Shown here piece after piece: positions 1 through 35,499 of a DNA stretch of 35,499 nucleotides (position 1 is its first letter; every line of letters begins with the position of its first letter). The translations under genes were made by a program, and so were the position numbers. The notes beneath the pieces were generated by a model. The model made no database searches. It was not told the origin of the DNA and saw only the letters and a program-made list of their open reading frames with translations. Source of the stretch: a virus; the IMG/VR virus record IMGVR_UViG_3300027985_000585, positions 1 to 35,499 of that record; one strand, 5' to 3'.

Positions 1-144
1 CTCCGTTTCGACAAAACATTCTGCACCCACTCTTTTTCAATGCTCATCCACAACTTCCCAGGGCGGTCAACACCCTGCATCATTCCCATGAGATCGTCTA
101 TAGGCACATCAAGCTCTGCTGATATCTTCGCCAGCTTTCTCGTC
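1..144. repeat. Left copy of 144-bp terminal direct repeat
   Basis: These 144 bases are identical to the last 144 bases of the window (35356-35499). The initiator reading frame passes through the junction without a break when the two copies are merged, which shows a circular (or circularly permuted) molecule rather than two independent repeats. The simplest reading is assembly overlap on a closed contig; a true short terminal redundancy is less likely but not excluded. Confidence 0.95.
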
Positions 145-758
145 AACGCAACATACGCCTTCGTGGTGAGTGGTTGCTTGAGGGTATGTTTGCGGTACTT
201 CACCAGCTCACGGCATTGCTCTTCAGTGAGACCGGCATCCAAACCAGGCTGAAGATCAATGTCCATATATACGCGTGCGTGTGCGCGCGTTATCGTCGTA
301 GACGATTCTTCACCTTCTTTATCATTCTTTCCTTTCTTCTCTTTCTTATCATTCTTAATATTCTTGTTAGTGGTTAGTTGATGGTTAGTTGATGGTTGGT
401 TGATGGTTAGTTGATGGTTGGTTGATGGTTGGTCGTTGGTTAGGTTGATGGTTAGCTCTTCGCAGTTTATGTCAAAAACTTCGCTGTTTACAAGAGTTAT
501 CACGCTTCCTTTGGTGGTTGGTTTGATGGTTAAAAAATTCCACTTTTCCAAATTTTTCAAAGCTGTTCTGTACTGCTGTCGAGAAAGACCGCAAGAAGCG
601 TGATCACCAACCACACATTGATTGGGTTCGAGATCCATGATTTTAGAGGCTGTCCGGCGACACCTGGAAGCTATCAAAGCAAGCAATGTGAACTCGTGAG
701 GGTGGGCGAAAAGCTCAACCGTGGTATCAGTCCTGTTCATCTTAACAAATGTGGCCAT
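1..758 (-). CDS. Phage replication initiator (lambda O-like role), first 252 codons; continues at the right end of the window
   Basis: The gene starts at ATG 758 behind a strong AGGAGGG site and runs off the left edge. Joined to 35355-35202 across the circular junction it is 912 nt, 303 residues, with no frame break. The first ~100 residues look like a winged helix-turn-helix replisome organiser domain: a Leu-rich helix with a CRRTA segment near residue 33, then a GLSRQQYRTALKNLEKW recognition-helix segment. Residues about 102-130 are a low-complexity Asn/Gln/Pro/Thr linker with an 11-residue repeat (QPSTNHQLTIN, QPSTNHQLTTN). A Lys/Glu-rich stretch and a helical C-terminal domain follow. The linker DNA holds tandem 11-bp iterons, so the protein probably binds inside its own gene, as lambda O does. 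The next gene is a probable helicase loader. The role is inferred from domain type, iterons and neighbours. Confidence 0.8.
   Translation of the reverse strand, partial: MATFVKMNRTDTTVELFAHPHEFTLLALIASRCRRTASKIMDLEPNQCVVGDHASCGLSRQQYRTALKNLEKWNFLTIKPTTKGSVITLVNSEVFDINCEELTINLTNDQPSTNHQLTINQPSTNHQLTTNKNIKNDKKEKKGKNDKEGEESSTTITRAHARVYMDIDLQPGLDAGLTEEQCRELVKYRKHTLKQPLTTKAYVALTRKLAKISAELDVPIDDLMGMMQGVDRPGKLWMSIEKEWVQNVLSKR
300..368. other. A/T-rich, strand-biased tract beside the iterons (possible DNA unwinding element)
   Basis: Immediately beside the iterons the plus strand is almost pure pyrimidine with A/T enrichment (runs of ctttctt, atcattctt, aatattctt). It encodes the Lys/Glu/Asp/Asn-rich segment of the initiator. 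The position next to the iterons matches the easily melted A/T-rich block of lambda-type origins. Only composition and position support this. Confidence 0.45.
370..454. repeat. Tandem 11-bp iterons, probable replication origin
   Basis: On the plus strand there are about seven head-to-tail copies of ATGGTT(A/G)GTTG: 370-380, 381-391, 392-402, 403-413, 414-424, 425-435, a 12-base variant at 436-447 and a half copy at 448-454. Degenerate copies occur near 514-532. The 11-nt unit is not a multiple of three, so the repeat is maintained at the DNA level while the encoded protein repeats only every 33 nt. The tract lies in the linker of the initiator gene, the classic lambda-like origin arrangement. 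Origin function is inferred. Confidence 0.7.
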
Positions 759-908
759 GCGCCCTCCTGAGTGGATATAACAAAGCCCCCAACCATGCAG
801 TGGGACAGGGCCTCGGTAAAGGCATCCACGGCACAGCCAGGGGCTGAAAGTTCTATGAATTCCTGTCATTGTCAACGGTGTTACCGCACCGGCCCGAAGG
901 CAATAATA
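759..908 (-). promoter_or_regulatory. Structured 150-base leader of the replication initiator
   Basis: No gene is visible here. On the minus strand the region contains the palindrome CGGTGCGGTAACACCG (876-891), directly followed by a consensus TTGACA (870-875) that lacks a good -10. Further on is a long imperfect hairpin whose outer arms AGCCCC and GGGGCT (about 785-846) enclose GTGG/CCAC and GCCT/AGGC stems. A short T-rich stretch follows the outer arm. The layout suggests an attenuator or operator controlling initiator dosage; function is inferred. Confidence 0.4.
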
Positions 909-937
909 TTATACCATGTTTATGATCAACCCGGCAA
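908..937 (-). promoter_or_regulatory. Extended -10 promoter candidate upstream of the replication initiator
   Basis: On the minus strand TGG followed by TATAAT (908-913) forms a perfect -10 hexamer with an extended-10 TG. An 18-bp spacer separates it from TTGCCG (932-937). The -10 overlaps the stop codon of the upstream coiled-coil gene, and transcription would start near 901, about 140 bases before the initiator ATG. Confidence 0.5.
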
Positions 938-1883
938 TTTTCCCGTCAGCTATCGCCTTTACGATATTTCTCGCCTCTTCTATGCTGATGAAACAAGTTT
1001 CTGAAAGTTTTTCGGCGATCTGTTCCATCGTTTCAGCCTTTTGTTGGGCTACTTCATCGTCTTTAAGTTTTTGCGCTCGTGCTCTCTCTTCTGCGGCCTT
1101 GGCGTCCGCTTCAGCTTTTCTTTTCCTCTCCTCGGCCTCTGCTGCCTCCCGGTTGGCCTTCTCAACCTTCTCCCTGGCCTCGCGCTCTATGCGCTCTTTT
1201 TCGGCTTCGACGGCCTGGCGCCTGATTTCGCCTTCGCGTTCCTTGCGCTCCCGCTCTTCCTTCTCCTTGCGCAGCTTCTCAAGCTCCGCTCTCTCGGCAG
1301 CCAGCCTCTCCTCCTCGATAATTTCCTCTTTCCGGCGAACGATCCCGGCTTCAAGGGATTCGATGGCCTTGACTCTGACCAAAGCAGCCTGTTCGGAGAA
1401 TTCCTGATAGTCGAAGGTATCATTGCGGAGTTCTTCCAGTTTGGCTTCCATGGCCTCGACGGTGTAGTCAACCGTACCCATGGATTCGATCTGAGCCTTG
1501 ATGGCACTGATCCTCTTCTCATCCTCGGCCTCCCACTCAAGGGCCGGGCCTTTGATCTCGTCCTGGAGGGCCTGAAGCTTTTCTTTGATGGCATTGCGTT
1601 GATTGTCGACGATTCTGGCCTTGTCCTTGAACACTGCTGAAATTTCTTTGCCGGCTTCTTCGATTGCTGTTTTTGTTCTTGCGACCTGATGAGCAAGGGA
1701 CTTGATATCCTTGCGACCCTTGGCGGTTGTGGCATCCGTGACGATTGATCTCATTTCAGCGGCGTAGTATTCGAAGAAACTTTCGGCGGTTCCTTCCTGG
1801 AAAATGAGTTTGGGGTTTTCCTTGATGACAAGAGCCTGTTCAGCAGTCAGTTTTGGTGCAGTAAGTTCTTTCTTTTCGGTCAT
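909..1883 (-). CDS. Large coiled-coil phage protein of the early region
   Basis: A 324-residue protein starting at ATG 1883 with a GGAGG site. Residues ~55-130 are helical. Residues ~185-285 form an uninterrupted Glu/Arg/Lys/Ala-rich coiled coil, followed by a small domain ending GKIAGLIINMV. Similar early coiled-coil proteins are common next to annealing-protein genes in siphoviruses, but I cannot assign a family or activity. Resemblance to TolA-like sequences reflects composition only. It is the last gene before the initiator leader, and the candidate initiator promoter sits over its stop codon. Confidence 0.8.
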   Translation of the reverse strand: MTEKKELTAPKLTAEQALVIKENPKLIFQEGTAESFFEYYAAEMRSIVTDATTAKGRKDIKSLAHQVARTKTAIEEAGKEISAVFKDKARIVDNQRNAIKEKLQALQDEIKGPALEWEAEDEKRISAIKAQIESMGTVDYTVEAMEAKLEELRNDTFDYQEFSEQAALVRVKAIESLEAGIVRRKEEIIEEERLAAERAELEKLRKEKEERERKEREGEIRRQAVEAEKERIEREAREKVEKANREAAEAEERKRKAEADAKAAEERARAQKLKDDEVAQQKAETMEQIAEKLSETCFISIEEARNIVKAIADGKIAGLIINMV

Positions 1884-1916
1884 GTTTTCCTCCGATTTAA
1901 TTTTGATTTGCGGAAA

Positions 1917-1979
1917 CTATTCCCGCGTGATAATCCACACGCACACTGCCGCTACCGGCAGCCACATCAGCGCGAGCAT
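1917..1979 (-). CDS. Possible 20-residue single-pass membrane peptide
   Basis: ATG 1979 lies within the 3' end of the upstream 77-residue gene, in another frame. It opens a 20-residue frame, MLALMWLPVAAVCVWIITRE, ending at TAG. The product is almost entirely hydrophobic, with a charged C-terminus, as expected for a minimal transmembrane segment. AAGGA lies 9 bases upstream of the ATG. It fills the otherwise empty gap between the neighbouring genes. Chance is a real alternative at this length. Confidence 0.3.
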   Translation of the reverse strand: MLALMWLPVAAVCVWIITRE

Positions 1980-2200
1980 GGTTCGGCGTCCTTGACCCTG
2001 AACCTGATTGATCCCGCCGGAACCACATAAATTTCTCCATTGTCCAGCTCGATGATTGCGGCTGCAAAGTTCCCGGGGCCGCTCTCAAATTCTTCGTAAT
2101 CAACGCTCCATGTGTGAAATGTGGCCGGAGTCTCCCTGTTCTCGTACACATCATGGTTCTCCCGTCTGATCCTGTTTTTCCAAATGCAAGGTCTTGTCAT
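1967..2200 (-). CDS. Hypothetical early protein, 77 aa
   Basis: The start at ATG 2200 is chosen because it forms an ATGA overlap with the stop of the methyltransferase gene and follows a GGAAGG site. The N-terminus is basic. The C-terminal half, with AAIIELDNGEIYVVPAGSIRF, looks like a small beta-rich fold. The family is not recognised. Confidence 0.65.
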   Translation of the reverse strand: MTRPCIWKNRIRRENHDVYENRETPATFHTWSVDYEEFESGPGNFAAAIIELDNGEIYVVPAGSIRFRVKDAEPCSR

Positions 2201-2730
2201 TGTTTCACTTCCTTCCTGACTGGATTTGCAAGACACACAAGAAAACCTCGTATCTTCCCTGCAGCGAGAGCTGAAGAAATAACGGAAGTGTCCCACTCAC
2301 AGTACGAAACCAAGCAGCTCGGAGCGTTGGCTACGTCGGCCTTTCCTCCGTCACCCTTTTTTCGGAAAGCAAGTCGGCCCTCGAAAAATAAAACAGCATG
2401 AGCTTTACGCCATACCTCACGAAAAAAGCCCTTCGTCTCTGTTCGAGCAAAAATGAGAGCTACTCCTTTCTTGTGCTCAGCAAGTTTGGCAAGCCAATTG
2501 AATGTTTCGCGTCCATAGGGAGGGTTGAGCCACACCCGACCAACCCAAGCACGACTGAGGCCGTCGCCGTGCTCTTCTTTCGAATAATGCATGGTTGCGG
2601 TTGGCCATGGTCTCCGAGGTTCTGGGGGAGCACATGGATCTAAATCAAAGGGTCCCAACGCCTCGACTATTTCTGGAGGGGTGAGCCATTCCTGCTCGTT
2701 CTCTGTATTGCTATTGAAATTTCTTGTCAT
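2197..2730 (-). CDS. Phage DNA N6-adenine methyltransferase (Dam family)
   Basis: 177 residues from ATG 2730, which overlaps the upstream stop (TGATG). The opening WLTPPEIVEALGPFDLDPCA (residues 15-34) and the catalytic NPPYG motif (69-73, in VWLNPPYGRE) are typical of the short phage-type Dam methyltransferases. In that family DLDPC lies near the AdoMet-binding part and NPPY binds the target adenine. The length matches the family (about 170). Likely roles are protecting phage DNA from host restriction or altering regulatory sites. No cognate restriction enzyme is encoded nearby. Confidence 0.9.
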   Translation of the reverse strand: MTRNFNSNTENEQEWLTPPEIVEALGPFDLDPCAPPEPRRPWPTATMHYSKEEHGDGLSRAWVGRVWLNPPYGRETFNWLAKLAEHKKGVALIFARTETKGFFREVWRKAHAVLFFEGRLAFRKKGDGGKADVANAPSCLVSYCEWDTSVISSALAAGKIRGFLVCLANPVRKEVKQ

Positions 2731-3074
2731 CACTTCACCTCCGTCTTAAAATTATGCCCACAATCAAGACACCTGAAAACCCACGGCGACACCGCACAAT
2801 CAACATTGTCGCTGCCACAATCAGGACATTCTATTTCTCCGCCCCAGGCCAACAGTTCCGGGATTTCGTCAAATTCGGATTCGCCCAGGACACAGACGTT
2901 CTCAGGATTGCCATCCTCATAGACACTGGCGAATGCGATGACATTTCTCCGAAGAATATTGAAAGCCTGTCTGATTTCGGGCTGGATTGGTTTTGGAAGT
3001 TTGGACAGCTCTGACTGAAGCTTGTTCAGATTTCTGAGGGCCTTGCGCTTGAGGTTGTTGAAGTCTATTTTCAT
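2730..3074 (-). CDS. Early protein with C-terminal zinc ribbon, 114 aa
   Basis: ATG 3074 starts a basic helical N-terminal half, followed by an acidic middle and a C-terminal zinc ribbon with paired CPDCG and CLDCGH knuckles (residues ~83-108). The ribbon probably binds zinc and may bind nucleic acid. The stop overlaps the methyltransferase start. No family name can be given. Confidence 0.7.
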   Translation of the reverse strand: MKIDFNNLKRKALRNLNKLQSELSKLPKPIQPEIRQAFNILRRNVIAFASVYEDGNPENVCVLGESEFDEIPELLAWGGEIECPDCGSDNVDCAVSPWVFRCLDCGHNFKTEVK

Positions 3075-3085
3075 TGCTTCACATC

Positions 3086-3286
3086 CTAATCTTTTTTCAT
3101 AATTTCTATTTTGTCCAGTGGAGAAAAAACACGGGGGGTGAATTCAGCCGGAATCCATATCTCGTCATGTTGCACGGCCTGTTCTTCGCCGTTTTTCGAT
3201 AGGTGGACGATCCACTGATGCGTGATAGCCACCACTGGCCCGGTTCCGAACTCACTTGAAACAACATCACCTATGCGTATAAACAT
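3086..3286 (-). CDS. Hypothetical early protein, 66 aa
   Basis: ATG 3286 overlaps the upstream stop TGA, so translation is probably coupled. The sequence (IRIGDVVSSEFGTGPVVAI near the start) has the look of a small SH3/Tudor-like beta barrel similar to CarD-like or KOW-like folds, but this is only a structural impression. Confidence 0.6.
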   Translation of the reverse strand: MFIRIGDVVSSEFGTGPVVAITHQWIVHLSKNGEEQAVQHDEIWIPAEFTPRVFSPLDKIEIMKKD

Positions 3287-3645
3287 CACTTCACCTCCGT
3301 CAAGCTGTCCTCAGGTGCGATTTCTGCGAAGGCTTCGGCAGCCCAAGGAATAAGCCCGTATGCTCCGCCCAGATATCCCCGATACCACTCGCGAATGCAC
3401 TCATTAAATAAGGGCATTCTTTCCCAAACAAAGCAACTACCGTCACGATCTTTCGTTATCCATCTCGCCCACGGATACAGCACCTTCACCAGCTCCACCA
3501 CATCCTCGACTGTCTGCGGCTTGCGGGTGATGATGGGGAGGTCGGAAAAGCGCACCCATTCGCCGTCGGGATCTTCTTCGAAATACAAGGTACATCTTGG
3601 CGCATGAGGGTCATCATGATCGTGTATGCAATCGTATCGTTTCAT
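3286..3645 (-). CDS. Hypothetical early protein, 119 aa
   Basis: ATG 3645 overlaps the stop of the gene above (3642). The acidic, aromatic-rich protein begins with a His/Asp-rich segment (CIHDHDDPHAPRC) that could hold a metal. The rest has no recognisable motif. Confidence 0.6.
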   Translation of the reverse strand: MKRYDCIHDHDDPHAPRCTLYFEEDPDGEWVRFSDLPIITRKPQTVEDVVELVKVLYPWARWITKDRDGSCFVWERMPLFNECIREWYRGYLGGAYGLIPWAAEAFAEIAPEDSLTEVK

Positions 3646-3884
3646 TCCTCAATCTCTCCTTTCATCATCTCAAACATCGCCGCAAATCTCCCCAGCGTCT
3701 TTTCGCAGATCACGACGCCAGGTCTAAGGCTCATCACCAGATCGTTGTCAAGATCAGGGCGGCGATACACCGCACCGACCTGGGTATCGCCGGCATCGAG
3801 GCAGAGGCCAAAGGACTGCTTGTTGCCGTCCAGCTTGATTATGGCTGGCGTAAGGCGGTACTCTTTGTCTCGGTGGTCGTTCAT
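3642..3884 (-). CDS. Hypothetical early protein, 80 aa
   Basis: Starts at ATG 3884, directly after an AGGAGGAG site; the in-frame codons further upstream lack a ribosome site and run into the previous gene. It is a mixed alpha/beta protein ending in Met/Glu-rich helices (MFEMMKGEIEE). The family is not recognised. Confidence 0.6.
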   Translation of the reverse strand: MNDHRDKEYRLTPAIIKLDGNKQSFGLCLDAGDTQVGAVYRRPDLDNDLVMSLRPGVVICEKTLGRFAAMFEMMKGEIEE

Positions 3885-3892
3885 CGCTCCTC

Positions 3893-4123
3893 CTATATCT
3901 CCCCATCCGCACAATCGTCTGGCAAAATAACTGTTCCGTCATTGTCGGCACCGATACCAGGGAAGATGCCACCGCCGCCACCAGGGCCATTCCATTGATA
4001 TCTATTTTTGGATAATTTATACCAATGTCCTCCCATGATGGCCGGAAACTTCGACCCTACAGGATAATCCTCTATGTCCATTGTCCGACGGATTTCTTTC
4101 GATTCACCTTTCGTTTTTTTCAT
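3893..4123 (-). CDS. Hypothetical glycine-loop early protein, 76 aa
   Basis: ATG 4123 overlaps the upstream stop (ATGA type) after a GGAGG site. It has a basic N-terminus, a central aromatic stretch (GGHWYKLSKNRYQW) and a run of five glycines near residue 50, then an acidic tail. The function is unknown. Confidence 0.6.
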   Translation of the reverse strand: MKKTKGESKEIRRTMDIEDYPVGSKFPAIMGGHWYKLSKNRYQWNGPGGGGGIFPGIGADNDGTVILPDDCADGEI

Positions 4124-4563
4124 CGACCCTCCTCAAACATCTTCTCGGAGTTCCGGAGTATCGCCACAAGCTGTTCAGAGAGACCATGGCGCTTCGCCAA
4201 GCTTTCCCATTGTGGAACTGTTCCGCTCCTTCTTCTCGCTGCGGCCATAACATCAACAAAGTATTCAATGATGTCGAGGATATTCATATCAGAAGCACCA
4301 TTCTCGAAATGTTCTGGATGATGACGATTAACCTTGTAATGGTGCTGTATGCCCTCCGATTTGGTACACTCGAAATACTCAGGAGTGCCATATTTCAAGT
4401 CCTTGATAGACGTCAGGGCCTCAAACTCTGGACTCATGTGCTTGCTTTCATCGTGGGATGCAGCTCTCATTGTGACCTTAATGACCAGCTTGTGCATGAG
4501 CCTGGCAATATCTGCTTGATGAAGGTAAATTTCATCTCTGAGTATCGCTTCTTTGTCGTTCAT
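4120..4563 (-). CDS. DUF5662-like phage protein
   Basis: 147 residues from ATG 4563 behind a strong GGAGG. The central sequence SEGIQHHYKVNRHHPEHF, followed by MNILDIIEYFVDVMAAA, is the signature of the DUF5662 family found in many phages. The conserved His/Asp cluster (SHDESKH, QHHY, NRHHPEHF) resembles a metal-binding HD-like helical fold, but the activity is unknown. Confidence 0.75.
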   Translation of the reverse strand: MNDKEAILRDEIYLHQADIARLMHKLVIKVTMRAASHDESKHMSPEFEALTSIKDLKYGTPEYFECTKSEGIQHHYKVNRHHPEHFENGASDMNILDIIEYFVDVMAAARRRSGTVPQWESLAKRHGLSEQLVAILRNSEKMFEEGR

Positions 4564-4571
4564 TATTCCTC

Positions 4572-4787
4572 CTATGGTCTCAGCAGCACATCGCTGCCTT
4601 CGCTGTCGCCGTGGGTGGGTGCTATTTCGTCTTCTTCAAGAAGTCTTGCAGCCACAACCGAAAAGTCATCGATGCCGTCATCACCAGGGCACATATCGTC
4701 GAACGGGCACTGATGGCAATTAAATTCATCGAACATGCATATTTTATCAGCTACCTTTTGTAAAACTATTTTGTCATTTGCTCTCAT
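4572..4787 (-). CDS. Cysteine-cluster early protein, 71 aa
   Basis: Starts at ATG 4787 after an AGGAGA site and overlaps the upstream stop (ATGA). The CNCHQCPFDDMC-like cluster near residues 20-34 (C-x2-C-x6-C pattern) probably binds a metal. The C-terminal half is acidic. The family is unknown. Confidence 0.6.
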   Translation of the reverse strand: MRANDKIVLQKVADKICMFDEFNCHQCPFDDMCPGDDGIDDFSVVAARLLEEDEIAPTHGDSEGSDVLLRP

Positions 4788-4990
4788 GTTTTCTCCTTGC
4801 CTCTTCGCTGTCCCTTCTTCCTCAGCATCTCCTTGCACCGCCCACACTCCACATCATCGTCAACAGTAGTCGTCCTGGCCGGCACAATACCACACAATGC
4901 GATGTCCTGCTCTCTGACATCGCGCCGGGCCGTGTTCGATGGCCAGAGCCGAGATCGTGGTGTTGCGGCGTGGAGTTTACGGGTGGTCAT
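4784..4990 (-). CDS. Small zinc-binding protein, 68 aa
   Basis: ATG 4990 begins a basic protein with the spaced pattern IALCGIVPARTT then VECGRCKEMLRK. This resembles short actinophage and proteobacterial phage proteins with a His/Cys...CxxC zinc site. It overlaps both neighbours (14 bases with the gene above, ATGA with the gene below). The ribosome site is weak, fitting coupled translation. Confidence 0.6.
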   Translation of the reverse strand: MTTRKLHAATPRSRLWPSNTARRDVREQDIALCGIVPARTTTVDDDVECGRCKEMLRKKGQRRGKEKT

Positions 4991-5168
4991 TGCGCTGATA
5001 TTTCTCGGCTTTTACGATCACCGAGTCAGGATCAAAATCGAGGATTGTTACGACATCTTCCGTTTCTTTGGCTTTGGCCAGCAGTTCATCGTATTCTTCC
5101 GATGACATATTTTCAATCCGCATAATCAAACTTTTGAGATATGCTATGACATCCTCTTTTTCACCCAT
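4977..5168 (-). CDS. Hypothetical acidic helical protein, 63 aa
   Basis: The start at ATG 5168 follows a GGAGGTG site, whereas the longer frame upstream is only a shadow of the previous gene. The protein is helical and acidic (KEDVIAYLKSLIMRIENMS), then DVVTILDFDPDSVIV. No family is recognised. Confidence 0.6.
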   Translation of the reverse strand: MGEKEDVIAYLKSLIMRIENMSSEEYDELLAKAKETEDVVTILDFDPDSVIVKAEKYQRNDHP

Positions 5169-5451
5169 TCCACACCTCCGCCGCCCTCTCTGCCAGCTTC
5201 TGTTTGGCGAGAAAGACAATTTCGCGCCTCGAACCAGCTCTGCAAGGATGGAGTGGGCATTCTTCACACCACCCGAATTTGTGACAGTAGCCCTCATCAG
5301 CAAGATACTTCAGCTTGGCCATTTCGTCCATCTTCTGCCCATCAGCAAATGCCGGCTTCGTCCAATCCAGCGGCTTCATAGCCTCGTCAACAGCTTCTAG
5401 TGCTGCGCCGGACTGTAGCAACATCATTGTTATTTCGGTTGTGCTGAACAT
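5161..5451 (-). CDS. Cysteine-rich early protein, 96 aa
   Basis: ATG 5451 follows AGGGAGGAAC. The N-terminal half is helical. CHKFGWCEECPLHPC near residues 56-70 is a dense Cys/His cluster typical of a small zinc site. The C-terminus is helical. The function is unknown. Confidence 0.65.
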   Translation of the reverse strand: MFSTTEITMMLLQSGAALEAVDEAMKPLDWTKPAFADGQKMDEMAKLKYLADEGYCHKFGWCEECPLHPCRAGSRREIVFLAKQKLAERAAEVWNG

Positions 5452-5491
5452 TGTTCCTCCCTCAACTTCCTATTCTCCCGAATCAATCCCA

Positions 5492-5620
5492 TCACAGGGC
5501 AGGTTCCGACTGTCCGCAAATGCCTTGTCTCAAAGCAGGGTATCCATCACAGTCTCCGCATTGGAAATACCAGTCACAATAATCGTCATGAATACAGCCT
5601 TTGCAGATACTTACAGTCAT
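5492..5620 (-). CDS. Small cysteine-rich protein, 42 aa
   Basis: ATG 5620 overlaps the stop of the 76-aa gene (ATGA). The 42-residue product contains CKGC near residue 6-9, then CDW, CGDCDG and CGQ, a pattern fit for zinc. It fills the gap between two firm genes and keeps the coupling seen throughout this operon. Confidence 0.55.
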   Translation of the reverse strand: MTVSICKGCIHDDYCDWYFQCGDCDGYPALRQGICGQSEPAL

Positions 5621-5847
5621 CTTCCAACCAACCTTTCCATGGTTTCGATCCTGCGCCTGGCCTCTGCGAATCTGGAATTATCACCTGTTCTGGAAGCTTC
5701 GGTCAGGTCATGGTAAAACCAGCCCCGGGCCCTGGTGATGAATTCTGAAATATCGGTTTCGGAGACGGGTTTGGGAAAATGATCAGAATTGATCCTGAAA
5801 GCTCCATCTCGGATCGAATTATCTATTTCAACCGCCTTCTCAGTCAT
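5617..5847 (-). CDS. Hypothetical helical protein, 76 aa
   Basis: ATG 5847 overlaps the previous stop (TAATG). The product is mostly helical and charged, with RARGWFYHDLTEASRTG in the middle and a basic C-terminus. No motif is recognised. Confidence 0.6.
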   Translation of the reverse strand: MTEKAVEIDNSIRDGAFRINSDHFPKPVSETDISEFITRARGWFYHDLTEASRTGDNSRFAEARRRIETMERLVGR

Positions 5848-6161
5848 TATCTTGCCCTCGCTTTCATGCAGATTTCAATTATCTTCAGCACCACAACCCT
5901 TGTGATATCATCGGTACGGAACGGAAAAGAACTGGCTATATAGTGGACTGGATTATCGGTTTCAATGGCCCTGTTGTAGATTTCTATTATGGCTCCGATT
6001 CCATCGAAAGATGCGTGCTGTGTGAACAGCTTTCCGATGCAGACCTGGCAGGGTCTGAGACTGTCCGAGACTTTTCTGAAACCGAGATCCATTTCAGCGG
6101 CGCAGTCCTGACACACATTGAGGGTCTGACCTGTTCCGGGTCGTGTTATGGTCTGATTCAT
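5847..6161 (-). CDS. Zinc-ribbon early protein, 104 aa
   Basis: Starts at ATG 6161, which overlaps the upstream stop (ATGA) after a GGAGGG site. NVCQDCAAEMD and RPCQVCIGK (residues ~16-45) form two CxxC knuckles. The C-terminal half is a hydrophobic alpha/beta segment ending in basic residues. The role is unknown. Confidence 0.65.
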   Translation of the reverse strand: MNQTITRPGTGQTLNVCQDCAAEMDLGFRKVSDSLRPCQVCIGKLFTQHASFDGIGAIIEIYNRAIETDNPVHYIASSFPFRTDDITRVVVLKIIEICMKARAR

Positions 6162-6595
6162 CTTCCCTCCGGCCTCCGTCCCATAACTTTCTCCCACTCC
6201 TCGAAACAGACCTGATAATACAGACTCCTGCTCACCTCAACCTGCTGTCCAAGGTCGCCGTCTGTCTTCAGGTCGATGTCAGGGTGCCGGCCACATCCGC
6301 AGGGGCAGAACTGGTTGGGGTTGATCGGCCTGGTGATTCGCACATCGAAGAACAAGCGCAACCATCGAGCTGTTCTTATGGTGCTGGTCAGTCTGCCATC
6401 GGCCCAATACTTTAGGCCCGATACAATCAGGTCGACGCCGCGAATCCGACAGCATATCACCATCAGAAAGAGGATTGCTCCCCAGAGAAACTGAGCCTCG
6501 TCGATCAGCACAGCTCCTGGTGTCTCGTCCGCCAGCTTCCGGGCCAGGGTCGTCTTGCCACAACGACCGCAACCGACGATGAAGTGTATTTTCAC
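6158..6595 (-). CDS. P-loop NTPase or kinase-like protein, 145 aa
   Basis: GTG 6595 overlaps the stop of the ribbon-helix-helix gene. A Walker A loop, GCGRCGKTT (residues 8-16), opens the protein and AVLIDEAQ (28-35) is a Walker B-like strand. A second Cys cluster, CPCGCGRH (~97-104), could form the zinc knuckle seen in thymidine-kinase-like and other small phage NTPases. The SGLKYW segment also recalls the lid side of thymidine kinase, but the length and order do not let me call it one. Substrate unknown. Confidence 0.7.
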   Translation of the reverse strand: MKIHFIVGCGRCGKTTLARKLADETPGAVLIDEAQFLWGAILFLMVICCRIRGVDLIVSGLKYWADGRLTSTIRTARWLRLFFDVRITRPINPNQFCPCGCGRHPDIDLKTDGDLGQQVEVSRSLYYQVCFEEWEKVMGRRPEGR

Positions 6596-6750
6596 CGTCC
6601 GGCCCTCCTGTCCAAACTCTCTTCAACGATCCTGCTCACGCTGACACCGCGCTCTGCCGCTTCCTTGCGCACTTCAGCCATCTTCCACGCCGGTATTGTC
6701 AGTGTGATCCTTACCCGCTTATCCTTTGCAGCTTTCTTGATGTTTGCCAT
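6592..6750 (-). CDS. Ribbon-helix-helix (Arc/MetJ/CopG-type) DNA-binding protein, 52 aa
   Basis: ATG 6750 follows GAGGTG and encodes a 52-residue basic protein. A beta strand KRVRITLTIP is followed by helix KMAEVRKEAAERG, a turn, and helix SVSRIVEESLDRR, the ribbon-helix-helix layout. Such dimers bind palindromic operators. It is the only classic small transcription-factor fold I see in the genome, so it is the best candidate to bind the palindrome over the early promoter (9046-9061). That link is inference. Confidence 0.75.
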   Translation of the reverse strand: MANIKKAAKDKRVRITLTIPAWKMAEVRKEAAERGVSVSRIVEESLDRRAGR

Positions 6751-6759
6751 TGTCGCACC

Positions 6760-7149
6760 TCAAAATGGCAGATCATCGATGCTGGTATAACCGTCATCGT
6801 CTGCTTCGCGCTGATCATTTCTCTGCTCATCAGCGCGGGTGGCGCCTGAACCGCGGGTGAAGTGAAAACGCTCGACAGCAAGTTCCCAGAGATGCCGCTT
6901 GGTTCCGTCTCCGTGGTCGTAAACGCGCTGGTGAATGCTGCCAGCGACTATGATTTGCTTACCCTTGCCAAAGTGCTGGCCGATTATTTCGGCGGTTTTG
7001 TTGAAGGCAACACAGTTGAAAAAGTCGGTGTGGTCTCGTTTCCAAGGATGATTGACAGCGACAGTAAATTTACATACTGCCTTGCCGTCTGTAGTGTAGC
7101 TGATGTGTGGGTCTTTCGTCAGATTACCCATGATGTTGATGTAGTTCAC
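6760..7149 (-). CDS. ssb: Single-stranded DNA-binding protein
   Basis: 129 residues from GTG 7149, which overlaps the upstream stop (GTGA). The OB-fold start (INIMGNLTKDPHISYT), FNCVAFNKTAEII and GKGKQIIVAGSI match bacterial and phage SSB. A short disordered linker ends in the acidic tail DDLPF, which recruits repair and replication partners. Its place next to the annealing protein fits a replication and recombination cassette. Confidence 0.92.
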   Translation of the reverse strand: MNYINIMGNLTKDPHISYTTDGKAVCKFTVAVNHPWKRDHTDFFNCVAFNKTAEIIGQHFGKGKQIIVAGSIHQRVYDHGDGTKRHLWELAVERFHFTRGSGATRADEQRNDQREADDDGYTSIDDLPF

Positions 7150-7331
7150 GATTTTTGTCTCCCTTCGTGCTGTGAGATAAGACGCTCGACCTCAACAAGA
7201 TCTGAGCGCAGTGCCTGTTCGTAGTCGTTCAACCCTTTGATGTTCTCTCTTGTACGCCTGATCGTAAGCTGAATATCAAGACGCCGCTTCAGGAGGATGT
7301 CGCCGGTGATATCATGGTTGAAGCACCTCAT
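7146..7331 (-). CDS. Small coiled-coil protein, 61 aa
   Basis: ATG 7331 overlaps the stop of the annealing protein gene (ATGA) and its own stop overlaps the ssb start. It is mostly one amphipathic, charged helix (RRTRENIKGLNDYEQALRSD). The location suggests an accessory role in recombination or replication; no family is recognised. Confidence 0.6.
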   Translation of the reverse strand: MRCFNHDITGDILLKRRLDIQLTIRRTRENIKGLNDYEQALRSDLVEVERLISQHEGRQKS

Positions 7332-7933
7332 GACGTCATCGCTTCGTGTTTCTTTGCCATCGCTTCGATCAGCTTCTTTTGGTAAGACTTGCTGACCTTG
7401 GGGAAGATCGTATCATTGATGATGGCCTTGCACCGCGACAAGTCTTCAACATTCTCTACGCCTTCGAGAAGCCGCTTGCCTGATTCGAAAATTTTCAGCT
7501 CTGCCTGAATTTCTTCAGCTTTGTTTGCTGCAGGATTGCCGCGTTTTTCGGGTTCTTGTGTTTCTGCTGGCAGTGTTTTGTTAACAACTGGTGCGTCGAC
7601 TATCCGATCGCCCTCTTCCAGTTCTGGAGCGAATTGTGTTCCATAACCGCACATAGCCAAAGCTCTGCCTATTGCTTTTGTTTCAGCTTTCTCGATGTAG
7701 TCGCCAAAGTCTCTGGCGGTTTCGGAGCCATGGCCGGTGGCTATGACGCGGCCTGTATCGTCTGAAATGATAGCTTTGAACAACGCCGCTTTCGCTTCTA
7801 TGTCGTGCGACAACATACTGGTATTGATGCCCCAGTTTGGCTTGTCTTCTCGGAACCACACAAGGCGATATTTCACCTCAAGGTAATCTTTTCCTTTGAG
7901 TTGCATCAGGTGTTTTTTTGGATCAAAAGCCAT
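7328..7933 (-). CDS. Probable single-strand annealing protein (Rad52-superfamily-like)
   Basis: 201 residues from ATG 7933 with a strong GGAGG. LKGKDYLEVKYRLVWFRED, GRVIATGHGSE and DYIEKAETKAIGRALAMCG are hallmarks of a phage protein group with a Rad52/Sak-like core, in which the IEKAETKAIGRAL helix is highly conserved. The C-terminal ~80 residues are helical and charged. Direct linkage to ssb supports a role in annealing homologous strands during phage recombination. The exact family (Sak, Sak3/DUF1071 or other) is not settled from sequence alone. Confidence 0.65.
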   Translation of the reverse strand: MAFDPKKHLMQLKGKDYLEVKYRLVWFREDKPNWGINTSMLSHDIEAKAALFKAIISDDTGRVIATGHGSETARDFGDYIEKAETKAIGRALAMCGYGTQFAPELEEGDRIVDAPVVNKTLPAETQEPEKRGNPAANKAEEIQAELKIFESGKRLLEGVENVEDLSRCKAIINDTIFPKVSKSYQKKLIEAMAKKHEAMTS

Positions 7934-7941
7934 GTTTCCTC

Positions 7942-8223
7942 CTATCGATAATTCCTAGCGTTGAATTCGTTCAGATCATGTCTCCACTGGCGCTCTGCGT
8001 CCTGCGTCTCCTTCAGACAGCGTTGCCGGTGGTGGTGACTGTCTTTGGGGCATTTGCAATCGGGGCAAATGTTCAGCGGCTCTGCTTCCGCGATCAATTC
8101 GCGACACCGAAGTTTGTGAAGCTCAACCCTTGCGTGGAAGTCGCAGTAACCGTGACTGGTCAAGCCATCGTCAACGCCATCGTCTGTCACAACGATCAGG
8201 CACACGCTGCATATTGTTTTCAT
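7942..8223 (-). CDS. Zinc-binding early protein, 93 aa
   Basis: ATG 8223 after GAGGTGAGCG. The N-terminus CSVC...LTSHGYCDFH resembles the small knuckle found at the end of many signal-transduction and phage proteins (CxxC...SHGxCxxC). CPDCKCPKDSHHH then forms a second Cys/His cluster. The helical tail is basic. The function is unknown. Confidence 0.65.
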   Translation of the reverse strand: MKTICSVCLIVVTDDGVDDGLTSHGYCDFHARVELHKLRCRELIAEAEPLNICPDCKCPKDSHHHRQRCLKETQDAERQWRHDLNEFNARNYR

Positions 8224-8226
8224 CGC

Positions 8227-8613
8227 TCACCTCGTTTTCGTTACATCCAAATCAACGCTTTCAGAATAATAACCGTTTGAAGTTCCAAACCATCTGATCG
8301 TCACTGAACCTTTGATCGTCGAAAATTTATAAAATGTCCAAGTCCAACATTCAGAATGATTTTCGGCCGGAGGAATACTTTCGTCGTTTGAAATAATTTC
8401 TTCTGCCGAAAGGATAGGGTTCCCAATAAGAACATCGAGGTCATTGTCTATGTCTTCAACCCAAACGCCTTCACAACAATTGTAATGATGGTTAAACAGG
8501 AAGGTGTAACCGTCCTTGGTGACAAACTTTATTTCATCATCGTGTTTAGCACCAGACACCGAAACCAATGTCTTGCCTATAAGATCGGCTATTGTCATGT
8601 CGCAAGTTTTCAT
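8227..8613 (-). CDS. DUF7448-like phage protein, first gene of the early operon
   Basis: 128 residues from ATG 8613, preferred over GTG 8616 because of the GGAGGTG spacing. HHYNCCEGVWVEDI, LIGNPILSAEE, WTWTFYKFSTIKGSVTIRW and SNGYYSE are the conserved blocks of a widespread phage family known only as a DUF. As the first gene behind the antitermination-like leader it would be the earliest protein made. No activity is known. Confidence 0.7.
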   Translation of the reverse strand: MKTCDMTIADLIGKTLVSVSGAKHDDEIKFVTKDGYTFLFNHHYNCCEGVWVEDIDNDLDVLIGNPILSAEEIISNDESIPPAENHSECWTWTFYKFSTIKGSVTIRWFGTSNGYYSESVDLDVTKTR

Positions 8614-8634
8614 CACTCACCTCCAAAAAAGTTT

Positions 8635-8663
8635 GGGAGAGAGGGTGTCCAGTCCTCCCTCCC
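8635..8663 (-). terminator. Terminator-like attenuator hairpin in the early leader
   Basis: On the minus strand GGGAGGGAGG (8663-8654) pairs with CCTCTCTCCC (8644-8635) through ten pairs, one of them G-T. AAAC and six T follow (8630-8625), and then the ribosome site of the first early gene. A terminator placed inside the leader only makes sense with regulated read-through, for which the boxA upstream is the candidate signal. Confidence 0.5.
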
Positions 8664-8746
8664 GTGGCAACAAGCATATCAAACAGGTGTCGCCCTTCAC
8701 CCTGGGCGCGAGGTTTGTTTCCAGGCACAATGCCCCTGGAGGCTAC

Positions 8747-8791
8747 AGCGACCTGAAGGAATCGAACCTTCGTGCGCCTATCGCGGTCGCT
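8747..8791 (-). ncRNA. tRNA-like three-way junction in the early leader (T-arm plus acceptor stem)
   Basis: AGCGACC (8791-8785) pairs with GGTCGCT (8753-8747). Inside lies a canonical T-arm, GAAGG-TTCGATT-CCTTC (8771-8755), and a mini-hairpin GCG-ATAGG-CGC (8784-8774). This equals a tRNA whose D and anticodon arms have been replaced by a 3-bp stub. No CCA follows. It could be a structural tRNA mimic, a decayed tRNA, or a relic attachment core matching a tRNA 3' end; no integrase is present to support the last option. Confidence 0.45.
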
Positions 8792-8881
8792 CTTTGCCAC
8801 CATCTCGCGTTTCTGCGATCCATCCCACAATATCATGGCCTCGCGTTTTGTACTGGCTCGGTGTGGGTGGTGGCTGTTTAG

Positions 8882-8894
8882 TTGTCAAAGAGCT
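8882..8894 (-). promoter_or_regulatory. boxA-like antitermination element
   Basis: The minus strand reads AGCTCTTTGACAA, followed by CTAAACA. It closely matches bacterial rRNA leader boxA (GCTCTTTAACA in E. coli) and the Gram-positive form (TTCTTTGAAAACTA). In rrn operons and lambda this RNA site loads NusB/NusE to make RNA polymerase ignore terminators. Here it lies ~130 nt into the early transcript and upstream of a terminator-like hairpin. Identification is by sequence match and context. Confidence 0.6.
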
Positions 8895-8934
8895 GTGCCC
8901 TGCTTCATCAGTGCGGGTCGGGCAGTTCCCGCAG

Positions 8935-8950
8935 ACGGCCCGGAGGCCGT
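8935..8950 (-). promoter_or_regulatory. UNCG-capped hairpin upstream of boxA (boxB-like position)
   Basis: ACGGCC-TCCG-GGCCGT forms six perfect pairs closed by a C(UCCG)G tetraloop of the extra-stable UNCG class. It lies about 40 nt before boxA in the transcript, the order hairpin-then-boxA found in rRNA leaders. Confidence 0.55.
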
Positions 8951-9019
8951 TTCGGCTATGCAGTAAGTTTTTGTATTTCTGCGCTCCCTTGTTCGTTCGT
9001 TTCCTTGACCTTCACTTAA

Positions 9020-9048
9020 AGTATACATCCTTCTCCAACAATGTGCAA
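9020..9048 (-). promoter_or_regulatory. Early promoter candidate
   Basis: TATACT (9020-9025) is a five-of-six -10 match. It lies 17 bp from TTGCAC (9043-9048), on the minus strand, directed at the early operon, in the only large gene-free stretch. A 400-base leader would precede the first gene. The -35 is weak (TTG only) and overlaps a palindrome, which suggests regulated activity. Confidence 0.55.
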
Positions 9049-9061
9049 GATAATTATCTTG
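9046..9061. promoter_or_regulatory. Perfect 16-bp palindrome (operator candidate) over the early -35
   Basis: CAAGATAATTATCTTG is a perfect inverted repeat with no spacer. It shares its last bases with the -35 box of the early promoter, where a bound dimer would block or assist RNA polymerase. The phage ribbon-helix-helix protein (6592-6750) or a host regulator could be the ligand. Confidence 0.55.
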
Positions 9062-9099
9062 TATTTTCAATATTTTTCGACAAACTTTCAAAAGTATAG

Positions 9100-9130
9100 A
9101 AAAAGGCAGGGGTTTTCACACCCCTGCCTT
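9100..9130 (-). terminator. Strong intrinsic terminator of the late operon
   Basis: AAGGCAGGGG (9130-9121) pairs perfectly with CCCCTGCCTT (9112-9103) around an 8-base loop, and the transcript continues in T (9104-9100). It lies 60 bases past the stop of the last lysis gene. The symmetric stem may also slow plus-strand transcription. Confidence 0.85.
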
Positions 9131-9191
9131 GCTTAAAATTTCCATGTTGTCGCGATGCCTACGCCCCAATCATCGGGCTTGCGAAACGCCT

Positions 9192-9800
9192 CTACTGCTG
9201 TGCCACCTCGCTCCCATCTGAGCTTGAAGCCGCCGACTGTGGGTCTACATACGAAACTGTCACCGTCGGCGCCGACTGAGGGAGCGGGATAGACACACCC
9301 TGGATCAGCTTGTAAGCCTTGGCTTTCGCTACGACAGACTCAATGAGCGCTGGAAGCATAGCCCTGAGCATAGGCTGGACAAACGACGGCATAGTCTCAA
9401 TGAGCTGCTCTGCCGACTTCTTCACGGCCTCATAAGCAGATTCGCCTATTGCTTTGGCAATTGCCTTGCGTTCTGCTTCATCGACAACGCCATCGGCTAT
9501 TGCTTTCTGGATCTCTGGCTTGACCTTAGTTTCTGCCTGATTCTGAACCTCAGCCATAACATGGGTCGCCAGCGTGTTGTAACTCTCGTTTTTGATTTTC
9601 GAGAGCAGAAATTGACTGATCAGCGGCCACCACCACCGAGTGGTAAAGGTAGCAAGACCCAGGACAGTCGAAACAACCACATCGAAGACGCGGGTCGTCA
9701 TAGGAACAGACTCTGCTCCACTTTCTGCCGCCAGGGCAATGCCTCCGAACAAAACGAACATGATGACGAACATAAACAGATTCTTTTTGTGCCAAACCAT
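9192..9800 (-). CDS. Putative holin-like membrane protein, last late gene
   Basis: 202 residues from ATG 9800 behind AAGGGG. A hydrophobic segment at residues ~8-26 ending in ALAAES looks like a signal-anchor or cleavable signal. A second hydrophobic segment spans ~37-62 and includes RWWWPLI. A long helical, charged cytoplasmic or periplasmic part and a Ser/Pro-rich tail follow. Position next to the amidase, two hydrophobic segments and size suggest a pore-forming holin; sequence similarity to a named holin family is not clear. Confidence 0.55.
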   Translation of the reverse strand: MVWHKKNLFMFVIMFVLFGGIALAAESGAESVPMTTRVFDVVVSTVLGLATFTTRWWWPLISQFLLSKIKNESYNTLATHVMAEVQNQAETKVKPEIQKAIADGVVDEAERKAIAKAIGESAYEAVKKSAEQLIETMPSFVQPMLRAMLPALIESVVAKAKAYKLIQGVSIPLPQSAPTVTVSYVDPQSAASSSDGSEVAQQ

Positions 9801-9802
9801 GA

Positions 9803-10372
9803 TTATAATCCCCTTTCTTCTATTTCCATTATCGCGCGCACAATGGCCCCTGCGAAGCGCTGAGGCTGTCTCAGGAGCATCATGCAGTCTGGTTTGAGTG
9901 TATCCATGAAAGCGTTCTCAATGAGTACGGCCGGGCCCTTGGTATGCTTCAGAACATAGTAAGCCTTGGCCTTGATTCCGCGCTGCTTCAGTTCCGGAAG
10001 TTCTGATGCCGCATACTTCGCCATGGTTGTGGCCAGAGCGCGGCCCTTCGCCGACCCAGGGCAGTGGTAGACTTCGTATCCGGTGCCGCCTCCTGCGTTG
10101 CAGTGAATCGAAACAAACACTGAGTTGTCAATCTCGTTTGAAATGGCCACACGCTTTTTCAGCGGCATGTCCTCTGGACCCGTTACCGTGATCACACATG
10201 ATATATTGTTTGCGCTCAACGCCCTCGCCACGATGCCGGCAACAACCCTGTTGACCACGCCTTCGTAGATTGAGGGGCCGCCCGGGTAATGATACTGTTT
10301 GCCTTTGGTCTGGTAGACGCCATCGACCATACCTCCGTGGCCAGGATCGAGAACCCAGATATATCTGCTCAC
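9803..10372 (-). CDS. Endolysin, N-acetylmuramoyl-L-alanine amidase (Amidase_3)
   Basis: 189 residues from GTG 10372, which overlaps the upstream stop (GTGA) and follows GGAGG; frames further upstream overlap the zinc-ribbon gene. The zinc ligands and catalytic residue of Amidase_3 are all present: H12 in VLDPGHGG, E37, H90 in VSIHCNAG and E152 in VLIENAF. It cuts the amide bond between muramic acid and the stem peptide. It has no signal peptide and no wall-binding domain, so export should depend on the holin, and the simple build fits a Gram-negative target. Confidence 0.92.
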   Translation of the reverse strand: MSRYIWVLDPGHGGMVDGVYQTKGKQYHYPGGPSIYEGVVNRVVAGIVARALSANNISCVITVTGPEDMPLKKRVAISNEIDNSVFVSIHCNAGGGTGYEVYHCPGSAKGRALATTMAKYAASELPELKQRGIKAKAYYVLKHTKGPAVLIENAFMDTLKPDCMMLLRQPQRFAGAIVRAIMEIEERGL

Positions 10373-10503
10373 TTTTTTCTCGCCTCCATTCCGTGACACA
10401 AGGGACAAAAATAGACACCGCTCAGGGTGTCCTCTGCCATATCTGTTCCACAATGCACACATATCAGGCCACAGCGCATAAACTTCAGCATCCGCTCAAT
10501 CAT
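10369..10503 (-). CDS. Tiny zinc ribbon in the lysis cassette, 44 aa
   Basis: ATG 10503 behind GGGAGG encodes 44 residues with CGLICVHCG and YFCPLCHG knuckles, a four-Cys ribbon. It overlaps the amidase start (GTGA) at its end and nearly abuts the 31-aa ribbon before it. The role is unknown; clean coupling argues it is real. Confidence 0.6.
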   Translation of the reverse strand: MIERMLKFMRCGLICVHCGTDMAEDTLSGVYFCPLCHGMEARKK

Positions 10504-10591
10504 GTTGCCTCCCACAGTTGTCGCAGATCCATTTTCCGGTTGTCCAATCGATAGTCACAGCGCCGCCACATTCGGCACAGCATCTATACAT
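10496..10591 (-). CDS. Tiny zinc ribbon in the lysis cassette, 31 aa
   Basis: ATG 10591 overlaps the end of the TM coiled-coil gene and follows its GGAG site. The 31 residues hold CCAECGG and WICDNCG, two CxxC knuckles separated by a beta hairpin, a minimal zinc ribbon. Together with the 44-aa protein it forms a pair of consecutive mini-ribbons. Confidence 0.55.
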   Translation of the reverse strand: MYRCCAECGGAVTIDWTTGKWICDNCGRQHD

Positions 10592-10970
10592 CATCATCGT
10601 CGATATCGTCTCCTTTCCGCTTCCTGGTCAGGCGTATAATTTGTCTCATAGATTCACGATTCTCTTTCAGAGCGGCTTCGTGAATTTCGCGCTGTTCCTT
10701 TAGGTTCCGAAGCTGTTCTTCTGACAATTTATCGATCTTGTCGTGGAGTTGGCTGAACCTCAAAGAGTTCTTTTCGTCGTCACTTTGGTGGCGCCTCTGA
10801 CAATGATTCGTAGTCTGATACCGATCATCAAGATTTTTGTGAAGGTTGAAACGAAAATCAAGATAATCCTTGACCATGAAGCCGACAGCCGCTGTTATGG
10901 CTGTCGAGTATACCCCGAACGCTATGTTGAGATAAAATTGTATATTTGAAGCCGCAGAAGGATCTGACAT
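10584..10970 (-). CDS. Membrane-anchored coiled-coil protein of the lysis region, 128 aa
   Basis: One transmembrane segment at residues ~10-33 (IQFYLNIAFGVYSTAITAAV) is followed by a long charged coiled coil (~55-115) and an acidic DDIDDDDV tail. One N-terminal TM plus a coiled coil is the layout of inner-membrane spanins and of XhlA-type lysis helpers. No lipoprotein outer spanin is seen nearby, so I leave it as a lysis accessory candidate. Confidence 0.6.
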   Translation of the reverse strand: MSDPSAASNIQFYLNIAFGVYSTAITAAVGFMVKDYLDFRFNLHKNLDDRYQTTNHCQRRHQSDDEKNSLRFSQLHDKIDKLSEEQLRNLKEQREIHEAALKENRESMRQIIRLTRKRKGDDIDDDDV

Positions 10971-10996
10971 TATTTGACCGCCTGTGATTTGTTTCG

Positions 10997-11027
10997 AAAA
11001 AACGATAGGTCGGGCCGAAGCCCGACC
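10997..11027 (-). terminator. Terminator-like hairpin between the fibre and lysis genes
   Basis: GGTCGGGC-TTCG-GCCCGACC is a perfect 8-bp stem with a UUCG loop, starting 3 bases after the 75-aa gene. Six T follow after a five-base gap (TATCG). The gap weakens termination, so it probably lowers rather than blocks transcription into the lysis genes. Confidence 0.55.
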
Positions 11028-11029
11028 AT

Positions 11030-11257
11030 TTACAAAGCTTCCATATCGGCCTGGAGTTCTTTCAATGCAGCCAGATCTGTTTCGAGAGCGGCAATACTTG
11101 CATCTATGTTGGCCGGTACTATTGTGATCACTTCATCTACGAGACGGTTGCCGGTACTAGAATCGTAACGTTTGCAACACGCAACGATGTTCTCACCGAG
11201 TTTCTGTATTGTTACCGATCCGTTTGCTTTCAAAATAGGATATTTGCGCATTTCCAT
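11030..11257 (-). CDS. Small tail-region protein with C-terminal coiled coil, 75 aa
   Basis: ATG 11257 after AAAGGAGG. A short beta part (YPILKANGSVTIQKL) is followed by a helical, heptad-like C-terminus (IAALETDLAALKELQADM). It follows the fibre gene, so it could be a fibre chaperone or trimerisation partner; not recognised. Confidence 0.55.
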   Translation of the reverse strand: MEMRKYPILKANGSVTIQKLGENIVACCKRYDSSTGNRLVDEVITIVPANIDASIAALETDLAALKELQADMEAL

Positions 11258-11316
11258 CTTAAAAATCCTCCTTTTAATACTTAAATTATACATTTTGTAT
11301 CGATAAAACGCACTAA

Positions 11317-12132
11317 TTATGCAGAAATTGTGCCTTTTGTAGTCCAAACGGACGATTCAAGACGCTGCGCAACCAGATCGTTTCCTTCGCGAATCCAGCG
11401 CCAATCTCCTTCTTGAGCGCCCGAGCCAAAAATTCTCGCAGCTGCAGCCGGAACATAAGTATTCGATCCAGAAGCGAATTCGCCTCCGGTCGTCACATCA
11501 CCTCCAGATGGATTGAGGTTAAGTGCTGCGATGCCTGATCCGGACTGGATAGCCTGTACATTGCTTGCTACGTTCCCGGAAGCGCCTGAAGCATAGAATT
11601 GTAGCGAGCTTCCGACTGATCCTGTCACGAAATCATAATTTTCAAACTGAGCCCATGCCGCCGATCCCGACGCATTTTTCGTGTTGAGGCCGTAAGTTGT
11701 TCCGGCGCCACCAAATGATGCTTTCCCGAGCGAACTTATCGCATCGCAAAAAGCAAAATTTTTGGTACCTGTGGGAACATAAGCTATGCACGCCGTAGTG
11801 CTGTCAAGCATAGCCCAATCTGCAAATGATCCCGCAGACGCTCCGAGCTGAAAGTATGTTCCCCAATACGCGTTAGGTTCAATGCCGAGTTTAGATCCTA
11901 TCGTTATGCCACCTGATGTGATGATCAAATTGCCGCTCGATATTGTTAGTGCCCCGCTTGTTGCGAGTGTTCCGGTTATTGAAGCAGCCCCGGCTCCCGC
12001 CTTGCCGTAAAGTGCTTGTATCTCGTTGATGGCAAGACCGTTCGGATCTAGATTAGCCTCGTTCAGTGGAGTTCCTGGAGAAGCCGGGGAAACATAATCG
12101 GTGAAATCCTTGCCTGTGTAGGTATATGCCAT
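11317..12132 (-). CDS. Putative tail fibre protein, 271 aa
   Basis: ATG 12132. After a short helical N-terminus the protein is rich in Gly/Ser/Thr/Ala with beta-strand repeats (ITGTLATSGALTISSGNLIITSGG), the usual look of trimeric fibre shafts and receptor-binding parts. The C-terminus DWRWIREGNDLVAQRLE may be a terminal domain. Host recognition is inferred from composition and place after the hub and spike genes. Confidence 0.6.
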   Translation of the reverse strand: MAYTYTGKDFTDYVSPASPGTPLNEANLDPNGLAINEIQALYGKAGAGAASITGTLATSGALTISSGNLIITSGGITIGSKLGIEPNAYWGTYFQLGASAGSFADWAMLDSTTACIAYVPTGTKNFAFCDAISSLGKASFGGAGTTYGLNTKNASGSAAWAQFENYDFVTGSVGSSLQFYASGASGNVASNVQAIQSGSGIAALNLNPSGGDVTTGGEFASGSNTYVPAAAARIFGSGAQEGDWRWIREGNDLVAQRLESSVWTTKGTISA

Positions 12133-12141
12133 GTCGCCTCC

Positions 12142-13578
12142 TTATGACGCCGTCGCGCTGAGTATGGTGTCGCGCTCAATAACATTGCCTGCCGTGTCCT
12201 CGACGTTGTTCAGAACAGCCCTCACGCTGTCGCCGCTATCAAAGCTTCCAGCCGGAAGAGTGTAGGTGACGATGGCACCACTGACTGATGCTGATGTTGG
12301 TGTTATGACCTTCGCTGGGATTGCCGCAAAAGCGCCCACGCCAACCATGGAACCGCGTGGCACACCGACAGCGCGCTCTCCTGGGGAGTCATCGCCGTCA
12401 AGCTGTGTGAAGGCTCGGCCGGCATTGATGGATCCGCCACTGATGTAGCCGTAGCCCTGGGAGTCTGCGAGGGAAAGCCCGGTCAGGCCGGAGGCGTTGG
12501 TGGTATCGTTGATGATTTGAATGCCGTATGTTGACGAAGGAATATCAAGCGGATTCCCTGCAAGCTGAGAAAAAGCGCAGTTGTATGTTGGATATGAATA
12601 TGTGTAATAATTGACACCATAAAAAGCCCACGGCTTTCCAGAAAAATTGCAATACGAAAAAACAGCTTCCATTTGTTTTGTAGGATCTGCTGACGAGATT
12701 GGGGCAAAAAGATAAGCTGTTGATGTTGACAATCCAGTTATATTACAATTTATAACATTCCACCCTGTTTCCTCTGCATTTTCTGCAGGTATGTGAGCCT
12801 GCTGCAATGACCAGTTACAATTTTCGAGAGTGAACAAATACGCTGAATTATTGATTGCAAGACCGCCATAATAGTAGCGCGTGAAAGCTCCTATAACTCT
12901 CCTGAAATTGCCCTTCCATATTACATTCTTGAACTTACCACCGAGATACTGGCTGTTCGTTTCGTTGAAAACAATGTCTCCAAAAAATGACAACCTTTCC
13001 AACTGCAAGACCAACGGATCAGCAGCGGTGCAACTCAGCGAAGCGTCGCCGACTGTGATATCGCCAGTGATGACTGTCGAGGCATCGTAACCCTCAAACT
13101 TGACGATGCCAGTCGATAGCGGCTGATCCAGCGCGGTGATATCCTGCGTCATGTTCACGTTGTGCGGGAGATACACGGTTTCCCCAGCGGCATGATAGTT
13201 GCCGAATGTCGTGCTGAGACTGCTTTCTTTTGTGAAGTGGCCACGGATGCCATCGCCAGACACCACGGCGCCGGTAGCAGCTGAGTCAATGTCTGTGAGG
13301 GCCCCTGCGCTCATTACGAGCACCGCAACCTGCTTCTCAGCGTTCGACCACGCTTCGACTGTGATGGCAAATGTTGAATCGACGAGGATTCGCACATATT
13401 TGGAATCGGCGGTTGTGACGAACGAGGCTCCGCTTGTGAGTGTGGCAGTTACCGATCCGTTGTAAAGGCTGATACCGGTAAAGGTGGCTCCTGCGCTGAT
13501 GTCTATGACGCCGTTAAAGAGAATGTCTAGGTAATTGCCGTCCTCGGAGTAAAAAGCTCTGACTGCTGTCGTGGTCAT
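12142..13578 (-). CDS. Putative tail spike or fibre with beta-helix-like body, 478 aa
   Basis: ATG 13578 overlaps the hub stop (ATGA) and follows GGGAGG. Regular short hydrophobic strands with Asn, Gly and aromatic turns across residues ~120-380 (for example VINCNITGL, FSYCNFSG, TYNCAFSQL) suggest a right-handed beta-helix as in pectate-lyase-like spikes. A C-terminal Ig-like segment (YTLPAGSFDSGDSVRAV) follows. No catalytic motif is visible. Confidence 0.6.
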   Translation of the reverse strand: MTTTAVRAFYSEDGNYLDILFNGVIDISAGATFTGISLYNGSVTATLTSGASFVTTADSKYVRILVDSTFAITVEAWSNAEKQVAVLVMSAGALTDIDSAATGAVVSGDGIRGHFTKESSLSTTFGNYHAAGETVYLPHNVNMTQDITALDQPLSTGIVKFEGYDASTVITGDITVGDASLSCTAADPLVLQLERLSFFGDIVFNETNSQYLGGKFKNVIWKGNFRRVIGAFTRYYYGGLAINNSAYLFTLENCNWSLQQAHIPAENAEETGWNVINCNITGLSTSTAYLFAPISSADPTKQMEAVFSYCNFSGKPWAFYGVNYYTYSYPTYNCAFSQLAGNPLDIPSSTYGIQIINDTTNASGLTGLSLADSQGYGYISGGSINAGRAFTQLDGDDSPGERAVGVPRGSMVGVGAFAAIPAKVITPTSASVSGAIVTYTLPAGSFDSGDSVRAVLNNVEDTAGNVIERDTILSATAS

Positions 13579-15968
13579 ATTGTATCCTCCCATGATGTGG
13601 ACTGATTTACGAGCAAGAACTGAACTGTTTCAGGATATGCAACTGGCGCCGAGAACTCAACCTCAATCTCCTGGGTTGTGCTGTCGGCTGCCATTGAAAC
13701 AACGCCAGGCACCAGGCCCACGAACTTGGCTGAGTTTGCAGCGGTGGGCCCAACTTCGCTTCCGAACTCTACGATGGCCTGTGCGGTTGTTACTGTGAGG
13801 CTACGGGGGTGGCCGGCGGTGATATTCTGAATCTCGGCGTTGCTGACATTTTTGCCGGTTGAACTGACATTTGAATCGAATGTAGCTGTGAATATATCGA
13901 GACCTGCTGAAGCGGATCCGCTCACGCCGGTTATGCCATTGGTCGAAAGATATTGAGCGTTCCAAGGCGACGATCCACTGTTGGAGTCCACGGTTCCGTT
14001 GAATGTAACATCACTGGTCTGATCAGCACTGTCGTAGTCCATGGAGACGGCGGCAAAGACTGCCGAACCGCTTACGACCTGATCGCTCTTGTAGGACGCG
14101 GTCAACGGCGTCATGCACTCAGCCGTAAAGATTGGCCCCTGGCGTGGTTCAAAGGAGATATCAAGGCCAACGATCTCCATTTTCTCAGCGGTGTATGAAT
14201 AAGCTCCGGTTGTCACGGCGGCAAGCACATTGCAATCGGTCGCCGGATCCTGCGCAAACGGAAGCCTGACCGTGTGAGTATAGCGGTCTGACTGCTCCCG
14301 CGCAAGACGGTTGGTGGCCATGGACAAGGCCTCAGCGTAGACCGCAAGGGCCGGATAACGAAGCGTCTTAGAGTCGCCTTCATCGGTTCCAACTTCTGCA
14401 GCAATCACGATCTCGCGTTGTGACCGGGTGACGTCTGTTGCCGACTCAGGACTGAACCCGATATTGTCGATGCTGAAATCTATGCGCCCAAGGCTGATTT
14501 GTTCCACGGCGATGTAAGTTGCTTCCGTCAGGTCAACATTGCCCACGAAGTCGGTGAGGCTGATACTGTACTCTGTACGGTAGTTCGGGAGCGTCAAGGG
14601 GTATCTGCTTGCAACGCCATCGCCGCCAACTATAAGGTTGACCATGGCACCATTGCCGCGACCCACGAACACCAGCGAATCATACCCGCTAATATCCACG
14701 CTGTCCTTGTCTGGGTCGAGCCACCAGCGTACGCCGCAGGCTCCGGCCACATTGGTGCCAGTCAGCTTTGCAACGCGATTGCTGTACTCCCAGGATGGCT
14801 CGAAGGTTCCGGCCGCAGGGTCGATCGTCGAGGACAGGCTGAGTCGATAGGCTTCGATCAGGCCACCCCACAGATTGACATTGGAACCATCGGAGTGATC
14901 TGCGATGAGCGCCTTTTTTGTCTCATATTGAGACGATACCCAGGTCGAGCCCTCAACTCTCAGTTTGGAGAATGTCGCCTCAAGCTTCTGCCGGTCGATA
15001 GCGGCGATAAGCTGATAGTCGCTCTCCTGGCCGTCCTTCCAAACGACGGTGGTCGAATCGCTCTGCAGAGGGCGCGGCTGAAAGTTTACGATGCCTTCCC
15101 TGGATGTGTAGAGGCGATATCCGATCATGTCCGCAAGATTGTTGGCGATCTCAAGCAGCGTCCAACCCTGCGGCCAGAATGCACGCTTCAGGGTGTAGCC
15201 GGAAAGTGCTGTGCTGTCCTGGAATGCTCCAGGGATGCCAGCGATGGTACAGAGATCAGCGAACACAACGGACGGCTCCACGGCAACATGGCCGTAGACA
15301 ACCACATAGACGCCATCAGGGAGCGGAGAATAAAAGATCAGCGTTTGCGAACTGTGATCGTAAGTCCACATATTGAACTCTTCAGCCCTGGTCAGGGTGG
15401 TGGCGTCGGCTCCGATCCACACGGCGTAAATGTCGAGAAGGTCGCTACTGATATCCGCAAGACGATATCGTGACACCCCGGATTGAGCTGACAATACAGC
15501 GGTATCTCCATAGTGGTAGCCATCAACGCTGGTTATCTTCACGCGTCGCAGGTAGTCAATGTACGATGTAGCCGTAACCGACACCCTTGAAACGACCGTG
15601 CCGGATTCAACAAGCTGCGGCTTCGACAGGATGCCGTAGAACCAGGTTACATCGCCGTTATCGGTATCAACGATCAGACGCCGTTGAGGTTGGCCGCAAT
15701 AGACGCCCGAGCCAGAATAGATGACCGGATCCCACTGACCCGAAAATGGCCCTGCCTCCCCCATGGCGCCTGAGACTATGCGCACCCGGAACGCCCGGCC
15801 CTCCACCAGATTGGCGTTTGGGTAGCCATTCCACGAAGCGTACGGAACCTCAGCCGATCCTCGCACCTGACAGGAGTATGTCTGAAGTTCGACCCACCCT
15901 CCAGCGCCGTCCGATACTTCGCATAAGGAATATGATGCGATTGTCTTCGCACTGTAATCGATAGTCAT
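13575..15968 (-). CDS. Tail hub / tip protein, 797 aa
   Basis: ATG 15968 overlaps the preceding stop (TGATG). Length, place after the tape measure and the middle segment (FWPQGWTLLEIANNLADMIG followed by REGIVNFQPRP) match the gp27-like hub proteins that form the tail tip of siphoviruses. The N-terminal ~200 residues are beta-rich. The C-terminal ~200 residues are Ser/Thr/Ala-rich and may carry fibre-attachment domains. Assignment is from order and general resemblance. Confidence 0.65.
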   Translation of the reverse strand: MTIDYSAKTIASYSLCEVSDGAGGWVELQTYSCQVRGSAEVPYASWNGYPNANLVEGRAFRVRIVSGAMGEAGPFSGQWDPVIYSGSGVYCGQPQRRLIVDTDNGDVTWFYGILSKPQLVESGTVVSRVSVTATSYIDYLRRVKITSVDGYHYGDTAVLSAQSGVSRYRLADISSDLLDIYAVWIGADATTLTRAEEFNMWTYDHSSQTLIFYSPLPDGVYVVVYGHVAVEPSVVFADLCTIAGIPGAFQDSTALSGYTLKRAFWPQGWTLLEIANNLADMIGYRLYTSREGIVNFQPRPLQSDSTTVVWKDGQESDYQLIAAIDRQKLEATFSKLRVEGSTWVSSQYETKKALIADHSDGSNVNLWGGLIEAYRLSLSSTIDPAAGTFEPSWEYSNRVAKLTGTNVAGACGVRWWLDPDKDSVDISGYDSLVFVGRGNGAMVNLIVGGDGVASRYPLTLPNYRTEYSISLTDFVGNVDLTEATYIAVEQISLGRIDFSIDNIGFSPESATDVTRSQREIVIAAEVGTDEGDSKTLRYPALAVYAEALSMATNRLAREQSDRYTHTVRLPFAQDPATDCNVLAAVTTGAYSYTAEKMEIVGLDISFEPRQGPIFTAECMTPLTASYKSDQVVSGSAVFAAVSMDYDSADQTSDVTFNGTVDSNSGSSPWNAQYLSTNGITGVSGSASAGLDIFTATFDSNVSSTGKNVSNAEIQNITAGHPRSLTVTTAQAIVEFGSEVGPTAANSAKFVGLVPGVVSMAADSTTQEIEVEFSAPVAYPETVQFLLVNQSTSWEDTI

Positions 15969-16315
15969 CACACCACCTCAAGAGTCATTGACGCGGTGTA
16001 TCTCTGCGTTGTGTAGTCGTAATACTGCCAGCCTGAGAACGATGTGGTATGGACGGTATAGGTGTTGGTGTCGTAGCCGTCTACGAACGAGAACGAAGCC
16101 TTGGCAACACTCGCCTCGATGGCCTGGGCGTCTGCCAGGGCTACATCGCGAAGTTCAAAAGTCCAAGATTTCTTGCCTGGAGATATGTTCACCCTGGAAC
16201 CGCCGCCAAGAAGCTGGACGGACGAATACTCGTCTTTCGTTCCGGCTGCAAGGTTGCCGTCCGGATTTATGTTGTAAGGCGTGACGATTGTGCCGTCTAG
16301 ATACCATGTAGCCAT
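15968..16315 (-). CDS. Small tail protein after the tape measure, 115 aa
   Basis: ATG 16315. The protein is beta-rich with many Tyr/Trp (SGWQYYDYTTQRYT) and ends in TLEVV. In siphoviruses the gene after the tape measure usually codes for a distal-tail or tip subunit; this one is shorter than a typical distal tail protein, so only a structural tail role is claimed. Confidence 0.55.
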   Translation of the reverse strand: MATWYLDGTIVTPYNINPDGNLAAGTKDEYSSVQLLGGGSRVNISPGKKSWTFELRDVALADAQAIEASVAKASFSFVDGYDTNTYTVHTTSFSGWQYYDYTTQRYTASMTLEVV

Positions 16316-16323
16316 TGTGCCTC

Positions 16324-18483
16324 CTAATAGGCGTAGCGCGTTTTCTGGTATGTCGCTCCGTTGGTCGACATAGCTGATGCAAGGGCCGTGACGCTGGTTG
16401 AGTCGAGGGAAACATTGTTCTTCGCTGCCGAGCTGTAAACGATACCCTCCAGTGATGTTATCTTGCTCTGGATAGCGTCTATCTCGTTCTGGGTGATAGA
16501 GCTGCTGCCAAATTTGTTTATCTCAGCCCGTCTCACGAATGACCATGTTGATAGATCAGCCCTTGCGGCTTCCAGTGCATCGCGTTCAAGAGCGTACGAC
16601 CTGAACTCCGAGGTAGAACCCGTCACAGCTCCAGTGGCTGTCGAACTGGCGGCAGACGACTTGAGCGCATAGAACGCTGAAGGGTCTTCCCTCAGCATGC
16701 CCTGACCCTGCGCAGTCTCGGCCCACGCGTCGAAGGCTTTGGATGGATTGGCGGCGAGGGATTCACCGAAGGCAGAGGCAAAGCTTGTCTGGGTGGTGCT
16801 TTTGGCTTTGGTTGTGGCCGAAGTCTTGCCGGTCATTTTTTCACCACGAAAATCTTCGTAAAGGTCAGAACCAGCAATCACCTTGATTGCCTCAACAATA
16901 GGATCAAGATAGTCCCGGAGATCAGATGCGGCTTGGCCGATATCTTCAAACAATGACACGACCGTTATCTTCATACCCTCGAAAGCACCGGTTACAAATC
17001 CGACAACGCTATCAATCACCTGGAAAGCCATGGGCCACTCATCATGAATATAGGTTGCAATATCCTCAAACAGGTAGCGGATGCCCTCTACAAGGCTAGT
17101 CACGACAAGCTGGATTGCTCCTGCTGCGGCCTGAGTGACAAACTTCAGCTCGTCCCAGAACACGATAACACCGGCTATGGCCGCGCCGATACCAGCAACC
17201 CAAGGAGCGATGGCAAGCAGGGCGGGGCCGAGTACGGTGGTCACGAAAGCCGCCGTTGTAGCAAAAGCTGTCTGTATCGCTCCCCAGGACAGTGCAAAGG
17301 TGGCAAGGGCGGCGCCGAGACCGGTGACAACGGCGGTAAGGCCTGCAATAGCAGTACCTACCAAAGTCATTCCGGCCACGAGCGTTGCGTTGTTATTCAG
17401 GAACTCAAGCATAATCGTGCCTATTTGCACCAGCGGGTCAAAGAAACCTTCGAGTGCTTTGCCGGCGTTGAGGACAAATCTATTATAAGTTTCGGTCATC
17501 TTGTCGATATGACCAGCATAGTTATCTGTAGCTGTGGCGAAGGCCTTATCAACCGAACCAACAGAGTTTTCCATTTTCTGAGCGTTGGCAACGAACTTTT
17601 GCATCTGTTCGCCGGTCAGGGCAAGGGCGCCTTTCAGGGCTCTGATATTTGGGAAGAACTCGGTCATCTTCTCTATATTGCCGCCGGTGGCGTCCCTCAG
17701 CTCTTGCATGAACTCAACCAAGCCCTTAGACTGTAGCGCGGTGAGATTGAACTGAATACCAAGCTGCTCGGCCATTTTAGCAGCACCCTCAGAAGGCTTG
17801 ATGATTGAAAGGATCATCTGGTTGAGTGCCGTAACTGATTCGTCAGCACTTATACCTCCGGCGGTTAATGTCGAGATTGCCGCGTTGAGGTCAGACAGTT
17901 TTACGCCAGCAGTGGCCGCTGTAGAAACAACACCAGAGATTGAACCGGCGTATTGATCTATGGTGATCTTGCCGAGCTTGACAACCTGGAACATCTGGTC
18001 AAATATTTCCTGGGTGCTGCCGATCTGACTCCCAAAGGTGTTCATGATCGTTGTTCCGGCATCGACAACCTGGAAGGTATCAGCAAGTCCGGCCCGTGCA
18101 GTTTTGGCAGCTTCGGTTACAAGTCCAACAGCTTTCGCAGGAGCGGCACCGGCTGAGAGCGCCTGGTAAAGTGCGTCTGTGTTTTTCGCTGCCGATCCGA
18201 GTTCTGGAGATAAAGCACGAATCTGCTCATCAAAGTCGCTGATCTGGCGTTTTACATCTCCTTCGAGCAAAGTCCCAACATTGCCAAGATTCTTAGAATA
18301 TTCAGCAACGGCACCGCTCATTTGACCGAGAGCCAAAACACCAGCCGCAGCAGCAGCTCCAGCGGCGACGGATATATTGGTTAATGTGCTTGCGGTAGTT
18401 TTCAGTTGGGCGTTTGCGGCAGAAATTGTTTCCGCTCCCGTTACCTTGAAAACTATTTTCTCTATCACTTCATTTGCGGCCAT
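16324..18483 (-). CDS. Tail tape measure protein (TP901-type), 719 aa
   Basis: ATG 18483 follows GGAGG; the chaperone extension ends just inside it. Residues ~60-320 carry the TP901 tape-measure core (DTFQVVDAGTTIMNTFG, TLTAGGISADESVTALNQM and the ALKGALALTGEQ helix). Hydrophobic stretches at ~37-55 and ~366-443 are the membrane-active segments used in DNA delivery. At about 0.15 nm per residue the tail would be roughly 100 nm. No peptidoglycan-cutting domain is visible. Confidence 0.93.
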   Translation of the reverse strand: MAANEVIEKIVFKVTGAETISAANAQLKTTASTLTNISVAAGAAAAAGVLALGQMSGAVAEYSKNLGNVGTLLEGDVKRQISDFDEQIRALSPELGSAAKNTDALYQALSAGAAPAKAVGLVTEAAKTARAGLADTFQVVDAGTTIMNTFGSQIGSTQEIFDQMFQVVKLGKITIDQYAGSISGVVSTAATAGVKLSDLNAAISTLTAGGISADESVTALNQMILSIIKPSEGAAKMAEQLGIQFNLTALQSKGLVEFMQELRDATGGNIEKMTEFFPNIRALKGALALTGEQMQKFVANAQKMENSVGSVDKAFATATDNYAGHIDKMTETYNRFVLNAGKALEGFFDPLVQIGTIMLEFLNNNATLVAGMTLVGTAIAGLTAVVTGLGAALATFALSWGAIQTAFATTAAFVTTVLGPALLAIAPWVAGIGAAIAGVIVFWDELKFVTQAAAGAIQLVVTSLVEGIRYLFEDIATYIHDEWPMAFQVIDSVVGFVTGAFEGMKITVVSLFEDIGQAASDLRDYLDPIVEAIKVIAGSDLYEDFRGEKMTGKTSATTKAKSTTQTSFASAFGESLAANPSKAFDAWAETAQGQGMLREDPSAFYALKSSAASSTATGAVTGSTSEFRSYALERDALEAARADLSTWSFVRRAEINKFGSSSITQNEIDAIQSKITSLEGIVYSSAAKNNVSLDSTSVTALASAMSTNGATYQKTRYAY

Positions 18484-18972
18484 CGCCCGAACCTCCAAGC
18501 GAATCTGTCAGAAGCCAGATATCGATTATATTTGCGTCAATATCGGTCAAAGCGCTTGAGCCGTATTTGATCGCAATTTCTCGGCATTTGAGCGCAAACA
18601 ATACCTCTTCATTTTGAATAGGCTGCCGCAGCTTGACCAGAGCAACGACAGCCTCTATCAGTTTTTTTCTTCACGCGGCTTTATTTCTGCAAAGCAGATG
18701 TTGAAAAGCTGAAAATAGTCTTCGTGATTGTCGAACGACTCCAGCGCTTCGACTGGTTTTTTCAAAGCTCCATTTATGTTGACGCCAGTAGCCACAGCAG
18801 ACACAAGCTCGACAGAGAGAGAGTGAAATTTTTCAAGAACATCGATGGTAGACAACATTTTCATCATTTTGTCGTCAATGCTTTCGCCTTCGATGTCTTT
18901 CCAAAAATTATTGACCTTGATAAGAAGTTTCTGCCTTGTGATGAAGTTTACTTTATGCTTAACTATTTCCAT
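18470..18972 (-). CDS. Tail assembly chaperone, long form (GT-like) by -1 frameshift, 167 aa
   Basis: At the slippery heptamer (18667-18661) a -1 slip bypasses TGA 18658 and adds 63 residues, beginning LIEAVVALVKLRQPIQNEE and ending at TGA 18470, inside the first codons of the tape measure gene. The extension is an open frame without its own start and has sensible helical composition. G/GT frameshifting is conserved in long-tailed phages. Confidence 0.8.
18658..18972 (-). CDS. Tail assembly chaperone, short form (G-like), 104 aa
   Basis: ATG 18972. The helical protein ends KPREEKN, then TGA. It sits between the tube and tape measure genes, where the paired chaperones of lambda-like tails lie. 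The last codons form an A AAA AAC slippery site that makes the long form. It coats the tape measure during tail assembly. Confidence 0.8.
   Translation of the reverse strand: MEIVKHKVNFITRQKLLIKVNNFWKDIEGESIDDKMMKMLSTIDVLEKFHSLSVELVSAVATGVNINGALKKPVEALESFDNHEDYFQLFNICFAEIKPREEKN
18661..18667 (-). other. Programmed -1 ribosomal frameshift site A AAA AAC
   Basis: The heptamer matches X XXY YYZ in the zero frame (GAA AAA AAC TGA), with the stop codon immediately after it. Zero-frame reading gives the short chaperone and -1 reading enters the 63-codon extension. Confidence 0.85.
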
Positions 18973-18982
18973 ATTTCACCCC

Positions 18983-19984
18983 TTATGAATGCTTTGTCAG
19001 CGTTTCGTTTGTGTCCTGAATAGTGACAGTAAGAATTTTGTTACTATTGGCAGTGTCAGCAAATGCCTCGAAGTTGAAAGTAATAAGCTGGCGCTCTCCA
19101 AAATTTGCCTGGACAGTCGGCGTCTCTGTAATCCTAACCTTGCCCATTGCGGCGATAAGTTTAGGGTATTTCGTTGCACCGATCAGTGTTGCGGCCTCAA
19201 ATGTGAAGGCAAGATCAAACAGGGTTCCGGAAGTGTAGAGTCCCTGCAGATATGATGACTCATACCACGCTGTGATTGAACCAGTGACTGCAAAACCCTT
19301 CGGCTGAGGTTCAACAGTGTATTTAGTGCCGGTACTGGCAAATTCAGGATTAGCGAGATTGGCGCCCTTGAGAGAAAAAGCTGTTATTTTGCTGTTCAGG
19401 CTGTCGTCGGCCATAGCAACAGTCATATCCTTCCAGAAGAAGTCAACCGTGCTCTTGTAAGACAGTGCCGAACCATCCCAAGAGCCGTCGTTATCCTTGT
19501 GCTCCCTACCTGTCAGTTTGTAAGTGGCCATGATCTCGTTATTGTCGCTGTTACCGCTGATCTCAAATTCATAAACCTTCATGCCGAGATTTGTTTTGAC
19601 ATCCGCGACATCGTTTTTTTGGAGTGAAAGTGATGAATCGATATCGTAGTCACCAAGGGTTACGGAATCGATGATATGCTGGCCCACACCAGCTTCGAGT
19701 GTCGAGTCGGCCGTATCGCCCATTGCCGTTAGAAAAAGATAGCTGTCTTCAGCGTTGAGGTTCTTGCTTATTTCAAGCTCCGGGACATGACGCACATCAG
19801 CGCCGTTTACCTGGGTGGCGCCAGCAACACCGTTGAATTCTTCGGCATTGGTTATCATGTCATGACGAGGTGTCATTGTGGCTGACTTCGCCCTGACTTT
19901 GAAAGCGTATGTGCCTTCAGTTCCATAAATTGCCTCTGGTGCTAGAATCAGTTCAACTTCATTTCCCGTGTAGACTTCAGCCAT
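18983..19984 (-). CDS. Major tail tube protein, 333 aa
   Basis: ATG 19984. A long beta-rich protein directly before the chaperone pair. Strand patterns such as YEFEISGNSDNNEIMATYKLTG and FAVTGSITAWYESSYLQGLY are typical of tube proteins with an inserted or appended domain. It polymerises as rings around the tape measure. Assignment is mainly by position and fold-like pattern. Confidence 0.75.
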   Translation of the reverse strand: MAEVYTGNEVELILAPEAIYGTEGTYAFKVRAKSATMTPRHDMITNAEEFNGVAGATQVNGADVRHVPELEISKNLNAEDSYLFLTAMGDTADSTLEAGVGQHIIDSVTLGDYDIDSSLSLQKNDVADVKTNLGMKVYEFEISGNSDNNEIMATYKLTGREHKDNDGSWDGSALSYKSTVDFFWKDMTVAMADDSLNSKITAFSLKGANLANPEFASTGTKYTVEPQPKGFAVTGSITAWYESSYLQGLYTSGTLFDLAFTFEAATLIGATKYPKLIAAMGKVRITETPTVQANFGERQLITFNFEAFADTANSNKILTVTIQDTNETLTKHS

Positions 19985-19994
19985 GATATCCTCC

Positions 19995-20726
19995 TTAGAT
20001 GTCCTTCATATTTTCAGCGAACAGAGACAATTGTTTTTCGGCCCTTCGCTCTGCATTTGCTTGCTTCACAATACTATTATACGCTGTGCTTTGGTCTTTG
20101 TCTTGTCTCGTTTTGGTACGGTTTTCTCTATACAGCGGAGATGTTTTGTCCTTGACCTGCTTTTCCCAAAGTTGCGCGTCTTTCCTTGCATCTGCGATAA
20201 CCTCGGCGTTGTTTCTGGCGTTGAGTGATTTTCTTATCACCGATACCGGGACAAGTTGACATCTGCAATTTATCCCGCATTCAGTAGGCGCTTCTCGCGG
20301 CCCATTTCCAGCCCACCCTTCGACGCTATTGACTATTCCGTGGTTTGAGGCACATGTAGGGCATGTATTCCTGTCAAGAACAGACTGCCACATTTGAAGC
20401 TCTTCTTCTGGGTTTGTTTCTCCGCTTGTCAGTGCCCCTACATCGCGAGAAACCTTATCAGCTACATAATCAGCTCCGTTGCGAATTGATGATTTGAACT
20501 GTGAGCGCAATCCGTTAAAAATTGGGCCACCCTGGTCAAAGTCGTTCAGAAGTGCGGTTATGATTGCTTCGGCATCAGCGCCGCTATCTTCGAATCTTGA
20601 TATGATATTTTGGGCGACTGCGGCGGCAGTTCTTGATTGAAGCGAAAATACAAGCTGTGCCTGTGCTGCGTTCTCTTCTATGAAAACAGACAGCTCGGCA
20701 TCATCATCAAAATTAATCGTTGCCAT
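19995..20726 (-). CDS. MuF-like minor head protein domain, 243 aa
   Basis: ATG 20726 (TAATG overlap). Residues ~108-163 contain the MuF core: MWQSVLDRNTCPTCASNHG, then GPREAPTECG and CRCQLVPV, with cysteines C122, C125, C150, C154 and C156 likely to bind zinc. MuF domains are usually beside the portal and ride in the capsid; here the gene lies between the tail-completion and tube genes. The C-terminal ~75 residues are charged and helical. Confidence 0.75.
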   Translation of the reverse strand: MATINFDDDAELSVFIEENAAQAQLVFSLQSRTAAAVAQNIISRFEDSGADAEAIITALLNDFDQGGPIFNGLRSQFKSSIRNGADYVADKVSRDVGALTSGETNPEEELQMWQSVLDRNTCPTCASNHGIVNSVEGWAGNGPREAPTECGINCRCQLVPVSVIRKSLNARNNAEVIADARKDAQLWEKQVKDKTSPLYRENRTKTRQDKDQSTAYNSIVKQANAERRAEKQLSLFAENMKDI

Positions 20727-21157
20727 TACACACCCTTCCTCAGCATTTCGTCGAGAACTATCCTTCCCGCTTCTCCGGCTGCTTTTTCGCCAGTTTTCGA
20801 CACTCCGAAAAAGTTGTAGCCTTTTTGCTGAACATAAATGGCTCTATCTTGTATTTCTCTGCCAGGTTCCAACAGAACTCTTTTCCCTTGCTTTCTTATA
20901 ATCCAAGAATCCTTACGCCTCATTGTCTGCGAATCCCATAATGGATGATCGGGAGGGCTAGAACCTTTTCTCTGTTTGGCCTTTACGGTCGACGGTTTAT
21001 TCCGCTTCATTGGGCCGCCCTTGACGGTGTTCTGGCCATCAATAGCCACCCTGGTGATATCTTCGAGCACAGCGCTGGCCATTGCTTCGAGTACGGGTGT
21101 GGGATCTCTAATTATTTCCGTTAAGTTTTTGGTCAATTGTGCTACACCGCTACTCAT
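20726..21157 (-). CDS. Putative tail completion / head-tail joining protein, 143 aa
   Basis: ATG 21157 overlaps the upstream stop (TAATG). A basic middle with KRNKPSTVKAKQRKG, then DHPLWDSQTMRRKDSWI and YVQQKGYNFFGVS, resembles HK97 gp10-like or virion-morphogenesis family proteins, in which HPLWDSGxLRxS is conserved. It probably closes the head-tail interface. Confidence 0.65.
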   Translation of the reverse strand: MSSGVAQLTKNLTEIIRDPTPVLEAMASAVLEDITRVAIDGQNTVKGGPMKRNKPSTVKAKQRKGSSPPDHPLWDSQTMRRKDSWIIRKQGKRVLLEPGREIQDRAIYVQQKGYNFFGVSKTGEKAAGEAGRIVLDEMLRKGV

Positions 21158-21423
21158 TATTTCCTCAACAAATTCTCGTAATCCGCAGCAACGAGAGCAG
21201 ATTGACGCAGAAAAAAAGCATAATAGGGCATGAATCTATCAACAAAAAGTTCCATCTCCGCTTCCGGATCTTCTGCCAAAGCCTCAAAGTTAATCATCTT
21301 CAGCAACTTGTCAAATATTCCAGGAACCTTCTTTCGCGTCTCTGGATCAATGTAACCTATCATCTCGTGAAGGATATCGTCCTGGGCATTGGTATAAGCG
21401 ATGACGATGTCTTCGTAGTTCAT
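21157..21423 (-). CDS. Hypothetical helical connector-region protein, 88 aa
   Basis: ATG 21423 overlaps the upstream stop (ATGA). The protein is wholly helical and acidic, with a Phe/Met/Tyr-rich segment (MELFVDRFMPYYAFFLRQ). It sits between two tail-completion candidates; no family is recognised. Confidence 0.6.
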   Translation of the reverse strand: MNYEDIVIAYTNAQDDILHEMIGYIDPETRKKVPGIFDKLLKMINFEALAEDPEAEMELFVDRFMPYYAFFLRQSALVAADYENLLRK

Positions 21424-21854
21424 ACGGTCTTCTTCCAGTTGAACGCCACCCGATAACACATCACAGCGTCGCCATAATCATCATATCGTTGAGTCTCTTC
21501 CCACATCGTTATGCCTACCTGATCTGAGAGAGTGCTAAACTGTAGCAATTCTTCTACACTAGATGCAATATCTATGAGATCGGCGTCAAACTGATTGGCC
21601 GCGTCAGCCGAAATCAATTTGCAGATATCGACCGCTACGACGACATTCATCTCAACTGATTTAGCTGCAGAGGCGTCCCTTGTTTTTTCGGGTGATTCGA
21701 TGATGCGAATGGATATAGACGGATCATTGTTGATATATCTCGTCACAAATTCATCGCGGTCGGGCTGAATAATGATCGCGTCCGAATCAACACCTATCGA
21801 CGAATCAGCCACAAGGATATTTTTGAGTGAGACCATAGCTGAAGCATAGCTCAT
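21420..21854 (-). CDS. Putative tail terminator-like protein, 144 aa
   Basis: ATG 21854 overlaps the previous stop (ATGA). The alpha/beta sequence with AVDICKLISADAANQFDADLIDI and a final beta strand CYRVAFNWKK resembles tail terminator proteins that form the ring capping the tube. Length (~140) and place before the tube gene fit. Confidence 0.55.
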   Translation of the reverse strand: MSYASAMVSLKNILVADSSIGVDSDAIIIQPDRDEFVTRYINNDPSISIRIIESPEKTRDASAAKSVEMNVVVAVDICKLISADAANQFDADLIDIASSVEELLQFSTLSDQVGITMWEETQRYDDYGDAVMCYRVAFNWKKTV

Positions 21855-22294
21855 GAACGCCACTGCCTTTCAAACTCGACTTCAAGTCTCACGGCTTTGG
21901 CCGGAGTGTAGTCAGTTATTTCTGCCAAAGTAACAGGTCTTGAATTTAGGCAGACGCCGCCGAGGGTGTTATCTGTGAATGTAGATTCAAGGATCGAAGC
22001 GTCCGCAAGCAAAGATTCAAGCGCTGCAATATAATCGTACTCGCCTGAAGTCGGCATCTTCACGAGATCAATGTCAATTCTGACGCCAGCCGTAACAAAG
22101 CCGCCGGTTTCGATCCGTTTGGCCCGGGTTGGCGCGATGAGAATATTTGCCGACACCCATGAATTCGCAACCTGAGTCACGAAATCTGATATCCTGGCTT
22201 CTATCGTCACCGCATCATACGGAATACTGCACCCTTGCGCTGAAATAATTCCAGCCTGTACCGCTTCCAAAATCTGCGAATAGCTTGTAGCCAT
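21851..22294 (-). CDS. Putative neck / tail terminator-like protein, 147 aa
   Basis: ATG 22294. The N-terminal helix is followed by beta strands and a final strand VRLEVEFERQW. The layout parallels the next gene, so the two may be distant paralogs or consecutive neck rings. Identity rests on position. Confidence 0.5.
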   Translation of the reverse strand: MATSYSQILEAVQAGIISAQGCSIPYDAVTIEARISDFVTQVANSWVSANILIAPTRAKRIETGGFVTAGVRIDIDLVKMPTSGEYDYIAALESLLADASILESTFTDNTLGGVCLNSRPVTLAEITDYTPAKAVRLEVEFERQWRS

Positions 22295-22295
22295 G

Positions 22296-23243
22296 TTAGA
22301 GGCTCCATTTTATTTGTGTTGATACTGAAAATTCAGCGTCGTCGACCTGATCAATACTTCCGTCGTTATCCTCGTCGTAACTGATAACGAGCTTGTCCAT
22401 CATGTCCTTGATTCGCTCGTCGTAGTATCTGCGCTGAAGATCATATTCGTCGTCTTCCTGCTTGGCCTTGCCCTGGAAAATGAGGCGCATAGAATAAAGG
22501 ATCTGAAGTTCCTTAAGTTGAGGAATGTCGCATATCCTGTTGTACAGAATACCTTTGGCTCGGAGATCAGAAATAAGCGCCTCAACCGCTCTGTTGATTG
22601 CCATAAAATAGGTGAAAACGCAATACACTGATGTCGTATCGATGGCTGAATCAAAAACGGGGATCACCGTGAGTGTTCCGGTTGAATCGTCATAATCGGT
22701 CACGCGTCGTTTGGCGCCCCTATTAGTTCCGTCTAGAATCCTGACTACCGATCCGTTGAAAACATCATTTTTGAAAAATCCCTTCAGCTCGTTGGCGTCG
22801 ACTATGGTTCCGGCTGTACCGCTGGACGCAGTGCCTCTCAAAGAATATTGCTGATCCTCATAATTGAGTTTTGGCGATTCAGCGAATAGATCGCGGTCGG
22901 TAATGAGTATAGGAACTTTCTTATACTCGACATCAAAGTAGTGGACGAAGGTATAAACGATACCACTGATCGTGACAAGCCATGTAGCCCTATACTTTTT
23001 GCCGCTATTTGCGAGTTGTGCGGCTGTAAGAGAATACGAAACATTTGAACCACTAATGGTAGCGTCTTCACCAGATACCGCTGTGTCAGGAAGAGCAGAC
23101 TCGCCGGGCTGTACAATCGTCACAGTGGCGGCAGACGGGGTGACATAAGCATTATCGAAAAGCGCATCGAACGATAATGTTCCTGCTGCATCTTCAATAA
23201 GCGAAGCTACTGCATTGTCGATCGTAAAGCCTATATTGTTCAC
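22296..23243 (-). CDS. Putative head-tail connector-region protein, 315 aa
   Basis: GTG 23243 overlaps the upstream stop (GTGA). The N-terminal ~115 residues are an Ig-like beta domain. A middle beta segment (GSVVRILDGTNRGAKRRV) follows. The C-terminal ~100 residues are helical (ALISDLRAKGILYNRI, DEYDLQRRYYDERIKDMM), as in gp6-like connectors, and hold DEDNDGSID, a canonical EF-hand-like calcium loop. A fusion of an Ig-like domain to a connector helix domain is my reading. Confidence 0.5.
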   Translation of the reverse strand: MNNIGFTIDNAVASLIEDAAGTLSFDALFDNAYVTPSAATVTIVQPGESALPDTAVSGEDATISGSNVSYSLTAAQLANSGKKYRATWLVTISGIVYTFVHYFDVEYKKVPILITDRDLFAESPKLNYEDQQYSLRGTASSGTAGTIVDANELKGFFKNDVFNGSVVRILDGTNRGAKRRVTDYDDSTGTLTVIPVFDSAIDTTSVYCVFTYFMAINRAVEALISDLRAKGILYNRICDIPQLKELQILYSMRLIFQGKAKQEDDEYDLQRRYYDERIKDMMDKLVISYDEDNDGSIDQVDDAEFSVSTQIKWSL

Positions 23244-23512
23244 TTTCTATCTCTTTTCTTTCTTGACTTCTTAGATGGAATTTCAGCCGCAACCTTTTCG
23301 GGTTCGGGTTCTGTTTCCTGGACGATAATATCAATAGTCTCCGTTTCTGGTTCAGGTTCGATAGTGATTGGTTCGGGCGATAATGAAGAACAAGGAAACA
23401 TCTTTTCAATGATAGTGTCGAGTTTCTTGTTGAGATCGATCAAAAGCTCGTTGGTGAATATTCCCCGCTCTCTGTCGTTGAGCATATCGTCTTTAATTTT
23501 TGGTTTGTGCAT
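23240..23512 (-). CDS. Acidic Pro/Glu-rich protein with basic tail, 90 aa
   Basis: ATG 23512 follows AAGGAGG at good spacing. After a helical N-terminus a PEPETE-type repeat region (~50-75) is followed by a basic tail (SKKSRKKRDRK). It is probably disordered. Encoded among virion genes; the function is unknown. Confidence 0.6.
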   Translation of the reverse strand: MHKPKIKDDMLNDRERGIFTNELLIDLNKKLDTIIEKMFPCSSLSPEPITIEPEPETETIDIIVQETEPEPEKVAAEIPSKKSRKKRDRK

Positions 23513-23524
23513 CGTCAATCCTCC

Positions 23525-24331
23525 TTATGGATTCTTTACGCGGTGGCCTGTTGCCGTGACTGTGCCGATGGTCAGGCCCGTGAGATCGTCTCTTACAATA
23601 AACTGGAGTTCGTCACCGTCTGGGCCGAATATACGAATGGCCACGCCGTTTATCTGGTTTATTTGCTTGCGGCATCTCAAACCATAAACGCCGGCCGGAG
23701 CTTTTGGATCGTATTCTAGCGCGTAACCTATTTCGCTGAAGCCTATATTGTTGACCACAAATGAAAGATTTTTGTTCACTCCGTTGGCGTGGCGAAAAAG
23801 GACGCCATTCGTCAAAGCGGTCAGGCCTCCAAATTTTGCGGAATCCATATCTGCGTTATCTGTCATCGTAATCGTCAAAGCATAAATATCGAACGAAGCA
23901 TTGGGAGGCGCTTTGATTTTGTATGTCTTGTTTGTGCTTGAACCGTCAACATTGAACTTCCACGCACCAACCTCTACGACAGCAGCCGATGTGAAGGCAT
24001 GATCAATTGGTGACTGAACACCTATACTGGTTCCGTTTATGTTCTTGACCAGCGTCTGAAAGAAGTAAATATCCTCATACACGGTCAACACATCGGCCAC
24101 ATCGATGCCCGTTGCACTCGTAACCTCAAATGTGGCAGCATCAACAACGGCTGTTTTTGTGAGTGTCGTCGATGCCTCTAGATTGTAAAGATACATATTC
24201 ACCGGCTCTGTGGTCTGATCTTGGATAGCCACATCGACATACTGTGCAAATCCATCGTTTACGGTTTTGTTGGCCATTGCCGGCAAAGAAAAAAATAAAG
24301 TTACGAACATAGCTATGACAACGCGCTTCAT
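23525..24331 (-). CDS. Virion-region protein with Sec signal peptide, 268 aa
   Basis: ATG 24331. MKRVVIAMFVTLFFSLPAMA with a likely cut after residue 20 is a textbook signal peptide. The mature part is beta-rich and ends in ELQFIVRDDLTGLTIGTV, a motif I associate with phage structural proteins. A signal peptide on a gene inside the head module is unusual. The protein may act in the periplasm, or the segment may serve another targeting role. Confidence 0.65.
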   Translation of the reverse strand: MKRVVIAMFVTLFFSLPAMANKTVNDGFAQYVDVAIQDQTTEPVNMYLYNLEASTTLTKTAVVDAATFEVTSATGIDVADVLTVYEDIYFFQTLVKNINGTSIGVQSPIDHAFTSAAVVEVGAWKFNVDGSSTNKTYKIKAPPNASFDIYALTITMTDNADMDSAKFGGLTALTNGVLFRHANGVNKNLSFVVNNIGFSEIGYALEYDPKAPAGVYGLRCRKQINQINGVAIRIFGPDGDELQFIVRDDLTGLTIGTVTATGHRVKNP

Positions 24332-24339
24332 GTCAACTC

Positions 24340-24894
24340 CTAATCCGTATATTCGTGAGTATAGATCTTTACATTGACTGTCGTGTCGCCAGTTCCAGAC
24401 ATGAGAGTAGCTGATATTCTAGTCCCTGCAGCGATGGGCGGCCCCTGTATTGGGACATCAGAACCTCTGACCTGGTTTGTGTCCTTAAAAAACGAACACT
24501 CGCCCCAAAACACCTCTTCTCCTTCTGCGCCTTGGTATATTTTAACAACATAATCATCAACAGCGCTGATTGCGCCCAGAATCACATAATGAATATCAAA
24601 GGCGTTTGTTTTTGTTTCAGCGGCTATAATTTGAGTTTTAGCCCCTTCAGTGTAGGCGCCTGTTCCGGCCGTAAGAGTAATAGGAGCAGCGTCCCTAGGA
24701 TAAACAAGCGACGGACTATGCACATGATGATAGAGCATAAAGCCAGCGATGCCATAGAGCGAATCAGTCCCTGGCCCGGATAGATTGGCGTCGGCTTTGT
24801 TTCCAATAACCTGATTTATGGTCAGTGATGTCATAGAATTGGCCGGAGCCGCCTGGATCTGCTGATCAATGCCGCCGTTTACTATGGTAGTCAT
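24340..24894 (-). CDS. Virion-region beta-rich protein without signal peptide, 184 aa
   Basis: ATG 24894 overlaps the previous stop (ATGA). The protein is Ala/Thr/Gly-rich with IRISATLMSG-like strands and ends YTHEYTD. It lies between two signal-peptide genes and could be a capsid or connector decoration. The family is unknown. Confidence 0.55.
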   Translation of the reverse strand: MTTIVNGGIDQQIQAAPANSMTSLTINQVIGNKADANLSGPGTDSLYGIAGFMLYHHVHSPSLVYPRDAAPITLTAGTGAYTEGAKTQIIAAETKTNAFDIHYVILGAISAVDDYVVKIYQGAEGEEVFWGECSFFKDTNQVRGSDVPIQGPPIAAGTRISATLMSGTGDTTVNVKIYTHEYTD

Positions 24895-25343
24895 TTCCAC
24901 TCAATCTTTCTGAATGTTATGGCAATGCTTACAAGATTAGAATCGCAGCCCGAGGCGGTAAACTTGAGGATGTCGCTGACACCCTTCCGGCTCGATGTTT
25001 TGTGGATCAAAATTACTTCATCTTTGCCAAACGAAACAAAACTAGATGTTGATGACGATGGCGTTGGAGCTGCTATTGCGTAGTCGTATCCAGAGCCTTC
25101 GCCGCAATCAACTGTAACTGTCTGCGTTGATGTCTCGGATGTCGAATACCCATAACTGATACTCACCAGAGCAATGTTGTCTGGAACCTCGTATGTTACG
25201 CCAGAACCGTTCAGTTCGGTTGATGTTCCTGTGAGCGTAACTCGGTCAAAGGCGAACCTCGCCACAGGAGCGGCGCCTGCAACACTTGAAAGAACAATTA
25301 TGGCCAGAAAAAGAACTATGATGCAGAATGTTGATTCTTTCAT
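24891..25343 (-). CDS. Small virion-region protein with Sec signal peptide, 150 aa
   Basis: ATG 25343, after TTGGAG, is chosen because it places a signal peptide at the N-terminus: MKESTFCIIVLFLAIIVLSS, then VAGAAP with a likely cut near residue 23-24. The mature ~125 residues are Ser/Thr/Val-rich beta sequence. A GC-rich hairpin (25362-25384) stands just before the ribosome site. Confidence 0.6.
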   Translation of the reverse strand: MKESTFCIIVLFLAIIVLSSVAGAAPVARFAFDRVTLTGTSTELNGSGVTYEVPDNIALVSISYGYSTSETSTQTVTVDCGEGSGYDYAIAAPTPSSSTSSFVSFGKDEVILIHKTSSRKGVSDILKFTASGCDSNLVSIAITFRKIEWK

Positions 25344-25361
25344 TGTTTCTCCAAAAGAATG

Positions 25362-25384
25362 AGGAGAGGCCGGTGGCCCCTCCT
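25362..25384 (-). other. Hairpin upstream of second signal-peptide gene
   Basis: AGGAGGGGCC-ACC-GGCCTCTCCT forms ten pairs with one G-T. No T run follows, so it is not a classic terminator. Its arms share GGAGGGGC and GCCTCTCC with the hairpin at 26333-26354. Confidence 0.65.
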
Positions 25385-25389
25385 TTAGG

Positions 25390-26316
25390 TTATCTGGTAT
25401 GACCGCAGAATATGTAATCAACACTGACGGCTTTTGCGCCGCCGGCATCTCTGCTTTCTATGTTCACAGTGGCGTAAACCTTCGTTGCCGCCGTGATAGC
25501 GTTGGCAGTTAGAGATCCGACGAGAGTTCCATTGATATAAAAGCTTGCCGTGGTTCCCGCGGCTGGTATCTCGATCCTGAGAATCTGATAAGTATCAGCC
25601 ACAGGCGTGGATGTAGTGATGCCGTTTCCGGTTGCGTCAGTGTTAGCTTTGACGCCCACAACATACCATTTATCGGTAGTCTGATCGGTGTCGTAAACAA
25701 ACACGCAAGCATCGGATGCGTTTGTAGTTATGGTTGTGCCCGAAATTTCAGCGGGCATCTCCAGGGAAGTTGAGTCGGTCAGACCGGCGTTTATACAGAC
25801 ATTTTCAACACTTGAACCAATGAAAATCCTCGTCTCAAAAACGAGGCCACCCTTTGAAGCCTGAACAGGTACGGAAAGTAGGACCTGTGAGCCGTCATTA
25901 TCAGATGCCGCTGTTGTAGCCGAAATGACACCTCCGACGGCCGCAGCCGTAACGGCAAAATCGTTGGTATCAGCATTGAGTATCACGCCGTGAATCTGCT
26001 CGTATGATGCCCCTGTAATAGAGGTCATAACGAAGTCCTGACACTGCTGGAAATATGTCCCAACATTGATAGGAGCAGCCGGAGTTATGGCACTCGACAG
26101 CGCCACGGTTCCGGTTACCGTCATTGTCCCGGTAATCGTCGCAGCGCCCGTTACAGAAAGATCGCCACCAACTGAAGCATCATCGCCGACAGACAGATCA
26201 TCTCCGGAGGTGATGTCTCCTGACGCCACAACATTGGTGAAATTCGTGTCTCCGTCGGCAGCAAAGCAGACGGAACAGGCAAGCATAAGCGCGATCATAA
26301 TTGCAAATATTCTCAT
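25390..26316 (-). CDS. Large virion-region protein with Sec signal peptide and repeat shaft, 308 aa
   Basis: ATG 26316. Residues 1-19 (MRIFAIMIALMLACSVCFA) form a signal peptide with a likely cut before ADGD. Residues ~28-72 are short repeats of a GDLSVTGAATITG type, as in fibre shafts. The C-terminal ~200 residues look like a concanavalin-like beta sandwich (DTYQILRIEIPAAG, ASFYINGTLVGSL), often glycan binding. It directly follows the capsid gene, so it could be an exported or surface-decorating adhesin. Confidence 0.65.
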   Translation of the reverse strand: MRIFAIMIALMLACSVCFAADGDTNFTNVVASGDITSGDDLSVGDDASVGGDLSVTGAATITGTMTVTGTVALSSAITPAAPINVGTYFQQCQDFVMTSITGASYEQIHGVILNADTNDFAVTAAAVGGVISATTAASDNDGSQVLLSVPVQASKGGLVFETRIFIGSSVENVCINAGLTDSTSLEMPAEISGTTITTNASDACVFVYDTDQTTDKWYVVGVKANTDATGNGITTSTPVADTYQILRIEIPAAGTTASFYINGTLVGSLTANAITAATKVYATVNIESRDAGGAKAVSVDYIFCGHTR

Positions 26317-26332
26317 GTCGTCATTCCTTTCT

Positions 26333-26354
26333 CGGAGAGGCCGAAGCCCCTCCG
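26333..26354 (-). other. UUCG hairpin downstream of the capsid gene
   Basis: CGGAGGGGC-TTCG-GCCTCTCCG, nine pairs with one G-T and an extra-stable UUCG loop, sits between the capsid stop and the next ribosome site. No T tract follows. It may protect the abundant capsid message or pause RNA polymerase. Confidence 0.65.
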
Positions 26355-26366
26355 GTGATCACGCTA

Positions 26367-27284
26367 CTATGAAGGGTTGGAGCCGTAAATCCAGCGCCAG
26401 TCACTGAAACCAACAGCGTGTCTCATACGAACTGCATACTTAAGGAGGAATCCGTCAAAGTTGCCTGTTTCGACAACATTAGGAGCTTCGCGCTCCATCC
26501 AAAGGAGGTACATCTTCATCAGACGAGCGTCGGTAAGGAACCAAGCATCTGAGTTTGTCAAAAGAGGACAAACCATAGGCTCGATGTTGTAGCCAGGCAT
26601 TCCAGGTATGTTGTTGGAGTTGATGTTGTTGTTGGCGGTATTCGCAAGATTCATGCTCTTGCAAATTTCAATAGCAGTTTCTCCGTTGCCAGGGGCAACA
26701 AGAAGAAGAGATGGAATGACATTGGCCTTGAAGCCATCGTCGCTGTTGAAAGACATCATGGCCTGTCTCGCGGCATTGACCCCGGACACACTGAGAGCTG
26801 CTGTTCCGAGATTGGACTGAGCACCCTGAAGCGAAGGATTGGAAGAGGGGTGATCCGCAGCGCAAAGTGCTTTGCCGTCGCCACCAGTGAAAACTGTTGT
26901 GTCGAACGCGTGGTTGAAAATGTCGATGCCATGAAGCTGTCTTGTTTTGTAAGCATCGAGGCCTCTGGCTCTGGCCCTGCGCTCGATTATACCGTACTGG
27001 TCATCGTCAACAAGATCGCGTTCAATAGCAATACCCTTGGCATAAGTCTTGATGGGATAGTCAACCTTGAATCCCTGGGTGAGGTCTCCATAAGAAAGAA
27101 CGCCGTCGAATACGGGAATTTCACCAGAACCAACAATAGACTCGTCGTGTTCGACTGCCTTTGTGGAAGGGGTGATGTTGTAGAGCATTGAAACCCAGTC
27201 AGGGCCAGCGCCGAATTCTTCAAAGAACCACTTGCGAATTCCGGGCTCAAGGACCTGCTGCATATTGGGGGCTGTAACAGTCAT
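26367..27284 (-). CDS. Major capsid protein (Mu gpT-like group), 305 aa
   Basis: ATG 27284. The length, VLEPGIRKWFFEEF start, AKGIAIERDLVDDDQYGII, CAADHPSSN and the closing MRHAVGFSDWRWIYGSNPS agree with HK97-fold capsids of the Mu gpT-like type. In these the QPY/ERDL-type helix and the final aromatic patch are conserved. A separate scaffold gene precedes it. Confidence 0.8.
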   Translation of the reverse strand: MTVTAPNMQQVLEPGIRKWFFEEFGAGPDWVSMLYNITPSTKAVEHDESIVGSGEIPVFDGVLSYGDLTQGFKVDYPIKTYAKGIAIERDLVDDDQYGIIERRARARGLDAYKTRQLHGIDIFNHAFDTTVFTGGDGKALCAADHPSSNPSLQGAQSNLGTAALSVSGVNAARQAMMSFNSDDGFKANVIPSLLLVAPGNGETAIEICKSMNLANTANNNINSNNIPGMPGYNIEPMVCPLLTNSDAWFLTDARLMKMYLLWMEREAPNVVETGNFDGFLLKYAVRMRHAVGFSDWRWIYGSNPS

Positions 27285-27302
27285 TATTTAATTTCCTTTC
27301 CG

Positions 27303-27989
27303 CTACTTCGCAGCAGCATCATTACCGAACTGATGGAGTCTTGCAGCCCAATAAGAAAGACCGCGAGAAGGATCGGCGTCGACCAGAACCAGAGCCTCGC
27401 CGCCGCTGGTGTGGAAATCCACATCGGTACCGTCTGAGTTCAGATCCCAACCATACTCTCCGATAGCGAGTTTGCCAGGGTAAAGATAGATTGTGTCGGC
27501 GGCGGCAAGAGCAGCAGGAAGAGTCTCGGCAAGGGTAAGTGTTCCGGTAGCGCCTGTGCTGGCAGATATTTTGACTCTGCGGCCGACAAGACTGGAATCG
27601 GCGGCGCAGGAAGCGATTTCTATGTATCCATTTTTGAATACATTGTCGGTGGCTGGAAGGAGACTGGAATCAACTGCGGTTGTTGTTGAGCCGCCGGTGA
27701 GAGTCAGAGCTGTAGAAGGCTTGAGCACGAAAACATCACCTGGATCGTCATAAACTTTGATAGCTGTTCCGGACTGTCTGCCTGATGTTGATCCGTCGTG
27801 AGCCTCAGCGGCGATGCCAAGAAAAGGATCGTCAAAGTCGGTTCCGGCAACAGCGGCGATGCCGGTACCGGGTGTAAACAGAACAGCTTCGCCGTGCTCT
27901 ATGACTGTAGCTGATGCGATGTAATACTCCTTAGGATTGGCGGCTCCGTTTTCGCCACCTCGTCTGTAAGCAAACCTAAAGTTAGCCAT
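27303..27989 (-). CDS. Putative capsid decoration / accessory head protein, 228 aa
   Basis: ATG 27989. The beta-rich, Ala/Gly/Thr-rich protein (GTGIAAVAGTDFDDPFLGIA, VYDDPGDVFVLKPS) lies just before the capsid gene, where many siphoviruses encode the decoration protein. No specific fold can be named. Confidence 0.6.
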   Translation of the reverse strand: MANFRFAYRRGGENGAANPKEYYIASATVIEHGEAVLFTPGTGIAAVAGTDFDDPFLGIAAEAHDGSTSGRQSGTAIKVYDDPGDVFVLKPSTALTLTGGSTTTAVDSSLLPATDNVFKNGYIEIASCAADSSLVGRRVKISASTGATGTLTLAETLPAALAAADTIYLYPGKLAIGEYGWDLNSDGTDVDFHTSGGEALVLVDADPSRGLSYWAARLHQFGNDAAAK

Positions 27990-28004
27990 TTCGGTTTTCC
28001 TTTC

Positions 28005-28187
28005 TTAATTTCGGCCAGTGTATTGGCCATTCCAATTGTTTGATTCACAAAAAGCGCAATTTACAGCCGTAAGCAGATTAACGAAACCGCAGACGATACA
28101 TCTTTCTCTGGGATCAGGATCTCTGACCTCGTCCTTTTCGTATGTTGTTTCTTTGGGAGGAGGGAAGAAATCCCTTACCTTGATCAT
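28005..28187 (-). CDS. Zinc-knuckle protein between scaffold and head genes, 60 aa
   Basis: ATG 28187 directly follows the scaffold stop. C30/C33 (CIVC) and C44/C47 (CAFC) make a rubredoxin-like four-Cys site. The N-terminal half is charged. A free zinc knuckle within the head module is uncommon and unexplained. Confidence 0.6.
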   Translation of the reverse strand: MIKVRDFFPPPKETTYEKDEVRDPDPRERCIVCGFVNLLTAVNCAFCESNNWNGQYTGRN

Positions 28188-28748
28188 TTAATCCTCGTTT
28201 GTTTTCTGCTGGCCTTTGCCCATGAAAGAAATGTATTCCTCTTCAGTCATGCGCATAGCCTTGGCTGCTGTTTTTTGAGCAAGGTTCAGACCTCCAGGCG
28301 TTGGAGCCGGCTTGCTCGGAGGAGTGCCGCTTGTGAGAGAAACGGAAGATGGAACGGGCTTTCCTATTAACAGCGTTTCATTCTTGGCGATGTACCGAAG
28401 CTGTTCGGCTGGCGTCAGCGAGTCTGGTATAAGTCCGCGCCTGTCTTCCGGAATTGCCGCAAGTTTGGCGGAAAGCGTTTCGGTTATCGTTGATTCGTAT
28501 AGATCAACCTTGCTTGCCTTTGCTTCCAACTCTGCAATCCTGGCGCTCGTCTTTTCCGCTTCGGTCATACGCTCGTCCTCAATTTGCTTCCTGAAGGCCA
28601 TAAGTTCTTCATTCTGCTTCTCAAGTTCACGCGCTCTGGCCTTAGCCTCGTCTCTCGCCTTGAAAGCCTTCTTCATCTCATCTGCATCGTTCAAGGTATC
28701 CACCTTGACGATCCCGGAATCCACCTTGGGAGCAGCGTTCTCTGTCAT
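28188..28748 (-). CDS. Putative head scaffold protein, 186 aa
   Basis: Start at ATG 28748 after AAAGGTGG; an upstream GTG (28781) is the alternative. A long Lys/Glu/Ala coiled coil at ~25-90 is followed by a Pro-rich linker (SGTPPSKPAPTPGG) and a helical C-terminus. This is the classic scaffold layout between portal and capsid. It shapes the procapsid and leaves before packaging. Confidence 0.75.
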   Translation of the reverse strand: MTENAAPKVDSGIVKVDTLNDADEMKKAFKARDEAKARARELEKQNEELMAFRKQIEDERMTEAEKTSARIAELEAKASKVDLYESTITETLSAKLAAIPEDRRGLIPDSLTPAEQLRYIAKNETLLIGKPVPSSVSLTSGTPPSKPAPTPGGLNLAQKTAAKAMRMTEEEYISFMGKGQQKTNED

Positions 28749-28790
28749 TCGCGAAACCACCTTTCGTTCAGCGGAATCCACCGCTGAGTA

Positions 28791-30173
28791 TTACTGTGCG
28801 CCGAAAGTAGCGCTTGAAAACTTTTTCTCAATCTGCTTCCAATCCTTGTCCGCTTTTTCCTGGCGCGCTATGATTTCTTCGTCGGTTACGGCGCCATCAT
28901 TATGGTACTGCTTGTATAGGTCAAGCGGAGAAGCAAGCAGATACTTTCGCTGAAGCTCAAAGTCTGCCGTAATTTCTTCGACGGTCTTTTCAAAGCTTAT
29001 CTCACCAAAATCAATATCTATATTTGAATTTGTGTTCACATCTGCACCAGCCAACGTCATCGATTTTTTCCACAATTCAAATATCTTAGCCTCATATGAA
29101 TACCAATACTTTATTTGCCGCTGTCTTTCTTCAACGAGCCTGCGAGCCGAAGCTTTAAGCGCTTCGCCCGAAGGAGCGTTGCCTTCGAGTCTGAGTGACA
29201 TCGGATCAATGTTGAATTCGTTGGCCGCCTCTGCGCGCTTCTCCTTCGATATCACCCACAGTTCGGCTATTGCTGGGCGTGGCGTGGCGAAGTCAAGCCT
29301 CCCCTCATTGCCATCAATATCTGAGTTGAAAACAAGGGGTCTGGCTGGAGACAAAACCGGCTGGTTCTTGCCCTGCCAGTTTGTGATGAATGGAACCGAA
29401 AAGGCTTGGTGAGCCTTAATATATTCCATTTCGGTTTCTTCGATATTAATCCCGGACTGAAGATCAACAAGGCGCTCAGACGGCATATCAAAATATTCAT
29501 CCGTTACAAGCTGGTACTCGCACTTAACAAAGTTGAGCTCGTTATACGGATTGACCATGTCAGGGTTTTCCGGAAGTGTTATGATGTTGTCCGATTCGTC
29601 AAAAACGAAATGACGCTCTGAATCGGTATATACATACAAAATTTTGGGATCGTTGGTTATCGTATCGACCGTGTTTATTTCGTAGATTATTGCGATAGCC
29701 TCAGAAGGTTTCAACGGATTCTGAACCACATCAGTAATACCCTGGCCGATTATATCGAGAGCCACATCATCGCCGTCTCGGTTGACCCTGATGTGAATCG
29801 TACGCTGTACAAATGTCATTTTGTTGGCAAGATCCATCAGTAAATCAAGCTGTATTTTTTGCGCCCATTCTTTATAAAGCTTGTCTGTTTTCTCATGGTC
29901 AACTTTGCGGATCACAGAATTTTTGTACACCATTGAGTTGGCGTCTGCAATCATGGCCATCATGTTGGGGCCGAGGCGCATATATTCTTTAACCAGGTCT
30001 TTCGACTCAGGGAACAGATCGTATATGTCCTGCTCAAGATAGACTCGTTGACGGCCCTTGTAATAATTCCAAGACTTTTCGGCAAGCTTTTTGCGCTGCT
30101 CATTGGCAACGGCTTTCGCTCTCGTTATTGATTCTTGAACTGTTTTCGGTGCTTCGCTTGAGAAAAGGGCCAT
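28791..30173 (-). CDS. Portal protein, 460 aa
   Basis: Start at ATG 30173 after GAGGGA rather than further upstream, where no ribosome site exists. The length and order are those of SPP1/HK97-type portals: helical start, WNYYKGRQ, a beta wing with YEINTVDTITNDPKILY and a conserved LRLEGNAPSGEALK-type segment before the long stem helix. It forms the dodecameric ring through which TerL pumps DNA. Confidence 0.88.
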   Translation of the reverse strand: MALFSSEAPKTVQESITRAKAVANEQRKKLAEKSWNYYKGRQRVYLEQDIYDLFPESKDLVKEYMRLGPNMMAMIADANSMVYKNSVIRKVDHEKTDKLYKEWAQKIQLDLLMDLANKMTFVQRTIHIRVNRDGDDVALDIIGQGITDVVQNPLKPSEAIAIIYEINTVDTITNDPKILYVYTDSERHFVFDESDNIITLPENPDMVNPYNELNFVKCEYQLVTDEYFDMPSERLVDLQSGINIEETEMEYIKAHQAFSVPFITNWQGKNQPVLSPARPLVFNSDIDGNEGRLDFATPRPAIAELWVISKEKRAEAANEFNIDPMSLRLEGNAPSGEALKASARRLVEERQRQIKYWYSYEAKIFELWKKSMTLAGADVNTNSNIDIDFGEISFEKTVEEITADFELQRKYLLASPLDLYKQYHNDGAVTDEEIIARQEKADKDWKQIEKKFSSATFGAQ

Positions 30174-30201
30174 GGTTCCCTCGATTCGCTTGTATAACAA
30201 A

Positions 30202-30230
30202 ATATTACATCATGCAACAAAATGTTGCAA
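30202..30230 (-). promoter_or_regulatory. Promoter candidate upstream of the portal gene
   Basis: TTGCAA (30225-30230) and TAATAT (30202-30207) are 17 bp apart, each four of six to consensus, in the 60-base gap after the terL stop. An inverted repeat overlaps the -35. It would boost head genes above terminase. Confidence 0.4.
30213..30229. repeat. Inverted repeat TGCAACA-AAA-TGTTGCA
   Basis: Seven-base perfect arms with a 3-base spacer lie over the -35 of the portal promoter candidate. It resembles the longer-spaced TGTTACA/TGTAACA repeat at the terS promoter, hinting at a common regulator of late genes. Confidence 0.55.
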
Positions 30231-30232
30231 TA

Positions 30233-31486
30233 TTAAAAAGTTGCTTTGCCTTGACCAGTGTAAATATCTCGTTTTGGCCAAAGATAATCGACTACATAAC
30301 AAAGCGAGTCACATCTATGAACATAATAATCATCGTCTGGCTGCATTGTATCGCGCTTATATTGATGGCGCCTAAGCGCTTCTATCGTCTTCTTGCACTT
30401 CGGATCTACAAACAATCTGCGCTTCCCTGCGGCACTGCAAAAACGAGAATTGCAAGCAGTTATGCGATCCTTTACCGACATCGTTCTTGAATGTGCGTAA
30501 ACATTGAATCCCGCTTCTCGTAGAATAACAAAATCAGTTTTACTCGCAACATTTGATGTTTTCCTTGCGGCGCCGGTTGGATCGGGATATACATTTCTGA
30601 GTTCTGGCCACTTCTCACGCATTTCAGCGGCTATTGCTGGCGTGTTTCCGTTCGGCATGTCTATCTCGTCGATTACATAAGCCGTGTCACCGTCATGGAC
30701 AATCAGCGTGGCCGGAAGATATGGAACAACATTGAAATCTAGTCCTGCGGCAAGAACTCCATGCCTGAAAACATCAGCAGGACAACTCTTGATAGAATCG
30801 TCATCAAATCCGTAATATGGGCGCCCTCCAAATGTTTCGAACGATGCCTCATACTCTTGCCTAAATGATATAGGGTCAAGTTCGTTTCTCGCCGCTTCTA
30901 TTTCATGAGCAGGAAGCACCTCAGACGAAGGCCAACTAAAAAACGACCAGTTTTCAGGATCTTCCATCGCTTTCAATTTAAGGTCGTACAAAAATCCAAG
31001 CTGATTCGGTACGCCTGTAAATGTAGCCTTCCCAAGCCTGTCAGAGAGGCACGGCCGCAGATGCTCAGCCCATGTCTGCCGAGGGTGTTTGATATCGTCT
31101 ATTTCGTCAATAAAGAATTCATCCCACGGCGAACCCTCAATCCTGGCAGGTTTGTCAAGGCCACATACAACCAGTTCTGTACCCGTTATGAGCTGTATGG
31201 TCATGTCGGTCTCGCGTGGACTGCCAATCATCAAAGCTTTTGGAATCATCTGCTTGAGGTCTTTCCACCAGATAGACCTTGCTTGTTGATTAGTTGGCGC
31301 CAGAAACCCATACCGGCCAGGCCACGGCTTTGCATGAAGTATCGACCGTTTGGCTCCGTCTCGCTTTGCGCGCTCTGTCTTGCCCGAACGACGGCCAGCA
31401 CACGCCACTCTGAACCGGCTTTGGCATAACTGGAAAGCTCTGCCTTGCTCGTTCTCTATGAGTGGGAAAAGCCTGTTGTAACTCAT
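30233..31486 (-). CDS. terL: Terminase large subunit, 417 aa
   Basis: ATG 31486. Walker A GRRSGKT (31-37), Walker B FFIDE (124-128) with catalytic E128, and a coupling-type motif FTGVP (~156-160) form the ATPase motor. The RNase H-like nuclease domain keeps its acids: D250 (GLDFNV), D302 (YPDPTG) and D393 (HRCDSLCYVVDY). It cuts concatemers and drives DNA into the procapsid. It follows the small subunit by 12 bases. Confidence 0.95.
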   Translation of the reverse strand: MSYNRLFPLIENEQGRAFQLCQSRFRVACAGRRSGKTERAKRDGAKRSILHAKPWPGRYGFLAPTNQQARSIWWKDLKQMIPKALMIGSPRETDMTIQLITGTELVVCGLDKPARIEGSPWDEFFIDEIDDIKHPRQTWAEHLRPCLSDRLGKATFTGVPNQLGFLYDLKLKAMEDPENWSFFSWPSSEVLPAHEIEAARNELDPISFRQEYEASFETFGGRPYYGFDDDSIKSCPADVFRHGVLAAGLDFNVVPYLPATLIVHDGDTAYVIDEIDMPNGNTPAIAAEMREKWPELRNVYPDPTGAARKTSNVASKTDFVILREAGFNVYAHSRTMSVKDRITACNSRFCSAAGKRRLFVDPKCKKTIEALRRHQYKRDTMQPDDDYYVHRCDSLCYVVDYLWPKRDIYTGQGKATF

Positions 31487-31498
31487 TTGCCTCGCTTC

Positions 31499-31897
31499 TT
31501 AATCATCTTGCCTTCCAGGAGATAAAGCTTGAACCGTGTCCTTGATTATTGTCGCAAGCTGTTCTTGAGTAATCGTCCCGGCTTCGTCATTTTCACGCCA
31601 ACCGAGTTTGACTTTAGCCAACCATATTCGCATGGTATCTGCTCTTGGATCGTCCGATAAAACACGCTTTTTTATAACATTTGCCAGCGATATAGCAAAC
31701 AAATCCTCGGCGCACTCAAGCTCATGTTTATAATGTTTGTTCAGAGCCGATCGACTTATCCCAAGCAACTCAGCTATACGCTCAGTTGTTCGCTTGGCAA
31801 TAATTCCGCAAACGACTATTTCTCTTGTTTCGTCTGTTGGAATGTGCGGTTTTCTACCTGGTTTGCCTTTTTTATTAGCGGTCTTTTTTTGAACCAT
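31499..31897 (-). CDS. terS: Terminase small subunit-like HTH protein, 132 aa
   Basis: ATG 31897. A basic start (KKTANKKGKPGRKPHIP) leads into a helix-turn-helix at ~33-58 (TTERIAELLGISRSALNKHY), then an oligomerisation-like helical region with ADTMRIWLAKVKLGWRE. This arrangement is common in small proteins immediately before terL. It would recognise the packaging site. First gene of the late operon. Confidence 0.8.
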   Translation of the reverse strand: MVQKKTANKKGKPGRKPHIPTDETREIVVCGIIAKRTTERIAELLGISRSALNKHYKHELECAEDLFAISLANVIKKRVLSDDPRADTMRIWLAKVKLGWRENDEAGTITQEQLATIIKDTVQALSPGRQDD

Positions 31898-31927
31898 GAA
31901 TTTCTCTTATCCGAGGTTGCATCGTTT

Positions 31928-31954
31928 TGTTACATTTCACTCAAAAGTGTAACA
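31928..31954. repeat. Inverted repeat TGTTACA-N13-TGTAACA at the late promoter
   Basis: Seven-base perfect arms at 31928-31934 and 31948-31954 overlap the -10 and presumed start of the terS promoter. It is a good operator candidate for late-gene control. Confidence 0.6.
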
Positions 31955-31974
31955 TTTTATTAGACTACCCGCAA
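31946..31974 (-). promoter_or_regulatory. Late operon promoter candidate
   Basis: TTGCGG (31969-31974) and TACACT (31946-31951), spaced 17 bp, sit between the intergenic terminator and terS. The weak match fits a promoter that needs activation, and an inverted repeat covers its -10. Confidence 0.4.
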
Positions 31975-31982
31975 CAAGACAT

Positions 31983-32010
31983 AAAAAAAGCCCAGGCGTT
32001 GCACCTGGGC
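31983..32010 (-). terminator. Intrinsic terminator of the early operon and the tRNA-like unit
   Basis: GCCCAGG (32010-32004), loop TGCAACG, CCTGGGC (31996-31990) and seven T (31989-31983): a complete factor-independent terminator on the minus strand. Confidence 0.9.
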
Positions 32011-32048
32011 GAGGAGGAAACGTAGTCTGGGGGTGAGCGATGATGCGA

Positions 32049-32115
32049 CGGGCGGGTCAGGATTCGAACCTGTTGGGACTCGCGGCCCAGGCTTCACCAG
32101 CTAACCACGCCGCCC
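32049..32115 (-). tRNA. Short, aberrant tRNA-like gene (67 nt, no clear anticodon)
   Basis: Acceptor arms GGGCGGC and CCCGCCC (six pairs, one mismatch), a canonical D-arm with loop AGCTGGTGA, and a T-arm with the standard TTCGAAT loop are all present. The stretch between D- and T-arms is only ~16 nt: TGGG-CCGCGAGT-CCCA, a 4-bp stem with an 8-base loop that lacks U33, and essentially no variable loop. About 7 nt are missing against a normal tRNA and no CCA is encoded. It may be a decayed tRNA or a tRNA mimic. It has its own promoter and terminator. Confidence 0.55.
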
Positions 32116-32129
32116 TGCGGATCACATCC

Positions 32130-32158
32130 ACTCTATCGGATGGATGAAGGTGTGTCAA
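32130..32158 (-). promoter_or_regulatory. Promoter of the tRNA-like RNA
   Basis: A perfect TTGACA (32153-32158), 17-bp spacer and TAGAGT (32130-32135) point at the tRNA-like gene, with a start expected near 32123. The -35 overlaps the stop codon of the last early gene. Confidence 0.6.
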
Positions 32159-32496
32159 GCGTTATTGCGGCCTGCAGTGTTTCTGGCTTCACTCTCTCTT
32201 TCTGTTTCGCTTGAAATTACTGACCAGGCAGGAATATGAACCCGCCCCAATACCACAGCCAATATATGTTCCACGTCATCGATATATAAATTCATCTGAT
32301 CGCGGTAGCGAGCATTCTTCAGCTCGTGTAAGCTCACTACAGGAGGAGGAGACGACATCATATCTGCGCATCTCTTCCATATACGACAGCACTCTTCTTT
32401 TGTCGCACACACGAATACGCCTTTCGGGTCATCCATACATCGCCTGAGCAACTCCTCTGTCTTGCCTGTCTGCCTTCCTCTATGAATGATTCTCAT
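32155..32496 (-). CDS. P-loop protein, last gene of the early operon, 113 aa
   Basis: Start at ATG 32496, nine bases after AGGAGGG. The first residues MRIIHRGRQTGKTEELLRRC contain a Walker A loop (7-13, GRQTGKT). LYIDDVEHI is a Walker B-like strand near residue 76-84. This short P-loop family is common in phages but of unknown function; it is too small for a helicase. Confidence 0.65.
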   Translation of the reverse strand: MRIIHRGRQTGKTEELLRRCMDDPKGVFVCATKEECCRIWKRCADMMSSPPPVVSLHELKNARYRDQMNLYIDDVEHILAVVLGRVHIPAWSVISSETERESEARNTAGRNNA

Positions 32497-32497
32497 T

Positions 32498-32632
32498 CTA
32501 CACCCTCCTTCCAACTACCCACACCCCAACCAACGCCACCGCAAGCACCCACCACGCCCGGCACACCAACTCCCATCCCGCAGCGTGATAGATCGCGCTC
32601 ACTTCCCAAAATGTCATGGTGTCGAAGTTCAT
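32498..32632 (-). CDS. Small single-pass membrane protein, 44 aa
   Basis: ATG 32632 overlaps the upstream stop (ATGA) after GGGGAGAA. A hydrophobic segment at ~28-41 (WWVLAVALVGVWVVG) ends in GRRV. Small TM proteins in early regions can act in host takeover or superinfection exclusion; nothing specific is visible. Confidence 0.5.
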   Translation of the reverse strand: MNFDTMTFWEVSAIYHAAGWELVCRAWWVLAVALVGVWVVGRRV

Positions 32633-32856
32633 ATCTTCTCCCCTGTTCTCTGCCCTCTGAATCCGCTCCGCCATTGCCCGTGAGCCTCGATGTATGCCGC
32701 CTTGCCCTCTGGCGTCTGAATCTGGTGTAAACACCGCATCAAACAACCAACGATCATACGCGTCTCTTCGGGGTTGGGCCATATATCGTAAAGCCCCATC
32801 GGAGGCCGCGGGTGATTCGCATTGGCGTGTTTCGCCTTCTTGCAGCCCTGCATCAT
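32629..32856 (-). CDS. Hypothetical early protein, 75 aa
   Basis: ATG 32856 overlaps the resolvase stop (TAATG). It has a basic, Pro-rich start, a helical middle (MIVGCLMRCLHQI) and a basic end. No family is recognised. Confidence 0.55.
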   Translation of the reverse strand: MMQGCKKAKHANANHPRPPMGLYDIWPNPEETRMIVGCLMRCLHQIQTPEGKAAYIEAHGQWRSGFRGQRTGEKI

Positions 32857-33296
32857 TACCCGATCTCCTTGCTCTTTGTCTGCATCATCACCGTGAGTAA
32901 TGCCAAAGCATCAGCATTAACCAGCGTCACCTTGATGTGCGGATAAAGTTTCTGCATCCTATCCCGGATATCCTTCTTGCGCTTTGCCCTGTCCTTCGGC
33001 ATCCTGCCCAACAGCTTCATCCACTTCTCTGGCGGCATCTCCTCATAAGGTATCATCAGGGCTGACAATACGCCCTGAAGCTGCCCAAAATTCTGCCCGA
33101 ACGAAAAAGCGCCCTTGACTCCATCTCTCGGCATCGAGTGAACCAGTTCCAGCCATGCAACCGAGTTGGCCATCATATCGCGCAGGATCTCGGCTATGTC
33201 GGTCACGGTGTCGCCCATCTTGCGGACATTAACTGATTCGCCGTCCCACCAGGCTATGGCGCCAGTTTTTCCGGGGTCAATCGCGATGTAGTTCAT
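32856..33296 (-). CDS. RuvC-like Holliday junction resolvase, 146 aa
   Basis: ATG 33296 overlaps the upstream stop (ATGA). It has the RNase H-like RuvC opening IAIDPGKTGAIAWW (D7), WLELVHSMPRDG with E50, FSFGQNFGQLQG, MPPEKWMKLLG and a C-terminal D129 (NADALALL). These blocks are the signature of the compact phage resolvases that cut branched DNA before packaging. The usual second C-terminal acid is not obvious. Confidence 0.88.
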   Translation of the reverse strand: MNYIAIDPGKTGAIAWWDGESVNVRKMGDTVTDIAEILRDMMANSVAWLELVHSMPRDGVKGAFSFGQNFGQLQGVLSALMIPYEEMPPEKWMKLLGRMPKDRAKRKKDIRDRMQKLYPHIKVTLVNADALALLTVMMQTKSKEIG

Positions 33297-33481
33297 ACGC
33301 TCCTCCAAAAAGGCCGTTTCCTCTCGGCCAACAGCTCTATCCCATGCGGCGTGAACTTCACGCCAATGATCTTGCCGCCCTTCGCTGAGTCCTGGGCCAC
33401 CTTGTCGGCACGGTCAAACGGGATCACCCCCACGCGCTCAAGGTCGGCGTTGTAGTTGCACTCTCTGCTGTAGATTAACAT
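33293..33481 (-). CDS. Hypothetical early protein, 62 aa
   Basis: ATG 33481 overlaps the previous stop (TAATG) behind GAGGAGG. The sequence (IYSRECNYNADLERVGVIPF, GKIIGVKFTPHGIELL) suggests a small alpha/beta protein; it is not recognised. Confidence 0.6.
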   Translation of the reverse strand: MLIYSRECNYNADLERVGVIPFDRADKVAQDSAKGGKIIGVKFTPHGIELLAERKRPFWRSV

Positions 33482-33699
33482 TATTCCTCCTCGCATTGAT
33501 CCATAACGGTTCTTACTTTCCAACTTTCGATAACATAGAAAATTTCGTTAAATGTCATGCCTCCTCCAGTATGGTGGTGCAATAGACCATCCTTGCCCCA
33601 GCCTATCATAATGAATTTATCGTATGTTCCCTTTGCGTTCTCAAGAACAGCATCTGGAGCTATTGAATTGGCCGCAGGATGCAAAGCTATTTTGCTCAT
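33481..33699 (-). CDS. Hypothetical early protein, 72 aa
   Basis: ATG 33699 overlaps the upstream stop (ATGA) after GGGAGG. KGTYDKFIMIGWGKDG and HHHTGGGMTFNEIFYVIE suggest a small beta-rich protein. No function is known. Confidence 0.6.
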   Translation of the reverse strand: MSKIALHPAANSIAPDAVLENAKGTYDKFIMIGWGKDGLLHHHTGGGMTFNEIFYVIESWKVRTVMDQCEEE

Positions 33700-33902
33700 T
33701 TCGCCTCCCAATTTCGTTCCACTACGCACCTCTCGCACTTCGCGAATCCATCCGGCTTATCCTGCCACCTGCAATTGCCGCACGACTGGTCAGGCTTTGG
33801 AGCCATGCACTCGCAAGGTTTGAGCAGCATCATGTCCATACCTTCGATCACAACCATAACCGACTCCAGCCGCTTGCCACACATCGAACATACCGCGCTC
33901 AT
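33696..33902 (-). CDS. Double zinc-site protein, 68 aa
   Basis: ATG 33902 overlaps the previous stop (ATGA); the longer frame upstream lies over the NrdD-like gene. Eight cysteines fall into two sets, C5/C8/C30/C32 and C41/C44/C56/C59, giving two likely zinc sites. The end (CGNCRW, KCERC) resembles short phage ribbon proteins. Confidence 0.65.
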   Translation of the reverse strand: MSAVCSMCGKRLESVMVVIEGMDMMLLKPCECMAPKPDQSCGNCRWQDKPDGFAKCERCVVERNWEAK

Positions 33903-34120
33903 GGTTTCGGCCGCCCGTCGTATTGAATGTCCTCGCGGCCATTGTGTGGCGGATCTGGCGTGGTTTCCACGGCCTTCTGCACATCGTAGACTTTCCTTGA
34001 GTGATACTGTTCGAGCAAGCCGCGGTTGTACTGACTCGTTGGCCTGAAGAATCCGCAGCACCTCGACCATACCTCAGTTTTTGCCGTGCATTTCTTTCTG
34101 CCGTCTGTATTGTCGTTCAT
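33899..34120 (-). CDS. Stand-alone NrdD C-terminal-like (glycyl-radical loop) mini-protein, 73 aa
   Basis: ATG 34120 overlaps the upstream stop (ATGA). EVWSRCCGFFRPTSQYNRG (residues 15-33) matches the end of class III anaerobic ribonucleotide reductases and the short phage proteins derived from it (pattern SRxxGYxRPxxxWNxGK). In NrdD the glycine of that loop carries the radical. No catalytic NrdD core or NrdG activase is in the genome. It might repair or feed host NrdD like a spare radical domain; that is inference. Confidence 0.65.
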   Translation of the reverse strand: MNDNTDGRKKCTAKTEVWSRCCGFFRPTSQYNRGLLEQYHSRKVYDVQKAVETTPDPPHNGREDIQYDGRPKP

Positions 34121-34449
34121 TTTGTCCCCTCTGTTGCATCGAATTTTTTTACAGCGTCAAGAAGATATTTTTTAAATGCGCTGGTTGTTTTTTGCGAATT
34201 GTCTATAAGCTCTTTTAATTTTGTTCTGTAGTCGAAATCAAGTTTTTGCAACTTCAACCTCTTATCTACATCTGGACTCCATTCAAAGTATGTAGTAGAA
34301 TTCCAACCTTTACCCAGCGTCATAGTATTCTTGTTTATCTTGTTTCCGTATTGATCGATGTAAAAACATTTAGTTTCGCGCACCATTTTCAAACCAATAT
34401 AACCACTGGCTGATTCATAAAATAATTTTATCGGATATTCCTTGCTCAT
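34117..34449 (-). CDS. Hypothetical early protein, 110 aa
   Basis: ATG 34449 after GGAGGAGAA. Beta-rich N-terminal half (KLFYESASGYIGLKMV, KCFYIDQYG) and a helical, Lys-rich C-terminus. It is more A/T-rich than its neighbours, so it may be a recent arrival. The 106 bases before it (34450-34555) hold no convincing gene. Confidence 0.6.
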   Translation of the reverse strand: MSKEYPIKLFYESASGYIGLKMVRETKCFYIDQYGNKINKNTMTLGKGWNSTTYFEWSPDVDKRLKLQKLDFDYRTKLKELIDNSQKTTSAFKKYLLDAVKKFDATEGTK

Positions 34450-34555
34450 TTCTCCTCCAATCGCTTATCTCACCTCTACCTACCCAACCATACCACCGCA
34501 CACGCCCAAACGCACCACGCTCAAAACTGGGCGCTCTACGATGAAGCTGGCGAGC

Positions 34556-35212
34556 CTATTTCATCCTCCCTATAATCATCGTCAGCGCTCCATCGAACAC
34601 CGTCTCCTTATTCAGCCCCTTGGCCACCCTCCCCAGCGCCTCCATCGTCATCGCCACCTCTTCCTCGGTCTCAGGCATTGGCAAGCTTCTCTGCGCATTG
34701 TACGCCTCCCATTCGTTCACCGGCACCAGGTCGCCGTTGTCCATGGTAACACGCGGCATCGGAAAGTCTGGGGATAGCCCAGAGCCATATTTATCGCCGC
34801 CACGTTTCTTTTTCGTCTCTGATTCGTTGTCGTCCAGGAACCTTGCCGCCAGATCCTTCGAGAGAAATGTCCGCGTCCTCATGTCCATGCCTGGATCGAG
34901 CAGGTTGTTGTCGTATGCCAGCGTCCTCAATCCAGCGCTGATGTGTGTCAGGTCGTCGTAGTTCGTGCAGGTCAACAGCTGCCTGTAGATGTAATCGTAG
35001 CTGAGTGTGCGCCTACAACGCTCGGTGATCAGCGCGGCAATGTTGATGTCGATGGTTATACGCTTCTCGGTCTGGCCGATATCCTTGATGGCGGCGATGA
35101 TGTCGTTGTCGGAAAAATCTTCGGTTAGATCGTGCCACCTGTGAAGGCGGTCGTCGTCGAAGCCGGTGCCGATGTAACGCTCGGCTGTGGTTTTGAATGT
35201 TTCAAAGTTCAT
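34556..35212 (-). CDS. Putative replicative helicase loader, 218 aa
   Basis: ATG 35212 overlaps the initiator stop by 11 bases behind GGAGG. The N-terminal ~65 residues (FKTTAERYIGTGFDDDRLHRWHDLTEDFSDNDIIAAI) are a small helical domain like those of phage helicase loaders (G39P type). A second helical part and a disordered, charged linker (~135-150) follow. No helicase or primase gene is present, so a factor that brings in host DnaB is expected directly after the initiator, as lambda P follows O. The role rests on order and weak resemblance. Confidence 0.55.
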   Translation of the reverse strand: MNFETFKTTAERYIGTGFDDDRLHRWHDLTEDFSDNDIIAAIKDIGQTEKRITIDINIAALITERCRRTLSYDYIYRQLLTCTNYDDLTHISAGLRTLAYDNNLLDPGMDMRTRTFLSKDLAARFLDDNESETKKKRGGDKYGSGLSPDFPMPRVTMDNGDLVPVNEWEAYNAQRSLPMPETEEEVAMTMEALGRVAKGLNKETVFDGALTMIIGRMK

Positions 35213-35499
35213 GTTCCTCCACTCCCTCTATCGGTTCCCCATTCTCGTCAACTTTACCCTCGCACTGCAACAATATCAGTTTGTAGGCTTCTTCCTCGCT
35301 CAATGAATCAAGCTTTCTTGCGAAGGCCGATTTCTGAGTCTTTCGCTGTTCCTCGCTCCGTTTCGACAAAACATTCTGCACCCACTCTTTTTCAATGCTC
35401 ATCCACAACTTCCCAGGGCGGTCAACACCCTGCATCATTCCCATGAGATCGTCTATAGGCACATCAAGCTCTGCTGATATCTTCGCCAGCTTTCTCGTC
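35202..35499 (-). CDS. Replication initiator, C-terminal part (wraps from position 1)
   Basis: This is the 3' end of the gene starting at 758; 35356-35499 duplicates 1-144. In-window methionine or GTG codons such as the one near 35462 are internal, because the frame is open upstream throughout. The tail is charged and helical and ends VEEHEL. It overlaps the start of the next gene (ATG at 35212) by 11 bases, which implies translational coupling. Confidence 0.8.
   Translation of the reverse strand, partial: TRKLAKISAELDVPIDDLMGMMQGVDRPGKLWMSIEKEWVQNVLSKRSEEQRKTQKSAFARKLDSLSEEEAYKLILLQCEGKVDENGEPIEGVEEHEL
35356..35499. repeat. Right copy of 144-bp terminal direct repeat
   Basis: Exact copy of positions 1-144. 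Removing one copy gives a 35,355-bp circle. The repeat lies wholly inside the C-terminal half of the replication initiator gene, an unlikely place for a packaging-specific terminal repeat. Confidence 0.95.

What the first reader, a model, noticed from the sequence alone, without database searches (positions are those of the whole stretch)
23525..26316. Three genes with Sec signal peptides inside the head module
Three of four genes between the capsid gene and the connector region start with clear signal peptides (MRIFAIMIALMLACSVCFA; MKESTFCIIVLFLAIIVLSS; MKRVVIAMFVTLFFSLPAMA). Virion proteins assemble in the cytoplasm and normally lack these. The set may be exported proteins that modify the cell surface, block superinfection or coat virions at lysis, or virion proteins using an odd targeting step. 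One carries a likely glycan-binding beta sandwich.
Basis: partly seen in the sequence, partly recalled or inferred. Interest (0 to 1): 0.75.

Follow-up and report, generated by a model that had tools for sequence, protein, structure and literature searches.

The report
Exported cassette behind a phage capsid
Right after its capsid gene this uncultured bacterial virus carries three genes whose proteins appear to be sent out of the host cytoplasm; one belongs to a family that other viruses normally make without an export tag, and that tag has been added at least five separate times, which suggests viruses repeatedly turn structural-region proteins into secreted ones, perhaps to cover the host surface.

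Summary
Genes A (25390-26316), B (24891-25343) and D (23525-24331), all on the minus strand, have well-supported starts and classical signal peptides. Gene C (24340-24894), nested among them, has none. Decoy N-termini pass the same test 0.3% of the time. The signal is not private to this phage. A different, BPP-1-type podophage (L027) has signal-peptide homologues of A and D behind its own capsid and cement-like genes. A's linker is replaced between the two phages, but signal and C-terminal domain are kept. D belongs to an undescribed family (46 members, no PHROG or Pfam family) found in structural regions of very different tailed phages. Forty members lack a signal at every possible start; six have one, needing at least five independent switches. 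L055 and L068 share 91% identical cores but have exchanged N-termini. So these look like Sec-exported versions of phage structural-region (adhesin or decoration-like) proteins. Most likely they act in or on the host envelope to mask the phage's ligand (superinfection exclusion), as T5 Llp does by other means; that role is inferred. Late attachment to virions is the main rival. Glycan binding is not established. SignalP and proteomics were not available.

The parts
25390..26316 (-). Gene A (308 aa): signal peptide, fibre-shaft-like repeat linker (res ~30-75), C-terminal domain (res 88-308) conserved in L027
   Evidence: 65% identity over res 88-308 in L027, alignment
26260..26316 (-). Signal peptide of A (MRIFAIMIALMLACSVCFA)
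   Evidence: counterpart MRITASLVVAVLVLVLGVCFA in L027
24891..25343 (-). Gene B (150 aa): signal peptide, 126-aa mature part with 2 Cys; no relatives found
25272..25343 (-). Signal peptide of B (MKESTFCIIVLFLAIIVLSSVAGA)
24340..24894 (-). Gene C (184 aa), no signal peptide; 43% identical relative directly behind a D homologue in an archaeal-MAG provirus (L088)
23525..24331 (-). Gene D (268 aa): signal peptide plus two-domain all-beta core; founding member here of a 46-member family
24272..24331 (-). Signal peptide of D (MKRVVIAMFVTLFFSLPAMA)
26333..26354 (-). G+C-rich stem-loop between capsid gene and A
   Evidence: z = -2.6
25362..25384 (-). Terminator-like stem-loop between A and B, similar sequence to the one before A
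   Evidence: z = -3.0; family D19
26367..27284 (-). Major capsid protein (Mu gpT-like), context
   Evidence: PF10124 4e-18, phrog_371 9.8e-23
23240..23512 (-). Small gene (90 aa) without signal, end of the block

Best explanation
A, B and D are late phage proteins made with cleavable Sec signal peptides and exported from the infected cell. D (and by its looks A, a shaft-like linker plus a beta domain) is an exported version of a structural-module protein (adhesin, fibre or decoration type) that other phages make in the cytoplasm without a signal. Export was acquired by adding or swapping the N-terminus, at least five times in the D family. Most likely the mature proteins sit in the periplasm or on the outside of the infected or lysed cell and occupy the ligand that the phage uses, so that related phages and the progeny do not re-adsorb to that cell or its debris (superinfection exclusion by masking). 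Shown by sequence: signals, genomic place, repeated gain, conservation. Inferred: actual cleavage and export, relation to virion parts, and the masking role (this last step alone about 0.35).
For: SD-supported starts and signals far above decoys. Signals kept in L027, a phage with an unrelated BPP-1-type capsid, while A's linker was replaced. D family: 6 of 46 with a signal, the other 40 with none at any start; five independent changes, bootstrap range 5-5. L055/L068: 91% identical cores, N-terminus swapped for signal plus extra domain. D with a signal tends to have a signal-bearing neighbour (3 of 6 against 1 of 40, p = 0.005; p = 0.029 if window and L027 count once); in L061 both D and its neighbour, a relative of L027's third signal gene, have one. 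Signal-bearing proteins behind or near related capsids also occur in L009, L010, L013 (10 Cys at matching positions, as expected in an oxidising compartment) and L015 (766-aa fibre-like repeats). Neighbours of D are head, neck, portal or adaptor genes. Precedent: T5 Llp, encoded next to the receptor-binding gene, and Rtp45 block receptors from the periplasm, and added purified T5 pb5 itself blocks infection (PMC9586334, PMC12685063).
Against: No direct evidence of export, cleavage or of a ligand. C, in the same block, has no signal. D itself has a single Cys and no envelope-retention motif. D homologues have not been shown here to be virion parts; that rests on gene neighbourhood and weak fold resemblance. 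The known exclusion proteins are small lipoproteins encoded beside the receptor-binding gene, unlike these.
Confidence: 0.5

Rival explanations
1. They are virion proteins that take a detour: exported, folded (with disulfides) in the periplasm, and joined to the surface of finished particles only when the cell lyses.
For: Head-module place in both the window and L027; unsignalled relatives sit in structural modules; fibre-like architecture of A and of L015's protein; Cys-rich signal-bearing proteins behind capsids in L009, L010 and L013.
Against: No known tailed phage adds parts this way that I know of (own knowledge; nothing found). Attachment after lysis would be diluted.
Confidence: 0.2
2. 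They are morons: exported proteins that give an infected or lysogenic host a new surface property (adhesion, glycan binding), unrelated to excluding phages.
For: A is flanked by stem-loops on both sides and also has one on each side in L027; B has no relatives.
Against: No promoter above chance; tight late operon with overlapping starts; no integrase was looked for in detail, so a temperate lifestyle is unknown.
Confidence: 0.15
3. The hydrophobic N-termini are not cleaved signals but short membrane or assembly anchors of virion or lysis proteins.
For: L061's D and its neighbour have longer hydrophobic segments that could be anchors.
Against: A, B and D of the window and all three of L027 end in A-x-A-like -3/-1 motifs.
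Confidence: 0.1
4. Chance or wrong start calls.
For: Forty D relatives lack the segment.
Against: SD sites at the signal-bearing starts, decoy rate 0.33%, conservation in L027.
Confidence: 0.03

Closest known systems
Superinfection-exclusion lipoproteins (T5 Llp, T1-type Cor, Rtp45)
   Same: Phage-encoded, exported, encoded inside or beside structural genes; proposed outcome (no re-adsorption) the same
   Different: Those are small lipoproteins beside the receptor-binding gene; A, B and D are 150-308 aa, have no lipobox by reading of the sequence, and lie behind the capsid gene
D homologues of Vibrio phages PS25B.1 and 1.021.A (hypothetical proteins)
   Same: Same core family (about 28% identity), in the head module
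   Different: No signal peptide; longer N-terminus; placed between terminase and portal
L027 cassette (IMGVR_UViG_3300027985_001075)
   Same: A and D homologues with signals behind capsid and cement-like genes
   Different: Different capsid and phage type; third signal-bearing gene is a phrog_5335 relative; B and C absent

Membership tests
Sec (SPase I) secreted proteins | Positive n-region, hydrophobic h-region, A-x-A-like cleavage site at an SD-supported start | tested here: met
   (own rule, not SignalP)
Sec (SPase I) secreted proteins | Actual cleavage and export | not testable with these tools
   needs experiment
Superinfection-exclusion lipoproteins (Llp/Cor type) | Lipobox ([LVI][ASTVI][GAS]C) | tested here: not met
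   reading of A (MLAC, VCFA), B and D N-termini
Superinfection-exclusion lipoproteins (Llp/Cor type) | Gene next to the receptor-binding gene | tested here: not met
   they lie between capsid and connector genes
Superinfection-exclusion lipoproteins (Llp/Cor type) | Blocks receptor | not testable with these tools
   needs experiment
Capsid cement/decoration proteins | Homology to a known cement protein | tested here: not met
   no confident PHROG or Pfam match of A, B or D; L027 keeps a separate cement-like gene at 6378-6785
Bactofilin (PF04519) | Score above gathering cut-off | tested here: not met
   A scores 19.7 against 27.9, over the repeat linker only
Moron | Own promoter and terminator around the gene | tested here: inconclusive
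   stem-loops flank A; promoter-like sites not above shuffles
Carbohydrate-binding beta sandwich | Confident fold match to a CBM or lectin | tested here: inconclusive
   D core pLDDT about 97, but no PDB match at E<=0.001 (best 2.6e-3; CBM28 at rank 45, E 0.05); A's model failed

The most novel reading that the evidence does not exclude
Tailed phages repeatedly and recently switch a structural-module protein family between a cytoplasmic (virion) form and a Sec-exported form by swapping the N-terminus, so that copies of their own adhesin-like parts become secreted decoys or post-lysis virion coats: a general, so far undescribed route to exported phage proteins.
Probability: 0.35. Interest if true: 0.8.

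Novelty: new variant of a known kind. Interest (0 to 1): 0.62.

Why it matters
Tailed-phage particles are built in the cytoplasm, so Sec signals in the head module break a working rule of phage annotation. If structural-type proteins are repeatedly re-tagged for export, that gives a simple origin for superinfection-exclusion proteins, points to which structural-region 'hypotheticals' act in the host envelope, and opens the question whether some virion parts are added outside the cytoplasm. The L055/L068 pair makes the switch directly testable.

Tried and rejected
Single-protein scans of viral contigs for C, D and the terminase gave no relatives; the alignment scan for C (A11) also gave none. 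The genome-contig scan with A4 gave none, and with A2 one archaeal MAG. tblastn of A, B, C, P0014 and P0010 against cultured phages: no match; P0016: none at E<=1e-3 and only weak, partial matches at E<=10. Structure of A: mean pLDDT 39, not used further. A bactofilin reading of A was rejected (below cut-off). A cement-protein reading was rejected (no homology; L027 has both). A lipoprotein reading was rejected (no lipobox). Cysteine enrichment as general proof of export was not upheld for D, only for L009/L010/L013, L015 and partly A and B. Literature searches found no report of signal-tagged structural-module proteins in tailed phages.

Full report
What is there. The window is a 35.5-kb viral contig of a siphophage-like virus with its late genes on the minus strand: terminase 30233-31486, portal 28791-30173, scaffold 28188-28748, Mu gpT-like capsid 26367-27284, tape measure 16324-18483, endolysin about 9803-10462. 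Between capsid and connector-region genes lie A, B, C, D and a 90-aa gene. A, B and D begin with signal peptides at SD-supported starts; C does not. B's start is ATG 25343, not the longest-ORF start.

Is it more than chance? With a home-made rule (SignalP was not available), internal-Met decoys pass at 0.33% and genes with an SD site at 26 of 941; shuffles of the three N-termini rarely reach their scores. The only other flagged late-strand gene in the window sits beside the endolysin. The 4 flagged genes of 52 fall three within a run of four with p = 0.026.

Relatives. A's C-terminal part is 65% identical to a protein of a 43-kb contig (L027) whose capsid belongs to the BPP-1/phiV10 type, and in which the window's capsid finds no match. 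There, behind capsid and a cement-like gene (6378-6785, read), come three genes, all with signals: an A homologue, a D homologue (49% identical) and a third protein (P0016) that matches phrog_5335. Between the two A proteins the linker is entirely different, yet both signal and C-terminal domain are kept, which is what selection on the signal would leave. The A linker of the window (repeats such as DLSVTGAATITGT) looks like a fibre shaft; this is my reading, the Bactofilin match is below cut-off.

The D family. A degenerate scan found 59 loci. Forty-six non-redundant members form a family with no PHROG match and no Pfam match beyond two isolated weak ones. Their flanking genes on either side match terminase, portal, capsid, adaptor, neck and head-morphogenesis families. 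Forty members have no signal at any possible start; six do: window, L027 (=L029), L050, L055, L077, and L061, whose longer segment could also be an anchor. A maximum-likelihood tree of the core needs five changes, with a bootstrap range of 5-5. The neatest pair is L055/L068: 87% DNA identity across the core, 91% protein identity, but L055 starts with a signal plus an extra domain whose like stands signal-free in the gene before it. Vibrio phages PS25B.1 and 1.021.A have signal-free homologues between terminase and portal.

Company. In L061 D is followed by a relative of P0016, and both have an N-terminal hydrophobic signal. A signal on D goes with a signal on a near neighbour (3 of 6 against 1 of 40, p = 0.005; 0.029 when window and L027 count once); the numbers are small and the choice of what counts as adjacent was mine. 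Gene C has a 43% identical relative directly behind a D homologue at the tail-fibre end of a provirus in a Thermoplasmatales MAG, neither with a signal. So D and C are companions that occur in head and in fibre regions. Among phages with related capsids, cultured and complete ones (L021-L026) have no such genes, but L009, L010 and L013 have a signal-bearing protein with ten Cys at matching positions right behind the capsid, and L015 a 766-aa fibre-like protein with a signal.

Structure. D's core is predicted at pLDDT about 97 as two beta domains. PDB matches are all weaker than E = 0.001; the small first domain resembles parts of a phage depolymerase, a tailspike and a tail tube (ranks 1, 2, 6), and the second gives scattered weak jelly-roll matches. 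In the viral library the best match (E = 3.3e-20, A0A2I7QKZ4, 320 aa, unnamed) has the length of the Vibrio 1.021 homologue. So 'beta sandwich' is right and 'glycan-binding' unproven. A's model failed.

Mechanism. Late expression is inferred from the operon. Sec export of A, B and D is well supported by sequence but not measured. That D derives from a virion-type protein is inferred from neighbourhood and from unsignalled relatives. The role I think most likely is masking of the phage's own ligand on the infected cell and its debris. T5 shows that both an exported small protein (Llp) and free receptor-binding protein (pb5) block infection, and that the Llp gene lies next to pb5 (PMC9586334); Rtp45 is a second case (PMC12685063). 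Membership in the Llp/Cor class is rejected (no lipobox, wrong place); only the proposed outcome is alike. Attachment to virions at lysis is the chief rival and would be the more surprising result.

Verdict. Eight literature searches did not turn up a description of it, in an open-access library only.

Noticed in passing
L088:7995-9283: D and C homologues side by side at the tail-fibre end of a contractile-tail-type provirus in a Thermoplasmatales MAG (CP070712.1): the same pair in a bacterial siphophage and an apparent archaeal provirus.
   Followed up: partly
L009:2942-3676, L010:7898-8632, L013:3079-3798: Protein directly behind the capsid gene with a signal peptide and ten cysteines at matching positions; no match in cultured phages.
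   Followed up: partly
L015:6335-8635: 766-aa fibre-like repeat protein with a clear signal peptide and 12 cysteines, in the late genes of a phage with a related capsid.
   Followed up: partly
L006:2060-2632 and L010:1844-2368: Signal-bearing proteins just before the portal gene that look like small outer-membrane barrels.
   Followed up: no
window 25362-25384 and 26333-26354: Two similar G+C-rich stem-loops flank gene A; L027's A is also followed by a stem-loop with a T run.
   Followed up: partly
window 9192-9800: 202-aa protein with signal peptide beside the endolysin and a small membrane protein (10584-10970): probably spanin or holin related.
   Followed up: no
L055:1411-2790: A small domain stands alone without a signal and again, behind a signal, fused to D in the next gene.
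   Followed up: partly
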